From NCBI GenBank assembly GCA_002787235.1, contig PCWG01000033.1:126438-190437 (forward strand): a stretch of 64,000 bases of DNA, in the 5' to 3' direction. The translations under genes and the position numbers were made by a program. How positions within the stretch are numbered: position 1 is the first letter of the stretch; every line of letters begins with the position of its first letter. The notes beneath the pieces are model-generated. The model had not been told where the DNA came from, made no database searches, and saw nothing but the letters and a program-made list of their open reading frames with translations. This document shows, one piece after another, positions 1 to 64,000 of the stretch. Source of the stretch: Nitrospinae bacterium CG11_big_fil_rev_8_21_14_0_20_45_15. Its GTDB lineage: Bacteria > Nitrospinota > Nitrospinia > Nitrospinales > VA-1.

Positions 1-10
1 CAAGTATAAG

Positions 11-589
11 GTGGTTCGTGTGCAACCCACACCCAACCCCGAAGCTTTTCAATTTACGGTCACTAGCCCGGTGATCGAGGAAGGCCGAACGAAAACTTTC
101 GATTCGGCAGACGACGCAGAGGGAAATCCATTTGCTGAAAAAATGTTTCAGATTTTTGGTGTGCAGACACTTTTCATGAAAGGTGATTTTGTGACGATCA
201 CAAAATCACCGACTGTTGGCTGGCCTGCGATCATGGAAAAAATCAATGCCGTTCTGGAAGGTCATCTGACATTTCAGGAATCTTACGATGAACATAAAGA
301 AGCGAAGTCTGATCCTCTGTTGGAAGAATTTAAAAAAGAGGAATTTCATAACTACGAAGTCGCAGAGCAGAATCGAATCATCGAGGCCGTGCTGGATAAA
401 GCCATTCGCCCCGCGCTTGCCAATGATGGCGGTGGGATACAGGTGATTGCTATTGAGGGAAACACCGTAAAAATTCATTATCAAGGTGCTTGCGGCAGTT
501 GCCCCAGTTCCACTTCAGGGACCCTGCAATACATAGAAAATTTTCTGCGTGACAATGTCCATTCCGAATTGGTGGTTGAAGCGGGCTGA
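11..589 (+). CDS. NifU-like Fe-S scaffold/carrier protein
   Basis: Fe-S cluster carrier of the Nfu type, expected to hold a cluster in the cytoplasm and pass it to apoproteins. The first ~90 residues match the Nfu N-terminal domain (VQPTPNP near the start). The last ~75 residues are a NifU C-terminal domain with the cluster-binding CGSC motif inside GACGSCPSST. The start is uncertain: a GTG lies at position 11, but the frame stays open to the window edge, so a few upstream codons may belong to it. It converges on queC with a 13-base gap. The family assignment is strong; the exact client proteins are unknown. Confidence 0.85.
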   Translation: MVRVQPTPNPEAFQFTVTSPVIEEGRTKTFDSADDAEGNPFAEKMFQIFGVQTLFMKGDFVTITKSPTVGWPAIMEKINAVLEGHLTFQESYDEHKEAKSDPLLEEFKKEEFHNYEVAEQNRIIEAVLDKAIRPALANDGGGIQVIAIEGNTVKIHYQGACGSCPSSTSGTLQYIENFLRDNVHSELVVEAG

Positions 590-602
590 TCCGCCTTCCT
601 TA

Positions 603-1295
603 TCATTCGCTTGCGTAAGCTACAGGGTCTTTCAATCCCGCATCCTTGAAGCCCTTGAGTCGCAAGATGCAACTATCGCACGCTCCACAGGCCAGTCCTG
701 AATCTGTTGGCGCGTAACAGCTGTGCGTTAATCCGTAGTCTACCCCCAATTCAACGCCCTTCTGTATGATTTGAGATTTGCTCCAATGGATGAGTGGCGC
801 GTGAATGCGAATGCGTTTGTTGCCAGCGAGACCCGCCTTGGTTGCCAGGTTTGCGAGATCCTCAAAAGCAGAAATGAATTCAGGCCGACAATCCGGGTAA
901 CCGCTGTAATCCACCGCGTTGACTCCGACAAAAATATCGTAAGCAGACAGAACCTCGGCATAGGCGAGGGCAAAAGAAAGAAAAATTGTATTTCTGGCAG
1001 GCACATAAGTGATAGGGATGCCTTCTGCCATTTCTTTTTCTTCTCTCCCTTTGGGAACGTCTATCGAATCGGTCAGAGCCGAACCGCCAAATTGCCTCAA
1101 ATCGGCACAGATTACCTTGTGTTGAGTGGCACCAAGGAGGGATGCTGTTTGGCAAGCCCGCTCAAGTTCAATTTTGTGTCGTTGACCGTAATCAAAGCTC
1201 AGTGCATGGACTTCAAACCCTTCTTTTAGGGCAATGGCTACAACAGTGGAGGAATCGAGTCCCCCGCTAAATAAAACGACGGCTTTGGATGGCAT
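603..1295 (-). CDS. queC: 7-cyano-7-deazaguanine synthase QueC
   Basis: Converts 7-carboxy-7-deazaguanine to preQ0 using ATP and ammonia, in the queuosine tRNA-modification pathway. The N-terminus carries the PP-loop pyrophosphatase motif SGGLDSST. The C-terminal third carries the zinc-binding cysteines (SCY followed by CGACDSC). At 230 aa it has the usual family length, and it starts with ATG. No other queuosine gene is in the window. The gene is divergent from ffh, and the 318-base gap between them holds a promoter and a possible structured RNA. Confidence 0.95.
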
Positions 1296-1354
1296 AAGAT
1301 AAATGGATAAAAACAGGAAAATAGTTAATTAATGTCAAATAAAAGGAATCAATC

Positions 1355-1382
1355 TTGACTTTACAAAGGCTTATTATATACT
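1355..1382 (+). promoter_or_regulatory. Putative sigma70-type promoter upstream of ffh
   Basis: TTGACT at 1355-1360 and TATACT at 1377-1382 are separated by 16 bases. This is the best promoter match in the queC-ffh gap. It would give a 5' leader of about 220 bases before the ffh ATG, long enough to contain the structured element at 1403-1490. Judged by eye only. Confidence 0.5.
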
Positions 1383-1402
1383 AGCAATTTTGTGATATTG
1401 CG

Positions 1403-1490
1403 ACCCTTTCTATCCTCTGCCTCCATATTCCTGTTGAATGACAGGGATTGCAAGGTTTTCCTGCTATGGAAGAAGTTGTAGAAAGATGGT
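1403..1490 (+). other. Possible structured RNA element between queC and ffh
   Basis: Nested complementary segments suggest a three-way junction. The outer stem is CTTTCTA (1406-1412) with TAGAAAG (1479-1485), and ACC/GGT can extend it. The next stem is CCATA (1423-1427) with TATGG (1465-1469). Inside are two hairpins, CCTG/CAGG (1430-1433 with 1442-1445) and GCAAGG-TTTT-CCTGC (1450-1464). I recognise no known riboswitch, 6S or SRP RNA signature. A 51-codon ORF (ATG at 1466) also runs through the region into ffh and is probably chance. The fold could act on either strand, as an ffh leader, a queC leader or a separate RNA. Confidence 0.3.
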
Positions 1491-1613
1491 TTTTAACTTT
1501 GTTTAAGAGAGTTAAGCTCTGGGCTGATGGGCAAGGGAAGTGTCGGTTTCATCAGAGTCTGTGCGCTGACTTTAAAGAAAATTATAGTTTGATTTCAGAG
1601 ATCCATTCAAAAT

Positions 1614-2966
1614 ATGTTTGAAAGTTTATCTTCCCGTCTTGACGGTATCTATAAAAAACTGCGCGGTCGCGGCGTTCTGAAAGAAGCGGATGTTGATGAA
1701 GGTTTGCGTGAAATTCGCGTCGCCCTTATAGAAGCAGACGTCAGTCTTTCCGTTATCAAAGATTTTCTTGCTCAGGTTCGCGAGAAAGCCATTGGTGTCG
1801 AAGTATTGAAAAGCCTGACTCCAGGCCATCAAATGGTCAAAGTCGTTTCAGACCATTTGGGAGGGCTTCTGGGTGAAGGATTTGAAGACATTCGATTCGC
1901 ATCCGAAGGGCCGACCATTATTTTGATGGCAGGGCTTCAAGGTTCTGGTAAGACCACGACCGTTGGCAAGCTGGCCATGCGCTTGAAGAAGAAGGGGAAA
2001 AACTGTCTGCTGGTTCCTGCCGACGTCTATCGACCCGCGGCAATCGAACAGTTGAACGTCCTGGGTAAAGAGCTGGATGTGGACGTTTATCAGGCCGGGG
2101 AAGAGAACGATCCTGTAAAAATTTGTGTGTCGGCCATTGCCGAAGCGAAGCGAAAACTGAAGCATGTGGTGATTCTTGATACCGCTGGCCGCCGTCAGAA
2201 CGATGAAGAATTGATGGCTGAGTTGAAAGCGATCAAGGCCAAGGTCAATCCGCATGAAGTGTTGTTTGTTGCCGACTCCATGATGGGTCAGCAGTCAGCC
2301 GAAGTCGCAAAAACATTCAACGACGCTGTTGGTATCGACGGTGTGGTGTTGACCAAGCTGGATGGTGACACGCGTGGTGGAGCAGCACTGTCTGTCAAGT
2401 CTGTTACCGGCAAGCCGATTCGTTTCATTGGTTTGGGTGAGAAACTGGATGCGCTTGAGCCCTTTCATCCCGATCGTATCGTCTCCAAAATATTGGGGAT
2501 GGGTGACGTTATGTCACTGGTCGAAAAAGCCTCAAGTATCTACGAGGAAGAAGAACGAGAAAAGCTGGAAAGTAAAATCAAGAAGAATGCCTTTACGCTT
2601 GATGATTTTAAAGATCAGCTCAAACAGGTTCAGAAGATGGGTTCGATGCAACAGATTTTATCGATGATCCCGGGAGCCGGGAAATTAAAAAACGTGAATC
2701 TTGATGAAGGCGCATTCACACGAATAGAAGCCATCATCAATTCCATGACCCCGCAGGAGCGAGCCAAGCAGAATATCATCAATTCCAGTAGGAAACGGCG
2801 CATCGCCCAGGGCAGTGGGACACGAGTGAACGATGTGAATAAGCTCTTGAAGCAATTTGCTCAAATGCAGAAGATGATGAAAAAATTCTCTTCAGGCAAA
2901 TCGCGCGGGTTCGACCTGGGAATGTTGGGCGGTGGGCGTGGCGGCGGTTTTTCTCCGTTCAAATAA
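1614..2966 (+). CDS. ffh: Signal recognition particle protein Ffh
   Basis: SRP54 GTPase that binds signal sequences on nascent chains together with 4.5S RNA and targets them to FtsY and the translocon. The N and G domains cover about residues 1-295, with P-loop GLQGSGKTTT, DTAGR and TKLD. The methionine-rich M domain follows (QKMGSMQQILSMIPG, then SRKRRIAQGSG), ending in a glycine-rich tail. At 450 aa the length is normal. It is the first gene of a group continuing with rpsP, rimM, trmD and rplS, an arrangement common in bacteria. Confidence 0.97.
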   Translation: MFESLSSRLDGIYKKLRGRGVLKEADVDEGLREIRVALIEADVSLSVIKDFLAQVREKAIGVEVLKSLTPGHQMVKVVSDHLGGLLGEGFEDIRFASEGPTIILMAGLQGSGKTTTVGKLAMRLKKKGKNCLLVPADVYRPAAIEQLNVLGKELDVDVYQAGEENDPVKICVSAIAEAKRKLKHVVILDTAGRRQNDEELMAELKAIKAKVNPHEVLFVADSMMGQQSAEVAKTFNDAVGIDGVVLTKLDGDTRGGAALSVKSVTGKPIRFIGLGEKLDALEPFHPDRIVSKILGMGDVMSLVEKASSIYEEEEREKLESKIKKNAFTLDDFKDQLKQVQKMGSMQQILSMIPGAGKLKNVNLDEGAFTRIEAIINSMTPQERAKQNIINSSRKRRIAQGSGTRVNDVNKLLKQFAQMQKMMKKFSSGKSRGFDLGMLGGGRGGGFSPFK

Positions 2967-3091
2967 CAGATTTTGTAGTCCATAGATTGGAACGTTTGCT
3001 CAGGATCATCTAAACGCTCTGTGGCAAAGAGTAGGGATGAACTGAGGAATTTTCATGGATTTCAGTGCATTCAGTAAATATAGATAGCAAA

Positions 3092-3105
3092 CGACCTTCG
3101 GGTCG
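3092..3105 (+). other. UUCG-capped hairpin upstream of rpsP
   Basis: CGACC-TTCG-GGTCG forms a 5-bp stem with an extra-stable C(UUCG)G tetraloop, 82 bases before the rpsP start. No T-run follows, so it is not a standard terminator. It may be an RNA processing or stability element in the ffh-rpsP spacer (2967-3186). That spacer has no gene and is otherwise AT-rich. Confidence 0.4.
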
Positions 3106-3186
3106 GGTATATACATATCTAAAATTTTAAAAAAAGGGGAATATGTGATTCCTCAATTGTTTACATTAAATGAAGGAGGAAACCCA

Positions 3187-3447
3187 TTGGCAGTCGTGAT
3201 CAGGTTGACCCGTCGAGGGAGCAAGAAAAAACCATTTTATAGAATAGTTGCGGCAGATCAAAGGAAGCCACGCGACGGTAAGTTTTTGGAAGTACTTGGC
3301 ACGTACGATCCATTGAGAGGCGATGGCATCATTAATATCGACTTGGAAAAAGCCCAATCTTGGATTAAAAATGGAGCTCAACCCAGTGATACGGTCGCAA
3401 ATCTCATCAAACGAGCGAGTGCGGCACCTCAGGAAGTCAGCAATTAA
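3187..3447 (+). CDS. rpsP: 30S ribosomal protein bS16
   Basis: Small-subunit ribosomal protein S16. The protein begins AVVIRLTRRG after its start and contains the family's PFYRIV and DGKFLEVLGTYDP segments. I chose the TTG at 3187 because AAGGAGG lies about seven bases upstream and because S16 normally starts with Met followed by this segment. A longer in-frame ORF from 3145 would add 14 residues unlike the family. The product is 86 aa. It is followed by rimM, which assists 30S maturation. Confidence 0.95.
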   Translation: MAVVIRLTRRGSKKKPFYRIVAADQRKPRDGKFLEVLGTYDPLRGDGIINIDLEKAQSWIKNGAQPSDTVANLIKRASAAPQEVSN

Positions 3448-3497
3448 GTATTGTATTGCTTGCGACGACGTAGTTGCCAAAACTAAGGATTTGACAA

Positions 3498-4025
3498 GTG
3501 GATGACTGGATTGCTGTCGGGAAAGTGGCCAAATCGCATGGCTTAAAAGGCGAGATGAAACTTCGACCCACAGTGCCCGACCCTGAAATAATCCGGAATC
3601 TTTCGCGAGTTCGACTGGGAACTGAAGGCAAAGAGCCTGGCGAGCGAATCTATGAATCGTTTGGCATTCGCGGTCATTTTTCGAAGCTGATACTCAAATT
3701 GCCGGGAGTGGATTCCGTCGAATCAGCAAAAGCTCTAACTGGCCAAATCGTTTTTTCTGCTAGAAAAGATTTCCCTGAATTACCCAAGGGAGAATACTAT
3801 TGGTTTGAGATCATTGGGCTGAAAGTATTCGATGAAGAAGGTCAATGTTTCGGAGAAGTTGACGAAATATTAAATGCGGGTGGTTCCGAAATTTACGTCG
3901 TGCGCGACGAAAATCGAGAGATCATGCTTCCTGCAGTTAAGGATATTATAAAAATTGTAGATCCTGAGCAGGGCAAACTCGTTTTTCACAGGATCGAGGG
4001 GTTGATTGAAGACTCTGCAATTTGA
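3498..4025 (+). CDS. rimM: Ribosome maturation factor RimM
   Basis: Assists maturation of the 30S subunit head by binding uS19. The N-terminal RimM domain contains [16 protein letters not shown]. The C-terminal PRC-barrel half begins near [13 protein letters not shown]. The start is GTG at 3498, and the product is 175 aa, normal for the family. The 3' end overlaps trmD by 20 bases, indicating co-transcription and probably coupled translation. A KH-domain gene often found between rpsP and rimM is absent here. Confidence 0.93.
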
Positions 4026-4740
4026 CATAGTCAGTATTTTCCCAGAGATGTTCGCGTCGCCTTTCAACGAAAGTATTCTCAAACGCGCACAGGAAAAGGG
4101 TTTGCTTAAGGTGGTCTTGCATGATTTGCGAGATTTCACTTTAGACAAACACAAAAATGTAGACGACGCGCCTTTCGGTGGCGGTGTTGGAATGGTGATG
4201 AAAGTTGAGCCGATTGTTCGAGCCATTGAGGCGATAAAAGAACAGCGGCCTCATGCACGGACTCTTTTGATGACGCCGGGTTCACGTCCTTTCAATCAAG
4301 GCAAAGCCGAAGAATTAGCCGGTGGTGACGATTATATTTTGATTTGCGGTCGTTACGAAGGTATTGACGAACGTTTGCGGCAGTACATTGACGAAGAAAT
4401 TTCCATTGGCGATTTCATTCTCTCTGGAGGAGAACTGGCGGCGATGGCCGTTGTCGATGCAGTGACCCGGTTGAGGCCGGGAGTCTTGGGCGATGAAAAT
4501 TCTATTGTGGAAGAGTCTTTCTCATCAGGATTGTTAGAGTACCCGCAATACACGCGTCCCAGAGACTTTAGGGGACATCAGGCTCCTGAAATTTTAGTTT
4601 CAGGTGATCCCAAGAAAATAAAAAACTGGCAACGAGAGCAGGCTTTGTTAAGGACTGCTAAATTAAGACCCGATTTATTGAAAGATACAGATTTGACCGA
4701 AAGAGAGCGGCAATTGTTGGAGAACGCAGACATTGCCTGA
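4006..4740 (+). CDS. trmD: tRNA (guanine-N1-)-methyltransferase TrmD
   Basis: Makes m1G37 in tRNAs with a G36-G37 sequence using S-adenosylmethionine, which prevents +1 frameshifting. SPOUT-fold motifs are clear: [20 protein letters not shown] and [13 protein letters not shown], the last belonging to the trefoil knot. The TTG start at 4006 overlaps the end of rimM and gives a protein beginning about four residues before the conserved [11 protein letters not shown]. At 244 aa it is the usual length. A second SPOUT-type gene follows directly. Confidence 0.96.
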
Positions 4741-5314
4741 AAAGGGAAGTGCAAAAATTCATTTGGCTCTGGTGCATTTTCCTGTTTACAACAAAACCGG
4801 AGAAGTCGTTGCCTCTTCTGTTACCACACTGGATGTTCACGATATATCTAGGATTTGCAGGACTTTTGCGGTAGAAAATTTCTATGTTTCTACACCGTTG
4901 CAAACGCAGAAAGAACTGGTTGCCAGAATCATAGGGCACTGGGTGGAAGGGTATGGAGCTGAGTACAATCCTACCCGTAAGGAAGCACTGCTTTCTTGCA
5001 AGGTCATTGACACGGTGGATGAAGCGGCAAAAGACATTGAAGCACGTTATGGAGTGGCACCAAAGTTAGTAGTGACCGACGCTAAAGTTTTCCCCCAAAG
5101 CGTAGGATATAAGGAGATGAGACGCAAGTTTGAAGACGGGGGGCACTTCCTCCTGCTCTTTGGAACTGGATGGGGATTAGAAAAAAACTTGGCGAATAGT
5201 GCCGATTATGTACTGAATCCAATCGATGGTTTGGATGGATTCAATCACTTACCGGTTCGGGCCGCCATCGCTATTATCTTGGACCGACTGTTATCAAAAA
5301 CGGAATTACAATAA
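4733..5314 (+). CDS. SPOUT-superfamily RNA methyltransferase-like protein
   Basis: Belongs to the TrmD-associated family of predicted SAM-dependent RNA methyltransferases (Methyltrn_RNA_4 type). Seen in the sequence are [20 protein letters not shown] at the N-terminus, [14 protein letters not shown] in the middle and [14 protein letters not shown] plus [19 protein letters not shown], which resemble a knotted SAM-binding C-terminus. The TTG start at 4733 overlaps trmD by eight bases. The target RNA is unknown. The location between trmD and rplS suggests a role in tRNA or rRNA modification. Confidence 0.8.
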
Positions 5315-5349
5315 AGTAAATATAGCTCAATTGTGAAGGAGAAAAACGA

Positions 5350-5754
5350 ATGAATTTGATTGACCAGATTGAATCAGAAGAAATGAAGAAGGAGATTCCC
5401 GACCTCCACGTCGGGGATACCGTCAAAGTGCACATGCGCATTGTCGAAGGTGAGAAGGAGCGAATCCAGATCATTGAAGGCATCATTATACGCATCAGTG
5501 GGGGTGGAATTCGTGAAACGATCACCGTTCGAAAAATTTCTTTCGGAATTGGTGTTGAGAGAATTTTTCCTCTCTACTCACCTCGCGTAGAACAAATTGA
5601 TGTTGTGAAGCGTGCAAAAGTGCGTCAGGCACGTCTGTACTTCTTGCGTGAACTTCGTGGTAAAGCGGCTCGGTTGAAAGAATTGAAGCCACCAAAAACT
5701 GAGGCAGCTAAGAGGAAGAGAACGCGCGGGCGCAAGAAATCAACAACCGCATAA
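5350..5754 (+). CDS. rplS: 50S ribosomal protein bL19
   Basis: Large-subunit ribosomal protein L19 at the subunit interface. Family segments include GDTVKVHMRIVEGEKERIQ, VERIFPLYSP and KVRQARLYFLRELRGKAARL. GAAGGAG lies just before the ATG at 5350. At 134 aa it is slightly longer than average because of a lysine/arginine-rich C-terminal tail. It is the last gene of the ffh-rpsP-rimM-trmD group and is followed by a strong terminator. Confidence 0.97.
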   Translation: MNLIDQIESEEMKKEIPDLHVGDTVKVHMRIVEGEKERIQIIEGIIIRISGGGIRETITVRKISFGIGVERIFPLYSPRVEQIDVVKRAKVRQARLYFLRELRGKAARLKELKPPKTEAAKRKRTRGRKKSTTA

Positions 5755-5782
5755 AAAAGATCACACTCTTTGGTTAAAAATT

Positions 5783-5816
5783 AAACCCCCGGTGCCTTAT
5801 TGGCAACGGGGGTTTT
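5783..5816 (+). terminator. Rho-independent terminator of the ffh-rplS group
   Basis: AAACCCCCG and TGCC pair with GGCA and CGGGGGTTT around a short TTATT loop, and the 3' arm runs into TTTTT. It starts about 30 bases after the rplS stop. Confidence 0.9.
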
Positions 5817-5819
5817 TAA

Positions 5820-6692
5820 TTTCAAAGCCTTCTGGTTGAACTTAAAATGATCAGGTTTGTGTTTGCAATGATCCCTGGCAAATCGAAAGCTGTCGCGAAT
5901 TTTTGTCATCATGATTTGAACCCAGGATCAGGGGGGACAGGCGAGGCCTGTTAGCAATCAGGGAGTGTCGCATCACTTTGTACAGAATCATTCGTTACAG
6001 CCTTCAATTTGCAGGGAATGGCCCAGTCCCGGGTGGGTGCCGGTTTTTCTCCACTCCGGGACCAAGTGTTCTTTCGTTTGCTCGTTTGTAAATACGGTTA
6101 TTAAAAATATCAATTGCTCTAAGGTGGAAGTGCGTTTTCTTCTCGTACTTGATCTTCAGCGTTTTGTCTTTTATCTTGATAAATTGGCTCAACCGCTATT
6201 TTTTGCGAACGCTCGTTTGTTTCCTCGTTGTCGGCACGTGCCGATCCCGCACAAGCTAAAAATCCTGCGATTGCGAGCGTTGAAAACTTGAGAATCCGTA
6301 TTCATTTTTTTGTGCGTGAGCATCTCACTGAAATTGTGACACTGATTTCAGGAGCTTCTGTCAGCAAGTTAAGCAATTTGTATTCCATGAAATATCCTAA
6401 GAGACATATAAAATTTTACTTTAGTTAAAGACCTTGAAAAATTGATAGTTAGGAATGAAAGTATTTTTTGTTGGGAAATATCAATTATTTTATTTGAGCC
6501 GAAAGTAATATTTTTGTGCACAGTGGGTCTGATATTTTCCACAGCAATGTAGCCCGGTTCGTTTCGATGAAAGAATCGGACGTTATAATGGCCGATCACT
6601 TTCCATGATATTTTGGTCGGTGAAAAGCTACTTGAAAAATTAAGAAGTTGCTGATTTCTCCAAGAGTTTTAAAAGTAAAAGAGATCAAGGCG
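5820..6692 (+). other. Gene-poor spacer between rplS and rnhB
   Basis: No convincing intact gene. The plus-strand ORFs here have no family features. Two things stand out: GTCCCGG (6026-6032) can pair with CCGGGAC (6056-6062), and a minus-strand reading frame at 6119-6301 looks like a small secreted protein with a damaged start (listed separately). The last 250 bases before rnhB are AT-rich and probably hold its promoter. Confidence 0.5.
6119..6305 (-). pseudogene. Remnant or mis-started small exported protein
   Basis: The minus-strand frame 6301-6119 reads ILKFSTLAIAGFLACAGSARA followed by a charged tail of about 35 residues. That is a good signal peptide with an AxA-type cleavage site before DNEETNERSQK. 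The frame has no normal start codon: it opens directly after a TGA. An ATG at 6305 sits just upstream in another frame and would connect after a single-base shift. I read it as a small secreted-protein gene broken near its start, or a sequencing error there. No homologue is known to me and no Shine-Dalgarno site is obvious. Confidence 0.35.
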
Positions 6693-7298
6693 ATGCAATC
6701 CATGTTGGAATTTGAAATTCAGGCGGGAAAAGAAGGCTATCAAACAATCGCCGGTGTGGACGAGGCGGGTAGGGGTCCTTTGGCAGGTCCTGTGACAGCG
6801 GCGGCTGTCATTCTTCCTGATGATGTTGATTTGGAAGGGGTGAATGATTCAAAGAAACTTACGATTGCGCAAAGGGAAAAATTCTTTGTGTTGATTCAGG
6901 AAAAAGCCATTGCCTTTGGTATCGGGTCGGTGGGCGTGGATGAAATCGATTCCATCAATATATTGCAAGCGACTCGGCTGGCCATGAAAATGGCTGTGAA
7001 TAGACTATCAAAATCACCCGATTTATTATTGATCGATGGAAATCAGGGCATCGAATTTGAGTCTGCGCAATGGAAATTGGTGAAGGGCGACACGCGCAGT
7101 TTGTCCATTGCTTCGGCCTCGATTTTGGCGAAAGTGACGCGCGACAGGATAATGGAAGACTACCATCGCCAATACCCGCAATACGGATTTGATCGACACA
7201 AAGGTTATGGTACGGAGTTGCATCGACAGCAAATAGAGCGATGGGGTCCTTGTGCGATCCATCGCAAAACATTCAAAGGGGTTAAGGAATTTTTGTGA
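6693..7298 (+). CDS. rnhB: Ribonuclease HII
   Basis: Cleaves RNA in RNA-DNA hybrids and removes single ribonucleotides from DNA. The acidic active site is present: GVDEAGRGPLAGPV (Asp-Glu), LLIDGN (Asp) and ASILAKVTRD (Asp). The ATG at 6693 gives 201 aa, matching the family. A TTG at 6648 in the same frame would add 15 residues with no family support. An AAGG precedes the chosen ATG. The stop overlaps the recJ start by four bases (GTGA), so both genes are probably in one transcript. Confidence 0.93.
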   Translation: MQSMLEFEIQAGKEGYQTIAGVDEAGRGPLAGPVTAAAVILPDDVDLEGVNDSKKLTIAQREKFFVLIQEKAIAFGIGSVGVDEIDSINILQATRLAMKMAVNRLSKSPDLLLIDGNQGIEFESAQWKLVKGDTRSLSIASASILAKVTRDRIMEDYHRQYPQYGFDRHKGYGTELHRQQIERWGPCAIHRKTFKGVKEFL

Positions 7299-9124
7299 TT
7301 TCTCTGAAAGGGAAGAAATGGAGATTGGAAGAACCCGATGCGGTGGCCTTAAAAGGTCTGGCCGAAGCACCTGAAATTTTTAATCAGGTTCGCTTATCGT
7401 TAAAAACCAAGGGTGTGGCTCTGGGCAGTGGTGAAAAAGAAGGTGAGACTCAAAAGCTTGCAGAGTTGATGAGTCGGCTTTTAGTCAATCGGGGAATCGT
7501 GTCTAAAGAAGATGCGTGTTATTTCTTGCAGGCTCAGTTGGCAGACCTGCACGATCCATTTTTAATGACAGGAATGAAGTCGGCCGCTGAGCGTGTTTTA
7601 CGGGCGATTGACGGGGATGAAGCGATCACGGTTTTTTGTGATTATGATGTGGATGGCGTGACATCGGCGGCATTTCTGGTTCATTTTTTCCGCGATTTGG
7701 GCATCGAGGTCAACTATTATCTGCCGGAAAGAAAAGCGGAAGGTTATGGACTGAACGTGAACGCGGTTCAAAAGATCAAAGACGGCGGTTGTTCTTTGAT
7801 CATTACCGCAGATTGCGGCATCACCGCTGTTGCGGAAGCGCGTTTGGTCAAAGAGTTGGGGATGGATTTGATCATCACCGATCACCACCAGGTTTCCAGC
7901 GAAGGTCTGCCTGAGGCGATTGCGGTTTTGAATCCGCATCGCGAGGATTGCAACTATCCTTATGCATTCCTTGCTGGTGTGGGGCTGGCCTTCAAACTGG
8001 CCACTGCGGTGCGTTCTCTTTTGTACCAAGCCGGACGACCGAAAGATAGTCTCCCCAACTTGAAACGTCATTTGGATTTGATTGCATTGGGTACGATCGC
8101 AGATGTGGCCCCGTTGACAGGTGAAAATCACATTCTGGTGCGATCGGGTTTGGAAGTAGCGCATAAGACTGAAAAGCCGGGACTTTCCGCTTTGAAAGAA
8201 GTGAGTGGCGTGACGGGGAAAATCGATCCCGTTGCCGTGGGCTTTGGACTGGGACCGCGCTTGAACGCCGCGGGTCGAATGGGAAAGGCCGACACAGGGT
8301 TTCACCTCCTCACCACAAAAGACAGTGCTGAGGCCAGTGAATTGGCACGACAATTGGACAGCGCAAACGATGAACGTCGCGAGTTACAGAAATCTGATGT
8401 AGAAGAAGCAGAATATCTTTTGAGTCGTTGTGAAGATTCATCGAAAGACTCCGTCATTGTACTGGCTTCAGAAAATTTCCATAGTGGCGTCATCGGCATT
8501 GTTGCGGGAAGAATTGCTGAAAAATATTTTCGCCCCACGGTTTTGATTGCCCTGGAGGGGGAAACGGGCAAGGCCTCCGCACGAAGCATTCCCGCTTTCA
8601 ATTTGCACAAAGCTTTCACCGAATGCGCTGAATGGATGATTCAGTTTGGCGGGCATGCCTATGCCGCCGGTATGTCAATCGAACGTGATAAGGTCGAAGG
8701 ATTTAGAGCGGCCATGAACGCTGTAGGGCATCGCATATTGAGTGCCGATGATTTGATACCCCAATTGAGAATCGATGCGGTTTTGCGACTGGAAGATGTG
8801 ACGATGAATACCTGCAAGGCACTGGAGCTTTTAGAACCTTGCGGTGCAAGCAATCCGGTTCCGGTATTTCTGGCTGAAAACGTTCGGGTGCAGGGGATTC
8901 GTAAAATGGGGGAAGAGGGACAGCATGTAAGGTTTCAGGCCGTGCAGAATGGCAAGGGGATTTCTTCCATCGGTTTCAACCTCTCCGAAGAAATGGATCG
9001 TTTGGAAGTGGGGCAGATAGTGGACATCGTCTATCAAATCAAAGTGAATGACTGGGGTGGAACTCGAAAAGCTGAAATAAAAATCGAAGACATTCGACCC
9101 CGTGTTCATGGCTCAACAAAATGA
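7295..9124 (+). CDS. recJ: Single-stranded-DNA-specific exonuclease RecJ
   Basis: 5'-3' ssDNA exonuclease of recombination and mismatch/base-excision repair. The DHH-domain metal motifs are FCDYDVDGVTSAA, ITADCGITA and ITDHHQ. The linker region reads ALGTIADVAPL. The DHHA1 domain contains SGVIGIVAGRIAEKYFRP and FGGHAYAAGMSI, and an OB-fold occupies the last ~120 residues. The GTG start at 7295 overlaps the rnhB stop. At 609 aa it is close to other RecJ proteins, with a ~60-residue leader before the DHH domain. Confidence 0.95.
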   Translation: MISLKGKKWRLEEPDAVALKGLAEAPEIFNQVRLSLKTKGVALGSGEKEGETQKLAELMSRLLVNRGIVSKEDACYFLQAQLADLHDPFLMTGMKSAAERVLRAIDGDEAITVFCDYDVDGVTSAAFLVHFFRDLGIEVNYYLPERKAEGYGLNVNAVQKIKDGGCSLIITADCGITAVAEARLVKELGMDLIITDHHQVSSEGLPEAIAVLNPHREDCNYPYAFLAGVGLAFKLATAVRSLLYQAGRPKDSLPNLKRHLDLIALGTIADVAPLTGENHILVRSGLEVAHKTEKPGLSALKEVSGVTGKIDPVAVGFGLGPRLNAAGRMGKADTGFHLLTTKDSAEASELARQLDSANDERRELQKSDVEEAEYLLSRCEDSSKDSVIVLASENFHSGVIGIVAGRIAEKYFRPTVLIALEGETGKASARSIPAFNLHKAFTECAEWMIQFGGHAYAAGMSIERDKVEGFRAAMNAVGHRILSADDLIPQLRIDAVLRLEDVTMNTCKALELLEPCGASNPVPVFLAENVRVQGIRKMGEEGQHVRFQAVQNGKGISSIGFNLSEEMDRLEVGQIVDIVYQIKVNDWGGTRKAEIKIEDIRPRVHGSTK

Positions 9125-9164
9125 AAAGACACTTGAAAGTATTTTAGAGGAATGGGAATCCTCC

Positions 9165-9193
9165 TTGACAGAAAAAAAGGTCTGAGTTATAAG
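9165..9193 (+). promoter_or_regulatory. Strong sigma70-type promoter downstream of recJ
   Basis: TTGACA (9165-9170) is followed by a 17-base spacer and TATAAG (9188-9193), close to consensus. Transcription would begin near 9200 and meet the terminator at 9312-9343, giving an RNA of about 140 bases. The predicted start lies almost on the ATG of the small ORF at 9202, and the -10 box overlaps that ORF's Shine-Dalgarno sequence. So either the ORF or the short RNA is likely to be the real product from this promoter. Confidence 0.6.
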
Positions 9194-9201
9194 GAGTTAT
9201 C

Positions 9202-9297
9202 ATGCTAACAAAGGGGAATATCCTTGCTCCAGTCGTTGGGGTCCTCTTGTGGTGTGAGGTTTGGAGCTTTGTGGAAAGGAGTTCCTTCCCCAATTAA
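9202..9297 (+). CDS. Possible 31-residue hydrophobic small protein or leader peptide
   Basis: An ATG at 9202 is preceded by AAGGAG with five-base spacing. The frame encodes 31 residues with a hydrophobic run (ILAPVVGVLLWCEVW) and ends at TAA 9295-9297, 15 bases before a terminator. The region is also full of RNA pairing: GCTCCA 9226-9231 with TGGAGC 9262-9267, or alternatively GGAGCTTTG 9263-9271 with CAAAGCTCC 9305-9313. It could be a small membrane protein, a leader peptide or chance coding inside a non-coding RNA. Confidence 0.35.
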   Translation: MLTKGNILAPVVGVLLWCEVWSFVERSSFPN

Positions 9298-9311
9298 ATT
9301 ATTTCAAAGCT

Positions 9312-9343
9312 CCGGCAGGGTTTTGCTCTGTCGGTTTTTTTTT
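9312..9343 (+). terminator. Rho-independent terminator between recJ and coaX
   Basis: CCGGCAGGG (9312-9320) pairs with CTCTGTCGG (9326-9334), with G-U pairs allowed, around a TTTTG loop, followed by nine Ts. It lies 47 bases before coaX. It can end the short transcript from 9200 or act as an attenuator in front of coaX. Its first two bases are shared with an alternative hairpin (9263-9313). Confidence 0.85.
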
Positions 9344-9389
9344 GCCTTCTAATATTTTGATAAAAGTATAACTGAGGTTGTTAAAAATT

Positions 9390-10163
9390 ATGTTATTGGC
9401 CATTGATGTAGGGAACACGCACAATGTGATTGGGTTATTTTCTGGTGCAAAATTAATCACTCATTGGCGTATCCGTACCGAAAAAAATCGGACAGCGGAC
9501 GAGTATTGGGTATTGATCAAAGAATTTATCTTGCTGAATGGGGTTGAAGCAGAGACCATTGACAGTATCGTCGTTGCTTGTATGACACCCCCGTTGGTTC
9601 CCATCATAGAAGAGATGGGGAAGAAATACTTTTCATGCAAACCCTTGATTGTGGGCCCTGGAACAAAGACAGGAATATCCATTCTTTATAAAAATCCTTC
9701 AGAAGTCGGGGCAGATCGTATTGTCAATGCCGTCGCAGGTTACGAAAAATATGGAGGACCGCTGATCATTGTCGATTTTGGAACCGCAACAACGTTCGAT
9801 GCTGTTTCAGCCAAAGGTGAGTATCTGGGAGGGGCTATCTGTCCCGGAGTGCAAGTTTTGCTCGATGCCTTGTTTGAAAAAACCGCAAAATTGCCACGTG
9901 TTGATCTTTCTCGGCCCAAAAATGTGATCGGTAAATCCACCGTGGAGAGTATTCAATCCGGTACGATCTTCGGGTACTCGGGCATGGTGGATGTCATGGT
10001 TGCCAAAATGAAAGCAGAAATGGGAGTGCCTGCGAAAGTGATAGCGACGGGAGGAATCTCTGGATGGATGGCAGAACAGAGTGAATCTATTGAATTAACG
10101 GACCCTTTTCTAACTTTGGAAGGATTGCGCCTGATCTACGATAAAAATAAAATTCCCGAATAG
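9390..10163 (+). CDS. coaX: Type III pantothenate kinase
   Basis: Phosphorylates pantothenate in the first step of coenzyme A synthesis. The ASKHA-fold motifs are present: LLAIDVGNTHNVIGLF at the N-terminus, GADRIVNAV in the middle, DFGTATTFDAV for phosphate binding and GGAICPGVQ. I chose the ATG at 9390 because type III enzymes begin exactly here and GAGG lies 12 bases upstream. The TTG at 9378 would leave no room for a ribosome site. The product is 257 aa, normal length. No biotin-ligase (birA) partner is adjacent. Confidence 0.93.
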   Translation: MLLAIDVGNTHNVIGLFSGAKLITHWRIRTEKNRTADEYWVLIKEFILLNGVEAETIDSIVVACMTPPLVPIIEEMGKKYFSCKPLIVGPGTKTGISILYKNPSEVGADRIVNAVAGYEKYGGPLIIVDFGTATTFDAVSAKGEYLGGAICPGVQVLLDALFEKTAKLPRVDLSRPKNVIGKSTVESIQSGTIFGYSGMVDVMVAKMKAEMGVPAKVIATGGISGWMAEQSESIELTDPFLTLEGLRLIYDKNKIPE

Positions 10164-10283
10164 TATGCACTCAAGGGAAGAGGGGGGGAACGCCGATCTC
10201 CCGCAAAAGGAGGGAAGAAACATTCGGAGAGACTTTGATCTCAAAATGAAGTTTTCGGGGAAACCGGCGTTGTAGATCTTTAC

Positions 10284-10550
10284 TTATCTGAATTTAGCAG
10301 TTTTCTCACCAAGGGCACGCCCGCCCTTTTTAATGAAGAGCCGAACCATTTCGTGCCCTACATCTATATCAGAAATTTTATAACCTTTGGATTTGGCCCA
10401 GATTTTAAAAGCCTCGGTCAAGTTTCTTCGTTGATCCAAAATAATTTCCAGAACACCGTTATTTTTGATTCGGGTAAAAGCCTTGGAGGCCAGTTCAAAG
10501 CCAGTGAAATAAGACTGGCCGCGTATGTCTAAAGTCTCAAAGTTTGTCAT
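10284..10550 (-). CDS. TusA/SirA-like small protein lacking the catalytic cysteine
   Basis: 88 residues with the TusA-like pattern: an N-terminal LDIRGQSYFTGFELASKAF, then a VLEIILDQRRN strand and an AFKIWAKSKGYKI helix. TusA proteins transfer sulfur through a cysteine in a CPxP motif after LD.RG. Here that position reads SYFTG, with no cysteine anywhere in the protein. It may therefore be a structural or regulatory relative. A strong AGGAGG precedes the ATG. It stands alone, facing coaX. Confidence 0.6.
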   Translation of the reverse strand: MTNFETLDIRGQSYFTGFELASKAFTRIKNNGVLEIILDQRRNLTEAFKIWAKSKGYKISDIDVGHEMVRLFIKKGGRALGEKTAKFR

Positions 10551-10814
10551 TTAACGCCTCCTGTTCCTGTCAATATTCATGTTTCTGTAGCTTCAAATAA
10601 AAAGAGTATATTCCAGCAATAATTAAATTATCGTTAATGAACGATTAAATAATTTTAATATTGCTTTGCGAAAGTGAATTCCTGTTTCAGATCGCTTTGT
10701 ATCATGGAGAATCAGCTCGCAAATTCATTTGAGAAGCTTTGACAATGGCTATAGAATGTTTCCTGTAATCGTTTGATAGCAAATGTTTTGTAATGGTCTT
10801 AAAAGGAGTTTTTT

Positions 10815-11789
10815 ATGGGAATTATCAGAGGTGGCGAAGCCGAATATGAATCGTCCGAGCCTTCTGTTGAAGAAAAGAGAGAACAATTAGAAAAACTGAT
10901 TCAAGCGGAATTGGACAAAGACCCGGTTTCACTTTCTTTGACTGGAAAATATTATGCCGACGAAGCGGCAGAAATCATTGCGGGTTTGGACTTGCTTTGT
11001 GATGTAAAAGTTCTGAATTTGAAAGACAACCAAATCAGCGATCAGGGTTTCAAATTTTTAATGGAGTCCTCGGTCCTGAAAAATCTTCGTGAATTGAATC
11101 TTGACATCAATTATATTTCAGATGAAGGAATCACAGCAGTCGCAGATTCTGATTCAATTCTAGTAACGGAGCTCCAAAAGCTATCAATCTCTGAAAATAA
11201 TTTGACCGATACGGGGGGCAGGGCATTGGTCCTGTCAAAACATTTCTCAAAACTGGAAGAGTTGGACTTGGGATGGAATGAGATCGGTAATGATACAGCC
11301 GTCGCTTTGGGAGAAACAACAACCCTGCCATCTTTAAAAAAACTGGAACTGGAACGCGGTTACATCAATTCGGAAGGTATCAAAGCATTTTTGCAGGGTG
11401 AAGTCGCAGAACACTTGGAAGCGTTGAATTTAACCTCGAATCAACTGGATGATCCGGCTGTCGAGTTATTAGCCACTTCCTCCAAATTTTCGAAATTGAA
11501 GAGTTTGCGTCTATCTCAAAATCTGATTGGTGATGCCGGTTTGAAGGCGTTGGGAAATTCCACTACGTTGAGCAGTTTGGAACATCTCTTTTTGGGCAGA
11601 AATAATTTTGGCAAAGAGGGTGCGCAAGCGGTGCACGACACTAAAACCCTGGTCAATTTAAAAACGTTATTTCTGCAAGAAGGTGTGGAAATCACACCAG
11701 GAATAGTAAATTATTCAAGACCCGAATTGCTACGCCCGGATGATCCTGAACTATCGAAAGAACACGGGGGTGACTTAAAAAAACTATAG
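10815..11789 (+). CDS. Leucine-rich repeat protein (ribonuclease-inhibitor type)
   Basis: 324 residues with about eight LRR units of the form LxLxxNxIxDxGxxxL, for example LNLKDNQISDQGFKFL and LRLSQNLIGDAGLKAL. The ~26-28 residue unit is typical of ribonuclease-inhibitor-type LRRs, used for protein binding. No signal peptide, so probably cytoplasmic. AAAAGGAG lies before the ATG. The N-terminal ~55 residues are charged and not repeated. Two further LRR genes of the same type lie at 12722 and 14508. Partner and function are unknown. Confidence 0.8.
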   Translation: MGIIRGGEAEYESSEPSVEEKREQLEKLIQAELDKDPVSLSLTGKYYADEAAEIIAGLDLLCDVKVLNLKDNQISDQGFKFLMESSVLKNLRELNLDINYISDEGITAVADSDSILVTELQKLSISENNLTDTGGRALVLSKHFSKLEELDLGWNEIGNDTAVALGETTTLPSLKKLELERGYINSEGIKAFLQGEVAEHLEALNLTSNQLDDPAVELLATSSKFSKLKSLRLSQNLIGDAGLKALGNSTTLSSLEHLFLGRNNFGKEGAQAVHDTKTLVNLKTLFLQEGVEITPGIVNYSRPELLRPDDPELSKEHGGDLKKL

Positions 11790-11936
11790 TGGCAATACCG
11801 TTTTGAAATAAGCAGATCCGATTTGCGCTGAATTTGTGACAGATTTTTACAACAACGAGCAGGTCTCTTGAAAGTGGTTTTTACCGGGAATGTGGGCTAC
11901 GATTTCAATTGAATTTGAAAATTACGGGGGATTGGA

Positions 11937-12695
11937 ATGAAACGGGAAAGTTTATATGCCGAAAAAGTTTTAACGCATACGCCAGTACAAAATATAAACA
12001 TGCTGTTTTGGGCGACTATTATGTTTTTAATTTTCGGTTATTTTTCCCAAGTACAGGCGGCTCCCCACTTTGCGACTTTGGATAAAGTGAACGGCGAAGT
12101 TGTTGTGTTGAAAAGCGACGGTTCTCCTATTGCGAATGGTAAAGACGGCATGCCAGTAAGACCCGGACAAATTGTCAAAACCTCTGGGCCGAATGCAGTG
12201 ACGGATGTTGTTTTGTTTGATGGGAGCCGAATACGATTGTTGCCAAGTTCAGAAGCCAGATTTTCTGTGAAAAAGAAAGAAGAGAAACATAATATTCAGA
12301 TTGATTTGATTGCTGGAAAAATTTTCAATGCTGTTCAAAAAAATAAAAAAAGCGGACATTACGTAGTTAAAACCCCCTCGTCTGTCGCTGGATTTAAGGG
12401 CAAAGTATTTTCAGCAGAACTCAATAAAGAACAATCTGTCTTTATGGTTCAGGATGGGAAGCTCAAAGTTATCAATCCCCACGAAAAAAATAGACAAGCT
12501 GTCTATGTGACGAGTATGAATAAAACCACGACACAGGCAGTACAGGCACCCTCAGAGTCGACTCCATTATCTGCTGAAGAGATTGCCATGTTTGACATTC
12601 TCAAAGACATTGAAGTCGACATCAAAATAGATATACAGGGTGATACAGAAAGTGTTATTCGCGAAGATACTTCAGTTCCCGGCGCATTGGAGTGA
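11937..12695 (+). CDS. Exported FecR-domain protein
   Basis: 252 residues. After a positively charged leader of about 24 residues comes a membrane-spanning signal segment (LFWATIMFLIFGYFS) ending near VQAAPHF. The mature part has the FecR pattern: VNGEVVVLKSDG, a stretch like VRPGQIVKTSG, LFDGSRIRLLPSSEARF and a C-terminal YVVKTPSSVAGFKGKVFSAEL. FecR domains are periplasmic beta-rich modules, often in signalling or surface proteins. No sigma factor or TonB receptor is nearby, so classic iron signalling is not supported. Confidence 0.75.
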   Translation: MKRESLYAEKVLTHTPVQNINMLFWATIMFLIFGYFSQVQAAPHFATLDKVNGEVVVLKSDGSPIANGKDGMPVRPGQIVKTSGPNAVTDVVLFDGSRIRLLPSSEARFSVKKKEEKHNIQIDLIAGKIFNAVQKNKKSGHYVVKTPSSVAGFKGKVFSAELNKEQSVFMVQDGKLKVINPHEKNRQAVYVTSMNKTTTQAVQAPSESTPLSAEEIAMFDILKDIEVDIKIDIQGDTESVIREDTSVPGALE

Positions 12696-12721
12696 AGTGT
12701 GGACGGTAGGGAGTTGATTCT

Positions 12722-13381
12722 TTAAAATACTTTGAGTGTCTGTAACTTGGAAAGTTTTGGAGACTCTCTGAGAGCAGCTTTAACGCTTGGATCTTTTACC
12801 CGATTTCCCCCCAGATGAAGATAAGTCAGGTTAGAAAAAGCATCGGAATTGGCAATTGCCAAAGCACCTTCTTCGCCCACGCGATTGTCCACCATATTTA
12901 GAGATTCGACTTGAGTGAGCCAGGGCGATTGCGCTAAAGCTTTTGCACCTTCTGCGGTGATGCCGTTGCATTCAAGATTCAAAGTTTTGACTTCAGAAAA
13001 CAACTCAGAGTTGGCAACTATCTTTGCGCCCTCATCCCCAAGGTTGTTTGATCCCAGATGAAGGTAGATTATTTTCGATAGTACTTTTGATTGACTCAAT
13101 ATGCGAACCCCTTCCGGACCGAGATCGTTGTGCGTGATGATCAAGGTCGTCACGCCACTGAGGTGTTCAAAAGAAGCAATGAGTTCGGCAACTTTGATAC
13201 CGTGATCTTCTTCAAGCTTACCGGTTTTAACGAAAGTATAGCCATCCTGAACTTTTAGGATGGTTTTGTCTTTGATGTTTTCGTAAACGATTTTCTCCCA
13301 CGGTGACATGACCAGACCTTTGCCACCATAATTGCCACCATCGTTTACAAGTTCCTCCCAATTTTTAACTTTTTCTTTCAT
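12722..13381 (-). CDS. Leucine-rich repeat protein (ribonuclease-inhibitor type)
   Basis: 219 residues with about five LRR units such as LHLGSNNLGDEGAKIV and LNLECNGITAEGAKAL, starting near residue 75. The first ~70 residues are not repeated and contain WEKIVYENIKDKTILKVQDG. No signal peptide. It resembles the LRR proteins at 10815 and 14508 in repeat style (the NxxGDEGAxxLA pattern), so the three probably arose by duplication. Convergent with the FecR gene. Function unknown. Confidence 0.78.
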   Translation of the reverse strand: MKEKVKNWEELVNDGGNYGGKGLVMSPWEKIVYENIKDKTILKVQDGYTFVKTGKLEEDHGIKVAELIASFEHLSGVTTLIITHNDLGPEGVRILSQSKVLSKIIYLHLGSNNLGDEGAKIVANSELFSEVKTLNLECNGITAEGAKALAQSPWLTQVESLNMVDNRVGEEGALAIANSDAFSNLTYLHLGGNRVKDPSVKAALRESPKLSKLQTLKVF

Positions 13382-13393
13382 AGTGACACAGGT

Positions 13394-13861
13394 TTAGCGT
13401 TTGAGACGTTGGGTATTTGCACAACCGATTTCGTTACCGAGTTCGCAAGCCATCGTATAATATTTGATCGCAGCTTTTTGGCGTCCTTCTCTGTATTTTA
13501 AGGAACCTATATTTGCGCAAGCACTGTCGTGTTTTGCCTCGCAAGCTTTTGCGAAGAGTTTGAATGCATCTTTCCAGTCCTGGCTGTTTTGCAAGCCTCT
13601 TTGTTGAGTCAAAATACCGCCAATATTGCATCCATCCATATCATTCAGTTCACAGGCCTTAACGTAATAAATAAGCGCAGATTTGTTGTCTAACTCGACA
13701 GTTCTAAGACGCTGGCCCATTAGAAAACACGAGCGAGAATCACCTTCTGCACATCTTGTTTCAAGTGATCTTACGATATCATCATCATCAGCCCATACAT
13801 TATTACCGGAAACAAATAAAAAAATGATTGTTACGAAAAGTGCAGTCGAAATTTTTTTCAC
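13394..13861 (-). CDS. Exported Sel1-repeat protein, cysteine-rich
   Basis: 155 residues from a GTG at 13861, chosen because AAGGAAAA lies upstream and the protein then begins with a normal signal peptide (KKISTALFVTIIFLFVSG, cleaved near VWA). A longer ORF from 13924 puts 21 unsuited residues ahead of it. The mature part has Sel1/TPR-like units with paired cysteines: CAEGDSRSCFLMG, CELNDMDGCNIGG, CEAKHDSACANIG and CELGNEIGCANTQ. This resembles Helicobacter cysteine-rich (Hcp) proteins, in which each repeat holds a disulfide. Likely periplasmic; partner unknown. Confidence 0.75.
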   Translation of the reverse strand: MKKISTALFVTIIFLFVSGNNVWADDDDIVRSLETRCAEGDSRSCFLMGQRLRTVELDNKSALIYYVKACELNDMDGCNIGGILTQQRGLQNSQDWKDAFKLFAKACEAKHDSACANIGSLKYREGRQKAAIKYYTMACELGNEIGCANTQRLKR

Positions 13862-13983
13862 AATGTTTTCCTTCCCATTATCAATTAGGAAAAACAAAAA
13901 GCCGAAAGTTTCATTTTTTTTCAACTTAGGCTATTATCACGCGGTTAGAATACCATGAAACATTTTAAAACCAATCTCAATTA

Positions 13984-14505
13984 ATGAACATAATACTAAT
14001 AGGCTATCGCGGTACTGGAAAATCTTCCATTGCACGTTTATTGGCGCGGAGGATCCAGCGCAATTCGATCAGTTCGGATCAGGTGATCGTAGACCAGGTG
14101 GGCAAAAGTATCCCAGAAATTGTGCAAGAAGTAGGTTGGTCGGGCTTTAGAAAAATAGAGTCAGATGTTATAAAAAGTATATCTGATTCTACTCAGGATG
14201 GGGTCATTGATTGTGGCGGTGGAGTTCCACTGAATGATGAAAATATGATCGAGCTGAAGAAAAGCGGAAAATGCGTTTTATTGACTGCGGACATTGAGGC
14301 TATCATCAAAAGAATTCGTCAGGATCCCAATCGGCCCAGACTTTTGGAAGGCATGACCTTTGAAGAAGAACAAAAAAGAATTTTAGAGGAAAGGGAACCG
14401 AAGTACAAACAAGCGGCCGATTATATTTGTGACACCACTAAGGCCCCTCCTCATGTTACTGTAAGAAAAATTGTAGAGTATTTTAAACGCCATTCCTGGA
14501 TTTAA
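13984..14505 (+). CDS. aroK: Shikimate kinase
   Basis: Phosphorylates shikimate in the pathway to chorismate. A Walker A motif, GYRGTGKSS, lies at residues 7-15. The substrate-binding CGGGVPL segment is near residue 78, and the lid region is NRPRLLEG. The shikimate-binding Asp is kept in SSDQ, but the residue two before it, usually Asp, is Ser here. 173 aa, normal length. An LRR gene starts three bases after the stop, so the two are probably co-transcribed. aroA lies elsewhere, at 56.5 kb. Confidence 0.9.
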   Translation: MNIILIGYRGTGKSSIARLLARRIQRNSISSDQVIVDQVGKSIPEIVQEVGWSGFRKIESDVIKSISDSTQDGVIDCGGGVPLNDENMIELKKSGKCVLLTADIEAIIKRIRQDPNRPRLLEGMTFEEEQKRILEEREPKYKQAADYICDTTKAPPHVTVRKIVEYFKRHSWI

Positions 14506-14507
14506 AG

Positions 14508-15308
14508 ATGCCAAGCTCTTTATTTGAAAGTCTTCTTGAAAATAGTATGACCCTGATTCTTCCCGAGTACAGCGACGACACAGCCATGGTCGTCAGCGAA
14601 GAGGCTATGTATGCCGAATCGGGCGATAGTGGACCACAGTATAAAATGCAGTTGAATGACAAGGAAGTCATCATCGAAGAGTTAGAAGATATGGTGTGCT
14701 TCGGAAAAATTCGTTCGGTGGTGGAATTGCAAATGGATAACAACGACTTTGGTGATGCAGGGGTCGAATTCCTGTCGCAAGCTGAAGCCATATCTCAATT
14801 GACTCTTTTGTCTTTTAAAGGCAACAAACTGACAGCCGTCTCGGCCCATCATCTCGCAAATTCAAAAACCTTAGTGAATTTGAAAAAGCTGTATCTGCAA
14901 AATAATTCCATCAATGCAGAAGGCGTTCGTTCTTTGGCAAATTCGACAACGTTGTCAAAACTTCAACTCTTGTACTTGAAGGAAAACCCTCTCGGCCCCG
15001 AAGGGGCTCGCGCACTTGCGGATTCTACTTGCTGGAAGGATATGCGCGCACTGTATCTGCAAGGCACACGCATTGGTTTGGAGGGACTGAAGTTTTTGTG
15101 TCAGTCTGAGATGATGAGGACGGTAACGACCTGGTCTCTGGATAACAACCGGCTCGGCGATTCTGCTTGTGAGATTTTGGCGCAAAGCGAGGTTTTAGAG
15201 AATGTGGTTTCGATTGATTTGTATGGCAACGGCATTTCAGAAAACGCGGCAGAAATCATTAAAGCGTCCCCGTATCTGAAAAAGCTGCGGGCTTTGCATA
15301 TCGACTGA
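14508..15308 (+). CDS. Leucine-rich repeat protein (ribonuclease-inhibitor type)
   Basis: 266 residues with about seven LRR units, for example LYLQNNSINAEGVRSL, LYLKENPLGPEGARAL and IDLYGNGISENAAEII. The N-terminal ~60 residues are acidic and non-repetitive. No signal peptide. It begins three bases after aroK, so transcription is shared. Third member of the local LRR family with 10815-11789 and 12722-13381. Function unknown; the fold usually serves protein-protein binding. Confidence 0.78.
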   Translation: MPSSLFESLLENSMTLILPEYSDDTAMVVSEEAMYAESGDSGPQYKMQLNDKEVIIEELEDMVCFGKIRSVVELQMDNNDFGDAGVEFLSQAEAISQLTLLSFKGNKLTAVSAHHLANSKTLVNLKKLYLQNNSINAEGVRSLANSTTLSKLQLLYLKENPLGPEGARALADSTCWKDMRALYLQGTRIGLEGLKFLCQSEMMRTVTTWSLDNNRLGDSACEILAQSEVLENVVSIDLYGNGISENAAEIIKASPYLKKLRALHID

Positions 15309-15329
15309 ACCCATTGACGTCCTAAAATC

Positions 15330-15974
15330 ATGCCAGACGATGCCCGCTTCATTTCGATCCCATCCCACAAAAAGTTAACGAGTCATTTTCACGCTAAAGA
15401 TCCCATCATGGCTCAGGCGATTGAAGGGATCGGTCTTTTCAAACTTCAGCGAAATAAAAATTATTTCCAGACCTTGTGCAAGGCCATCATATCTCAACAA
15501 ATATCCACGAAAGCCGCAGAGACGATCCATGGGAGGTTTTGCGCCTTGTTTCCTGGGCGAAAACCAAATTCTACGGCACTGCAAAAGCTTTCCGAAGAAG
15601 AAATGAGAAGTGTCGGACTTTCCCGGCAGAAGATCGTTTACCTTAAAGATCTCAGCTTGCATTTTGAAAACAAAACAATTCGTCCGCACCGCTTGTTTCA
15701 TCAAAGCAATGATGAGATCATCCAATGTTTGATTGCGGTTAAGGGGATCGGTCGTTGGACCGCAGAAATGTTTCTGATTTTTTCTTTGAACCGTTTGGAT
15801 GTGCTTCCTGTCGACGACCTGGGTTTGCAAAAAGGAATCATGAAATTGTATTCATTGCCCGAACTTCCAACACGAAAAGAAATCCAGAAATTTGGCGAAC
15901 GATGGGAACCCTTTCAGACAGTAGCGGTATGGTATTGCTGGAGAAGTCTGGATGCCAATATCATCTCCTATTAA
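15330..15974 (+). CDS. DNA-3-methyladenine glycosylase II-like (AlkA-type HhH-GPD)
   Basis: Base-excision repair glycosylase that removes alkylated bases. The HhH-GPD fold is visible: AIISQQISTKAAETIHGRF at the start of the domain, then VKGIGRWTAEMFLIF as the helix-hairpin-helix, then VLPVDDLGLQKG with the catalytic aspartate. 214 aa is typical of short AlkA proteins without the N-terminal extension. The start at 15330 is ATG, 21 bases after the LRR gene. Confidence 0.88.
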   Translation: MPDDARFISIPSHKKLTSHFHAKDPIMAQAIEGIGLFKLQRNKNYFQTLCKAIISQQISTKAAETIHGRFCALFPGRKPNSTALQKLSEEEMRSVGLSRQKIVYLKDLSLHFENKTIRPHRLFHQSNDEIIQCLIAVKGIGRWTAEMFLIFSLNRLDVLPVDDLGLQKGIMKLYSLPELPTRKEIQKFGERWEPFQTVAVWYCWRSLDANIISY

Positions 15975-16070
15975 TCAGTGGATTTTCCTGTCATACACAG
16001 CCGATAGCAAGTTAGACCATACTTATAAGGCAGGCTCGAAACTATTCAATAAGTGACTCTCGGAGATATT

Positions 16071-16703
16071 ATGGACTTTTTAGATAAAGAAATTGAAAAT
16101 TACGCATTTGCACACACCCGATACGAAGGTGACCTGCTCAAACGTTTGGAGGAGGAAACCTACCAGAGTCTGGAAATCCCGCACATGTGCACCGGGCGAA
16201 TTGAAGGACAACTTCTACGATTGCTGGCGAAGTTGATAGGAGCCCGGCGCATCTTTGAAGTCGGTACATTTGGGGGATACGCGACTCTGTCGATGGCTTC
16301 CGCATTGCCCGAAGGTGGGGAGCTGTTCACCTGCGATCTGGACCCGGTTGCGATCGGTTTTGCAAAACGGTTTTTTGCAGAAAGTGAGCATGGCAAAAAA
16401 ATAACTGTATTGGAAGGACCTGCTCTTGAAACGTTGAACACACTGGAGGGTTCGTTCGACATGGCCTTCATAGATGCGGATAAGATCAATTACAAAAATT
16501 ATTACGAAAAAGCTTTGGAATTGATTCGTCAAGGAGGATTGATTGTAGTGGACAATGTTTTGTGGAGTGGCCGGGTGCTCAATCCTAAAGACGAATCCGA
16601 TCATGCCATTAATGATTTCAATCAAGCGGTGAAAAACGACGCACGAGTGGAACAGGTCCTTCTCACTGTTCGTGATGGAATTTATTTACTGCGGAAATGC
16701 TAG
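16071..16703 (+). CDS. SAM-dependent O-methyltransferase (caffeoyl-CoA OMT family)
   Basis: Class I O-methyltransferase of the metal-dependent COMT-like family. Motif I is IFEVGTFGGYATLSMA. Acidic motifs are FTCDLDP, MAFIDADKINYKNYYE and IVVDNVLWSGRV, matching the metal- and SAM-binding residues of the family. I prefer the ATG at 16071 (210 aa), which has GGAG five bases upstream, over an in-frame GTG at 16053. The substrate cannot be told; bacterial members act on small catechols. Confidence 0.88.
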   Translation: MDFLDKEIENYAFAHTRYEGDLLKRLEEETYQSLEIPHMCTGRIEGQLLRLLAKLIGARRIFEVGTFGGYATLSMASALPEGGELFTCDLDPVAIGFAKRFFAESEHGKKITVLEGPALETLNTLEGSFDMAFIDADKINYKNYYEKALELIRQGGLIVVDNVLWSGRVLNPKDESDHAINDFNQAVKNDARVEQVLLTVRDGIYLLRKC

Positions 16704-16873
16704 TACTCACTGCTATCAGCTAGTCTGCAAACATTGAATTCACGCAACCTTCTATCGCTCAAGGCAGATCAGGAAAGAACTTGAAGACACTTTCACCAAT
16801 GTGTTAGCTTGTTGTTTTTTGGATCATATAGAATAAAAGCCTTAATGCTGACACCTCTTTTACAGGAAATAAA

Positions 16874-17344
16874 ATGGCTGAAACACTCGGAAGTTTGGTA
16901 GATAAGGTATCAATAAAGAATCTACGGATTTGGCATATGGACGAAGCCATTGCTACCAAAGACCCTGGAGACCCCGCTCTCGAAGAGCTCAAAGCAAAAC
17001 GTGATTTAGCCGCTCGGCAAAATCAGGATTTGATTGATGAAGCCAATGCTTTTTTTGTCGATGCTCTGGCAGGGAAAGTTAAAATTCGAGATGAAAAATT
17101 AAAACTCTATCAAAACCGAAATGTCCAATCGAGTGATGGCATCAAGGAACTCGGGGAAGCGATCAGTGAGCTTGCCTGGAGAAATATCAAACTATGGCAT
17201 TTGGAAGATGAAGCACGTCGCACCGATTTGCCCGATGCCGATATTGTCAAAGTAAAACGCGGAATCGATGCCACCAATCAGGAACGCAACAACTTGATGG
17301 ATAAGGTGGACGAAATTCTTTTCAATCACGTCAACAAAAAGTAG
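16874..17344 (+). CDS. DUF4254-like helical protein with internal duplication
   Basis: 156 residues, predicted mostly helical. Two halves repeat the same plan: VSIKNLRIWHMDEA followed by a lysine-rich helix and NQDLIDEANAFF, then LAWRNIKLWHLEDEARR followed by a similar helix and NNLMDKVDEILF. The NxxxWHxED signature resembles DUF4254 proteins of unknown function. No signal peptide or membrane segment. Convergent with ppx. Function unknown. Confidence 0.6.
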   Translation: MAETLGSLVDKVSIKNLRIWHMDEAIATKDPGDPALEELKAKRDLAARQNQDLIDEANAFFVDALAGKVKIRDEKLKLYQNRNVQSSDGIKELGEAISELAWRNIKLWHLEDEARRTDLPDADIVKVKRGIDATNQERNNLMDKVDEILFNHVNKK

Positions 17345-17364
17345 AGGGCTGGAGTGTGTTTTTG

Positions 17365-18294
17365 CTAGGAAGTTTTTTCCGCAAACGCTTTGAGCAGAAG
17401 ACCTTCGCGCAAGCTGTACTCACTCACAGTTAACTGAGAGCAGGCAAAGGCCTTCAACGTCGCAAGGACGATGGCGGTTCCGACGATGATCAAATCTTCC
17501 CGGCCTTTTTCCAGAGCGGCGAGGCCGAGTCGCTCCTCTAAAGTTTTACGCATCAAATCTTCCTGAATCGCGTTGATTCTCTCCTGCTTTATGATTGCTC
17601 GGTGAATTTTTTCTGGATCGTAAGGAAAGATATTCTTATCGATAGCCGCCAGCGTGGTCACCGTTCCGGCGGTACCGATCACGCGCTCGGGTGTGAAGGT
17701 GTTCAGCTGTTCCCGGATTGCAGCGAGTTCTTGCTCAAGAAAATCAGTCAAAGCTGAATACTCTTTGGGGTCGGTGGGACTCCGGCTGATAAAGCGTTCA
17801 GTGAGTCGCACCACACCGAGTGACGATCCAAAGCTTTGTTTGACCTCTTTTCCTCGTGACAATATAAACTCCGTGCTTCCGCCACCGATATCAAAAGTCA
17901 GAGTGTCCTTTCCTTCATCCGGAATTTTCCAGAAAACACCGTCGAGAGTGAGTTGAGCTTCCTCTTTCCATGAAATCACGCAGACTTCAATCCCGGCATT
18001 TTTCGCTTTTGCAATGAACTCATCTTGGTTTTTTGCTTCGCGCACCGCACTGGTTGCAACAGCAAGTAAAGGCAAAGGCTCGTAGGCCATCAATTTCTTT
18101 TTGAAAGATTTCAGTTTTTCAATAGTGGCATCCATGCGATTGGTGCGTAAATACTTTTCTGTATTCATGCCCTCGCCGAGTCGGGTGATGGCGCGGATGG
18201 ATTCCAGCTCTCGAAACTCTCCATTGGAAGTTTTTTCTGCGATCAGCAAACGAATGGTATTGGAACCGATATCTATAGAGGCGGCACGGTTCAT
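17365..18294 (-). CDS. ppx: Exopolyphosphatase / guanosine pentaphosphatase family
   Basis: Hydrolyses polyphosphate or pppGpp. Motifs of the ASKHA fold are ASIDIGSNTIRLLIAE at the N-terminus, DIGGGSTEFI in the middle and GTAGTVTTLAAID. The length from the ATG at 18294 is 309 aa, typical of short Ppx/GppA proteins lacking the C-terminal HD domain. The start overlaps the stop of the upstream permease gene (ATGA), so the two are translationally coupled. A longer ORF to 18318 would add eight residues with no support. Confidence 0.9.
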   Translation of the reverse strand: MNRAASIDIGSNTIRLLIAEKTSNGEFRELESIRAITRLGEGMNTEKYLRTNRMDATIEKLKSFKKKLMAYEPLPLLAVATSAVREAKNQDEFIAKAKNAGIEVCVISWKEEAQLTLDGVFWKIPDEGKDTLTFDIGGGSTEFILSRGKEVKQSFGSSLGVVRLTERFISRSPTDPKEYSALTDFLEQELAAIREQLNTFTPERVIGTAGTVTTLAAIDKNIFPYDPEKIHRAIIKQERINAIQEDLMRKTLEERLGLAALEKGREDLIIVGTAIVLATLKAFACSQLTVSEYSLREGLLLKAFAEKTS

Positions 18295-19412
18295 ATACGT
18301 TTGTTCCCCACAGACCAAGGTAGAATGTATTCGCTGTCCAGCGTCAGCATGAGATAAAACCCCAGTGCCATAAATAGAAGATTGGGGCCCCAGGCGGCTA
18401 ACAGGGGACCAAAAGCACCACTGTGTCCGAGGGATATTCCCATCGCGTAAATGAAAGAAAAGAAAAAGCCCATGCCAAGGTTGACGCCCAGTGCAAATAA
18501 GGCTCCGCCGTGCCGGCTGGATTTTAGCGACAGGGGGATAGCCAATAAAGCCAACACAATACTGATGAAAGGATACGATATCTTAAAGTGTAGATCGACC
18601 CATTTATCGGTCATATCTTTGCCTTCGGTTGTCTTGGTTTGAATGGATTGATACATTTCACTCAGGCTGAGTTCTTCAGGTTTGATACGGATTTTTTCAA
18701 AGTCCTCTGGTACTTCCTGAACGGGAAAAAATCTTTCGTCAAAATATTCGGTCTGAAACAACCCGTCTTTTTTAAAGATTCGATAGGAGCCATTTTTGAA
18801 GAGCCATTTGTTTTCGCTCCATTGCGCTTGCTTGGCATCGATTCTCTTTTGAATGACATTGTGATCGTCGGTGAGGAAAATGCGTACCTGGAACATCTGA
18901 TTTTGATCGGGATCATAACGATCAATATTCCAAATGGCACCGTATTTTGATTTGAGCCATATCTGGTCCGTTTCGACAGCACCGTAGTGCATTTTTTGCC
19001 GGACCTTCACGTAGAATATATGGTTCATCCTTTTACTGGCTTCAGGGCGAATGTATTCACTACAGGCCAACACCAAAAGAGAGATCACTACGGATGCGCC
19101 AATGATAGGAAGCGTGATACCGGTAATGCCGATACCGCAAGCGCGCATGGCGGTCACTTCATTGTCACGCGCCAAAGTTGACAAGGTGATGGCGGTTGCA
19201 AGCAATACGGCTTGAGGTGCCATGTAAAACAAGATGTGCGGGATGCGGTACCAATAAAATAAAAGCAAATCGGATGTGGGTGCATTGCGGGAGAAAAACT
19301 CATCGAAGCGCTCAAAAAAATCAATGACCAAAAAGATGCTGATCAATCCGATGGCGGTGACCAAATAAGTCCAGATGAATTTTTTTAACACATACCATTT
19401 CAATAGGGACAT
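18291..19412 (-). CDS. lptG: LptF/LptG-family LPS export permease
   Basis: Inner-membrane permease of the lipopolysaccharide transport machine, which works with LptB and LptC. 373 residues with six predicted membrane spans: two before and one after AVLLATAITLSTLARDNEV, and three near the C-terminus (for example ISIVLALLAIPLSL). A periplasmic jellyroll-like domain lies between. The N-terminus LLKWYVLKKFIWTYLVT is typical of LptG. The partner LptF is not adjacent. ATGA overlap with ppx downstream. Confidence 0.85.
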   Translation of the reverse strand: MSLLKWYVLKKFIWTYLVTAIGLISIFLVIDFFERFDEFFSRNAPTSDLLLFYWYRIPHILFYMAPQAVLLATAITLSTLARDNEVTAMRACGIGITGITLPIIGASVVISLLVLACSEYIRPEASKRMNHIFYVKVRQKMHYGAVETDQIWLKSKYGAIWNIDRYDPDQNQMFQVRIFLTDDHNVIQKRIDAKQAQWSENKWLFKNGSYRIFKKDGLFQTEYFDERFFPVQEVPEDFEKIRIKPEELSLSEMYQSIQTKTTEGKDMTDKWVDLHFKISYPFISIVLALLAIPLSLKSSRHGGALFALGVNLGMGFFFSFIYAMGISLGHSGAFGPLLAAWGPNLLFMALGFYLMLTLDSEYILPWSVGNKRI

Positions 19413-19482
19413 CAGAAATCTCTGCTGGAATCAAATGAAAATAGAAATGCTTGTTATTTAATATTAATACAACTTTTGAATT

Positions 19483-20505
19483 TTATGCAGGTGTGAAATC
19501 CTGCAAGAGACGGCTGAGGCCGGAAAGTTCAGGTCTCCGGCTCAGTGCCTGATGTACATAATTCAAAGTAGGTGCTATGTATTGCAAGTAGCGATCGGAT
19601 TTTTTTTCGCACTTTTGAAAGGAAAAGGTTCCTATCGCCTTCAGATTACGCTGGATAGACATCCAATCAAAAATTTTTAGAAATTCTTCGCGATCCAACG
19701 TGTTCCCTTCAACTGAATGCAGTTCCAGAAAAAGGTCGATCATTTTGATCCGGAATGGCTCATCCAGCGTCACATAAGAGTCTCGCAATAGCGAGGCCAG
19801 ATCGTACTGGCAGGGGCCGAGACGGGCATCCTGAAAATCAATCCATATCAATTCATCGTTATGAACCATTAAATTCCGGGAATGAAAATCACGGTGTACA
19901 AAATACAGCGGTTGCTCGGAAAGAAGCTGGCATAAAGGCAAAAGTTCCTGGGCCCAGTTTTCCCGTTGTTTCGAAGACAGGGGTGTTTTGAGAAGCCCTT
20001 CAATGTAATGGGTGAGCATGAATTCCATTTCCCACATCAGTTTTTCGACATCGAATCTTCTTGTAAAAGGGGCATTGTGGGCTCGGGTTTGCAGTTGAAC
20101 CAATTCTGTAATGGCCTGAGAATAGAGTTTTTCTTGTTCATGGGGCATTGAAAGCAGACGATCCGACAAGGTTTCGTCACCGCAATCTTCTAAGTGCAGG
20201 AGTCCTTTTTCTGAGTCGATTTTATGGATTCGAGGCACTCGTAATTTGAGGTTTTGCAAATAACGTGAAATCTGTATAAAATCGTTGTCTCCGTTGGCGA
20301 TGGGAGACGAAAGTTGCATGATGACAATGGAACCGGGCTCGACATCGGCAGTACTAAAGGATATCCGAAAATATCTGCGATCGGAGGCGTCACCTGTCAT
20401 TGAAATGATTTCAGGCGTGCCTGATGTCTCTCCGAAGAGATCCTTTAACGATTCTTTGAGATAGGGGACATCAAACTTCGCAGTTGTTGGTAATGTGCTT
20501 TTCAT
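19483..20505 (-). CDS. Aminoglycoside-phosphotransferase-fold kinase (AmgK-like)
   Basis: 340-residue kinase of the APH/choline-kinase fold. It has the catalytic loop HRDFHSRNLMV and the metal-binding IDFQDARLGPCQYDLASLL. The N-terminus SMTGDASDRRYFRI matches cell-wall sugar kinases of the AmgK type, which phosphorylate N-acetylmuramate or N-acetylglucosamine in peptidoglycan recycling. The nucleotidyltransferase partner MurU is not in the window, so the substrate is inferred from similarity only. Confidence 0.75.
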   Translation of the reverse strand: MKSTLPTTAKFDVPYLKESLKDLFGETSGTPEIISMTGDASDRRYFRISFSTADVEPGSIVIMQLSSPIANGDNDFIQISRYLQNLKLRVPRIHKIDSEKGLLHLEDCGDETLSDRLLSMPHEQEKLYSQAITELVQLQTRAHNAPFTRRFDVEKLMWEMEFMLTHYIEGLLKTPLSSKQRENWAQELLPLCQLLSEQPLYFVHRDFHSRNLMVHNDELIWIDFQDARLGPCQYDLASLLRDSYVTLDEPFRIKMIDLFLELHSVEGNTLDREEFLKIFDWMSIQRNLKAIGTFSFQKCEKKSDRYLQYIAPTLNYVHQALSRRPELSGLSRLLQDFTPA

Positions 20506-20593
20506 GAACGGGCAGTGATTTTTAAAAAACCAATTGAAATTTGTTGCATCTTAACCCAAATGATTCATTCATTAATTCTCAGAAAGGAGAAAA

Positions 20594-20920
20594 ATGGCAA
20601 AACCAAGTTATCATATTTTTGTATGCACCAACGAGCGACCTCCGGGTCACCCCAAGGGTTCTTGCGCGCAGAGTGGCAGTCGCGAAATTCTAAATAAACT
20701 CGACATGGGATTGGAACAACGAGGCCTGTTCGGCAAAGTTTTTATTACCGGTACGACTTGTTTGGGGCCTTGTAGCATGGGACCGGCAATGGTTGTTTAT
20801 CCTGATGGCGTTTGGTATAGCAAAGTCACGGTTGCAGATGTAGACGAGATCCTTGACCAACATATTGTACAGGGAAAAAAAGTAGAACGTTTGGAAATTC
20901 CCGAAGCGATGTGGGGCTAA
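20594..20920 (+). CDS. [2Fe-2S] ferredoxin, thioredoxin-like fold
   Basis: 108 residues with the four cysteines of the thioredoxin-fold ferredoxin family: C11, C24, C56 and C60 (VCTNERPP, GSCAQSG, TTCLGPCSMGP). These proteins carry one [2Fe-2S] cluster and serve as soluble electron carriers. GAAAGGAG lies before the ATG. The last four bases overlap the end of engB on the opposite strand. No obvious redox partner is adjacent. Confidence 0.88.
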   Translation: MAKPSYHIFVCTNERPPGHPKGSCAQSGSREILNKLDMGLEQRGLFGKVFITGTTCLGPCSMGPAMVVYPDGVWYSKVTVADVDEILDQHIVQGKKVERLEIPEAMWG

Positions 20921-21576
20921 AACTCAAAATCCTCTTCATCCTCCTCAATCGCAGTTTCTTGCGATTGGGGAGATGGATCTTCTACAACTCCCATCATTGT
21001 ATATAGTTTGGCCCACAGCTCTTTTCGTCCCAGTCGGGCTTTGCTCGAATAGGTGACTATCCCGCCTCCTGCTTTGCTGTCTATGCCCATCCCTTCCAGA
21101 ATTGCACTGATGTGCTTTTTCCTTTTTGATGTTGGAACTTTGTCTGCTTTGGTGATCGCTAAAATATAAGGAATGTTGTTGGTTTCCAACCATTCCTTGA
21201 GGTTGATATCCAGCGGCCCCGGCTTTCTCCTCATATCGATAATAAAGATCACGCCCTTAAGAGTTTGCCTTTCCAGGAGGTAGTCTTCAATCATTTTTTG
21301 CCATGTTCGCTGTACTGCGGCCGGGACTTTGGCAAAACCGTAACCGGGCAGATCGGCGAAGAAAAAGGCATTGTTGATTTTGAAAAAATTGATCGTCTGT
21401 GTTTTTCCCGGAACTGAGCTGGTTTTCACCAGTTTCTTGCGATTGAGAAGCGAATTGATGAGTGATGATTTGCCGACGTTCGAGCGTCCGACAAAGGCGA
21501 CTTCGCTCAGGGATGCTTGCGGACATTGTTCGTTGTTGACTGCGGATGCGATGTATTCTGCCGAAAGTATTTTCAT
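20917..21576 (-). CDS. engB: Ribosome biogenesis GTPase EngB/YsxC
   Basis: Small GTPase needed for 50S assembly. G1 is GRSNVGKSSL, the G2 threonine lies in VPGKTQTINF, G3 is DLPGYG and G4 is TKAD. The core of about 195 residues is normal. It is followed by an acidic tail ending EEDEEDFEF, an extension not needed for the fold. The start overlaps the DUF1015 stop (ATGA). The 3' end overlaps the ferredoxin gene on the other strand by four bases. Confidence 0.93.
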   Translation of the reverse strand: MKILSAEYIASAVNNEQCPQASLSEVAFVGRSNVGKSSLINSLLNRKKLVKTSSVPGKTQTINFFKINNAFFFADLPGYGFAKVPAAVQRTWQKMIEDYLLERQTLKGVIFIIDMRRKPGPLDINLKEWLETNNIPYILAITKADKVPTSKRKKHISAILEGMGIDSKAGGGIVTYSSKARLGRKELWAKLYTMMGVVEDPSPQSQETAIEEDEEDFEF

Positions 21577-22874
21577 ATTTTGAGTGGATTTATAACCAAT
21601 CCTGAAAGGAGTTTAGGATAGAAGTAGGTGGCTTTCTGCGGCAGGCGAACTCCCGATTCTGCAAGGCGTCGAACATCTGCAACCGGAGTGGAATTGAGGA
21701 AAAATGCCAAATCGAATTCACCCGAATCGATTCGTTTTACAGTTTCCGCTCGGTCTACTTGATACGATATGAATTGTTGTTTGTCAGGTGCCCTGGTGTC
21801 GATTTTTAAAAGGGTGTTGATGGCAAGCGTGTGCAATTGTGCCACATCGAGTGCCTTGAGCATCGGAGATTCTTCACTGGCAAGCATGGGTAATATAGCG
21901 TCTGGATTTTTGACTTTCAGCAGATAAGCTTCGCCATTTCCGATGTAAGCGCAGAAAGTCCCCGACCTGTTTCCTTCTTTTTCCAATGCTCGCTTGATGT
22001 CTGTATCACGCGATTTTTGTCCAAGAGACAGAGGCTGAACGTCAAAATAGGATTCCGCATCTTTCAGGAATTTGGCAAGATCAAAGGGCACGGGTGTTTT
22101 TATCATACGGTGGATAGGATACACCGTGAGGCATTCGGACTCAAGGTTGGTCAAGAACATCATAACATAGGCAGAATCAGGAACATTGTCTCTATTTGCT
22201 TTGTAATAATCGAGCGCGGTCTCGTAGCGGTGGTGTCCATCGGCGATGACTATTTTTTTTTCTTTGAAAAGATCCGTCAGGGTCTGGGAAACAGATGGGT
22301 CGCTTGATTTCCAGAATCGATGGACAATGCCTTGATCTGCAATTTCTGCAAGGGCTGAATTTTTTGTTATTTCTTCGAAGATTTTATCACTGATTTTTTC
22401 GGGATCTGAATAAAGGCCAAAAATAGGGCTGAAATTGGCCTTGCATGCGTGTAACAAAGCCAAACGGTCCTGTTTGGCCTTTGCCAGTGTGAACTCGTGC
22501 GGGCAGATATTTCCTTGAGAAAAGTCCTCCAGCCGGACGCGCGCCAAAACCCCGATTCTGTGTTTGCGTGTGCCTTCAAAATCATATTCCTGCTGATAGA
22601 TGTAAAAACAGGCTTCGTTATCCTGAGTCAGCACCTTTTCACTTATCCATTGCTGGTAAAGTTTGGCGGAACGGGTATAGCGGTTGGAGCTCTCTGTATC
22701 CTCAGGAGTCTCTCTGTTCAAAATCAATCGTACGATATTGTATGGATTTATTTCGTAAAGTTCATCTTGAACAGCGGGCGAGATGACATCGTAGGGTGGT
22801 GCGATGACTTGATTGAAAGGTCCTGTCATTTCTGTATTGTATCTCAGACCTTTGAAAGGAACGACGTCTACCAT
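21573..22874 (-). CDS. DUF1015 family protein
   Basis: 433 residues with the DUF1015 signature: VPFKGLRYN and VIAPPYDVISPAVQDELYE at the N-terminus, then ADGHHRYETALDYYK in the middle and MMFLTNLESECLTVYPIHRM. The biochemical role is unknown; the family is widespread in anaerobic and marine bacteria and is sometimes called SerC-like without proof. Next gene downstream is engB with ATGA overlap. No signal peptide, so cytoplasmic. Confidence 0.85.
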   Translation of the reverse strand: MVDVVPFKGLRYNTEMTGPFNQVIAPPYDVISPAVQDELYEINPYNIVRLILNRETPEDTESSNRYTRSAKLYQQWISEKVLTQDNEACFYIYQQEYDFEGTRKHRIGVLARVRLEDFSQGNICPHEFTLAKAKQDRLALLHACKANFSPIFGLYSDPEKISDKIFEEITKNSALAEIADQGIVHRFWKSSDPSVSQTLTDLFKEKKIVIADGHHRYETALDYYKANRDNVPDSAYVMMFLTNLESECLTVYPIHRMIKTPVPFDLAKFLKDAESYFDVQPLSLGQKSRDTDIKRALEKEGNRSGTFCAYIGNGEAYLLKVKNPDAILPMLASEESPMLKALDVAQLHTLAINTLLKIDTRAPDKQQFISYQVDRAETVKRIDSGEFDLAFFLNSTPVADVRRLAESGVRLPQKATYFYPKLLSGLVINPLKI

Positions 22875-22958
22875 GAAAACCTCTTTTTATGTATCGTAAA
22901 AAATCAAATCAGTCTTCAGAAACAACTTGTGCAGAAAGTAATTGTTCCTTGCAGGGTC

Positions 22959-23417
22959 TCAAGCTCCCTCGCAATGGCACAGTTCTCGGATGTAGTTGAC
23001 GAGTCCGGTGATATCGGCGTCTTTGAGAGTGTTGCCCCAGGCGGGCATGCAAGGTGCTCTGCCAACGGCGAGGCCGCCCAGTTTGATGGCTTCGAACAAC
23101 TGTTGATCGGTTCTCGTTTCGAGATAGTCCGCTTTGGTATGGTTGCGTGGCGGCACGGCCAATTGCAAGGCATTCATGCCGTCACCTTTGCCTGTGATGC
23201 CGTGACATTGGGAACAATACCATTGATAGGTGTCGCGTGTTTTCTGCGAAACCGGCGCGGGTTTTACCACTTCGGGAGCAGGGACAAAAGTCTCGTGAGG
23301 AACCTCTGCGACGGTAGGGGGTGGTTCTCTATGGACGCTTTCATCGCTATCATTCGTACAAGCGGAGAGCGTAAGGAGAATGCTGGTCCCTAAAAATTTT
23401 AGCCAGATGCTCGTCAT
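22959..23417 (-). CDS. Monohaem cytochrome c lipoprotein
   Basis: 152 residues. The lipobox TLSAC puts a lipidated Cys at position 20, so it is membrane-tethered in the periplasm. A Pro/Val-rich linker follows, then a class I cytochrome c domain with CSQCHG (68-73) and the C-terminal MPAWGNTLKDADITGLVNYI, where the Met is the likely distal ligand. It ends with an unusual CHC before the stop. The start overlaps the upstream dihaem gene by four bases. It is the last gene of the multihaem operon and may hand electrons to a membrane or oxidase partner. Confidence 0.87.
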   Translation of the reverse strand: MTSIWLKFLGTSILLTLSACTNDSDESVHREPPPTVAEVPHETFVPAPEVVKPAPVSQKTRDTYQWYCSQCHGITGKGDGMNALQLAVPPRNHTKADYLETRTDQQLFEAIKLGGLAVGRAPCMPAWGNTLKDADITGLVNYIRELCHCEGA

Positions 23418-24070
23418 TTCATATTTTCCTTTTTAAGAGTCATTATGTATTGAACGAGTTTGATGGCAGTTTCCTGATCGAGATCAAAGCGAGGCATTCT
23501 GCCTTTACTGCGATATTTTTCTGGAGATTGAAGCCAGTTGAAAATCCATTGCGGTTGCAGTCGAGCCCCTGCGTTGAACAGGGAAGGGCCGGACTCACCG
23601 CCATGTGGTTTGCCAGCAAGATTGACACCTTTATGGCAGGCACTACAACTGAAATTTCTTTCAAAGAGAATTTTTGCCCTCACTTTTTTCCCTTTGGACA
23701 AAGGTTCGCCGAAATTAATGGGTGTTTCTGGTTCGAGAAGTTTGAGAGTCAAAAGAACATCTGCAACTTCATCCGCGACTTTTTCGGGTAAGGAAGGATG
23801 CGGTTGAGGAGTGATCGCTTTGGGGAAATCCATTCGACCGCTGTAGCCGTTGAGTCGGATGATGTGGGGATTGCGCAAAAATTCCCGCAACCAGGGCTCT
23901 TGAAATTTTTCACCAGCGTAAAAGAGATCGGGAGCGAGGTTTTGTTCTTTATCGCCAGAACTCAAACGGTGACATTGATCGCAATGATTTTCTTTTAACA
24001 GGCTAATATCTGCATGCGCATTGGTTGCCCAAAAAAACAGGACACAAATAAAAAGCCGATACAGGGTCAT
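23414..24070 (-). CDS. Dihaem cytochrome c
   Basis: 218 residues with a cleavable signal peptide (RLFICVLFFWATNAHA) and two haem motifs: CDQCH at 30-34 and CSACH at 142-146. Each is followed by a cytochrome-c-like domain, the second ending in RMPRFDLDQETAIKLVQYI with a Met that may be the sixth ligand. The spacing suggests two fused class I domains. ATGA overlaps join it to the multihaem gene upstream and the monohaem lipoprotein downstream. Probable periplasmic electron shuttle. Confidence 0.87.
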   Translation of the reverse strand: MTLYRLFICVLFFWATNAHADISLLKENHCDQCHRLSSGDKEQNLAPDLFYAGEKFQEPWLREFLRNPHIIRLNGYSGRMDFPKAITPQPHPSLPEKVADEVADVLLTLKLLEPETPINFGEPLSKGKKVRAKILFERNFSCSACHKGVNLAGKPHGGESGPSLFNAGARLQPQWIFNWLQSPEKYRSKGRMPRFDLDQETAIKLVQYIMTLKKENMK

Positions 24071-26523
24071 CGGAAATTCCCTTCATTGAAGAACGGTGTT
24101 TGACCGATTGGAGCGGTTTGTGTGGGCAGATTTTGAGGTTGCTGATCCTTGAGCAATTCCAGCTCCTGCTCAAGTTGTCTTTCCTTTCTGCGTCGTCGTG
24201 TGTCGTAGGGGAACTCGGTCCTTTGCAGAAGTCGAGGGAATTGGGATTCTTTCAGACTCAGAAATCGATAAGCGCGATAAGCATCGGTTGTTCCCAGTAA
24301 GGCCATGGCTTCCTCGGCATTTAAAAAACGTGCCAGACCGGGCGGGTAAGGAGTCTGCAGGGCGCGCCCGTCAGGGGTGATCATTTGTTTTATTTGGAAT
24401 GCCGGGTCGTAATTGGGGTCTGCATAAGATGCATCGCTGGCGATATTTTTCATTGTCGATTCACCGAGGCCTGCGGCTAATGAATTCTGGTGACAGCTTT
24501 CGCAGGGCCGGGCATTTTTTCTAATTGTATGAGGGGCATAGGGTCGCATCAGGAGACCGGGTTTGCCATCCTGCGTTTGGGACGCATGAAGTTTTGTGGT
24601 CCCTGATTCCTTTAGGAAATACTGGTAATGTGGTTTCATTATCGAATATTTGTCACGTGCATTTTTCCCAAGAATCATAATGTTCCATGCAGTTTCAATA
24701 AATGAGTTCCCACCTTTGACGCCAGATTCCTGCATGGCTTGTTCTTCGGAGCCGGGAGAGGGTGTTACGATCAATCCCCATTCGCTTGCCGTCCAGCGCG
24801 CATGGCAGGTGTGGCATTCGATTTTTTCCATGTGTCCTGTGGGGCGATGGCCTACGGGAACTTCTATATCTTTGAGCACCGGGATGATGTGACGGTGACC
24901 GGTTACTTTTGAATAAAGCACCCAGCGGTTTTTTTCTTTTTTAATATGATTTAAAACCCGACCGCTGGAAGTCGCTAGCAGGACATCGTCTTTTTTAATT
25001 TTCTGATCAAGATTGGGTGTCTCGGAAATTTGTTTCCAAATAGCCTTTGCTTTGGGATCATTGCTGGTCAGTTGAAACGATTCTGGCGGTTTAAGGTGTG
25101 TGCCGTGACAATCCTCGCAATGAATTCGTGTCTCTTCTGCAGGTGATGACTTGATTTCTTCTCCCGTGTGGCAGTCGATGCAGTGCATACCACGCTCTCG
25201 GTGGATGTCGGGCAATAATAATTGGTGTTCCCTGCCATGGAGTACGGGTTTTTCGCCTTCGACCGCTTTGCTTGAGGGAAGCGAAGCTTTTGCAAACCGT
25301 CCTTCAAACTCTGATCCCACACTGTTTTGACTGTGGCAAGTTTCGCATTGCAGGCTGGGAACGGCACGGGTGAATTTATGCAGTAACGGAAATCCACGCG
25401 GGTTTGTCTGACTTTGATCAGCGTATTTTTTTAAAAAACGATTGGAACGATTTTCTATTTCTTTGCGTTGGACATGTTGGATCGCCAGATCGTGACTCAA
25501 GGAACGACCGTCGCTTGCATACACCATGTGACATCCTGCACAGCCTTTAGCGCGATAGTCGCCGGGTCGATTCCAGCCTTTCGTGTCGAGATGGCATTGA
25601 CTGCATTTCGATTGAATGAATGTTTCTGCCTCTGGAGGTGTTGCAGTTTTTGGGGCAATGGTTGTTGTCTGATTTGCTGGAGTATCGGATGCTGGAGGCA
25701 AAACTTCGTTCAAATTTTCGTGTGATGGGCTAGACGTTGCCCAGGCGTAACGTACCGAATAGGCAATTGCAGAGGGTGTTGATTTTGCGGATCGGTTCAT
25801 TTTCTCAATTTGATCGGCATGGCACTTTCCACAAAATTCTTTAACGTGCTCGGGAGCGGAAGGGTTGGCGATAAGATCCGTGTGCGCGTCTTCAAAATTC
25901 TTTTTCCGCGAATTGCCTTTGTGGCATTTGCGACAGCTCCAGTTATGATTCTTATCGATGGCTTCGATGCCCTGATGACATGAAAGACAGCGTGAGTTTG
26001 GATCTTTGAATTCGATGTCCTTAAACAAATCTTTGATAGAAAAATTTGATTGTCGGTAATAGTTTTCTATGAATTTCCGCGAGTCGCCATAAGACTCAAA
26101 TTGGGTCCCTTCAACGGTAACACCTGGCTTGAGAATGCTTTGATAAGTACCTCCCGGACCGCGCAAGAAGGGAAAGGGGTCGAGCAGGTCTTCCGGTGTG
26201 ATAAAGGGTTTGTCTAATGCCTGTGGTGGCTGGGCCATTTCCTTTTCCAGAGGCTGGTAGGACGGGAGGATGTCGTTTTCGCGGATGATGGGGCTTTCAA
26301 ATGGACTGGCCTCATTGCCTGATGTGAAACCCTCTTGGATAGGATCTTTTTTTTCTTCGCCAGAAAAATCCCAAAATACATTGGATAGATTCTGGGCCAA
26401 CTGCATGGGTGATGCAGTTTCAATTTGCGCCAGACTCTGTGTTTGATCCTGGGCAAAAAGCAGGGTTCCCTGAAACAGGGTCACACTCAGCAAGAGAATG
26501 GTTATAAATCGAGTCGGTATCAT
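24067..26523 (-). CDS. Decahaem c-type cytochrome (MHC2)
   Basis: 818 residues with a signal peptide (FITILLLSVTLFQGTLLFA) and ten CxxCH motifs, in order CLSCH (179-183), CRKCH, CGKCH, CSQCH, CAGCH, CETCH, CIDCH, CEDCH, CHTCH and CESCH. Residues 27-170 and the last ~100 carry no haem. No membrane anchor is seen, so it is periplasmic or secreted. Haem order and flanking sequence match the 12-haem protein encoded just upstream, so the two are paralogues. Start and stop overlap neighbours by four bases. It is expected to move electrons; donor and acceptor are unknown. Confidence 0.9.
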   Translation of the reverse strand: MIPTRFITILLLSVTLFQGTLLFAQDQTQSLAQIETASPMQLAQNLSNVFWDFSGEEKKDPIQEGFTSGNEASPFESPIIRENDILPSYQPLEKEMAQPPQALDKPFITPEDLLDPFPFLRGPGGTYQSILKPGVTVEGTQFESYGDSRKFIENYYRQSNFSIKDLFKDIEFKDPNSRCLSCHQGIEAIDKNHNWSCRKCHKGNSRKKNFEDAHTDLIANPSAPEHVKEFCGKCHADQIEKMNRSAKSTPSAIAYSVRYAWATSSPSHENLNEVLPPASDTPANQTTTIAPKTATPPEAETFIQSKCSQCHLDTKGWNRPGDYRAKGCAGCHMVYASDGRSLSHDLAIQHVQRKEIENRSNRFLKKYADQSQTNPRGFPLLHKFTRAVPSLQCETCHSQNSVGSEFEGRFAKASLPSSKAVEGEKPVLHGREHQLLLPDIHRERGMHCIDCHTGEEIKSSPAEETRIHCEDCHGTHLKPPESFQLTSNDPKAKAIWKQISETPNLDQKIKKDDVLLATSSGRVLNHIKKEKNRWVLYSKVTGHRHIIPVLKDIEVPVGHRPTGHMEKIECHTCHARWTASEWGLIVTPSPGSEEQAMQESGVKGGNSFIETAWNIMILGKNARDKYSIMKPHYQYFLKESGTTKLHASQTQDGKPGLLMRPYAPHTIRKNARPCESCHQNSLAAGLGESTMKNIASDASYADPNYDPAFQIKQMITPDGRALQTPYPPGLARFLNAEEAMALLGTTDAYRAYRFLSLKESQFPRLLQRTEFPYDTRRRRKERQLEQELELLKDQQPQNLPTQTAPIGQTPFFNEGNFR

Positions 26524-28868
26524 GGAGTAGAGGGGGCTTGTTCGAGAATGCGTTTGCGCAAATTTTGATGATCTATGGTGCTTTCGAATTTGTAGCTTTT
26601 CCCCATGTTTTGAAATATGGGATCATTGTATTGATCGTGACAGGGGAGACAATTACCGACTTTTAGAATACGGTTGATTTCTCTTTGATTGAAAGGTCTT
26701 GCGTCGGGCTGGTTCGTACCGGCGAGAATTTTCCCTTTCATGGTGACTTTTGCTGTCGGGGAATGGTCTGATTGTTGTGCTATTTCTGCCGTATGATCAA
26801 TGGCCTTCATTCGATCTTCTCTTCCAGATGGATTCTTTCCCAAAGAAAAATCTCCATCACCCAGTCCCAGGGTTTGGGGGTTGAGATGGCAATCCACACA
26901 GGAACGGACCTGCCTTCGTACGGAATGAGGATTCATGGCATAAGCCAGATTAGAGCCGGAACGACTTTCCGGATTTGAAAATCCCCACTGAAGGTAGCTC
27001 CCGCTTTGCAGGCCCTGGGCATTGATTGCGGGAAGCGGTGTTCCTTGTTCATCCAGAAAGGTGGCTTTGCGCAGAGGTTGTGATAGCACAGGTGCTACTT
27101 TTCCGCGCGGGCCGATCATCAAAGCGGGTGGTGTCAATTTCATCTTGAATTGAGACGATCCCCAGAAGGCAGATGAATGATTTTCGGGTGTTGTGAGACT
27201 TTGGTCAAGGTCGGTATGACATCCTTGACATTGCGGTGTCCATTGAGAGTGGCAGGCCGTGCATTCCAGCTTTTGAGAATGACCGGGAATCGCATGCGCC
27301 CAGTTTTTATTGATTTGTGGTGCGATGTGCCTGCGGCCACTCTTTTTTTCGTACACAACAATATTGCCGTCTTCCTCTTTAACGTTGCTCATCATTTGAT
27401 TTTTTGCCGTGAGTGCCAACCTGTCGCCAACACTGTTTTTGCCATTCTTATAATGACGACTCAGTCGAATGGCATTGCTTGCAGGATCTAAAATAGGTGC
27501 GGTCAGAGCGGGGTTTTTATTGTCGCCATGGCATGTTTCGCATCTGATTTCTACAGCTTGATATTGCTTGGAATATATATTGCCGTCGCCCATGATGTCA
27601 AATTGTGTGTGGCAATCAATGCAGTCAAATCCCTTTTGAAAATGGATGTCGAGTTTTCCTTCTCCCGCTTCTTTGATGGGTGTATTGACTCGAAAAATGG
27701 AGGTCACGGGCTTGATCTCTAAAGATGTTTCTTCCTGGACTACAGATTCAGGGGGTGCGGGCTCGGATGATTCAGAATTCTCAAATCCGTTAATTTCAGG
27801 CGTATTTTTTGACAGAGCATAAGTCTGATGGCATTGAACACAAACCCCGGCACGGGGAAGGGCTTTTATTTTATGAAACGCTGGTTTACCCCGCTTTGTT
27901 CGAGATTGAGTGGGATCGTCCCCTTTGTATAATCCATCGGCTTCATAGTCCACATGACAGGCGGCGCATCCCTGAGATCTGAATCCATGGGAGCCGGACC
28001 CGGTGCTATCCAGATGACACTGTGTGCATTTCTCCTGGAGCAGGGAATCGGCAATATGTCCTGTTTTTGAAGAGCTCTGCGGAGTTGCCGGAGAGTTGCG
28101 TAAAGGAAAATGTCCGAGCGGAGCCAGTCGATCCAGTGCTCCTTCTGTGTATGGAATATTCCCATCTTCGTCGGCGATGGATGTTACGCCGTAGCGCGCG
28201 GTTTTCTCGATTTGCCCACCCCATTGGAAGCGCAAGCCTGAAAAAATTCCGGCAAGAGTCCCCATCATGGATTTCTTGACTCGTTGAATATGGTTTTTAT
28301 CGGGATTGGTATGCCCGGCATGGCAATACAATTGCCCACATGATTTTGCAACAACGTTGAGACTGGATGGATTGCCACGATCATTTTTTATAGAGGGATC
28401 ATAGATCAAACTCGAGTGTGCTTCTGTATCTGTTGTGGCATTGCCATCGCCGCCGTGGCAGACCGTACAGCCAAAGGAACGTGGGTGACCGGGTCCTGCC
28501 TCGGCAATGCCATCGTGGCAGGTCAGGCAGAGTTCCTTGCTGTATCCGCGATAATCAGAAACTTTGACGTGTGGGTAATCCGGCAGAATTGCGGTTACAT
28601 CCAGTTCCTTGATTTGTACAGGTCGTATCTGCCATTGAAAACGCTCTTCAGGCAGAGATGATTTATTCGCTTGATTGATGTTGTAGAGTTTTTGCCAATA
28701 GTGCCAGTCCTTTTCTTCGGCGCAAGCGAGTTGCGCGACGCACAGTGTCCAGAAGAGTAACGCCAGAATAAGAGTGACTAATTTTATATGAAAACTTTGT
28801 TTCAAAAATCTCTCTTGAGTGCGAGCTGTTAAGGGTGGGCGTGCAAAAGAAAATTCAATTCTATTCAT
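26520..28868 (-). CDS. Dodecahaem c-type cytochrome (MHC1)
   Basis: 782 residues with eleven CxxCH motifs (CLTCH 114-118, CTVCH 134-138, CTQCH 281-285, CAACH 301-305, then CVQCH, CIDCH, CETCH, CTACH, CQGCH, CVDCH, CLPCH) and one CX4CH (CGQLYCH, 177-183): twelve possible haems. A signal segment at about residues 29-50 ends in LACA, with a long basic leader before it, so a later start (TTG near residue 22) is possible. The ATG overlaps the Hpt gene's stop. Compared with MHC2 it has two additional haem motifs (CQGCH and CLPCH). Confidence 0.9.
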   Translation of the reverse strand: MNRIEFSFARPPLTARTQERFLKQSFHIKLVTLILALLFWTLCVAQLACAEEKDWHYWQKLYNINQANKSSLPEERFQWQIRPVQIKELDVTAILPDYPHVKVSDYRGYSKELCLTCHDGIAEAGPGHPRSFGCTVCHGGDGNATTDTEAHSSLIYDPSIKNDRGNPSSLNVVAKSCGQLYCHAGHTNPDKNHIQRVKKSMMGTLAGIFSGLRFQWGGQIEKTARYGVTSIADEDGNIPYTEGALDRLAPLGHFPLRNSPATPQSSSKTGHIADSLLQEKCTQCHLDSTGSGSHGFRSQGCAACHVDYEADGLYKGDDPTQSRTKRGKPAFHKIKALPRAGVCVQCHQTYALSKNTPEINGFENSESSEPAPPESVVQEETSLEIKPVTSIFRVNTPIKEAGEGKLDIHFQKGFDCIDCHTQFDIMGDGNIYSKQYQAVEIRCETCHGDNKNPALTAPILDPASNAIRLSRHYKNGKNSVGDRLALTAKNQMMSNVKEEDGNIVVYEKKSGRRHIAPQINKNWAHAIPGHSQKLECTACHSQWTPQCQGCHTDLDQSLTTPENHSSAFWGSSQFKMKLTPPALMIGPRGKVAPVLSQPLRKATFLDEQGTPLPAINAQGLQSGSYLQWGFSNPESRSGSNLAYAMNPHSVRRQVRSCVDCHLNPQTLGLGDGDFSLGKNPSGREDRMKAIDHTAEIAQQSDHSPTAKVTMKGKILAGTNQPDARPFNQREINRILKVGNCLPCHDQYNDPIFQNMGKSYKFESTIDHQNLRKRILEQAPSTP

Positions 28869-29163
28869 AAGTGATGCAGATGTTTTCCAGGTATTCGATC
28901 AATTCGTTGATGGTGTCCTTGATTTTTTGATTCTCCTTACCTTTTGCTGAAATTTCCAAAGTATGCCCCATACGGCTGAGAGCATCGAAGCCATAACCGC
29001 CACCCGATCCTTTCAGCTTGTGACCCAATTTTTGAATGGCGTAAAAGTCTTCTTGTTCGAGAGCATTTTTTAAGAGGCCAATATCTTTTTTTCGATTATC
29101 AAGATAACCGGGGATCAGGTCTTCGATGGTTTTATCAATTTTTATGTGGAGGGTTTTCCCCAT
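28861..29163 (-). CDS. Stand-alone Hpt (histidine phosphotransfer) domain protein
   Basis: 100 residues forming a single Hpt four-helix bundle. The phosphorylation site is His48 in LGHKLKGSGGGYGF, followed by the usual LSRMGHTLE helix. Hpt proteins pass phosphoryl groups between response-regulator receiver domains in phosphorelays. No histidine kinase or regulator gene is adjacent. Instead its stop overlaps the start of the 12-haem cytochrome gene (ATGAATAG), so it is probably translated with the cytochromes. It has no signal peptide, so it stays in the cytoplasm while its operon partners are exported. Confidence 0.88.
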   Translation of the reverse strand: MGKTLHIKIDKTIEDLIPGYLDNRKKDIGLLKNALEQEDFYAIQKLGHKLKGSGGGYGFDALSRMGHTLEISAKGKENQKIKDTINELIEYLENICITYE

Positions 29164-29329
29164 AGCATTTAATTCCGTTCCAATCCAAAATCAATCAGGA
29201 GTAAAAGTCATTATCCCATATTTGCGGGATTGGGAAAGATTTTTTCAGGTAAATATCTTTTTGTAAGCGGAGGGTTGCGAAAAACTGTAGGGACAGGTTG
29301 CAAACACAGATGCCACCAACGTCTTTGTA

Positions 29330-29695
29330 TCAAAGGGGATTGGGAGGGTAATCGTAATCATATATCTTTTGTCCTGGTTCCGAGTTTTTGGATCCCACTC
29401 CCTGGGCTGAAGATAAATAATTCAGAATTCGTTTCCGGATTTCAGGGCTCAATTCCATCAAGCCCTGTTTTTCCTGCATCCATGTGATGGTTTCGTCCCA
29501 GCGTTCTCGACTCATGTGGTTCTGTCGAATGATGGCTGAGGAATGACAGGCTGTACAGGTTTCTATCACAAGGTCGCGCTCTGCACCGGGTAATAATTCC
29601 GTATCGGCCCAAGCGGGTACGGAAAACGATATCCATAAAAACAGGAAAAAAATTTCTCTAAAATAATGGATTTGAGATTTTATGGCGGCCTTCAT
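29330..29695 (-). CDS. Monohaem cytochrome c, sulfite-dehydrogenase small subunit-like
   Basis: 121 residues with a signal peptide (FFLFLWISFSVPAWA) and one haem motif, CTACHS. The segment after it, RQNHMSRERWDETITWMQE, is typical of the small cytochromes that accompany sulfite-oxidising molybdoenzymes, and the Met in this region or in GLMEL may be the second haem ligand. It starts 47 bases after the molybdoenzyme stop on the same strand. It would take electrons from the molybdenum subunit and pass them into the periplasmic cytochrome pool. Confidence 0.85.
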   Translation of the reverse strand: MKAAIKSQIHYFREIFFLFLWISFSVPAWADTELLPGAERDLVIETCTACHSSAIIRQNHMSRERWDETITWMQEKQGLMELSPEIRKRILNYLSSAQGVGSKNSEPGQKIYDYDYPPNPL

Positions 29696-29742
29696 AACCT
29701 TTCCTTTTCAGCGACTGAAACGATGAAAACAATCAACCCGAA

Positions 29743-31056
29743 TCAGGTCACGTTGATGGCGATTCGGTGCATTGCGTTGTTGAGATAGCCTTTGGGATTC
29801 CATCCCGGTACGACCATGGGTTGCATGGTGCCCTGACTGTCGGTCGCTCTCGCCCAAACTTCATAATAACCTTTTACGGCAAACTTGAGATTTACTTCCC
29901 AATCCTGCCATGCGTAGGGATTGATAGGATCTTTCAGGTTCGCGCGAATCCAGGTGGCTCCAAAATCATGGGACACATGCATATCCTGAACGCTACGGTC
30001 CCCTGCCCAGGCATGACCACGCACCAGAAAAGACTGATCTTTGGTTACCGTCATTCGGCTTTGCGGGTGAGTGATGAGAGATTTCACCGGTAGAGATTCA
30101 ATGATTTGCATGTCCTCATCGGGTACATGTGTTCCCGGAGGAACGGGGTATTTAGGGGTTCGATAGGCCTGGCCGGTCATTTTAGGTCCGTCGTGAACTC
30201 TGTCGCGGACGAAGATGCGCTTCAACCATTTTATCGAAGTCGATGCAGGCCAACCCGGAGTCACCACGCGCGCAGGAAATCCGTGCAGAGCGGGTAAGGG
30301 CTTTCCGTTCATCTCCCAAACAATCAGAGTGTGGTTATCCATTGCCTTGGCGATCGGGGTCCCGCGTGAAATGGTTACCTTTTCGGGGTCACCGCTCAAA
30401 TGGATGTCACTGCCGTAATATCCGGTATAAATAGCTGTGTCCTTGAGCCCGACTTCTCGTAATACGTCCTTCATCCGGACACCAGTATATTGGGCGCAAC
30501 CGACCGCACCGAAAGTCCATTGGTTTCCTTTAGCCGGCGGCTGATATCCCGCTCGACCGTTGCCGCCACATTCAATTTGCAGGGCATAGCTGTAATGCTT
30601 GAACTGCTTGAGTTGATCCAGAGTCAGTATTTTGGGTTGATGAACTTCTCCATCAATGGTGAGTGTCCAGTCTTTCGTATTGTCGTCATAAGCGGATCCT
30701 GGAACCAGACCGTTGTTGCGGACGAAGTGACGGTTGACCGGGGTGATGGAGTCATTCAGTAAAGTAGGGGGCGTCTCGGCATTCAAGGGACGGTCGTTGA
30801 GGACGCGCAAACCATCCTTTCCCTCGATTTCAAAATTTTGTGGAGATTCTGCCAAAGCGACCGGTATCAGGCCGGCTGGCATTTTCCCAAAAAAAGGGAT
30901 ATGCGCTCCAACCGCAAGGGTGATGGCCGCGAGGCCGCTTTTTTTTAGAAATCCGCGACGCGAGAGAGGGCTGGCTTTCCTTCCCCATACGGTTGCATCC
31001 GCTTTTTCCGGGTCGCTTTCATACAATTCTCTCAATCCACGTTCTTTTTTTTTCAT
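29743..31056 (-). CDS. Sulfite-oxidase-family molybdoenzyme (SorA/SoxC-like)
   Basis: 437 residues. A twin-arginine signal, SRRGFLKK at 32-39 with a hydrophobic stretch after it, sends the folded protein to the periplasm. The oxidoreductase molybdopterin domain contains the Mo-ligand cysteine (C163) in QIECGGNGRAG, plus GYYGSDIHLSGDPEKV and LHGFPARVVTPGWPA. The C-terminal Mo-co dimerisation domain has VRGHAWAGDRSV. I chose the ATG at 31056, preceded by GGAAGG; the ORF could open at 31113. Substrate is most likely sulfite, but the family is broad, so this is inference. Confidence 0.87.
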   Translation of the reverse strand: MKKKERGLRELYESDPEKADATVWGRKASPLSRRGFLKKSGLAAITLAVGAHIPFFGKMPAGLIPVALAESPQNFEIEGKDGLRVLNDRPLNAETPPTLLNDSITPVNRHFVRNNGLVPGSAYDDNTKDWTLTIDGEVHQPKILTLDQLKQFKHYSYALQIECGGNGRAGYQPPAKGNQWTFGAVGCAQYTGVRMKDVLREVGLKDTAIYTGYYGSDIHLSGDPEKVTISRGTPIAKAMDNHTLIVWEMNGKPLPALHGFPARVVTPGWPASTSIKWLKRIFVRDRVHDGPKMTGQAYRTPKYPVPPGTHVPDEDMQIIESLPVKSLITHPQSRMTVTKDQSFLVRGHAWAGDRSVQDMHVSHDFGATWIRANLKDPINPYAWQDWEVNLKFAVKGYYEVWARATDSQGTMQPMVVPGWNPKGYLNNAMHRIAINVT

Positions 31057-31153
31057 CAGGCCCTTCCTGTTTGAGGAAAATTTCGTATATGAATGATTGA
31101 ATTCAAAGTACAAAAATTTGGCAAATCAAAACTTTTAATGAAATCAGGGCTAT

Positions 31154-31199
31154 TGACTTAAGTCACCCAAATGTTCTCATTGACCGACGCTTTAGTCAA
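31154..31199 (-). promoter_or_regulatory. Palindromic operator-like site upstream of the molybdoenzyme
   Basis: TGACTTAAGTCA (31154-31165) is a perfect 12-base palindrome. A second inverted pair, TTGAC (31180-31184) and GTCAA (31195-31199), lies 14 bases further from the gene. TTGAC-N4-GTCA resembles CRP/FNR-family sites. The sites lie about 100-140 bases before the molybdoenzyme start, in a 193-base spacer with no gene. Confidence 0.45.
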
Positions 31200-31249
31200 C
31201 GATCAAGTCACTGGGTTTCCTTCCTGCTATACGGTCTTTCGGAGGTGTT

Positions 31250-32692
31250 TTAAGACCTGCGCCAGCGATGAAATTTTTCAATCCAGGTCAGCAGGGTTTG
31301 CGGTGCGTGTGCTTTTTTCCACACTCCCGCAACATATTTATTGGCTTCGGCCATGGTGGGATAAATATGAATGGTCGATAAGATGTTGTTGAGTCCAAAT
31401 CCATTTTTCATCGCCAGAACATATTCCGAGATCAAATCTCCTGCATGATTTCCAACGATGGTCACACCGAGAATCTTGTCTTTGGCGGGTTCGGTCAATA
31501 CTTTTATCCAGCCATGATCTTCGCTGTCAGCTATCGCACGATCCAGATCATCAATGGGATACAGCGAACTTTCATAGGCGATGCCCGCGGAGCGCGCTTC
31601 AGTTTCGCTCAATCCCACGCGGGCGACTTCGGGATCGGTAAAGGTGGACCAGGGGATGATGCGATAATCGACTTTGAATTTTTTAAGTGGACTGAACAAA
31701 GCGTTGACGGCGCAATACCAGGCCTGATGAGCCGCTGTGTGCGTGAATTGATAGGGGCCTGCGACATCTCCACAGGCATAAATATTCGGGTGAGTCGGGG
31801 TTCTCATATAATCATCCACCACAATTGTGCCGCGTGCGGATAGTTCTACGCCGAGTTCTTCCAAGCCAAATCCTTTGGCATTTGCGGCTCGCCCAACAGC
31901 GACAAGCAGTTGATCGAAGGGGATGCGTTTTTCCTGACCGCCTTCTTCAACGATCATGTATTTCTCACCCTTTTCGACAGCAATTTCTTTACATTTTGTA
32001 TTGATCCGGACATCGACCCCTTCGGCCTTGAATCTTTTGTTGATCCATTCTCCGACCTCAGGGTCTTCTCTACTCAGAAGTTGAGGCATCATCTCGACTT
32101 GGGTGACATTGCTACCCAGACGTGCAAAACATTGTGTCAATTCGCAACCGATGGGGCCACCACCTGCGACAATGAGCCTTTTGGGGAGCTCGCGCAGATT
32201 CCATAGGGTGTCTGTCGTTAAAAAATCGACTTTGTCCAAACCGGGTATTGGTGGAATTGCGGGGCGAGCACCGGTGGCGACAATGATATTTTTTGTCGTT
32301 AGAATTTTGCCATCGACTTCGACTTCATGCGGAGAAATGATCTTGGCAGTGGCCTGAATGCAATCAACACCTAATTTCGTATAACGATCCACACTGTCGT
32401 GAGGTTCGACTTTTGCGATGATCGCGTGGACACGATCCATGATTTCCGAAAATTCAAATTCCGCCGTGGCGGTATGGATTCCGTAAAGTTTGTGATTGCG
32501 TATTTGCGATAAAATTCTGGCGGAACGAATCAATGCTTTGCTGGGAACGCATCCCGTATTCAGACAATCGCCACCCATTTTGTGTTTTTCTATCAATGCG
32601 ACCCGGGCCTTGACGGCAGAGCAGATATAGGCTGATACGAGACCTGCGGAGCCACCTCCAATAACAATCACGTTGTAGTCAAATTTAGCCAT
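31250..32692 (-). CDS. Pyridine nucleotide-disulfide oxidoreductase (MerA/Lpd-like)
   Basis: 480-residue FAD flavoprotein. It has the FAD-binding VIGGGSAGLVSAY, the redox-active CLNTGCVPSK, the NAD(P)-binding VAGGGPIGCELTQ, the FAD motif IYACGDVAG and a C-terminal dimerisation domain. Near the C-terminus it reads STIHIYPTMAE rather than the HPT of lipoamide dehydrogenase, which places it with MerA-like proteins of unknown substrate. No mercury-binding HMA domain or mer genes are present, so a mercuric reductase role is not supported. Confidence 0.85.
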   Translation of the reverse strand: MAKFDYNVIVIGGGSAGLVSAYICSAVKARVALIEKHKMGGDCLNTGCVPSKALIRSARILSQIRNHKLYGIHTATAEFEFSEIMDRVHAIIAKVEPHDSVDRYTKLGVDCIQATAKIISPHEVEVDGKILTTKNIIVATGARPAIPPIPGLDKVDFLTTDTLWNLRELPKRLIVAGGGPIGCELTQCFARLGSNVTQVEMMPQLLSREDPEVGEWINKRFKAEGVDVRINTKCKEIAVEKGEKYMIVEEGGQEKRIPFDQLLVAVGRAANAKGFGLEELGVELSARGTIVVDDYMRTPTHPNIYACGDVAGPYQFTHTAAHQAWYCAVNALFSPLKKFKVDYRIIPWSTFTDPEVARVGLSETEARSAGIAYESSLYPIDDLDRAIADSEDHGWIKVLTEPAKDKILGVTIVGNHAGDLISEYVLAMKNGFGLNNILSTIHIYPTMAEANKYVAGVWKKAHAPQTLLTWIEKFHRWRRS

Positions 32693-32806
32693 CGATGTTC
32701 CTCATAATCAGTCATAAGTGAATGCAGTTTGCTGACTGCATTGTCGTGGTTTGGGAAATTTGCTTACATCGGCAAGTGAGAATGTATGAGCCGTGAGTTG
32801 TGACGA

Positions 32807-33397
32807 TCAACCGGTGCGTTGTGACAAGATGATGTAATGGGAGGCCAGATAGTCCAATGCCGCTTGAGTGTCTGCAACGAGGATCAACGTTGTTAAGATT
32901 TCTGGTTTCACGAACTTGCGTTGGATCATGTCATTTATAAGGACAAGAAAGTTATCAAAAAAACCATCAATATTGACGAGGATGAGCGGTTTTGACATTA
33001 ATTTCAATTGCCGCATCGACAAAATTTCAGTGATTTCTTCCAAGGTTCCAATGCCTCCGGGAAGCGCAATGAAGGCATCGGCATTTTCTTCCATGATGGC
33101 TCTCCGACTTCGCATGTCCGGCGTAACGATCAACTCATCGGCGTCCAGGTATTCAATTTCCTTTTTTCTGAAAAATTCAGGCAGGACACCAACCACTCGT
33201 CCCCCTTCTTCATGCACGCCTGAGGCCGTTTGCCCCATCATGCCGATGCTGGCCCCGCCATAGATCAGGGTCAAACCCATCCTCCCAAGTCCTCGACCGA
33301 GTTCGCGTGCAGAATCCATGAAAATAGTGCCCGCTGAATTACTTGAGGAACAAAAAACACAAACGGAACGGATGTTGTTATCAGTGTGGAGATTCAT
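32807..33397 (-). CDS. LOG-family phosphoribohydrolase
   Basis: 196 residues of the LOG (Lonely Guy) family, which hydrolyses nucleoside 5'-monophosphates to free base and ribose phosphate. The signature PGGIGTLEEITEI is present, together with VCVFCSSSNSAG at the N-terminus, LIYGGASIGMMG and MRSRRAIMEENADAFIALPGG. Plant members make active cytokinins; the bacterial role is generally unknown. Single-gene transcript between the flavoprotein and the 33552 gene. Confidence 0.88.
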   Translation of the reverse strand: MNLHTDNNIRSVCVFCSSSNSAGTIFMDSARELGRGLGRMGLTLIYGGASIGMMGQTASGVHEEGGRVVGVLPEFFRKKEIEYLDADELIVTPDMRSRRAIMEENADAFIALPGGIGTLEEITEILSMRQLKLMSKPLILVNIDGFFDNFLVLINDMIQRKFVKPEILTTLILVADTQAALDYLASHYIILSQRTG

Positions 33398-33459
33398 TGA
33401 CAGATTTTTTAGTAATTGCGATGTTTTTTAACGGGGACAAGAATAATTCCCAATTTAGT

Positions 33460-33489
33460 TTGAAAAATCCATGGTTTAGGCTGTATATT
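33460..33489 (+). promoter_or_regulatory. Putative promoter of the small exported protein
   Basis: TTGAAA (33460-33465) and TATATT (33484-33489) are separated by 18 bases, about 65 bases before the start at 33552. An overlapping TATTAT is also available. Confidence 0.45.
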
Positions 33490-33551
33490 ATAGTCAAAGC
33501 TTTACAATCCAAAGGTAAAATTACTAGCAAACGTTTTTAAGGAGAGTTTAC

Positions 33552-33893
33552 ATGAGAGAATTTGTAGTCAAGTCGGTTTTAGCTGTAGTTGTTCTGGGGT
33601 TGTGTGTCATAGCTCCCACACTATCGTTTGCCGATAATATGGATAAAGAGGAAGACTACAGTGTTTCTCCTCGTTTTTTTTCCAAGGTTGAGGACCCAAA
33701 AACTAAAACTGTTTTTTGGCTTTATGTTAAATGTGATTATTGGTTGGGTTGTTACACCCGTTGCGAAGGAACTTTGAAGGAGTGCGTAGATTCTGCAGAT
33801 AAAGTGGGATGGGAAATCGAATCTGTTTATGAGAATGATCGAGATAACAGCAATGTTATTTCCGATGTTCATTGGCAGAAGTATAAGAAATAA
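33552..33893 (+). CDS. Small exported protein of unknown function
   Basis: 113 residues. The signal peptide is clear (VVKSVLAVVVLGLCVIAPTLSFA), leaving a mature protein of about 85 residues. It has four cysteines: CDYWLGCYTRC and a later EC, so two disulfides are possible. Aromatic residues are frequent (FWLYVKCDYWLGCY). AAGGAG precedes the ATG at about ten bases. It has its own promoter and is followed by a strong hairpin, so it is probably a monocistronic unit. I do not recognise the family. Confidence 0.7.
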   Translation: MREFVVKSVLAVVVLGLCVIAPTLSFADNMDKEEDYSVSPRFFSKVEDPKTKTVFWLYVKCDYWLGCYTRCEGTLKECVDSADKVGWEIESVYENDRDNSNVISDVHWQKYKK

Positions 33894-33901
33894 AGTGGTT
33901 C

Positions 33902-33937
33902 GTTGTCAAAGGGTTCCAGTAGGAACCCTTTGACAAT
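33902..33937 (+). other. Perfect 15-bp hairpin after the small exported protein
   Basis: TTGTCAAAGGGTTCC (33903-33917) pairs exactly with GGAACCCTTTGACAA (33922-33936) around a four-base AGTA loop; a G-T pair extends it. It begins nine bases after the stop. No T-run follows, so it may be a 3' stability element rather than a standard terminator. Confidence 0.6.
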
Positions 33938-34042
33938 GAAGTATTTGGGCGTCAAGGATTGATGTCTTTTTTCATTGCAATGGACTTTGCCTTTCGTATA
34001 AAGCGGTAATTCAAGGTAAATTTATATTACAGGAGAGTTGAC

Positions 34043-34303
34043 ATGGATCCTATAGGGCCTAGTACGCAGGGTGGAAGTTCTCAGGGTGCTAATCGTGACG
34101 CATTGCTCAATCCGCAAACCCGTTTGACAGGTGCTTTGGCGGCCGTTACCAACTCAGCAGGTGATCCGGCTGAATTTGGTGTAGACAGGTCTCCCGTTAA
34201 TGTGACTCCTGTCGGCGGCGTGGAGGTAAACAGTGCGAAGGCAACTAAAATTATAGTGCCTCCCGAGATTGGCAAGGGCAGTATCGCCGACGTGTTGCTC
34301 TGA
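34043..34303 (+). CDS. Small protein, tandem paralogue 1 (unknown family)
   Basis: 86 residues, no signal peptide, low in hydrophobic runs. It shares with the next gene an N-terminal GGSSQGANR, a central RSPVNVTPVGGVEVNS and a C-terminal PPEIGKGSIADVLL. The shared pattern is GxSSQGANR, then about 35-45 variable residues, then RSPxxVxxVGGxExNSxxATKxxxPPEIGKGSIA. AGGAGAG lies before the ATG. The conserved ends and variable middle suggest a flexible middle with binding motifs at both ends. I do not recognise the family. Confidence 0.7.
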   Translation: MDPIGPSTQGGSSQGANRDALLNPQTRLTGALAAVTNSAGDPAEFGVDRSPVNVTPVGGVEVNSAKATKIIVPPEIGKGSIADVLL

Positions 34304-34432
34304 TTCTGAACGGAACCGTATTCTGGTAAATTAAAATCAATGCGCATTCCATAGCAGGGCATTGGTTTGAGATTATTGTTCTGTTTTGATCAAAGTGATC
34401 TTAATCCATCTGGTTTTTATCGGAGCAAGCAA

Positions 34433-34687
34433 ATGGAAACGAGTGAATTGAGTGGCAGTTCCCAAGGCGCGAATCGCACCCGTATCATTAAAGAGGTTAG
34501 TGCCTTGCCTAAAGAGAAATTTCAGGCTACGCAGGCCGAGACTGAGGTGACAAAACAACTGGGTGGCAGTCGCAGTCCTTTAAAAGTTGTGAGTGTGGGG
34601 GGTAAAGAAATTAATAGCGGAGCGGCAACCAAAGCTTCGGTTCCCCCTGAAATTGGAAAAGGGAGCATTGCGAACCTGTTTTTATAA
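34433..34687 (+). CDS. Small protein, tandem paralogue 2 (unknown family)
   Basis: 84 residues from the ATG at 34433, chosen for GGAG seven bases upstream and because it then lines up with its neighbour at 34043; the open frame starts earlier at 34367. It shares SGSSQGANR, RSPLKVVSVGGKEINS and PPEIGKGSIANLFL with the first copy; the middle (KEVSALPKEKFQATQAETE) differs. The two copies are 129 bases apart on the same strand, so they come from a tandem duplication that has diverged but kept its ends. Function unknown. Confidence 0.7.
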   Translation: METSELSGSSQGANRTRIIKEVSALPKEKFQATQAETEVTKQLGGSRSPLKVVSVGGKEINSGAATKASVPPEIGKGSIANLFL

Positions 34688-34766
34688 TGAAGACAGGTTT
34701 TGTCGTTGCCATCCTTTAAATAGCCTTAAGGCTACTCTCTTCCCCGTATTTTTTATGAGTTCCTTT

Positions 34767-35897
34767 TCAGTAGAGGTTCTCGTATTCCTCAATGGCATAG
34801 CGGTCTGTCATTCCCGAAATATAATCGCAGATCCTACGTTCGAGAGTTCCATGACGTTCGGCATTGAGTGACGGTTCGGGCAGTAATTTGGGCGATTTCA
34901 TGTAGGCGGCGAATAGTTGACTCAATTGCAGTTCCGCTTTGAATTCCATCCGTTGGATGCGGCGATGTGTGTACATATTCTGATAAAGATATTTTTTCAG
35001 CTCCTTGTTTTTTTCCTCCATCTCTGGACTGAAATTCGCGAAAGGTTTTTTTGCGGCCCGAATTTCATCTGCACTTTGAACATCGGCTTTTCTTAACAAA
35101 GACAGAGTGGTTTCCAAAAAGTCCGTCACCATCGCATTGATGATATTTTTTACCGATTGGTATTTTTTTAATTTATTTTCCAGATTGACGTATTTTGATT
35201 TCAATTCCTTTTCGGCATCTCTCCACAGCGCAAGTTTCCCCAAGTCATCCATGTTTAGAAGCCCTGAAGTGATGCCATCGTCAAGATCATGAGCGTTGTA
35301 AGCGATGGAATCCGCAAAATCCACTACTTGTGCTTCCAAAGAAGGGTATTTGCGATCGGGAATATTTGATAAAGGATTTTCGGCGTCGATAAATCGCTTC
35401 GAAATGCCTTCCAAAGCTTCCCACGTCAAATTCAAACCATCAAATTCGGGATAACGTTTTTCCAGCCGTTTCACTATTCGCAGGCTTTGGTGGTTGTGCT
35501 CGAAGCCTCCGTAAGGTTTCATGAGCCGATTCAAAATATCCTGCCCGGTATGACCAAAAGGAGGGTGTCCTAAATCGTGCGCAAGGGCAACCACCTCAGC
35601 AAGATCCTCATTCAGAGAGAGAGATTTGCAAATAGATCGGGCGATTTGGGAAACTTCGAGGGAGTGTGTGAGGCGAGTACGGTAGTAGTCGCCCTCATGA
35701 TAAACAAAAACCTGGGTTTTATATTCCAATCTGCGAAAGGCAGAGGAATGGACAATTCGGTCGCGGTCTCTTTGAAATCGGGTTCGATAGGAGTGCTCCG
35801 GTTCGTTGAATTCCCGACCCCGGCTATCCGCGCTTTTTACAGCGTAAGGAGCTAAGAATTTACGTTCGGCTTCTTCCAGTTCATGGCGTAGGATCAA
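34767..35897 (-). CDS. dGTP triphosphohydrolase-like HD-domain protein
   Basis: 376 residues of the deoxyguanosinetriphosphate triphosphohydrolase-like family, which hydrolyses dNTPs to nucleoside and triphosphate. The metal-binding HD residues are in RLTHSLEVSQIARSI, ALAHDLGHPPFGHTG and, further on, VDFADSIAYNAHDLDDG. The N-terminus has YRTRFQRDRDRIVHSSAFRRL, typical of this subgroup. The start is a TTG at 35897 because no ATG is in frame. The spacer upstream (35898-36145) shows nothing notable. Confidence 0.9.
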   Translation of the reverse strand: MILRHELEEAERKFLAPYAVKSADSRGREFNEPEHSYRTRFQRDRDRIVHSSAFRRLEYKTQVFVYHEGDYYRTRLTHSLEVSQIARSICKSLSLNEDLAEVVALAHDLGHPPFGHTGQDILNRLMKPYGGFEHNHQSLRIVKRLEKRYPEFDGLNLTWEALEGISKRFIDAENPLSNIPDRKYPSLEAQVVDFADSIAYNAHDLDDGITSGLLNMDDLGKLALWRDAEKELKSKYVNLENKLKKYQSVKNIINAMVTDFLETTLSLLRKADVQSADEIRAAKKPFANFSPEMEEKNKELKKYLYQNMYTHRRIQRMEFKAELQLSQLFAAYMKSPKLLPEPSLNAERHGTLERRICDYISGMTDRYAIEEYENLY

Positions 35898-36145
35898 TAT
35901 TAAAGCCCTTTCAAAGTCGGAGTATTATCAAGCAGGTAGATCATTTGATTATGCCGTAAAATATTAAATCTTTCGAAGAAAACTTTTGCAGGTTGGAATG
36001 AATGAAGCTGGATGGTCAAAAACACATTTTGTTTTTAACAGAATTTTGCAGTTGCCTCATTTGAAATTACCCTGAGAACGATCGCGATTGGAACAGTTTA
36101 TCTTAACTGTAGGAAAGGTGGGTGATCCAAATGAAGGCAGGATTT

Positions 36146-36763
36146 TTATTTGAACACGCGGTTCCAGTCGACAGATTCAACTTCCTCTTGTGTTATGGGC
36201 CCCATGATCTCAAATTTTATTTTTTCTTCCGCAGTCATCGCAATGTCTTGTCTGGAAAAAATATCAGAATTCTCAAGTGTGTATTGCGTGTTCGGATCGT
36301 TCTCATCAATACTGCTGTTCTGATAAAGATAACGCAAGAATTGTGGAACGTCGTTGGCATCAAGAGTGACTTCTCGGAGATGGGGAAAGGTTTCTAACGC
36401 TTCTTGATGAATATCTTCCAGATAAAATCGGACAGGACTCAGATCGAAGGCGTTCAGAAAATCGCGAGCCGCCAGTTTAAACTTATTTTCTTTGATAAGA
36501 ATACGCCCTCGAAGGATCAAAGCCCCAAAATGATTCGGGTTAAGATACAAGGTCATATTCAGATTGAGCAACGCCGCGGCAAAACGATTCATTTCGTAAT
36601 TATGCCGGGCCTGTGAGAAATACAAACGTGAGTTATTGCAGTCTATTTTCTCAAAAACAGCCGCCAGCCGAGGGTAAAACGGCTTTAAGCATCTAATTTT
36701 CCAAAGAAAAAAGAATTTTCGAGCTCGGGCAAACATAATTGGGTCCACGTAAAGGTCACGCAA
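36146..36763 (-). CDS. TPR-like helical protein, function unknown
   Basis: 205 residues. The middle has TPR-like helix pairs: YFSQARHNYEMNRFAAALLN, then LILRGRILIKENKFKLAARD. The C-terminal ~70 residues are acidic and unrelated to TPRs. No signal peptide. The start is uncertain: TTG at 36763 or ATG at 36736, neither with a good ribosome site. Such proteins usually bind other proteins. No neighbour suggests a pathway. Confidence 0.55.
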   Translation of the reverse strand: MRDLYVDPIMFARARKFFFLWKIRCLKPFYPRLAAVFEKIDCNNSRLYFSQARHNYEMNRFAAALLNLNMTLYLNPNHFGALILRGRILIKENKFKLAARDFLNAFDLSPVRFYLEDIHQEALETFPHLREVTLDANDVPQFLRYLYQNSSIDENDPNTQYTLENSDIFSRQDIAMTAEEKIKFEIMGPITQEEVESVDWNRVFK

Positions 36764-36940
36764 GTATTTAATTTTCTGGAAGCGGTTATTTTAGCGAATT
36801 ATAGATGTTTCGTCAATTGCTATCCGTCCTTCCCAAATGGTGCATAGATACGATTTTTAAATGGATAGGAATGATTTGTTTTGAATGAGTTTACTTAGGT
36901 GCTTGATTCAAAAACGTTTTCGTATTATTTTATAACTGCT

Positions 36941-38416
36941 ATGAAATGTAATGAATGTGCTTACGTCAGTTTTAAAGTCGCTAAAAAATGTCCTCTTTGT
37001 AATGCCAAGTTGACTGCGGGTAACGCTTGGTCGCATCGAGGGGCAGAAGGATTTACCCTGTCTCCACTTGTGGAAGAGGCAGTGAGTGTTGCTGAAACCG
37101 CTACCGCTGTTCAAGAAGAATCTGAAATCTTTTCGCTTGGGGAAGAAGGATTCGGCGAGGATTTTGAGGTCGAAGGTTTTTCGGATCTTCTGGAAACTCC
37201 GGCTGATATCGGAAATCTTGGGGAAGAGAAGCTGAACAGCTCTGCTGGCGATTTTGAACTCGATTTGAGGGATGCCGAGACTTTAACTGATGAGGGTGAA
37301 CCTGCGGCAAAAGCCGAAGTTTCTGAAGCCGCACCTTTGGGTATGGGTGTTGACGATGATTTGGATCAATTTGAAGTCGAGGGATTAGGCTTTGAGGATG
37401 AGATTGATGAGGATTTCGGTGACAGTGAAATCAATTTAGACGAACTCATTACCCCGAAGGAACCTTTGGGGAAAAACACCGAACTGTCGGAACCTGCCGA
37501 AGAAGCAACCGATGTCAGCGATTTGTCCTTTGATCCAGATGAGGAAATTGAATCCCCCGGGTTGGATGTGGCAGAAGACTCAAACCCGATCATCCCTGAT
37601 AGTACAAGAGAAGACGAGGAACTCCCGAATTTTGATCCAGAAGTCGAAACGAATGAAGGCCTCAGTGAATCTTTGGTCGAAGAACCTTTATTGCAAATCG
37701 ATTCAGATTTTTCACCGGATCAGGAAGAACCAGACTTTATTGATCTGGATAATTTTAGTGAAAACACATCGACTCCTGTTGCAACTATTTCTGATGATGA
37801 GATTTCTGATGATGAGATTGTCGCCGAGCAGACTGATTTGCCCCAAGCTATAGAGCAGGTTGCCGTTGATGCCGTAGAAGAGCTTGAAGAGCTTGAAGAA
37901 TTACCGGAAATCGAAATTGAAATTGAGCCAGAACCTGAACCTGAACCTGAACCTGAACCTGAGATAGAAATTGAGATAGATTTGGAAGAAGAGCCCGAGT
38001 TAGTGGCTGAAATTCCTTCGAGTGTTGAGGTCGTTGAGGAAACACCGTCAGAAGAAAGTATCCGGGAGTCGGACGAGGTGATACTGGATCCTGCTGAAGA
38101 AATTGATGTTCTGAGTATGCCAGAAGTAGCACCTGTTGAAAAAAAATCATTGCCAGACTCAGAAGATTCGGATGCCGGCGAAGATTTCAAATTTGAACTT
38201 GAGACTGATGAGGATTGGGCTCAAAAAGTGGCGGTGAGTGAAAAGCAGGAAAAGCCCGAAATTGAATCTTTTGAATTTAAGCTTGAGTTGGAACCCGATC
38301 AATCTGCCCCGCTCAAAACACTGGACGTGGGAGCAGAAAATGTAGAAATCGAAGATTTAGGTCTCGAGTTGGAAGACTCAGACGAGGATGCCCCAAAATC
38401 TCCCCCCGCTGTATGA
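36941..38416 (+). CDS. Very acidic protein with N-terminal zinc ribbon
   Basis: 491 residues from the ATG at 36941, which puts the start directly before MKCNECAYVSFKVAKKCPLCNAKL, a CxxC-x12-CxxC zinc ribbon. The rest is disordered-looking and rich in Glu, Asp, Pro and Ser, with short tandem repeats (EPEPEPEPEP, ELEELEELPE, ISDDEISDDEI). Related short motifs such as FELETDEDW and FEFKLELEPDQ recur near the end. No signal peptide. Ribbon plus acidic tail could bind nucleic-acid-associated or basic proteins; function is unknown. The longer ORF from 36899 adds 14 residues without support. Confidence 0.65.
   Translation: MKCNECAYVSFKVAKKCPLCNAKLTAGNAWSHRGAEGFTLSPLVEEAVSVAETATAVQEESEIFSLGEEGFGEDFEVEGFSDLLETPADIGNLGEEKLNSSAGDFELDLRDAETLTDEGEPAAKAEVSEAAPLGMGVDDDLDQFEVEGLGFEDEIDEDFGDSEINLDELITPKEPLGKNTELSEPAEEATDVSDLSFDPDEEIESPGLDVAEDSNPIIPDSTREDEELPNFDPEVETNEGLSESLVEEPLLQIDSDFSPDQEEPDFIDLDNFSENTSTPVATISDDEISDDEIVAEQTDLPQAIEQVAVDAVEELEELEELPEIEIEIEPEPEPEPEPEPEIEIEIDLEEEPELVAEIPSSVEVVEETPSEESIRESDEVILDPAEEIDVLSMPEVAPVEKKSLPDSEDSDAGEDFKFELETDEDWAQKVAVSEKQEKPEIESFEFKLELEPDQSAPLKTLDVGAENVEIEDLGLELEDSDEDAPKSPPAV
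37931..37960 (+). repeat. Hexanucleotide tandem repeat in the acidic gene
   Basis: GAACCT is repeated five times in frame, encoding alternating Glu-Pro. A 15-base unit (TCTGATGATGAGATT) is also doubled at about 37790-37819. Such repeats can change length by slippage, which here would lengthen or shorten the acidic region without breaking the frame. Confidence 0.8.
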
Positions 38417-38803
38417 TCATTCGATCATTGTCTTTCGAACGCAACGCGTTTGATTTTAAATTCATCGAGTAAATACAAAAGGGTACATTCATTATCCTTG
38501 GTTTAATGTGGACTATTTTCTGATACCAATGGTAAAAAAAATGGATTTTTGTCAAATCTTCCATTAGAATTCAGGGGTTTTGCATAAAAAAAGGGTTCTT
38601 TAGTGTGAGTTAAAACCTGCCGAACCGATGATTTCGATTGATTTCGAAGCAATTAAGTTCCCCATCCACAGCGGCACAGTGAGTTGTGGATGTCTTGTGC
38701 GGGGAGACGGTATTTTTTGTATTCGCGTCCTCGCATCTTTTTAGAAATTTAGAATAGAAACGCATATTTTACTCAACAACAGTAACAATCAACGGAAAGC
38801 ACA
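38417..38803 (+). other. 387-base spacer with a long-stem hairpin
   Basis: No gene seen. CATCCACA (38663-38670) pairs with TGTGGATG (38685-38692) around a 14-base loop, and CCCC just before can pair with GGGG at about 38700-38703, so a folded leader for the aminotransferase gene is possible. I do not recognise a known riboswitch. The rest is AT-rich. Confidence 0.4.
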
Positions 38804-39949
38804 ATGAAGAAAAAATATCTGCTAGCCCCGGGTCCTACCCCGGTCCCCGAACATGTCGCCTTGGAAATGGCACAACCCATGATGCATCATCGCACGCCTC
38901 AGTTCAGTGCTATTTTTGCGGAAGCCGCATCAGCCGCCAAGTACCTTTTTCAGACGGAACAGGATGTTTTGATTTTAGCCGCAACTGGAACGGGTGGAAT
39001 GGAAGGTTGTATCACCAATCTGTTTTCGCCCGGCGATAAAGTTCTTGCAGTGAATGGGGGTAAATTTGGCGAACGTTGGGGAAAAATTTCTCAAGCGTAT
39101 GGAATGCAAGTCGTTTGGATCAATGTCGAGTGGGGACAAGCCGTTGACCCGGCTGTCGTGAAAGCCGCATTGGAAAAAGAGCCCGACATCAAAGGCATTT
39201 TGGTTCAAGCATCTGAAACCTCTACAGGCGTTGCGCACCCCATTGAAGAATTGTCAAAATTGACTCGTGATCGTGACGACCTTCTTTTGATTGTCGATGG
39301 TATTACCGGCCTGGGTGTTTTTGATTTGCCAATGGATAAATGGGGAATCGATGCAATGGTGACGGGTTCTCAAAAAGCATTGGAATTGCCTCCGGGTCTC
39401 GCACTTGTGGCATTGAGTGCAAAAGCGTGGAAATTTGCGGATCAATCGAAATGTCCCCATTTTTACTTCGACTTCAAAAAAGAGAAGAAGAATCTGGCTG
39501 ATAAGACTTCGGCATATACGCCAGCAGTTTCTCTTGTCATAGGCTTGCGTCGTGTTTTAAAAGACATTCAGGAAGAGGGTCTGGAAAATGTTTTCAAACG
39601 TCATGATCGTTTGGCTAGAGCAACTCGCGCGGCAGTTCAAGCCCTGGGGCTCAAGCTCATTGCACCCTCCGCACCTGCCGATAGTCTCACAGGCGTTTTT
39701 GTTCCAGAGGGAGTCGATGGCGCAAAATTAGTCAAGAGTCTTCGAGATGATTTTGGGGTAACGATGGCAGGGGGACAAGATCAATGGAAGGGAAAAATTG
39801 TTCGAATCGCGCATTTGGGCTATATTGATACCTTCGATACCATCACGGCAATTGCGTCTCTGGAAATGGCTCTGAAAAAACACGGTCACAATGTCGAACT
39901 CGGCAAAGGTGTTGCCGCCGCCCAAGAGATTCTTTTAGAAGCCTATTAA
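38804..39949 (+). CDS. Class V PLP aminotransferase (serine/alanine-glyoxylate type)
   Basis: 381 residues of aminotransferase class V. N-terminus LLAPGPTPVPEHV and MMHHRTPQFSAIF are typical of serine-pyruvate and alanine-glyoxylate enzymes. The PLP lysine is in TGSQKALELPPGLA, and the PLP-contact aspartate is in LLIVDGITGLG. serA follows 259 bases later on the same strand. Since no serC is in the window, this enzyme may supply the transamination step of phosphorylated serine synthesis, or it may interconvert serine and glyoxylate. The first is inferred from the neighbour only. Confidence 0.85.
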   Translation: MKKKYLLAPGPTPVPEHVALEMAQPMMHHRTPQFSAIFAEAASAAKYLFQTEQDVLILAATGTGGMEGCITNLFSPGDKVLAVNGGKFGERWGKISQAYGMQVVWINVEWGQAVDPAVVKAALEKEPDIKGILVQASETSTGVAHPIEELSKLTRDRDDLLLIVDGITGLGVFDLPMDKWGIDAMVTGSQKALELPPGLALVALSAKAWKFADQSKCPHFYFDFKKEKKNLADKTSAYTPAVSLVIGLRRVLKDIQEEGLENVFKRHDRLARATRAAVQALGLKLIAPSAPADSLTGVFVPEGVDGAKLVKSLRDDFGVTMAGGQDQWKGKIVRIAHLGYIDTFDTITAIASLEMALKKHGHNVELGKGVAAAQEILLEAY

Positions 39950-40208
39950 AATGGGTAGTGGGCCTTAGTAGAGGCTTGCTGAAAATATTCAACGATGACA
40001 GGCTTTGTTTTCGTATTAGCTACGATGGACTTTAGTTTATTGGATCTAGGGCGGGAAGGGCGGTCTACTTGAAGTAAATCAATAGCATTGCGAGCGCGCA
40101 TAGCCAGTCTGTTTCCCATTGGATTGGGGATCGCAAGTCGCGTATTTTATTAAACTTAAATTATTGCTGGCGGCAATACATACTTCCGCTGGCCATTGGA
40201 GTCCGGGA

Positions 40209-41789
40209 ATGAAAGTTTTGGTATCCGACAACCTGTCTGAAAATGGAGTTGATTTACTCAAACAGGAAGATGGAATTGAGGTAGATGTTAAAACAGGCAT
40301 GTCTGAAGATGAGTTGATCGCAGTGATCCCTGCCTATCATGGTTTGATCGTGCGCAGTGCTACAAAAGTCACGCCTAAAATAATCGAAGCCGCTACCAAC
40401 CTGAAAGTGATAGGTCGGGCAGGTATCGGTGTTGACAACATCAATCTGGAAGCCGCTGGTAAAAAGGGAATCATTGTGATGAATACGCCGGAAGGCAACG
40501 TCATCACGACGGGAGAACACGCCATGGCTCTAATGATGTCGATGTCCCGAAATATTCCTCAGGCCAACGCCTCTGTGCAAAGTGGAGAATGGGCACCCAA
40601 AAAATTCATGGGTGTCGAGTTGCACGACAAGACACTGGGAATCATTGGACTGGGACGCATTGGTTCCATTGTTGCAGACCGGGCCAAGGCATTTCACATG
40701 AAGGTTGTCGTGTACGATCCCTTTATTCCTCAGGAACGTGCGGCTAAAATGGGTGTTGAAATCGCAGAACTGAAGGACGTCCTTGCACGTGCTGATTTCC
40801 TTTCTCTGCATGCTCCTGCAACGGCAGATGGCAGTGCCCTGCTCGGCAAAGCTGAGTTTGACATAGTGAAACCTGGACTTCGTATCGTCAACTGTGCCCG
40901 GGGTTCGTTGATTGATCCTGATGCATTGGTACAGGCGATTAAAGATAAAAAAGTAGCACAAGCAGCACTTGACGTATACGTCAAGGAACCTCTGGCGCAA
41001 GACAGCGTTTTGCGAGGTGTTCCTGAAATTATTCTTACGCCTCATCTGGGGGCTTCTACCGAAGAAGCTCAGGAAAAAGTTGCCGTAGCAGTGGCAGATC
41101 AGATGATTGATTTTCTGAAGTACGGAAACGTTCGAAATGCGGTGAACATGCCATCTATTGATGCAGAAACCTTGAATCGTATTCGTCCTTATTTGACCCT
41201 CGGAGAAGAGTTGGGAAAATTTGTCTCTCAATTGGTAGAGGGAGCGGTCGAGAAGGTTGCAATACAATATAAAGGCGATGTTGCAGGCGTGAATGTAGAG
41301 CCTATCACGACGTCCATTCTCAAAGGTATTTTGAGTCAGTACGTAGAAGGCCTCAACATGGTGAATTCACCCTTTATAGCCAAAGAACGAGGCATTGATG
41401 TTGAGGAATCCAAAAGCAACGAAGATATGGAATACACCAGCACCGTTGCTGTTTCTGTGATCTCAAAAAATGGCGAACGAAGTGTCATGGGAAGTATTTT
41501 TGGCAAGGGAGATTCGCGCATTGTAAAGATCGATGAATACCATTTTGAAGCCCTGCTATCAAAGCATATGCTGATTCTTACCAACAACGATGCGCCTGGA
41601 GTTATCGGCAACGTGGGCAACATTCTTGGTAAAAATCAGATCAATATTGCAGGATTTCATTTGGGTCGCTTGAAAGAAAAAGACAAGGCCGTATCTGTGA
41701 TCAATATCGACAGTTCGCCCACCAGCGAAGTCATGCGCGAATTGAAGGATACCCCGAACATACTCAGCGTGAACAGCGTTACCCTCTAA
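40209..41789 (+). CDS. serA: D-3-phosphoglycerate dehydrogenase
   Basis: Oxidises 3-phosphoglycerate with NAD to start serine synthesis. The ATG at 40209 (526 aa) gives the family N-terminus MKVLVSDNLSENGVDLL; the ORF opens earlier at 40119, but those residues do not match. Motifs: GRAGIGVDNINL, the NAD-binding GIIGLGRIGS, NCARG and the catalytic His in LTPHLGASTEEAQ. An intervening domain and a C-terminal ACT domain (ILTNNDAPGVIGNVGNIL) follow, typical of the long, serine-regulated form. Preceded by the class V aminotransferase. Confidence 0.95.
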   Translation: MKVLVSDNLSENGVDLLKQEDGIEVDVKTGMSEDELIAVIPAYHGLIVRSATKVTPKIIEAATNLKVIGRAGIGVDNINLEAAGKKGIIVMNTPEGNVITTGEHAMALMMSMSRNIPQANASVQSGEWAPKKFMGVELHDKTLGIIGLGRIGSIVADRAKAFHMKVVVYDPFIPQERAAKMGVEIAELKDVLARADFLSLHAPATADGSALLGKAEFDIVKPGLRIVNCARGSLIDPDALVQAIKDKKVAQAALDVYVKEPLAQDSVLRGVPEIILTPHLGASTEEAQEKVAVAVADQMIDFLKYGNVRNAVNMPSIDAETLNRIRPYLTLGEELGKFVSQLVEGAVEKVAIQYKGDVAGVNVEPITTSILKGILSQYVEGLNMVNSPFIAKERGIDVEESKSNEDMEYTSTVAVSVISKNGERSVMGSIFGKGDSRIVKIDEYHFEALLSKHMLILTNNDAPGVIGNVGNILGKNQINIAGFHLGRLKEKDKAVSVINIDSSPTSEVMRELKDTPNILSVNSVTL

Positions 41790-41798
41790 ACCGTAAAT

Positions 41799-41845
41799 AG
41801 AAGCGGGTAAGATTTGATTGCGAATGTTACCCGCTTCTAAGTTTT
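41799..41845 (+). terminator. Terminator-like hairpin after serA
   Basis: AGAAGCGGGTAA (41799-41810) pairs exactly with TTACCCGCTTCT (41827-41838), followed by AAGTTTTAG. The stem is strong but the loop is 16 bases and the T-run is short. Confidence 0.6.
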
Positions 41846-41940
41846 AGCATCATTTGTGTGTAAAAGAGTTTATCCTTCCTTAGTAGAATAAAACAGACCG
41901 CCTTTATATTTACTCAGCAGAAATAAGAATCGGTGACCGA

Positions 41941-42681
41941 ATGGGAAATACGATCAGTCCAGGAGTTTTACGGCTGGGACGTGTGAGTGAATCCAAAGTC
42001 TCGCGGGATTTGTACACCGCTTTGTTCACTTGCCGAAAAAATTCCAGTGACTTTTTAGGCCAGGCCCGAGTGGATGCGAAGCACGGTGTTTTGGAAATAG
42101 AAATGTTTAATGACGTATTTTTTGAAAACTTTTCTGTTTCTCGTCCGCAAGTCCTGGAATTTCTGAATGAAAAAATACTCAAGTTGATGGTCGCCGCAGG
42201 CCATATTTTGCCGCTGTTTTTAGAACCTGTCGCCACTATGGAAACAGCAGACCTTTCGAGCCAGATTGAGGATGAGTCCTCTGTCCAAGCTCATACGCAC
42301 GATCTTGTGGCGATTCTTTCCCGATTGAATCGCGACCATTTCGAAGGAAAAATTTCTGCGAAGATATGCTGGGGCAGGGAGAGTGGTTCCAAAAACAATC
42401 GTTCGTTTCGTTTTGGATCTTACGACCATCGTTCAAAGCAGATCAGAATACATCCGCGCTTGAAGCAGGCATTTGTCCCAGAGTCCGTGCTGGAGTTGAC
42501 GGTCTTCCATGAAATGTGCCACCAATGGGCACCGCCTCGGAGAGTGAGAGGACGAGGTTGCTATCATCACGCCGAATTCAAAAGTAAAGAGCGTGAGTAT
42601 CCACGATACAAGGAAGCGCGTGAGTGGGAAAAGTCCCATTGGAAAAAACTTTTAATTCCACCCGCTTTCAAGAGGGATTGA
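41941..42681 (+). CDS. SprT-like zinc metalloprotease-domain protein
   Basis: 246 residues. The C-terminal half has the zincin motif HEMCHQW (HExxH) and a third ligand in GCYHHAEFK, as in SprT/Spartan-like proteases. Before it come LNRDHFEGKISAKICWG and a hallmark SYDHRSKQIRIHPRL. The N-terminal ~110 residues are of unknown type. Spartan proteins cut DNA-protein crosslinks; bacterial members are poorly studied, so that role is only suggested. The ATG at 41941 lacks a clear ribosome site. Confidence 0.75.
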   Translation: MGNTISPGVLRLGRVSESKVSRDLYTALFTCRKNSSDFLGQARVDAKHGVLEIEMFNDVFFENFSVSRPQVLEFLNEKILKLMVAAGHILPLFLEPVATMETADLSSQIEDESSVQAHTHDLVAILSRLNRDHFEGKISAKICWGRESGSKNNRSFRFGSYDHRSKQIRIHPRLKQAFVPESVLELTVFHEMCHQWAPPRRVRGRGCYHHAEFKSKEREYPRYKEAREWEKSHWKKLLIPPAFKRD

Positions 42682-42872
42682 CAAATTGTTTAGAAAAGCA
42701 GTCTGGATTGATTTTATCGAATCGCTGTGGCAGGTTGAAATGATTTGATTCCAATTCCTGAAAATTGCTTGAAACAATTTCAAATGCAATCCGAATATTC
42801 AACGGGAAGGGTAGCTTTAGAGCTGGGGAAATAGTTGCATTAAAAGTTAATTTCATTTAAATTTGGATCACC

Positions 42873-43211
42873 ATGAAAATGATCAAATGTTACATACAGC
42901 ACGAAAAGCTCGAAGCGGTTCGAGGCAAACTTTTCGAATTAGGGATTCCCGGAATCACGATCAGTGACATCAAGGGCATAGGCAAGCCGATGCAACAAAT
43001 GAATTCGACTCCGGGGCAAGTCGTTCCCCAGTTTCATCCGGGAGTTGAAGTCACCATCGTATTGGAAAATGAAGCCGTCAACGAAGTTGTAGATACTATT
43101 ATTGGCATCACACGGACAGGTGCTTTGGGTGATGGCAAGATTTTCATCCTTCCATTGGAAGACGCTATTCGAATTCGTACCGGACAAACCGGAACCCAGG
43201 CACTTTATTGA
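42873..43211 (+). CDS. Divergent PII-family signalling protein
   Basis: 112 residues, the same length as GlnB. It starts KMIKCYIQHEKLEAVRGKL and ends with the PII segment GALGDGKIFILPLEDAIRIRTG. The T-loop is changed: position 39, usually the Gln that contacts 2-oxoglutarate and Mg, is Pro; position 51, the uridylylated Tyr, is Val; and Tyr46 is Thr. The loop (KPMQQMNSTPGQVVPQFHPG) keeps its length. amtB and glnA are not adjacent; the next gene is yggS-like. It may sense something other than the classic nitrogen signal. Confidence 0.83.
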   Translation: MKMIKCYIQHEKLEAVRGKLFELGIPGITISDIKGIGKPMQQMNSTPGQVVPQFHPGVEVTIVLENEAVNEVVDTIIGITRTGALGDGKIFILPLEDAIRIRTGQTGTQALY

Positions 43212-43252
43212 TTTTTATTTTTTGAACAACAATCACACCCTCCCATCATCCT

Positions 43253-43939
43253 TTGATTTCCGAACGCATCGCTGAAGTTCGAGAAAATATTGAGCGTGCC
43301 GCACGTCGATCCGGTCGTACCCCCGATCAGGTGCGCCTGATGGTCGTCACCAAAGAAGTTCCCATAGATAAGATGCGTAGTGCAATCGCCGCAGGAGCCG
43401 TTCTTCTTGGCGAAAATAGAGTACAGTCCGCTCGCGAAAAAGTGGAAGAGCTTGGGCGTGAGGGCTTGCAATGGCATCTCATAGGAAATCTGCAAAAAAA
43501 TAAAGTCAAATACGTTTTCGATCTATTCGATCGGATCGATTCGGTTGACAGTGTGGCACTCGCCGAGGCGATAGATAAGCGTGCGACCCAGTTAGGGGTT
43601 GTCATGCCGGTACTTTTGCAAATCAACATTTCAGGAGAAGAGTCCAAGTTTGGTTTGCAACCCGAAGAACTGGAGAAGGCGTTGGACGCGACCCGGGATA
43701 TGAAGGGAATACGTGTGGAAGGGTTCATGACGATTCCCCCGATGGATCCGGATCCGCAACACGCACGCCCTTACTTTTCAGCACTGAGAGAACTGCGTGA
43801 CAAATATGCTAAAATGGACAAAAATATTTTGCTGAATGAATTATCGATGGGCATGAGTTCTGATTATGCTGTAGCGATAGAAGAAGGCGCGACACTCGTT
43901 CGCGTTGGAACGTCTATTTTTGGAAGCCGATCCCGGTAA
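43253..43939 (+). CDS. YggS/PROSC-family PLP homeostasis protein
   Basis: 228 residues, PLP-binding TIM-barrel protein that controls free pyridoxal phosphate; it has no known catalytic activity. Markers are VRLMVVTKEVPIDKM with the PLP lysine, LGENRVQSAREK, WHLIGNLQKNKVK and LSMGMSSDYAVAIEEGATLVRVG. The TTG start at 43253 gives the correct N-terminus but has no clear Shine-Dalgarno sequence. proC follows after 37 bases, a very common pairing of these two genes. Confidence 0.93.
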   Translation: MISERIAEVRENIERAARRSGRTPDQVRLMVVTKEVPIDKMRSAIAAGAVLLGENRVQSAREKVEELGREGLQWHLIGNLQKNKVKYVFDLFDRIDSVDSVALAEAIDKRATQLGVVMPVLLQINISGEESKFGLQPEELEKALDATRDMKGIRVEGFMTIPPMDPDPQHARPYFSALRELRDKYAKMDKNILLNELSMGMSSDYAVAIEEGATLVRVGTSIFGSRSR

Positions 43940-43976
43940 CGAAAACTCAAGCTAACGAAGACAAAGGAGATCCTCC

Positions 43977-44804
43977 GTGTTATCCAAAAAAAGAATAGGC
44001 TTTATCGGCGGTGGCAACATGGCCGAAGCCATTGTAAAAGGCCTTGTCGCATCAAAAAGCGTCGCATCAAAAAATATTTTGATCGCCGATGTCTCCTCCG
44101 AGCGGCTGAATTTTTTACGCAAAGAATACAAAGTAGAAACCGCGTCAAACAATAAAGATGTGACCGAGAAAAGTGACATTGTCATTCTTGCAGTCAAGCC
44201 ACAGATCATGGATAAAGTTCTGGAAGAAATGCGAGACATTGATCTGGGCAAGAAATTATTGATCTCCGTTGCCGCGGGTTACCCCATTCTTGCAATCGAA
44301 TCGATTTTAAAAAGCGATCAGGAAAAAAAGAAAGTGCGCGTCATTCGCACGATGCCCAATACACCCGCCCTTGTATTAGAAGGAGCGACGGCGATCACGC
44401 CCGGGACCGATGCCGACAAAAACGATTTGAAAATGGCCCACTTCCTGTTCTCATCTGTGGGGAAAACAGTGGATGTGACAGAAAAACAAATAGATGCCGT
44501 AACAGGGCTCAGCGGGAGTGGTCCCGCTTATATTTTTATGATCATAGAAGCCCTGGCTGACGGTGGTGTCAAAATGGGGTTGAGCAGAGATGTTGCCAAT
44601 ACCCTGTCGATACAAACCGTTTTGGGGGCCGCAAAATTAGCACAGCAAAGCGGATTGCATCCCGGCGAGTTGAAAGATCGGGTAGCATCACCCGGAGGGA
44701 CTACGATTGCAGGAATTCATGCATTGGAAAGTGGAGCCCTGCGAGCGACCTTGATGGATGCCGTTGAAGCCGCGGCAATTCGTTCTGAGGAGCTTGGACA
44801 GTAG
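43977..44804 (+). CDS. proC: Pyrroline-5-carboxylate reductase
   Basis: Last step of proline synthesis: reduces pyrroline-5-carboxylate with NAD(P)H. The Rossmann motif GFIGGGNMAEAIVKG is at the N-terminus. Other family segments are AVKPQIMDKVL, RTMPNTPALV, GLSGSGPAYIFMIIEALADG and ASPGGTTIAGIHALE. The GTG start at 43977 has AAGGAG upstream. 275 aa, standard. A bidirectional terminator follows. Confidence 0.96.
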   Translation: MLSKKRIGFIGGGNMAEAIVKGLVASKSVASKNILIADVSSERLNFLRKEYKVETASNNKDVTEKSDIVILAVKPQIMDKVLEEMRDIDLGKKLLISVAAGYPILAIESILKSDQEKKKVRVIRTMPNTPALVLEGATAITPGTDADKNDLKMAHFLFSSVGKTVDVTEKQIDAVTGLSGSGPAYIFMIIEALADGGVKMGLSRDVANTLSIQTVLGAAKLAQQSGLHPGELKDRVASPGGTTIAGIHALESGALRATLMDAVEAAAIRSEELGQ

Positions 44805-44847
44805 GCCGTAGAATATTCTCTAAGCGTTGCTGAGGGCATACATAGTA

Positions 44848-44880
44848 AAAAAGCCGTCTCCCGAAAGGAGACGGCTTTTT
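44848..44880 (+). terminator. Bidirectional terminator between proC and tRNA-Asn
   Basis: GCCGTCTCC (44853-44861) pairs with GGAGACGGC (44867-44875), flanked by As on the left and Ts on the right, so it can stop proC on the plus strand and the tRNA transcript on the minus strand. Confidence 0.9.
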
Positions 44881-44892
44881 ATTTTGATATGA

Positions 44893-44967
44893 TGGCTCCG
44901 GCGACTGGATTCGAACCAGTAACCCTGCGATTAACAGTCGCATGCGCTACCATTGCGCCACGCCGGA
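44893..44967 (-). tRNA. tRNA-Asn (GTT)
   Basis: The minus strand forms a full cloverleaf. The acceptor TCCGGCG pairs with CGCCGGA, then come discriminator G and an encoded CCA. The D-arm is GCGCAATGGTAGCGC. The anticodon loop is CTGTTAA with anticodon GTT inside GCGAC/ATCGC arms. The T-arm contains the GTTCGAATC loop. Length 75 with CCA. The bidirectional terminator lies 13 bases downstream. Confidence 0.96.
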
Positions 44968-45234
44968 ATAGTAGTTGATTGTGTAAGTTTTCAGAATAGA
45001 AAAATTTTCAAAGAGGCAAATCTTGAATGGTAGAAACTAATTCATATCCTCAATATTGTCAAGCCTAATCAACAATCTTCTCACATTAAAATCGAATTAA
45101 CTTGTTTTGAACTTAAAAAAGTATAATATTAAGAAATATCGAAAAGCTGATCCATCGAAATCAAAAAAACATCGTGTGTTTTTGAGATTTGTGAGGGGGA
45201 AATAGCCTTTCTTTTCGTATATGTAATAATCGAG

Positions 45235-45263
45235 TTGACAAGATTGCCGGAATTTCTTATTAT
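45235..45263 (+). promoter_or_regulatory. Strong promoter of rplM-rpsI
   Basis: TTGACA (45235-45240), 17-base spacer, TATTAT (45258-45263): near-consensus sigma70 type, 45 bases before rplM. The rest of the 44968-45308 gap is AT-rich and shows no gene. Confidence 0.75.
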
Positions 45264-45308
45264 ACCGGGTCCAATTTAGCGTATAGAATCTCAACCAAAG
45301 ACAGCATA

Positions 45309-45749
45309 ATGAAACTAGCATCGCGTACTATTTCGATTCAAGAGAAAGACATCCAGAAAAAATGGGTCTTGATTGACGCCACCGGCCAATCTTTAGGCAA
45401 AGTTGCCGCTAAAGCAGCAGCTATTATACGTGGTAAGACCAAACCAACTTTTACTCCTCACATGGATACAGGCGATAACGTGGTTGTCGTCAATGCTTCC
45501 AAGATCAAGCTGACGGGTAACAAGTGGGATGATAAAATTTATTACCGTCATACAGGTTATCCCGGCGGAATCAAATCCAGAACGGCTAAGGAAATTTATG
45601 ATCGCAAACCGTCTGATTTGATTAAAAAAGCAGTGTACGGAATGCTCCCTAAAAACAGACTGGGACGTACATTGCATCTCAATATACGAATTTATGACGG
45701 GAGCGATCATCCACACGTATCGCAAAACCCGGAAACAGTAAACTTATAA
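45309..45749 (+). CDS. rplM: 50S ribosomal protein uL13
   Basis: Large-subunit protein L13. Segments WVLIDATGQSLGKVAAKAA, GDNVVVVNASKIKLTGNK, YRHTGYPGGIKS and AVYGMLPKNRLGRTLHLNIRIYDG (in two pieces) are family hallmarks. 146 aa, starts with ATG. rpsI follows 27 bases later, as in nearly all bacteria. Confidence 0.97.
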   Translation: MKLASRTISIQEKDIQKKWVLIDATGQSLGKVAAKAAAIIRGKTKPTFTPHMDTGDNVVVVNASKIKLTGNKWDDKIYYRHTGYPGGIKSRTAKEIYDRKPSDLIKKAVYGMLPKNRLGRTLHLNIRIYDGSDHPHVSQNPETVNL

Positions 45750-45776
45750 TTTTACAGCAAGGCCAGGAGCTAAAGA

Positions 45777-46178
45777 ATGACGGAAGAATTTGCAGAGCAG
45801 AGTTACGCGACGGGGAAACGTAAGGAATCGATCGCCAAGGTTTGGTTGCAACCAGGCAATGGATCGATCTCCGTCAATGGCAAGAGTTTGAATGAATATT
45901 TTTGCCGTGAGTCTCTCTCGGCTATTGTGCAACAGCCGATTCTTGCCGCTAATGGTCAAGGGTCTTACGATATCATTGCCAAAGTTCGAGGCGGCGGTCT
46001 TTCAGGGCAGTCTGGTGCGATGCGTCTGGGAATTGCCAGAGCATTGATAGCCTATGATGCCAGCTTGCGTTCAAGCTTGAAGCGTGGTGGTTTTCTGACC
46101 CGAGACGCTCGTGAGGTGGAACGTAAGAAGTACGGTCAACCTGGAGCTCGAAAGCGTTACCAATTCTCCAAGCGTTAA
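45777..46178 (+). CDS. rpsI: 30S ribosomal protein uS9
   Basis: Small-subunit protein S9, whose C-terminal tail reaches the decoding site. YATGKRKESIAKVWL at the start, VRGGGLSGQSGAMRLGIARA in the middle and the basic GARKRYQFSKR end are diagnostic. 133 aa. Partner of rplM in one operon. Confidence 0.97.
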   Translation: MTEEFAEQSYATGKRKESIAKVWLQPGNGSISVNGKSLNEYFCRESLSAIVQQPILAANGQGSYDIIAKVRGGGLSGQSGAMRLGIARALIAYDASLRSSLKRGGFLTRDAREVERKKYGQPGARKRYQFSKR

Positions 46179-46200
46179 TCTACGGCAGTGCGCCTTATAT

Positions 46201-46298
46201 CTTTTCCAGTCCTCACCCGAGGGCCTGAGTGGAAAAGTGAATTTCATTCGTCTATCGCTAGGAATTATGACTTGCCTCCTCTTTAAGAGGAGTGCAAG
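46201..46298 (+). other. Two hairpins in the rpsI-argC spacer
   Basis: CTTTTCCA (46201-46208) pairs with TGGAAAAG (46230-46237), with an inner CTCA/TGAG. Further on, CTTGCCTCCTC (46271-46281) pairs with GAGGAG and GCAAG (46287-46298) with one bulged base and a TTTAA loop. The second is strong and 60 bases before argC. Neither is followed by a T-run, so they may be structured leader or processing elements rather than terminators. Confidence 0.45.
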
Positions 46299-46357
46299 GA
46301 TTAGCGTAATGTATGGAATAGAGATTCTCCTAGTCATCCATCGCCAACAGGGCAATC

Positions 46358-47395
46358 ATGTATAAAATTGGAATTGCCGGAGCTACTGGATACACCGGTG
46401 TTGAACTCCTTCGTATCTTGTCGCGACATCCTGATGTCGAGATCAAAACCCTTACATCTGAAACTTACAAAGGCAAGAGGATAGATGAGGTTTTCCCGAC
46501 TCTTCGTACTTTTGCAAATCAGGAACTGGTCGAACTCGATTCCCATACAAGCGATGGGCTCGACGTTTTGTTTCTGGCTCTGCCACATACGGCGGCAATG
46601 GATGTCGTGCAACGGTTTTTGTCTCAGGATTGTCGTATTGTCGATTTGAGCGCAGATTATCGTCTGCGAAACGCGCAAATTTTTCAAGAATGGTACGCGG
46701 TTCCCCATACTCAAACCGAGCTTTTAAAGTCTGCGGTCTACGGCTTGCCAGAATTGTGGCGTGATGCTATTAAAACCGCAAATCTTGTCGCCAATCCCGG
46801 ATGTTATCCAACCAGTGCGATTCTTGCACTGGCACCTTTGATGCAGGAGGGGTGGGTCGATGTGGAGAATATCATTGTTGATTCAAAATCGGGTGTTTCT
46901 GGGGCAGGCCGAAAAGCCTCTCAAGGCACACAGTATTGCGAAGTCAACGAAGGTGTTTCCGCTTATGGTGCGGCCCGGCATCGTCATACTCCTGAGATAG
47001 AACAGGAGATATCCGTTCTCGCAGGGAAAGAACTGCAGATTACGTTCACTCCGCACTTGATGCCGATGACCCGTGGAATTTTAAGTACGGTTTATTGTCG
47101 TTTGATGAAGGAAACGACATCGGAGAAACTGGTCAAGCATTATCAGGATTATTATGATGGAGAGCCCTTTGTGCGGATATTACCCGCAGGGCAATTTGCC
47201 AACACGAGATACGTTTCTGGATCAAATTTCTGCGACATAGGTTTACAGATTGATCATAGGAATGATCGGGTGGTCGTGACCTCGGCGATTGACAATCTGG
47301 TAAAAGGTGCGTCGGGACAAGCGGTACAAAATATGAATATCATGCTGGGGCTGGATGAAAAGACAGGTTTGGATTTTGCCCCGGCGTTTCCATAA
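46358..47395 (+). CDS. argC: N-acetyl-gamma-glutamyl-phosphate reductase
   Basis: Third step of arginine synthesis, NADPH-dependent reduction to the semialdehyde. GIAGATGYTGVELLRIL is the nucleotide-binding motif, and the catalytic cysteine is in VANPGCYPTSAIL. SGVSGAGRKAS and HRHTPEIEQEI complete the pattern. ATG at 46358, 345 aa, standard length. argJ follows after 11 bases. Confidence 0.96.
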   Translation: MYKIGIAGATGYTGVELLRILSRHPDVEIKTLTSETYKGKRIDEVFPTLRTFANQELVELDSHTSDGLDVLFLALPHTAAMDVVQRFLSQDCRIVDLSADYRLRNAQIFQEWYAVPHTQTELLKSAVYGLPELWRDAIKTANLVANPGCYPTSAILALAPLMQEGWVDVENIIVDSKSGVSGAGRKASQGTQYCEVNEGVSAYGAARHRHTPEIEQEISVLAGKELQITFTPHLMPMTRGILSTVYCRLMKETTSEKLVKHYQDYYDGEPFVRILPAGQFANTRYVSGSNFCDIGLQIDHRNDRVVVTSAIDNLVKGASGQAVQNMNIMLGLDEKTGLDFAPAFP

Positions 47396-47406
47396 AAGAG
47401 ATAGAT

Positions 47407-48615
47407 ATGCAAAAAATTAAAGGAAAGTTTCCAAATGTTCCCGGTTTTAAAGCGGGCGGGATTTCCTGTGGAATCAAGGCTAACAATCTGCTGGATCTGG
47501 CGATGATCGTTTCAGATCCACCCGCAACGGCCGCGGGTATGTTCACGACCAATCGTGTTCAGGCTCCAAGTGTTGTATTCAGTCGAGGTTCACTCGCAAT
47601 GAAGCGCAAATACAGTGCGATAGTGGTCAATAGCGGCAATGCCAATGCCTGCACAGGCCCTCAGGGTATGGAGGATTGTCGCAATGTTGCGCGTGCTGTG
47701 GCCACTGAATTAGGAGTCTCCACCAAGCAAATTCTGCTTGCGTCCACAGGCATCATAGGTGTTCCCTTGCCCGCGAACAAAATAGTATCGGCCGCACCAC
47801 AACTGCATCAGGCGGTGTCTGAAAAAGGATGGGATGCCGCTTCGAAAGCAATTATGACCACTGACCTTACTCAGAAGGTGGCAAGCTTGAGTTATCAGCG
47901 TTACGGAAAGACTTTTTCACTTGGTGGGATCACTAAAGGTTCGGGTATGATTCATCCCAACATGGCGACCATGCTGGGTTTTATCGTGACCGATGTAGCT
48001 ATTCGCCCGATCGCTTTGAAAACGGCATTAAAGATAGCCGTTCAACGAACCTTTAATCGCATCACAGTGGATGGTGACCAAAGCACGAACGACTGTGTGA
48101 TGATTATGGCTAACGGCATGGCTGGAAACGCCGAATTGAATGCTTCTACCCCCGGTTACGATCAATTTGTGGAGTCTTTGACAGAGTTGTGTAAAAGCCT
48201 GGCAATACAGATTGTTGAAGACGGTGAAGGTGCGACCAAGTTTGCGACCGTACGTGTGACTGGGGCTAAATCTGAAAATTCTGGCCATCAAGTTGCCAAC
48301 TCGGTTGCCCGGTCATCATTGTTTAAGACGGCTCTGTTTGGCGAAGATCCCAATTGGGGGCGAATTCTGGCGGCGGTGGGTTATGCAGGAATCCCGTTCA
48401 AAGAAGAAGATATTCGAATTTCCCTGAATGATCTCGTATTATTTGAAAACGGAATGCCTACCAAGTCGGCAGGCTCACCCGCATTGAAAAAGAAGATGAA
48501 AGCTAAGAACATCGTCGTCGAAATTGATCTGGCCAAAGGACGACATCAGGTAGAAGTTTATACCTGTGACTTGTCTTACGATTACGTAAAAATCAACGCT
48601 GACTATACAACCTGA
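47407..48615 (+). CDS. argJ: Bifunctional ornithine acetyltransferase / N-acetylglutamate synthase
   Basis: Recycles the acetyl group in the arginine cycle. The precursor cuts itself before the nucleophilic threonine in GSGMIHPNMATML, giving alpha and beta chains. Other markers are VNSGNANACTG, the GDQSTNDCVMIMANG segment and GEDPNWGRILAAVGYAG. 402 aa, normal. Forms an operon with argC and ends at a good terminator. Confidence 0.96.
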   Translation: MQKIKGKFPNVPGFKAGGISCGIKANNLLDLAMIVSDPPATAAGMFTTNRVQAPSVVFSRGSLAMKRKYSAIVVNSGNANACTGPQGMEDCRNVARAVATELGVSTKQILLASTGIIGVPLPANKIVSAAPQLHQAVSEKGWDAASKAIMTTDLTQKVASLSYQRYGKTFSLGGITKGSGMIHPNMATMLGFIVTDVAIRPIALKTALKIAVQRTFNRITVDGDQSTNDCVMIMANGMAGNAELNASTPGYDQFVESLTELCKSLAIQIVEDGEGATKFATVRVTGAKSENSGHQVANSVARSSLFKTALFGEDPNWGRILAAVGYAGIPFKEEDIRISLNDLVLFENGMPTKSAGSPALKKKMKAKNIVVEIDLAKGRHQVEVYTCDLSYDYVKINADYTT

Positions 48616-48656
48616 TCGATTCCTGCCAAACGTAACCATTCCTGATTAGAATTCCG

Positions 48657-48707
48657 GGCTATCTCATTGTTCCCCAGAAAGTTGGAGCATGAGATAGCCT
48701 TATTTTT
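48657..48707 (+). terminator. Terminator of argC-argJ
   Basis: GGCTATCTCAT (48657-48667) pairs exactly with ATGAGATAGCC (48689-48699), followed by TTATTTTTG. Confidence 0.8.
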
Positions 48708-48814
48708 GTTCAAGCCCAGATTTCTTCTGCAAATCAATAATGAGTATTAATTTGGAAGGAATTTCATTTTCTTGTGGGGGATGAAACGGTGGGGGGAGGG
48801 ATGCTGAAAGTTTT

Positions 48815-48846
48815 AATGCAGAGCGGACTTCAGTCCGCTCTGCATT
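48815..48846 (-). other. 15-bp perfect inverted repeat at the pntB 3' end
   Basis: AATGCAGAGCGGACT (48815-48829) and AGTCCGCTCTGCATT (48832-48846) are exact complements. It begins ten bases after the pntB stop codon in the direction of transcription. The next minus-strand bases are AAAACTTTC, so the T-run expected of a terminator is missing. It may protect the 3' end or belong to a repeat family. Confidence 0.55.
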
Positions 48847-48855
48847 CATGTTTGC

Positions 48856-50244
48856 TTATGCGTCGTGGAGTGCTGCGGCCAGTTTCTCGCAGGTAGTTTT
48901 TGCGTCACCAAAGATCAGGGAAGCATTGTCTGCGGTAAAGAGCGAATTGTCCACGCCCGCGTACCCGGCTTTCATTGAGCGCTTGCATATGAATACCAAT
49001 CGCGCTTTATAAGCGTCGATGATAGGCATTCCATACAAGGGACTCGATTTCAGCGTCTTGGCATCGGGATTAACAACGTCATTCGCACCAATAATGAGAG
49101 CGACATCCGTTGTTGAGAATTCACTGTTGATTTCTTCCATTTCCTGAACAACATCGTAAGGCACATCTGCTTCTGCCAGCAAAACGTTCATGTGGCCTGG
49201 CATACGCCCGGCAACCGGGTGAATGGCAAATTTTACTTCTACGCCTTTTGATTGCAGTACTTCCATCATATCCTTAACGGCATGCTGAGCCTGGGCGACT
49301 GCCATCCCGTATCCGGGGATGATGATTACTTTGCTGGCATTGGCCATCATGAATACGGCATCGTCGACAGCGGCTTCCTTAACGCCCTTCTGTCGTGCCG
49401 CAGCCATTGGGTCGTCACCTGCTCCAGCCTCGGCTCCAAATCCGCCAAGGATAACGCTGATGAAGGATCGATTCATCGCCTTACACATGATGTAAGAGAG
49501 AATCGCACCGGAAGAACCAACGAGAGCACCTGTGATGATCAACAGAATGTTGTTCAGAGTGAAACCGGTTGCCGCCGCCGCCCACCCCGAATAGGAGTTG
49601 AGCATGGACACAACAACAGGCATATCCGCTCCACCAATGGGGATGATGAGGGTGACACCCAGAACAAATGAAATCACTGTCAAAATGATTAAAGCCGTGA
49701 AATTGTCGGTTGCGACAAATATAACGCCCAGAATCAGGATGATGATGGCCATTGCGGCGTTGACCATGTGTTGCCCTTTGAAAACCACAGGGGCAGAATC
49801 CAGCAATTCCTGAAGTTTTCCAAAAGCAATGACAGATCCGGTAAAAGTCACCGCACCGATGAAAGCACCGAGAAACAGTTCTATCATCAAAACGCCGTTG
49901 ATGTTGCCTGTGGCCCGATGTGACAGATAGGTGCCAATGGCTACAAGTACAGCCGCCAATCCAACCAGACTATGGAAAGCCGCTACCAGTTGAGGCATGG
50001 CTTTCATATCAATTTTCTTGGCGATAATGATACCGATAACGGCACCGATGGCCAAAGCTAAAATTATTAGAAAGAAGCCTTTAACGTTTGGATCAAACAA
50101 GGTTGTAAAAATAGCGATGCCCATACCGAGCATTGCCATTGTATTTCCTCGCCGAGCCGATTCGGGGTGGCTGAGTCCTTTCAAACCAAGCGTGAACAAA
50201 ACGCCGGATATCAGATAGAAAAATGCAAATACGTCTGCGCTCAT
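48856..50244 (-). CDS. pntB: NAD(P) transhydrogenase subunit beta
   Basis: Proton-pumping transhydrogenase, moving hydride from NADH to NADP. 462 residues: eight or nine membrane spans at the N-terminus and a cytoplasmic NADP(H)-binding domain with VIIIPGYGMAVAQAQHAV, HPVAGRMPGHMNVLLAEA and the GANDVVNPDAK loop. Encoded with pntAB and pntAA, last in the transcript. The spacing from pntAB is 15 bases. Confidence 0.95.
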   Translation of the reverse strand: MSADVFAFFYLISGVLFTLGLKGLSHPESARRGNTMAMLGMGIAIFTTLFDPNVKGFFLIILALAIGAVIGIIIAKKIDMKAMPQLVAAFHSLVGLAAVLVAIGTYLSHRATGNINGVLMIELFLGAFIGAVTFTGSVIAFGKLQELLDSAPVVFKGQHMVNAAMAIIILILGVIFVATDNFTALIILTVISFVLGVTLIIPIGGADMPVVVSMLNSYSGWAAAATGFTLNNILLIITGALVGSSGAILSYIMCKAMNRSFISVILGGFGAEAGAGDDPMAAARQKGVKEAAVDDAVFMMANASKVIIIPGYGMAVAQAQHAVKDMMEVLQSKGVEVKFAIHPVAGRMPGHMNVLLAEADVPYDVVQEMEEINSEFSTTDVALIIGANDVVNPDAKTLKSSPLYGMPIIDAYKARLVFICKRSMKAGYAGVDNSLFTADNASLIFGDAKTTCEKLAAALHDA

Positions 50245-50259
50245 GATAAATTTTCCTTG

Positions 50260-50601
50260 TTACTTCTGTTTTTTAAACATGGCTAACATTCGACGTGTGA
50301 CCATGAAACCGCCGAAAACATTGATCGAAGCGAGTAAAGCACCAAAAAAGCCGAGGTAGGTTACATCCTGTCCAGTTTCGCTGGCAACAATCAGTAATGC
50401 TCCTACGACAATGACCCCGGATATTGCATTGGTGACCGCCATCAAAGGAGTGTGCAATGCCGGTGTTACATTCCAAATGACATGATAACCGACAAAACAG
50501 GATAGAATAAATACGATTAACCCTGTCATAAACGGTGAAAGACTTGCACCGTCTCCTGACGCTATTGTGGACATGGCCATGATCTGGGCACTTAATGTCA
50601 T
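50260..50601 (-). CDS. pntAB: NAD(P) transhydrogenase subunit alpha, part 2 (membrane)
   Basis: 113 residues forming the membrane part of the alpha subunit, with three or four hydrophobic helices ([57 protein letters not shown]). In E. coli this is the C-terminal part of one PntA; here it is a separate gene, the three-subunit arrangement found in many bacteria. The TP..HTPLM segment is typical. Confidence 0.93.
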
Positions 50602-50635
50602 TTTAATTTTCCTCTTAATGCAAAATTATTAAGAC

Positions 50636-51757
50636 TTACTTCTTTTTAAAACGCACTTCCCCATTGTGTACAGCCAAGGAGCCCGCAATGATTTCATCCT
50701 CAAGGTCTAAAACCATTTCGGGGGTCTCGCCTGCTTTGATCACGAGAGCAAGTAGATTGGTCAGGTTTCTCGCGAAAAAATCACTGGAGTCAGAGGGCAT
50801 GAGTGAAACAAAATTTGTCACACCGACTATGATGATACCGTGTTTGGTTGTCACTACTCCCTTTTCAGTCAGTTCGCAGTTGCCACCATTTGGTGCGGCC
50901 AGGTCGACAATCACCGAGCCGTGTCTCATTCCCTCAACAACCGCAGATTTGATCAAAACAGGTGCGGGTCTACCGGGTATAAGGGCTGTGGTGATAATGA
51001 TGTCGGCGGTCTTCATCTTTTCAGCCAGTCCTGCTTCTTGGCGGGCTTTGGCTTCTTCAGATAATTCTTTTGCGTAACCACCTTCGCCAGCTCCCGATTC
51101 ACCAAGATCAATTTCAATGAACTTGGCACCGAGGGACTGTACTTGTTCTTTAACTTCTGGGCGAACGTCGAATGCTTCTACGTTTGCACCCAAACGTTTA
51201 GCTGTCGCAATTGCCTGTAATCCGGCAACGCCAACTCCAAGAATGATTACCTTTGCAGGTCTAGCTGAACCGGCGGAGGTCATCATCATTGGGAAAAACC
51301 GCCCGAACCGATTGCTTGCTTCCAGAACAGCACGATATCCTGCAATATTAGCTTGCGAGGAAAGCACGTCCATAGACTGGGCTCGGGAGATTCGGGGAAT
51401 CAATTCCAAGCCGATGGCAGATGCACCGGATTTTGAAAGATTCTCCAGATAACCATCGTCAGAAAAGGGGTCGATCAATGATATTACCAGACTATCTTTA
51501 GAGAGACCGGAAATATCGTCTGATTCAAGACGGTTTACCTTTAATACGATTTTGGCAGACAAAGCAGTTTTACGGTCAACAATCTCCGCACCTACAGCCT
51601 TGTAGCTTTCGTCAGAAAAATGAGCACGATCTCCGGCTCCTGTTTCGATCAAAAACTGAATGCCTTTATTTTTGCTTAAAAACCTTTTTATTGAGTCCGG
51701 GGTCGCCGCTACGCGATTTTCCCCCTCACTCGTTTCTTTGGGTACGCCAATCCTCAT
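50636..51757 (-). CDS. pntAA: NAD(P) transhydrogenase subunit alpha, part 1 (NAD-binding)
   Basis: 373 residues of the alanine-dehydrogenase/PntA fold. MRIGVPKETSEGENRVAATP at the start and the NAD site VIILGVGVAGLQAIATAKRLG are diagnostic; QEAGLAEKMKTADIIITTAL follows. It ends before the membrane part, which is the next gene. First gene of the minus-strand pnt operon, followed by pntAB and pntB. Confidence 0.95.
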   Translation of the reverse strand: MRIGVPKETSEGENRVAATPDSIKRFLSKNKGIQFLIETGAGDRAHFSDESYKAVGAEIVDRKTALSAKIVLKVNRLESDDISGLSKDSLVISLIDPFSDDGYLENLSKSGASAIGLELIPRISRAQSMDVLSSQANIAGYRAVLEASNRFGRFFPMMMTSAGSARPAKVIILGVGVAGLQAIATAKRLGANVEAFDVRPEVKEQVQSLGAKFIEIDLGESGAGEGGYAKELSEEAKARQEAGLAEKMKTADIIITTALIPGRPAPVLIKSAVVEGMRHGSVIVDLAAPNGGNCELTEKGVVTTKHGIIIVGVTNFVSLMPSDSSDFFARNLTNLLALVIKAGETPEMVLDLEDEIIAGSLAVHNGEVRFKKK

Positions 51758-52083
51758 TTTCGTAGCCTATACTTTTTTTAGTGAAGTTTGAAGTAAAGGG
51801 AAGATCATAACGAAATCGAGAAGAAGGTCAACAAAAAATTTCCATTTAACCGTTAAAATTTAAAAAATGCATTATTTGAGCGAAATTTCTTTTATATGAA
51901 GTGATTTTACTCATTGCTCTATGTGTCTGAATATTTGATGTATTTATATTTGAAATTAGGATAATATTTTGTATTCGGAATAATTTTGCATGTTATAATT
52001 CTTAATAAGTTGTTATTTTAATTGGATATTAATTTTAACTCTTAAATTTCCGAATCATGAATATTTTGATTTTCCAGTGATGA
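51758..52083 (+). other. AT-rich spacer between pntAA and the 52084 gene
   Basis: 326 bases of divergent intergenic sequence, very AT-rich and with no ORF of interest. It must hold the pnt promoter on the minus strand and one for the 52084 gene. I see no clear hairpin, repeat or consensus pair. Confidence 0.5.
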
Positions 52084-52509
52084 TTGATGCAAAATTCCTG
52101 TGTTTTGATTGCGAGAGGATTCATTCCTATGTTGGTGATATTGACAATGTTATGGGGAATGATTGCATCTACCGCGGAAGCCAGGCGTCGTCATCCAGAG
52201 AATTTTTATCAGAAGCTGTGGTGTGATGAAGCTGGAGGTATTCTGGAATTTCAGTTGAAAGATCGAACCCGGGTGGATTGCCTGACCAGTCAATATGCGA
52301 TTGAGTTCGACTTTGGTTCAAAGTGGGCTGAAGCATTGGGGCAGGCTTTGCATTATTCCCTTATGACGGGGAAGAAGCCTGGCATCGTTCTGATTCTTGA
52401 AAATGAAAAGGACAAAAAGTATTGGGGTCGGTTGAACAAAGTCATTCAGAGATACGGTTTGAAAATACAAGTCTGGTCGATCGGTCGTTCTGGTGAGAAG
52501 GAAGGTTGA
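52084..52509 (+). CDS. Exported protein with a possible PD-(D/E)XK-like core
   Basis: 141 residues. The signal peptide is MLVILTMLWGMIASTAEA. The mature part reads LEFQLKDRTRVDCLTSQYAI then EFDFGSKWAEALGQALHYS, then PGIVLILENEKDKKYW. The order D, then ExD-x3-K, then Q-x3-Y resembles the core of PD-(D/E)XK nucleases. I recognise the pattern as recurring in short exported proteins but cannot name a function. It is convergent with the thyX-like gene, with only 17 bases between stops. Confidence 0.55.
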   Translation: MMQNSCVLIARGFIPMLVILTMLWGMIASTAEARRRHPENFYQKLWCDEAGGILEFQLKDRTRVDCLTSQYAIEFDFGSKWAEALGQALHYSLMTGKKPGIVLILENEKDKKYWGRLNKVIQRYGLKIQVWSIGRSGEKEG

Positions 52510-52526
52510 GGGCTGGTGAAGAATAT

Positions 52527-54188
52527 TTAATCCATGTCGTCGAACACGCCGGTGGCGAGACTCTTGAATGCGGTTCGCGCTTCTTGTTCAGCACGGGTCA
52601 CCCCCCCGCCATAATCGTTGTTATCTACAAACTGCAGGACAGGGGCCATTTCTGGATGGCGTTTCAGGTACAGTTTGGCCATCAGTTGTACGGTGCGCCT
52701 GTATTTTGGGTGACCGGCTTTTTGTGAGCGCAACTCGGTCAGATGTCCCATCTCCCGCAAGTTCATTCCCATGTTCCATCTTATGAAATGATTGAACAGG
52801 GCCGCGTACTGTGCTTCGCGTTCCATCCCGGCATGCATCAGATCGCCGTGGAGTGATTCGGCGCGTTGGAAGCATTCGCGAACCACTTCCTCTTTTCCAA
52901 TCTCAATGATTTCTTCCGGGATGGAGTAACCGAGGTCCACGCCGAGATCCTGTCTTTGCTGGGTCAACATACGGTGTCTTTGCAAATCTCGATACTCTGC
53001 AAATCCGGCAATGATATCGAACTGAATGGGATAACCGGTTTCAAGGGCTCGACCGGGCCGGTCCCGTTTGCTTTGCCGTTTGCCAATATAGGTGGAAAAG
53101 ATTTCCTGTTTGCGTGTATCGGGAAGCTTTGCCACGATTTGACGAATTTGTCGCGTGGGGTGTCTTGTCAACGGGAACAGCATTCCTGTCAGTAAATTGG
53201 TTTGAAAGTCTTCTTCTTTATCTTCAAGCAGGTCGACTTCGGGATTGTTTGAAACCGAAATTCCCTGGAATATCTCTTTGCTGAGTTTGCGCATGGCACG
53301 ATCATTCTGCGCGAGGTATTCGTTGCGTTCGGCTCTTTTCACAAAGGTGGGAATGTAAGTGTCGAGAGCCGTTCTTATCTTCCCTGCAAGGACGTGACAT
53401 TCTTTCAAATCCTGAGTCAATAATTTGGAGATGAGCCCTGTAAAAAATCTTCCATTGCCGACCAATCCCAGATTGGCCTTGGCGCAAGCGGGAAGGATAC
53501 AGCGGATGACATCGCAGGCCGCGCTCCGAATCGTGAATCCATAAGCCAGGTTAAAAGCTTTGAGTTCGCCATCCGTTTTCAGATCGGAGTGTTTTGCTTT
53601 TTTGGTTTTTCCCAAGTGTTCGACGTCAATTTCAAATTCATCTTCAGGCAGTTTTTTTCTGAAGTGGTTTTGAATGGGTTCCACCAAATCGGCGTAAGTT
53701 TCAAAAATATGGTCCATCGTCGAACGGAATTTTTCATTCAAATTTGAGGCTTCGATATCAGGGGGGACCACGTAACGCCAGCGACCGTCTCTTTTTTGAT
53801 CGTACAAAACGTAGCGTGTGGATTCTTCGATAGGGGAACCACCAATTCGGCAGTCTTCAATTATTTTTGCGGTCAAGTTGGAGATATTTTCAATGCATAT
53901 AGGTGCCACAGCGAGTTCAGCGACAGACTCGTCGCCGAATTTATTGATGACCCGATCGACCAGTTGCGCGCCTTTGCTGATGTTGGGGGTTCCATCCGCA
54001 TTCAGAAATTCGCGTGCAACGGTTTCCTTGAATCCTGTGGGTGCCCGGCTATAACGTGCGAGTGCGGCACCAATCACTTCTGGATTGAGGTTTTTTAGAA
54101 CGAAAACATCTGCGTCTACGTCGGAGACATAAGGCCGCAGAATTTCGCGTTCATGGTCTGTTAAATCGTCTGCACGTTTAGGAGGCAT
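52527..54188 (-). CDS. thyX: Double-domain ThyX-like flavin-dependent thymidylate synthase
   Basis: 553 residues, about twice the length of ordinary ThyX (about 220-250). The first half has the ThyX pattern FGDESVAELAVAPICIENIS followed by IGGSPIEESTRYV (end of the ThyX motif) but no RHR. The second half has YRDLQRHRMLTQQRQDLG, which carries the RHR part, and ends GYSIPEEI. So the signature is split across two domains. ThyX makes dTMP from dUMP using FAD and methylenetetrahydrofolate. Whether this long form does so is inference. thyA is not in the window. Confidence 0.75.
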   Translation of the reverse strand: MPPKRADDLTDHEREILRPYVSDVDADVFVLKNLNPEVIGAALARYSRAPTGFKETVAREFLNADGTPNISKGAQLVDRVINKFGDESVAELAVAPICIENISNLTAKIIEDCRIGGSPIEESTRYVLYDQKRDGRWRYVVPPDIEASNLNEKFRSTMDHIFETYADLVEPIQNHFRKKLPEDEFEIDVEHLGKTKKAKHSDLKTDGELKAFNLAYGFTIRSAACDVIRCILPACAKANLGLVGNGRFFTGLISKLLTQDLKECHVLAGKIRTALDTYIPTFVKRAERNEYLAQNDRAMRKLSKEIFQGISVSNNPEVDLLEDKEEDFQTNLLTGMLFPLTRHPTRQIRQIVAKLPDTRKQEIFSTYIGKRQSKRDRPGRALETGYPIQFDIIAGFAEYRDLQRHRMLTQQRQDLGVDLGYSIPEEIIEIGKEEVVRECFQRAESLHGDLMHAGMEREAQYAALFNHFIRWNMGMNLREMGHLTELRSQKAGHPKYRRTVQLMAKLYLKRHPEMAPVLQFVDNNDYGGGVTRAEQEARTAFKSLATGVFDDMD

Positions 54189-54234
54189 CGCGTGGGATGT
54201 TTTGAAAGATTATGGTTTGTTAAATAGTTGTGTA

Positions 54235-55212
54235 TCAATTCGACTGACTGTCGGCATCCATCGCACACCGAAATCCGGTGTCATTGAATCGGACATCGGG
54301 CAAACTCCAGCGCCGCAGGTTCGATCTCAAACTGTCATCAAAATTGACCCAAGAGCCACCGCGCGTGATTTTGAAGTAACCATCTTTAGGGCCTTTGGGA
54401 TTTCTTGTGGGGCCATCTCGATAATAATTGCGTTCGTACCAATCGTCGACCCATTCCCATGCGTTTCCTGCCATGTCATGGATTCCATAATAGGAAACAC
54501 CGTTTCGGTAACTGCCGACATTGGTCATCGTGTAATACCCGTTCCATTTCCTATGATAGGTCGCACGGTTTTTAGGAGACGCACTTCCCCAGGGATACAG
54601 GTTGCCGTTGGGACCGCGTGCGGCTTTTTCCCATTCGGCTTCGCTTGGCAGACGCTTGCCACGCCAACGGCAATAAGCATCCGCATCGTGCCAACTCACT
54701 TGGGTGACGGGCTGTTTGGCGGCTAGTTCGGGAAAAGTATTATCTTTCCAGATATTTCCACCCCAGCAACTTTCTGTTTTGCAGGTTTCGTCCAGTGCTG
54801 GCCGGTGGCCAGTGGCGAGGACAAATTCAAGGTATTGTTCATTGGTCGTCTCGTAAATATCAATCCAATAATTGTCAATATGCAATTGACGGTATGGCAT
54901 CTCATCTTCAAACCACCAGAGGGCGCAAGTTCGGTCGTGTTTTTTGCATTGTGAAAGGTACTCTTTGACTTGGTCAAAAGTGGATCCCATGTGAAAACTT
55001 CCGGTGGGAATTTTTCTCATGTTTATATGAGGATCCTTGCCGGATGGATTTTCTTTTGCAACGGCAACCGCAATGTCATTTTCTTCAATAGATTCCTCCC
55101 CGATTGCGGTGAGATTTTCCTGAGCGTGCAATAAAGTCCCGGTTCCTTGCGAAAGGAATGCGGTTGCGACAAGAAAAAACAATGACAAACTAGTGGAAAA
55201 AAAATTCTGCAT
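54235..55212 (-). CDS. Exported FGE/SUMF1-domain protein
   Basis: 325 residues, signal peptide (SLSLFFLVATAFLSQGTGTL) and a formylglycine-generating-enzyme fold: MRKIPTGSFHMGS, TNEQYLEF, PVTQVSWHDADAYCRWRGKR, LPSEAEWEKAARG, WEWVDDWY and TRGGSWV. True FGEs have a cysteine pair near the C-terminus that binds copper. Here only the final GFRC cysteine is present, so sulfatase activation is unlikely. Many such proteins are binding or structural domains. Function unknown. Confidence 0.82.
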   Translation of the reverse strand: MQNFFSTSLSLFFLVATAFLSQGTGTLLHAQENLTAIGEESIEENDIAVAVAKENPSGKDPHINMRKIPTGSFHMGSTFDQVKEYLSQCKKHDRTCALWWFEDEMPYRQLHIDNYWIDIYETTNEQYLEFVLATGHRPALDETCKTESCWGGNIWKDNTFPELAAKQPVTQVSWHDADAYCRWRGKRLPSEAEWEKAARGPNGNLYPWGSASPKNRATYHRKWNGYYTMTNVGSYRNGVSYYGIHDMAGNAWEWVDDWYERNYYRDGPTRNPKGPKDGYFKITRGGSWVNFDDSLRSNLRRWSLPDVRFNDTGFRCAMDADSQSN

Positions 55213-55254
55213 TCAATTCTATTAAAATATTCTGAGTGTATTCAGGAGGAAGTT

Positions 55255-55800
55255 TTAATTGTTGCTTGAGGGTGTATCGTCCCTGAATCGAGCCATTTCC
55301 TTGCCGTGAATATAAAACAGCGCAAAGCCCAAGACCATGTTGACGGTGTATATGTTTACAAATTTACTGTGAAAACGATCGAATTGTATCTGTAATTTTT
55401 GGTCTTCAGGATTTGCCTTTTTGAGCGCATCCACGGCATGCATTTCGGGACGAAGAACGCTTCCCATGTAAATGGCAAGGGCGATCATAATCCCTAAAAT
55501 GACCTCACGAGTCCATCGTTTTTTAGTTACAACGTGAATCTTGTAGCCGGATTTGGAATATTTTTGTACCAGAAATTTAACCAGCTCTGCTGTCAGCATC
55601 AATCCTATGCAAGTGTAAATCACGTGGACATTAAAAACATCCATGATCTTGTTCATGATTTCGCTGGCTTTGAGCGGATTATCTTTCAAATTGACCCGAA
55701 CCATGATTTCTACCAGGATGCCGAGAAGGAACATGCCTCCCACCCAAAGTGAAAGGCCAAAGAGGTAGAACATATTGAAGGTGCTGATCAAACGTTTCAT
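55255..55800 (-). CDS. DUF4149/TMEM205-like membrane protein
   Basis: 181 residues with four predicted spans: MFYLFGLSLWVGGMFLLGIL, VHVIYTCIGLMLTAELVKF, EVILGIMIALAIYMGSVL and YTVNMVLGFALFYI. The GGMFLLG and RPEMHA motifs and a FDRFHSKFVNIY segment fit the DUF4149 family, whose role is unknown. Next to the FGE-like gene and a small membrane protein on the same strand. Confidence 0.78.
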   Translation of the reverse strand: MKRLISTFNMFYLFGLSLWVGGMFLLGILVEIMVRVNLKDNPLKASEIMNKIMDVFNVHVIYTCIGLMLTAELVKFLVQKYSKSGYKIHVVTKKRWTREVILGIMIALAIYMGSVLRPEMHAVDALKKANPEDQKLQIQFDRFHSKFVNIYTVNMVLGFALFYIHGKEMARFRDDTPSSNN

Positions 55801-55863
55801 AATTTTATTTTATATGTGAATGAAGCGGTATTTTAAAGTGCCATTGTTAGCTGAAACGCCTTT

Positions 55864-56175
55864 CTAGCGTCCGCCAGAGACTCGCTTGCGCAGGCCTTTG
55901 AAACTGTCTTTGAGGGCTTGTTTGTCCCTTTCTCTTGCGGCGACTACTTCCGGCTTGTCTCCCCCAAACCAGGATTTGACGGTGGTTCCCACCTTATCGC
56001 GGTTGACTGTGTTGAGGATGGACAGATAGATCACTCCGTACATTACAGCAAATGTATATAAGAACAGGGGTACAAAAGACCGTATTCTTTTCTTTTCCTC
56101 AGGTGATTTGTCAGTCCAAAACTTTTGCCAGAGACTTCTCTTTGGGGCAGAGTCTTTATTTTCAGAATTTGTCAC
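55864..56175 (-). CDS. Small single-span membrane protein, unknown
   Basis: 103 residues with one hydrophobic span (FVPLFLYTFAVMYGVIYLSI) preceded by a basic stretch and followed by a charged tail with KPEVVAARERDKQALKDSF. The ATG at 56175 begins MTNSENKDSAPKRSLW. No signal peptide cleavage site. No family recognised. Same strand as the DUF4149 gene, 63 bases upstream of it. Confidence 0.6.
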   Translation of the reverse strand: MTNSENKDSAPKRSLWQKFWTDKSPEEKKRIRSFVPLFLYTFAVMYGVIYLSILNTVNRDKVGTTVKSWFGGDKPEVVAARERDKQALKDSFKGLRKRVSGGR

Positions 56176-56528
56176 AGTATTTCACAGAGTTGTATCGTAA
56201 AAGAACATTTGCAAAAAACTGCATCATATCAAAATCGTTAATCGTAAACAAGGCAGTAAGATTATACGAAAAATGGAGTCTGCAACGGTTTTTTCTAGAA
56301 AAATGGGTAAAAGACCCTTTAGAGATGGTGGGAGAAATATTCATACAGGGACAGAAACGGCCTTAGCTTGCCCAATCTCTTGGCAGACTGGAGCTGTATA
56401 TTCCTGAGATCGCTCGGTGCATTTTTACTTTAAAGAGACCGAAGTCCCGATCCTTATTTGAAAGTTCTTCTGTGAGCGTTCTAGTGCCTGTATGTTATAG
56501 TATTTTTTTCATTTTCCAGGAGGTGGGT
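56176..56528 (+). other. Spacer upstream of aroA
   Basis: 353 bases between the divergent small membrane gene and aroA. No convincing gene: an ORF from 56052 to 56366 crosses the neighbouring gene and lacks family features. A T-rich stretch before aroA probably belongs to its promoter and ribosome site. Confidence 0.5.
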
Positions 56529-57788
56529 TTGTTAGAAATTCAGTCCCTTAAAAAGCTCAAGGCCGAGGTCGATTGTCCCGGCTCTAAAAGTTATACCAAC
56601 CGGGCTTTACTCATTTCCGCGCTTGCGGAGGGGTGCAGTCGTTTGGAAAATCCGTTGTTCAGTGATGACACGCACTATATGAGTGTTGCCCTCAATCTGT
56701 TCGGTGCGAAGGTCGTTCAGGAAAACGAGGGCTTCACGGTCACGGGGACCGGTGGGAAATTACGGGCTCCCGGTGAAGATATTTTTGTTGGCAATGCGGG
56801 AACGGCGATGCGCTTTCTGACCACTTTTTCTGCTTTGGCTCCGGGAACAACGATTCTGACTGGCAATGAGCGTATGCGCGAGCGACCGATTTCGGATTTG
56901 CTCACGGCCTTGAACGCTTTGGGGGTTTCGGCACGTTCGATGGAGAATAACGGTTGTCCTCCGCTTGAGATCAAGGGCGGGGGTGTTTCCGGTGGGAAGG
57001 TTGAAATCGCGGGCAACAAGAGCAGTCAATATCTCACTTCTCTGCTGTTATCGGCCCCTTGTTTTAAAGGTGAAACATGTATTCGCATTTTGGGGGATTT
57101 GACTTCCAAACCGTACGCGGATTTGACTCTCGATATTATGTCGGCATTCGGGGTTCGTGTAGAAAATGAGAGCTATCGTGAGTTTCGTGTGCCTGCGAAT
57201 CAATGCTATCAGGCGCGAACTTATGAGGTGGAAGGGGACTGGTCGAGCGCGAGTTATTTCTTTGCCTCGGCCGCTGTCAGCGGGGGGGAGGTCGCGGTCA
57301 GGAGGTTGAACCCACACAGCCCACAAGGGGACAAACAATTTCTATTTGCTCTGGAGCAAATGGGTTGCGGGATAGAAGTCAGCGAAAAAAAAATAGTGGT
57401 CAAGGGAAACCCCTTGCACGGAATAAACATCAATATGAATACCATGCCTGATGCTGCCCAGACTCTGGCGGTCGTGGCTTTGTTTGCGAAAGGGAAAACG
57501 ACGATCACGGGGATTGCGAATTTGCGCATTAAAGAAACCGATCGCATCTCAGCGTTGGCTAACGAGTTGTCGCGTCTTGGTGCGAAGGTGATTGCGGGCG
57601 ACGATTATTTAGAAATCGAGCCGGGTGTATATTCAGGTGCAGAAATCGAAACTTACGATGATCACAGGATGGCGATGAGTTTCGCCGTCGCGGGTTTGAA
57701 GATACCCGGTATAAAAATCAAAAATCCCAAGTGCGTGGACAAGTCTTTCCCCGATTTTTTCGAGCGTTTTAAAAAACTTTATGAGTGA
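56529..57788 (+). CDS. aroA: 3-phosphoshikimate 1-carboxyvinyltransferase (EPSP synthase)
   Basis: Transfers enolpyruvyl from PEP to shikimate-3-phosphate on the way to chorismate. [32 protein letters not shown]-type (here [13 protein letters not shown]) and [12 protein letters not shown] are clear, and [15 protein letters not shown] is near the end. I chose the TTG at 56529, five bases after AGGAGG; the frame opens at 56472. 419 aa, normal. Its stop overlaps the next gene's start. Confidence 0.95.
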
Positions 57789-59865
57789 TACCGGCAAAAG
57801 CAATTCATTGATTCACGAAAAAAGTCCCTACCTTTTGCAACACGCTTACAATCCAGTTGACTGGCGGCCCTGGGGAGATGATGCTTTCCGCGAAGCAAAG
57901 GAGCGGGGCGTTCCCGTTCTTGTCAGCATCGGTTACGCGACCTGTCATTGGTGCCATGTGATGGAGCGTGAATCGTTTGAAGATCCTGAACTGGCGAAGC
58001 TTCTGAATGCCAATTTTGTCTCCATCAAAGTCGATCGCGAGGAACGTCCAGATGTGGACGGTGTTTATATGAAAGCGATACAGGCATTGGGTCAGCAAGG
58101 CGGCTGGCCGCTCAATGTCTTCACGACGCCAGAGGGTATTCCGTTTTATGGCGGCACCTATTTTCCCCCGGTACGGAAATTCAATCTGCCGTCCTTTTCT
58201 GATGTTTTGAAATTTCTCAACAACACCTGGCTCAACGAGCGTGAAAAGGTTGACAAGCAAGGCCAGGCATTGATTGTGTACATCAAGAAATCTTCACGCG
58301 ATGAAGTGAACGGTGGCTCTCTCGACGAACTTACGTTTGGTGGTGAGGACAAGGCAACGGAGCTTTACGGACGGCATTATGATTCGCTAAATTATGGATT
58401 CACCTTTCAGCAGAAAAATAAATTTCCTCCCTCTATGGGATTATCACTTCTCCTGCGCCACTACCGACGAACCGGTGCTGAGGAAAGTTTGAAAATGGTG
58501 GAGAACACCCTTCGAGCCATGAAGAACGGCGGCATCTACGATCAGATCGGTGGCGGTTTGTCGCGTTACAGTACCGATTACAAATGGCTGGTTCCGCATT
58601 TTGAGAAAATGCTTTACGACAATTCTCTGTTCGCCCTTGCGTTGATCGAGCTTTATCAAGTCACCCAAAATAAGGAATACGCCGATCACGCCAATGATGT
58701 GTTTCAATACATTGACCGGGACATGACATCGCCCGAAGGCGCATTCTACAGTGCCGAGGATGCGGACAGTGAGGGTGTGGAAGGCAAGTTCTATGTGTGG
58801 ACACAGGAAGAAATTCAAGAGCTTCTGGGGCGGAAAACTGCCGGGGTCGCCATGCCTTTTTACAACGTTGTTCCCAGTGGAAATTTTGAAGGCAAAACGA
58901 TTTTGAATGTGACACGATCACAAACACAACTGGCAAAAGAATTGAGTCTTCCTGAATCGCTGGTTAGAGAAGAAATTGCCAAGGCCCGCGAGATTCTTTT
59001 GAGTACAAGAAGCAAACGCATTCGGCCCCTGCTGGATGATAAGATACTGACCTCCTGGAATGCATTGATGATCACTGCGATGGCGCGGGCGGGTCGGGTT
59101 TTGGATGATGCCGACCGTATTGCTAAAGCACAACGCAGTCTGGAATTTATTTTTGAAAAACTGCTGACTCCAGAAGGCAAGCTGTTACGGCGCTATCGCG
59201 ATGGACAGGCGCGTTTCGATGGTTATCTTTGTGACTATGCATCGCTTGCGGTGGCTTGTCTGGAAATGTATGAAGCGAGTTACGATCCCAAATACATCCT
59301 GCGTGCCAAGGCTCTGATGGACCGTGTTGAGGAGCAATTTGCTTCTGAAAAGGGGGCGTATTACGAGACAGCAAGCGACGGAGAATCACTCATTATCCGG
59401 CAGATTTCCGGTTACGATGGCGTGGAGCCATCAGGCAACAGTGCGGCGGCTTTGGCTTTTATCAAACTTTCTGCTTACCTGGGTTCGCCAGATTATTTAT
59501 CCAAAGCAGAAAAAATATTTTGCGCGTTCTACGAGGACTTGTCAGAATACGGACTGAATTCTTCCTATATGTTGCAAGCTTTGCACTTGTATCTTGGTGG
59601 GATCAAAGAAGTTGTGCTGATAGGCAAAAGAAATGATTCGGCGACGGACGAGATGTTGTTTCATATACGTAAAGGGTTTTTCCCCAATGCGGTATTTGCT
59701 TTTGCTTACGAAGATGAAGTTTCGGGAACAAATATTCCGCTACTTACAGGCAAAGCATTGGTGGACGGCAAGCCTACGATTTACGTTTGTCGACTGGGTT
59801 CCTGTTTGAGTCCGGTGCACAGTATTGAAGCACTGAATCAACAATTGCAATATGAAGATGTTTGA
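57781..59865 (+). CDS. DUF255 thioredoxin-domain protein (YyaL/SSP411-like)
   Basis: 694 residues. The N-terminal ~170 residues are a thioredoxin-like DUF255 domain: [37 protein letters not shown] and FYGGTYFPP. The CHWC pair stands in for the thioredoxin CxxC. The remainder is an (alpha/alpha)6-barrel like six-hairpin glycosidases, with [18 protein letters not shown] and [13 protein letters not shown]. Function not known. ATG overlaps the aroA stop by eight bases. Confidence 0.9.
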
Positions 59866-59918
59866 GTTTCTGTTGTTGTGGTAAAATACGTTTTTAAAAA
59901 CCTTTCAAAAAATACGTC

Positions 59919-60911
59919 ATGCGAAAACAATTCATTGACTCTATGATATCGACTTGCCTTCAAGGGGAAGGCATTTCTCAAGATCAGGCTCTGGCATTGG
60001 AGACCCTGGATACGCAAGAACTGGAATATTTGTATGAGGGCATTGAGACCGTCCGCACTGCATTCAAGGGGGACGAGGTCAAAATCTGTTCCATCGTCAA
60101 CGCTAAAGCAGGGCGCTGTCAGGAAGATTGTTCGTTTTGCGGACAGGCCAGCAAGTTTTCAACAGATAGCCCCGAATACGGTTTGCTGGATGTGGAGTCT
60201 ATCGTAACTGCCGCCAAGGAAGCAGAAGCTTTTGGCTCGAACGAATTCTCCATCGTCACATCAGGCACCGCACTGGACAAGCGCGAGGAACTCGATCGTG
60301 TGATCGAAGCGATCAAACGGATCAAGGCCGAGACTCAGTTGGAGGTGTGTTGCTCACTGGGTTTGATGAGCAAGGAACATCTGGTCGAACTCAAAGAAGC
60401 GGGTTTGGACCGATGTCACCACAATCTGGAAACAGCGGCCAGTCATTTTGAAAAGATTGTGACGACTCATACCTATGAGGATGAAAAACAGGCGATTCAA
60501 AATGCCAAGTCTGCAGGATTGAAGGTCTGTGTCGGAGGCATTTTTGGTATGGGCGAAAGCTTTGCCCAACGTGTGGAATTGGCGTTCGATATTAAAGATC
60601 TGGAGACGGAAACCTTCCCCATCAATTTTCTCAAACCGCTCGAAGGAACAGCTATGGAAGACATGGGTTTGATGCCAGTGGAAGAAGCACTGCGCACGAT
60701 CGCACTCCTTCGCCTGACTTTGCCGAAGATTGATTTGTTTGTCTGCGGCGGACGCGAAGAGGTGTTCAACGGCTGTCAGGAAAAATTATTTTCTGCGGGA
60801 GCCAATGGGATTCTGGGTGGCAATTATCTGACCACTAAAGGGCAGGACCCGAAAAAAGATATTGAGATGATAGAACGACTGGGTTTGCGGCCGGTTTACG
60901 AATCCGCTTAG
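59919..60911 (+). CDS. bioB: Biotin synthase
   Basis: Radical-SAM enzyme that inserts sulfur into dethiobiotin. The cluster motif is GRCQEDCSFCGQ (CxxxCxxC). FSIVTSGTAL, CCSLGLMSKEHLVELKEAG and the YEDEK strand fit the BioB barrel. GGREEVFNGCQEKLFSAGAN near the end supplies the [2Fe-2S]-region arginine. 330 aa, standard. Starts with ATG and ends before a hairpin terminator. Other biotin genes are not in the window. Confidence 0.96.
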   Translation: MRKQFIDSMISTCLQGEGISQDQALALETLDTQELEYLYEGIETVRTAFKGDEVKICSIVNAKAGRCQEDCSFCGQASKFSTDSPEYGLLDVESIVTAAKEAEAFGSNEFSIVTSGTALDKREELDRVIEAIKRIKAETQLEVCCSLGLMSKEHLVELKEAGLDRCHHNLETAASHFEKIVTTHTYEDEKQAIQNAKSAGLKVCVGGIFGMGESFAQRVELAFDIKDLETETFPINFLKPLEGTAMEDMGLMPVEEALRTIALLRLTLPKIDLFVCGGREEVFNGCQEKLFSAGANGILGGNYLTTKGQDPKKDIEMIERLGLRPVYESA

Positions 60912-60932
60912 TCGGGCTATTCCGAATGTTTA

Positions 60933-60970
60933 TTGCGCCTGTTCTTTACAGAGCAGGTGCAAAGCTTTTA
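60933..60970 (+). terminator. Terminator after bioB
   Basis: TTGCGCCTGTTCT (60933-60945) pairs with AGAGCAGGTGCAA (60950-60962) with two G-U pairs and a four-base loop, followed by AGCTTTTA. Confidence 0.7.
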
Positions 60971-61012
60971 CCTTCCTTGCTATAAAATACTTCCACTTCC
61001 TGCAAAAAAAAA

Positions 61013-61741
61013 CTACGCATTCGGAGCTTGAATGATGGCCAGATATTGTGCGCCGAGCGGAAGCCATTCCATACGCGATTCCAAAGGCGCGAACCACGAC
61101 AAGCTTTTGGGAAAAAATGAGGTGTAAAGAATTTTAACGGGTTGCGAACTTGATTGTCGCAATAGAGCTTTCATTTTTCGGGCCGGGATCAATATCGCAT
61201 CGCGGTCAAATTCGCAATCGCGCACAATTTTTCGAGTGACTGGGTTGAGTGGGTTGTGTTCCCAAACAACGAGAGAGCCTCCGGGCGCGAGAACGTTCTT
61301 GAGGTCTTGTAATTGGCTTGAATGTTGCGCGGGGGGAATGTGATGAAAGACGTTGGCCGCCAGAATGAGTTGATAGGATTTTTGTTTCCAGTCAGTTTCC
61401 TCAAGGGAAAAAAAATCACAAACGCTGTTTTGTTTTGCCTGATGGATCATCTTCGGGGAGGCATCGACTCCCACATAGTGAGCCGTTGGGAAATACTCGG
61501 AAATTTGTTCGCTCGTTCTTCCGGCACCGCATCCAAAATCCAGAAAATTAAAAGGACTGTCCAGATTTTTACCAAACAGGGACTGTAACCTTTTAAGCTT
61601 GCACCGTAAGAAATGATCGCCTTCATAGCCCGTAATTTTTATCGAATCGTTCAGCAGATCAGAATAGGATTCTGAGTAACGATCGAAGAGCTGTTCCGGC
61701 GTCGATTTCATGACGGTAGTTTTGGGAATCGGTACAGGCAA
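61013..61741 (-). CDS. Class I SAM-dependent methyltransferase
   Basis: 242 residues. Motif I FLDFGCGAGRTSEQISEYFP and the acidic GVDASPKMI are clear; LAANVFHHIP and LVVWEHNPLNPVTRKIV follow. The family is the small-molecule type, and the substrate is unknown. The first in-frame start is at 61741; an ATG ten residues later at 61711 is an alternative. It overlaps nothing and shares the strand with the TPR lipoprotein upstream, 11 bases away. Confidence 0.8.
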   Translation of the reverse strand: MPVPIPKTTVMKSTPEQLFDRYSESYSDLLNDSIKITGYEGDHFLRCKLKRLQSLFGKNLDSPFNFLDFGCGAGRTSEQISEYFPTAHYVGVDASPKMIHQAKQNSVCDFFSLEETDWKQKSYQLILAANVFHHIPPAQHSSQLQDLKNVLAPGGSLVVWEHNPLNPVTRKIVRDCEFDRDAILIPARKMKALLRQSSSQPVKILYTSFFPKSLSWFAPLESRMEWLPLGAQYLAIIQAPNA

Positions 61742-61751
61742 GATACCTTTT

Positions 61752-62597
61752 TCAGGATGCTTTTAGTTTTAGAATGAATTCCTTGTATTTGGCATTGTCT
61801 GGTTCTGCGGCAAGAGCTTTTTGAATATTAGCTCGTGCAGATTGGATGTCATTTTTTATGCGTTGGACATCCGCCAGTTGATAATAAGCTTCGGTGTAGA
61901 AAGGGTTGATTTTCAAAGATTGATCGAAAGCTGAAATGGCCTTTTCTAATTGATTCTGATCTTTGTAGACCATCCCGAGGTTGAACTGAGCCAGTAGGCC
62001 ACGGTCATTTAATTTCAGGGATTTGGTTAGAACTTCTTCCGCTTTGTCGTAATTTTTTGTCTTTCGATAAACCTCGGCGAGGTTGTCCAAAAAAAGAGTG
62101 TTGCCGGGTGCCCAGTCCATGGCTTTTTCATAGTATTGAATGGCTAAATCGTATTTTTCTTCTTCTTTGTAGAGATTTGCAAGATTATTCAGTGCCTTGG
62201 AGTCATCGTCATTGGGTAGAAGATCAATGGCTTTTTCCCAGTCGATTTTGGCCTGCTTTTTATCACCCAATGAATAATTGGCCATTCCAAGATTGATGTA
62301 AGATTGCGTGTTTTTTGGGTCCAGTGCAATGGATTTCGTGAAAAGCTCTTTTGCCGGTTCGTATTGCTTCATTGCAAACTGGATGAGCCCTTTTTTTCGA
62401 TAATATTTTGCTTCGCCGGGATTATTTGTGATGGCCAGATCAAATTCTTCAAGAGAGTTGTTCAAAAGAGAATTTTGGGCAAACTCCAGGCCCAGACGAT
62501 AATGCGCTTCAGCCTGTTCCTTGTCGATCTGGGTTTCAGGGGAACCACAAGAGACCAGAAATAAAGCAACGATAAAAAATAGAGCTGAATGTTTCAT
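61752..62597 (-). CDS. TPR-repeat lipoprotein
   Basis: 281 residues from the ATG at 62597, chosen because it starts the lipobox signal KHSALFFIVALFLVSC; the open frame runs back to 62690 without support. About six TPR units follow, for example AKYYRKKGLIQFAMKQYEPA, IQYYEKAMDWAPGN and AISAFDQSLKINPF. The lipobox puts it on the membrane facing the periplasm, and TPRs usually bind other proteins. Same strand as the exported protein upstream, from which it is separated by a terminator. Confidence 0.85.
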   Translation of the reverse strand: MKHSALFFIVALFLVSCGSPETQIDKEQAEAHYRLGLEFAQNSLLNNSLEEFDLAITNNPGEAKYYRKKGLIQFAMKQYEPAKELFTKSIALDPKNTQSYINLGMANYSLGDKKQAKIDWEKAIDLLPNDDDSKALNNLANLYKEEEKYDLAIQYYEKAMDWAPGNTLFLDNLAEVYRKTKNYDKAEEVLTKSLKLNDRGLLAQFNLGMVYKDQNQLEKAISAFDQSLKINPFYTEAYYQLADVQRIKNDIQSARANIQKALAAEPDNAKYKEFILKLKAS

Positions 62598-62625
62598 GGG
62601 GTAATCGGGCAAAGAGGAGAGGGTT

Positions 62626-62661
62626 GAAAAAAAAAGAGGCCGACCAGAATGGCCGGCCTCT
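62626..62661 (-). terminator. Terminator of the exported-protein gene
   Basis: On the minus strand AGAGGCCGGCC (62661-62651) pairs with GGTCGGCCTCT (62645-62635) with one mismatch, followed by a run of Ts. It lies about 40 bases after the stop at 62703. Confidence 0.85.
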
Positions 62662-62702
62662 GAAAAGCTTGATCTAAAATCAAGAGGCACTAACTAAATA
62701 GA

Positions 62703-63260
62703 TTAGTTGATACCGCTTGTAGAGTCGTGCAAGTCACCAATGAACTCCATGGCAAAACCGTTGGTTTGGCCGGATTGGTTCAAAACAACTACACCCCAAA
62801 AAGACAGTTGGGTGATGTCACGTGTACCATTACCGGCACCAACAGACGTTGTTGCCGTGGGTGATGTTGCAACGGGGGTGAATCGCAAACTGCCTGCTCC
62901 CGCGGTAGTCGCGGAATTAGTCACAGGAATACCCGCACTAGCAATGGTGTTACCCGTGCTAAAGATAAATACACGAGCGGTGGTTCCTGCATCAACCGTA
63001 AAACTGACCGATCCCAATGAAGAAGCATCGGTCCTGTTCAAAGCTTCAACAAATACACCGATCTGTGAAGCCATGTTGGACAGAGATGGATGGGATACAG
63101 CAACGAAGGAATAGTCGTCACTGCTATTCGCCTGGAAATACGGGGAAATGACCGCTGTACCTGCCAGTGGATTTACCGCATAGGCTTTCCCGGTACTTAA
63201 GCTAAAAAAAGTGACCAGAGCAAGGATCAGAAATCCTCGCGCCTTCAGCTTGGTTGTCAT
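62703..63260 (-). CDS. Exported protein of unknown function
   Basis: 185 residues with a signal peptide (FLILALVTFFSLSTGKAYA). The mature part is rich in Ser, Thr, Ala and Gly, with few charged residues: SSDDYSFVAVSHPSLSNM and TTARVFIFSTGN, ending in GFAMEFIGDLHD. It is beta-rich in appearance, without cysteines. Its own promoter and terminator make it a single-gene unit. I do not recognise a family. A surface or appendage protein is possible but unproven. Confidence 0.7.
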   Translation of the reverse strand: MTTKLKARGFLILALVTFFSLSTGKAYAVNPLAGTAVISPYFQANSSDDYSFVAVSHPSLSNMASQIGVFVEALNRTDASSLGSVSFTVDAGTTARVFIFSTGNTIASAGIPVTNSATTAGAGSLRFTPVATSPTATTSVGAGNGTRDITQLSFWGVVVLNQSGQTNGFAMEFIGDLHDSTSGIN

Positions 63261-63715
63261 TATAATATGTTCTCCTGATATATATATCTAAGATTGAATT
63301 AAGTTCAAATTTATTGCGCAATTGCAGTTAAAAAATAACACGAGGATTTTTTCCGGGAGCCTCCTTTCAGCAAAATAATTCACCATTATACATAAATAAC
63401 CTTCTACTAATTGTCGTCTATATTATTAAACTATTTCGATAAAGTCAAGATTCTTAGAATGAAAAGACTTGTAATTTATTAAAGAGTTTCCTGGAAGTAG
63501 TACTTCCCTTGATTCATTTTTTCCTTTAATATCAATAGCAAGTTCTTGATGATGCCTGCTTCTCGGTCAATGTGGTTAGAGCTGGCTTCATATGCTGATC
63601 GTCATAAAAGTATAAAAACTTTAATTAAATTTTAATAAAAATTTCATTTGAGCCGTTTGGGATCTTAGTTTTTTTACAGGCATTAAAAACAGTCTCATGG
63701 TATTGAAGATAGTAT
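63261..63715 (+). other. AT-rich spacer before the partial lipoprotein
   Basis: 455 bases between divergent genes, very AT-rich. Nothing gene-like was seen. The short minus-strand ORF at 63625-63930 overlaps the lipoprotein gene in the wrong frame and is not supported. Confidence 0.5.
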
Positions 63716-64000
63716 ATGTCTATATATTTGAATAAAATGCTTTTGTGTGTGTTGCTGGTCTTGGCGGGAGGAGCCTTGCTGGGCGGATGCACCAGTGTCC
63801 CCGATTTAAAGAATATTCCTGAAGCTTCAATTGAGGACCGAAGTGCGGCCCGGAAGAAATTTCTTGAGGGGCGACAATTCTTATCTTTAAAGATGAACGC
63901 CCAGGCTCTTGAAAGTTTTGTGGATGCCATTAAGCTTGATCCTGGAAATGCTTCCTATTACTTTGCGGCAGGGGAAGTAAATTTTTCCGAAGAGCGATTG
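63716..64000 (+). CDS. TPR lipoprotein, 3' end beyond the window
   Basis: Open from the ATG at 63716 to the window end (95 codons, no stop). The signal is MLLCVLLVLAGGALLGGC, with a lipobox Cys, then a linker and the start of TPR-like helices: KKFLEGRQFLSLKMNAQALE, AIKLDPGNASYYFAAGEV. So it is a lipid-anchored repeat protein, similar in type to the one at 61752. An alternative start lies at 63737. No promoter was identified. Confidence 0.75.
   Translation, partial: MSIYLNKMLLCVLLVLAGGALLGGCTSVPDLKNIPEASIEDRSAARKKFLEGRQFLSLKMNAQALESFVDAIKLDPGNASYYFAAGEVNFSEERL

Follow-up and report, generated by a model that had tools for sequence, protein, structure and literature searches.

The window, i.e., the whole 64,000-nucleotide stretch of DNA that was analyzed, harbors five consecutive genes on the minus strand in the order hpt, mhcA, mhcB, dih, and mono (the names mhcA, mhcB, dih, and mono were coined in the present analysis). 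The first gene, hpt (28861..29163), codes for a stand-alone Hpt phosphotransfer protein of 100 aa. It is followed by mhcA (26520..28805), which encodes a 12-haem c-type cytochrome related to ExtM with a predicted Sec-type signal peptide, mhcB (24067..26523), a 10-haem c-type cytochrome that is a paralog of mhcA and is related to ExtM/ExtN, dih (23414..24070), a dihaem cytochrome c whose second domain is SoxX-like, and mono (22959..23417), a monohaem cytochrome c lipoprotein with a CBB3-type fold. The five minus-strand ORFs were found exactly where a first-pass annotation of this DNA had placed them, and the identities it had proposed (Hpt, 12-haem, 10-haem, dihaem, and monohaem lipoprotein) were confirmed by the match to PF01627, the motif counts, and the lipobox-type sequence LSAC of mono. 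Its estimate of about 25 haem motifs proved to be exact, with 11 CXXCH and one CX4CH (at residue 177) in mhcA, 10 CXXCH in mhcB, two in dih, and one in mono.

The same annotation had described four end-to-start overlaps. Three of them, the 4-nt ATGA overlaps at 26523/26520, 24070/24067, and 23417/23414, were observed, and such overlaps between the cytochrome genes recur in many relatives. The fourth, between hpt and mhcA (28868/28861), is doubtful, since the ATG at 28868, with which the longest mhcA ORF (26520–28868) begins, has no obvious Shine-Dalgarno sequence and adds 21 codons ahead of the signal peptide, and since mhcA starts 42–84 nt past hpt in most relatives. The likelier start of mhcA is an in-frame TTG (28805) that follows AAGAGAG and lies 55 nt past the hpt stop codon. 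In two relatives, the hpt/mhcA junction was 15 nt and −4 nt with the longest-ORF start. A scan of the sequence for promoters and terminators returned counts near those of shuffled sequence and was given no weight.

Sequence alignment showed that all 25 haem motifs were invariant or absent from at most one of the 23–25 aligned sequences, a degree of conservation far beyond chance. Every haem motif of mhcA was found in 24–25 of 25 homologs, each CXXCH of mhcB was absent from at most one homolog, and the CXXCH motifs of dih (both) and mono were kept in 23 of 23 homologs each. Several CXXCH motifs together with a predicted export signal, kept between species, identify the products as multihaem c-type cytochromes. 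Each of the two large cytochromes contains a further 8–11 near-invariant His residues, which are likely to be the His ligands of the haems. Among the small cytochromes, dih matched PF00034 with 39 bits and the SoxX model TIGR04485 with 43 bits, below its cut-off of 61, and mono matched PF13442 with 38.7 bits, the lipobox residue Cys20 being kept in 22 of 23 sequences.

Comparison with NCBIfam models showed that mhcA aligned with ExtM (NF040943) over model positions 18–586 of 599 (292 bits, E 8e-87) and mhcB with the same model at 166 bits, both under the equivalog cut-off of 800, and the match of mhcB to the ExtN model (89 bits) fell short of a cut-off of 200. Homology to ExtM/ExtN was also found for several orthologs. 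Profile–profile alignment of mhcA with mhcB extended over 560 columns (E 8e-77). At the level of sequence, the two were thus shown to share common descent as paralogs, and the NCBIfam models, read together with PMC5877670, showed them to be distant relatives of the 12-haem ExtM and the 10-haem ExtN of Geobacter. Hence, the description of the module as undescribed was too strong for the cytochromes, the more so as multihaem clusters of Nitrospinaceae MAGs are reported in PMC11995701. AlphaFold2 models of mhcA and mhcB, built with 24 and 21 aligned sequences, reached a mean pLDDT of 50.7 and 45.2, too poor for architecture. A sequence search of the PDB gave weak local matches alone for mhcA (6lod and NrfA entries) and no match for mhcB. 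A plasmid search returned one match, weak and partial.

The Hpt protein passed the PF01627 cut-off (35.7 vs. 24.6 bits). Its candidate phosphoacceptor is His48, located within GHKLKGSGGGYGF, an HxxxG-type motif, and His48, Gly52, Gly54, Tyr57, and Gly58 were invariant among 21 intact orthologs. Two diverged paralogs (L118 and L119) do not contain the phosphoacceptor His. No signal peptide was evident, and the protein is predicted to be cytoplasmic. The dN/dS ratio of hpt was ∼0.09 in comparison with L035, at a dS near saturation. The source genome showed many kinase and receiver matches vs. only four Hpt matches, two of which lie in short ORFs. A tree built from Hpt domains had low resolution, many of its forks being open, and was left out of the orthology arguments.

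In the Nitrospinota sample, mhcA was found in 56 of 64 Nitrospinales genomes. Of 51 informative loci, 43, spread across several families, have an hpt-family gene immediately upstream of mhcA and in the same orientation, while the genes farther upstream vary. As judged from gene order, the five-gene cluster forms an operon that is conserved in the order Nitrospinales, and the search for conserved neighborhoods of Hpt with the cytochromes showed that their linkage is not unique to the source genome. The proposal of a multihaem electron-transfer operon preceded by hpt is supported by these loci. In eight informative genomes, however, hpt was absent with the cytochromes kept (G010, G021, G029, G031, G037, G040, G050, and G068), and in four it was broken (G007, G020, G061, and G066). 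A functional tie between Hpt and the cytochromes is not obligatory, as hpt is missing or broken in these genomes, and the link between hpt and the cytochromes is conserved but loose. The cluster itself looks accessory, as nitrite oxidoreductase is kept without it in G015, a small genome of 97% completeness in which NxrA is present while mhcA and hpt are absent; the NxrA of G015 is 94% identical to that of the source genome, with a PDB 7b04 chain as its top match. The support for the accessory character comes mainly from this one highly complete genome.

Upstream of hpt in the window lie a gene for a SorB-like monohaem cytochrome c (29330..29695, minus strand; NF052246, 25.8 bits, cut-off 93) and one for a SorA/SoxC-type molybdopterin sulfite dehydrogenase-like protein (29743..31056, minus strand; PF00174, PF03404, and NF052245 SorA, 226 bits, cut-off 600), both scoring under the respective cut-offs. 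The suggestion that this pair is tied to the module was rejected, as it adjoins the operon only in the window and L035 and is therefore lineage-specific; in G001, which belongs to the same genus, it does not flank the operon. Elsewhere, the position is mostly taken by an NHL-repeat protein, a SnoaL-like protein, or a glycogen-debranching-type enzyme. No porin, outer-membrane barrel, Rieske protein, or cytochrome b was found among the Pfam-scanned neighbors (most genes from 10815 to 43211), and no porin, Rieske protein, or cytochrome b was recognized among the recurrent neighbors in relatives.

It is marginally more probable than not that the operon encodes a periplasmic ExtMN-type electron relay, accessory to nitrite oxidation, with a co-encoded phosphorelay Hpt protein; the cluster has the look of an auxiliary wire that conducts electrons within the cell envelope. 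The cytochromes would be exported by the Sec route and then loaded with haem. Electrons would travel from a donor at the inner membrane along the 22-haem mhcA–mhcB pair (12 + 10), and dih and the membrane-anchored mono may serve as smaller carriers through which an acceptor or partner is reached, the whole relay being accessory to nitrite oxidation. Among the neighbors scanned, no porin, Rieske protein, or cytochrome b was seen that would mark either end of the wire. The Hpt protein would have no contact with the periplasmic haems and is instead proposed to pass phosphoryl groups between hybrid histidine kinases and a response regulator, possibly of the REC-GGDEF type; its co-production with the cytochromes would make the signaling branch track the expression of the operon. 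Among the outgroup loci that were examined, three have the Hpt subfamily next to REC-GGDEF genes, and the best REC-GGDEF match in the source genome (C39:130432-131340, 41% identity), which has no informative neighbors, is a lead only. That a dedicated phosphorelay is co-encoded with the 25-haem relay, with a signaling branch, possibly with a cyclic-di-GMP-making REC-GGDEF regulator at its end, set by or adjusting a second electron route beside the nitrite oxidation chain, is improbable.

The first-pass annotation had tied the cytochromes to signaling. The conserved adjacency of hpt bears this out in part; the loss or breakage of hpt in several lineages and the occurrence of the subfamily without cytochromes in outgroups do not. 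A serious possibility, with odds of roughly one in three, is that Hpt is a passenger, i.e., a general phosphorelay protein for hybrid kinases whose gene stands there by chance with no functional link to the cytochromes. The same Hpt subfamily occurs in class-level outgroups that do not carry these cytochromes, often beside response regulator or receiver-domain genes; the lineages that retain the cytochromes with hpt lost or broken, and the probable 55-nt spacer instead of an overlap in the window, point in the same direction, and the several hybrid-kinase-like ORFs of the source genome would require free Hpt proteins. However, chance placement accords poorly with a same-strand adjacency that persists in several families despite changing upstream genes, and in G045 (L117), where mhcA and mhcB are missing, hpt still adjoins the dihaem gene.

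It is unlikely that either of the two large cytochromes functions as an enzyme, such as a reductase of selenite/tellurite or of nitrogen or sulfur oxyanions, to which the others supply electrons. The Geobacter cluster that contains ExtM/ExtN also has a porin gene, extI, implicated in selenite and tellurite reduction (PMC5877670), and NrfA and octahaem tetrathionate reductase models were matched. These matches were, however, weak and local, within or around a c7/c3-type region, a motif scan of the cluster's cytochromes found no CXXCK, and the available part of PMC5877670 does not demonstrate catalysis by ExtM/ExtN themselves. The chances are similarly low that the operon belongs to a conduit for extracellular electron transfer, with minerals or other cells as the source or the destination of the electrons. 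The distant homology to the Geobacter Ext proteins, the NHL-repeat protein gene upstream of the operon in 14 of 21 neighborhoods compared, and the suggestion of extracellular electron transfer for multihaem clusters of Nitrospinaceae MAGs (PMC11995701) are consistent with such a conduit, but the scanned neighbors include no porin or outer-membrane barrel and none was recognized among the recurrent neighbors in relatives.

Electron transport in Nitrospinales is only partly understood. According to PMC8026999, no known nitrite oxidisers of the oceans are more abundant than these bacteria. An order-wide 25-haem operon that, as one nearly complete genome suggests, is dispensable for nitrite oxidoreductase would point to a second, uncharacterized electron route, for which the homology to ExtM/ExtN of Geobacter provides a concrete starting point. 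Should the placement of hpt beside the cytochrome genes prove functional, it would link a phosphorelay genetically to a redox module of the periplasm in an unusual way, and no report of a Hpt–cytochrome link was found in the literature.

Among known systems, the neighboring pair resembles the catalytic subunit SorA and the haem subunit SorB of SorAB sulfite dehydrogenase but differs in scoring below the equivalog cut-offs and in an adjacency limited to the close lineage of the window. Similar to the stand-alone Hpt proteins of His-Asp phosphorelays, Hpt consists of PF01627 with the canonical His and a Lys-Gly motif and has no second domain; unlike that of several class-level relatives, which lies beside a response regulator, the Nitrospinales hpt is placed upstream of cytochrome genes. 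The Nitrospinaceae MAG clusters of PMC11995701 (2025) contain at least three multihaem genes, whose haem sites number up to 12, and are likely the present cluster, which OFTM96, a MAG named in that paper, carries as L035; the available part of that paper names few MAGs, in contrast to the order-wide spread seen here, and mentions neither the Hpt gene nor ExtM homology. In the extHIJKLMNOPQS cluster of Geobacter sulfurreducens, the gene of the 12-haem ExtM is followed by that of the 10-haem ExtN (PMC5877670). Similarly, the 12-haem and 10-haem genes stand side by side in Nitrospinales, a lipoprotein cytochrome comes later in both clusters, and the alignment of mhcA with the ExtM model is nearly full-length, although the scores of mhcA/mhcB are far under the equivalog cut-offs of the ExtM and ExtN models (800 and 200). 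The rhodanese, porin, selenoprotein cytochrome, Rieske protein, and cytochrome b of the Geobacter cluster were not found near the Nitrospinales operon, which has dihaem and monohaem cytochromes and hpt instead.

All five ORFs of the first-pass annotation were found on the minus strand at their given coordinates: hpt (28861–29163; Hpt protein, 100 aa), mhcA (12-haem cytochrome; ending at 26520, longest ORF to 28868), mhcB (10-haem cytochrome; 24067–26523), dih (dihaem cytochrome; 23414–24070) and mono (monohaem cytochrome c lipoprotein; 22959–23417). Motif counting also bore out the 25 haem motifs in the four cytochromes, with 11 CXXCH and one CX4CH in mhcA and 10, 2, and 1 CXXCH in mhcB, the dihaem protein, and the monohaem protein, respectively. 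Alignments of 23–25 homologues showed each haem motif in all sequences or absent from at most one, along with ∼10 extra near-invariant histidines in each large cytochrome, the pattern expected of haem ligands. Elsewhere in the genome, closely spaced CXXCH pairs occur at C4:31340–32542, C4:6451, C37:407540, and C2:72025; the paired pattern was observed in 13 places, 6 of them inside the operon. Among the four end-to-start overlaps claimed earlier, three are 4-nt ATGA overlaps, whereas that of hpt and mhcA depends on a doubtful ATG, which puts 21 more codons before the mhcA signal peptide, and is replaced in most relatives by a gap of 42–84 nt. An in-frame TTG at 28805, preceded by the purine-rich AAGAGAG and spaced 55 nt from hpt, is a candidate, though not proven, mhcA start.

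The operon is real and conserved. The mhcA profile matched 57 of the 77 Nitrospinota genomes searched, and 56 of the 64 Nitrospinales genomes as counted from the profile-search table with G071 left out. In G071, a class-level outgroup, a lone ExtM-related ORF (L113:2034–3809; 591 aa, 12 motifs) lies on a short contig carrying no other operon gene. The closest homologues among named records were from Nitrospinaceae and Nitrospina MAGs; the locus of MAG OFTM96 has a gene order identical to that of the window, the five proteins being 70% (Hpt) to 76% identical. An Hpt-profile match was found upstream of mhcA on the same strand at 43 of 56 loci. Five of the 13 loci without a match (G012, G022, G035, G060, and G063) were set aside because the gene is fragmented or lies at or close to the end of its contig (assumed for G060), so that 43 of 51 informative loci carried hpt. 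In four of these 43 (G007, G020, G061, and G066), hpt contained frameshifts or stops that could be genuine or artefacts of assembly. The cytochrome locus lacked hpt in eight genomes: no remnant was detected by tblastn in G010, G021, G029, G037, and G040 or in the gene calls of G031 and G068, and the absence in G050 is based on the profile search. In G045, the dihaem gene comes immediately after hpt (L117:8913–10230), and neither mhcA nor mhcB gave a match anywhere in this genome at the cut-off applied.

The Hpt protein scored above the Pfam cut-off, and His48 with its surrounding glycines was invariant in 21 intact orthologues. Comparison with the OFTM96 gene indicated purifying selection at a level like that of the cytochrome genes, to be read with caution as dS was near 2. 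Four Hpt matches were found in the genome, two of which fall in short ORFs, compared with 52 for HATPase and 74 for receiver domains; several kinase ORFs also have receiver matches, making them plausible partners for free Hpts. No export signal is evident in the Hpt, so it could be tied to the haem proteins only through regulation. The same subfamily, matching the profile with E values close to those of the operon proteins, is present in outgroups devoid of these cytochromes, where hpt adjoins a REC-GGDEF gene (L108, L109, and L112) or receiver-domain genes (L114); in L110, L111, L115, and L116, none of its immediate neighbours was recognised as a receiver gene. Recruitment of an older signalling gene into the operon would thus be a reasonable, but unproven, history. 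A diverged paralogue at L118:6327–6656 and L119:8749–9069 has its active-site His replaced (LADIMIGSG, LADNLNGSG) and lies close to genes for a response regulator and an XRE-type protein; it is possibly a phosphorelay protein without phosphotransfer. The literature search found nothing on Hpt linked to multihaem proteins, and the link between operon and phosphorelay protein is intriguing but loose.

Genes widely kept downstream include those for DUF1015, a YihA-type GTPase, and a ferredoxin. Upstream, 14 of the 21 neighbourhoods have a gene for an NHL-repeat protein, 13 one for a SnoaL-like protein, and 10 one for a glycogen-debranching-type enzyme. Of the neighbourhoods compared, just those of the window and OFTM96 have the sulfite-oxidase pair (29330–29695 and 29743–31056 of the window, minus strand), singled out as a neighbour in the first-pass annotation, next to the operon. 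The NHL-repeat and SnoaL-like genes adjoin the operon in most relatives and sit away from it here (C32:189443–191536); hence, the arrangement in the window looks like a rearrangement. Three leucine-rich-repeat genes are also clustered in the window (10815–11789, 12722–13381, and 14508–15308), with a FecR-domain gene and shikimate kinase between them.

Profile searches of G015 (97% complete, 1.7 Mb) returned no mhcA or hpt match, and its NxrA is 94% identical to that of the window's genome, the best PDB match being nitrite oxidoreductase subunit A (7b04). Outgroups G055 and G059 likewise contain NxrA-length ORFs with TIGR03479 matches and no mhcA. NxrA without mhcA argues that the operon may be accessory to nitrite oxidation, one missing gene in a draft genome being weak evidence. 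Passages of the Nitrospina gracilis (PMC3578206) and Nitrospinae (PMC8026999) genome papers describe an octahaem bc-linked protein and NXR-linked cytochromes, and no discussion of the present cluster was found in those passages. In OFTM96 and other nitrifier MAGs, a 2025 study reported gene clusters with three or more multihaem genes and a maximum of 12 sites, which it found to lack similarity to known metal-cycling proteins and to which it assigned no role (PMC11995701).

Against the NCBIfam models, mhcA scored 292 bits with ExtM over positions 18–586 of 599, far short of the equivalog cut-off of 800, and mhcB scored 166 bits with ExtM and 89 bits with ExtN; orthologues from other families behaved similarly. 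A profile alignment of mhcA and mhcB over 560 columns (E 8e-77) identifies them as paralogues, although two of the mhcA motifs (residues 547 and 740) have no mhcB counterpart. Of the two small cytochromes, the dihaem one has a SoxX-like second half and the monohaem one is a lipoprotein of the CBB3 type. The scores and spans of mhcB with NF040967 (ExtN) and NF040968 (ExtO) were almost equal (model lengths 415 and 416); published ExtO is a Rieske protein of 14.1 kDa, at odds with the length of NF040968, which may be wrongly labelled. The Geobacter cluster has adjoining genes for ExtM (12 haems) and ExtN (10 haems) and, further on, those for a Rieske protein, cytochrome b, a membrane protein, and a lipoprotein cytochrome (PMC5877670). 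Unlike that cluster, the operon had no Rieske or cytochrome b protein, nor a porin, among the neighbours scanned. The best-supported account is that the operon would encode a periplasmic relay built on an ExtMN-type core, and it belongs, as a variant, to an already known kind of multihaem module.
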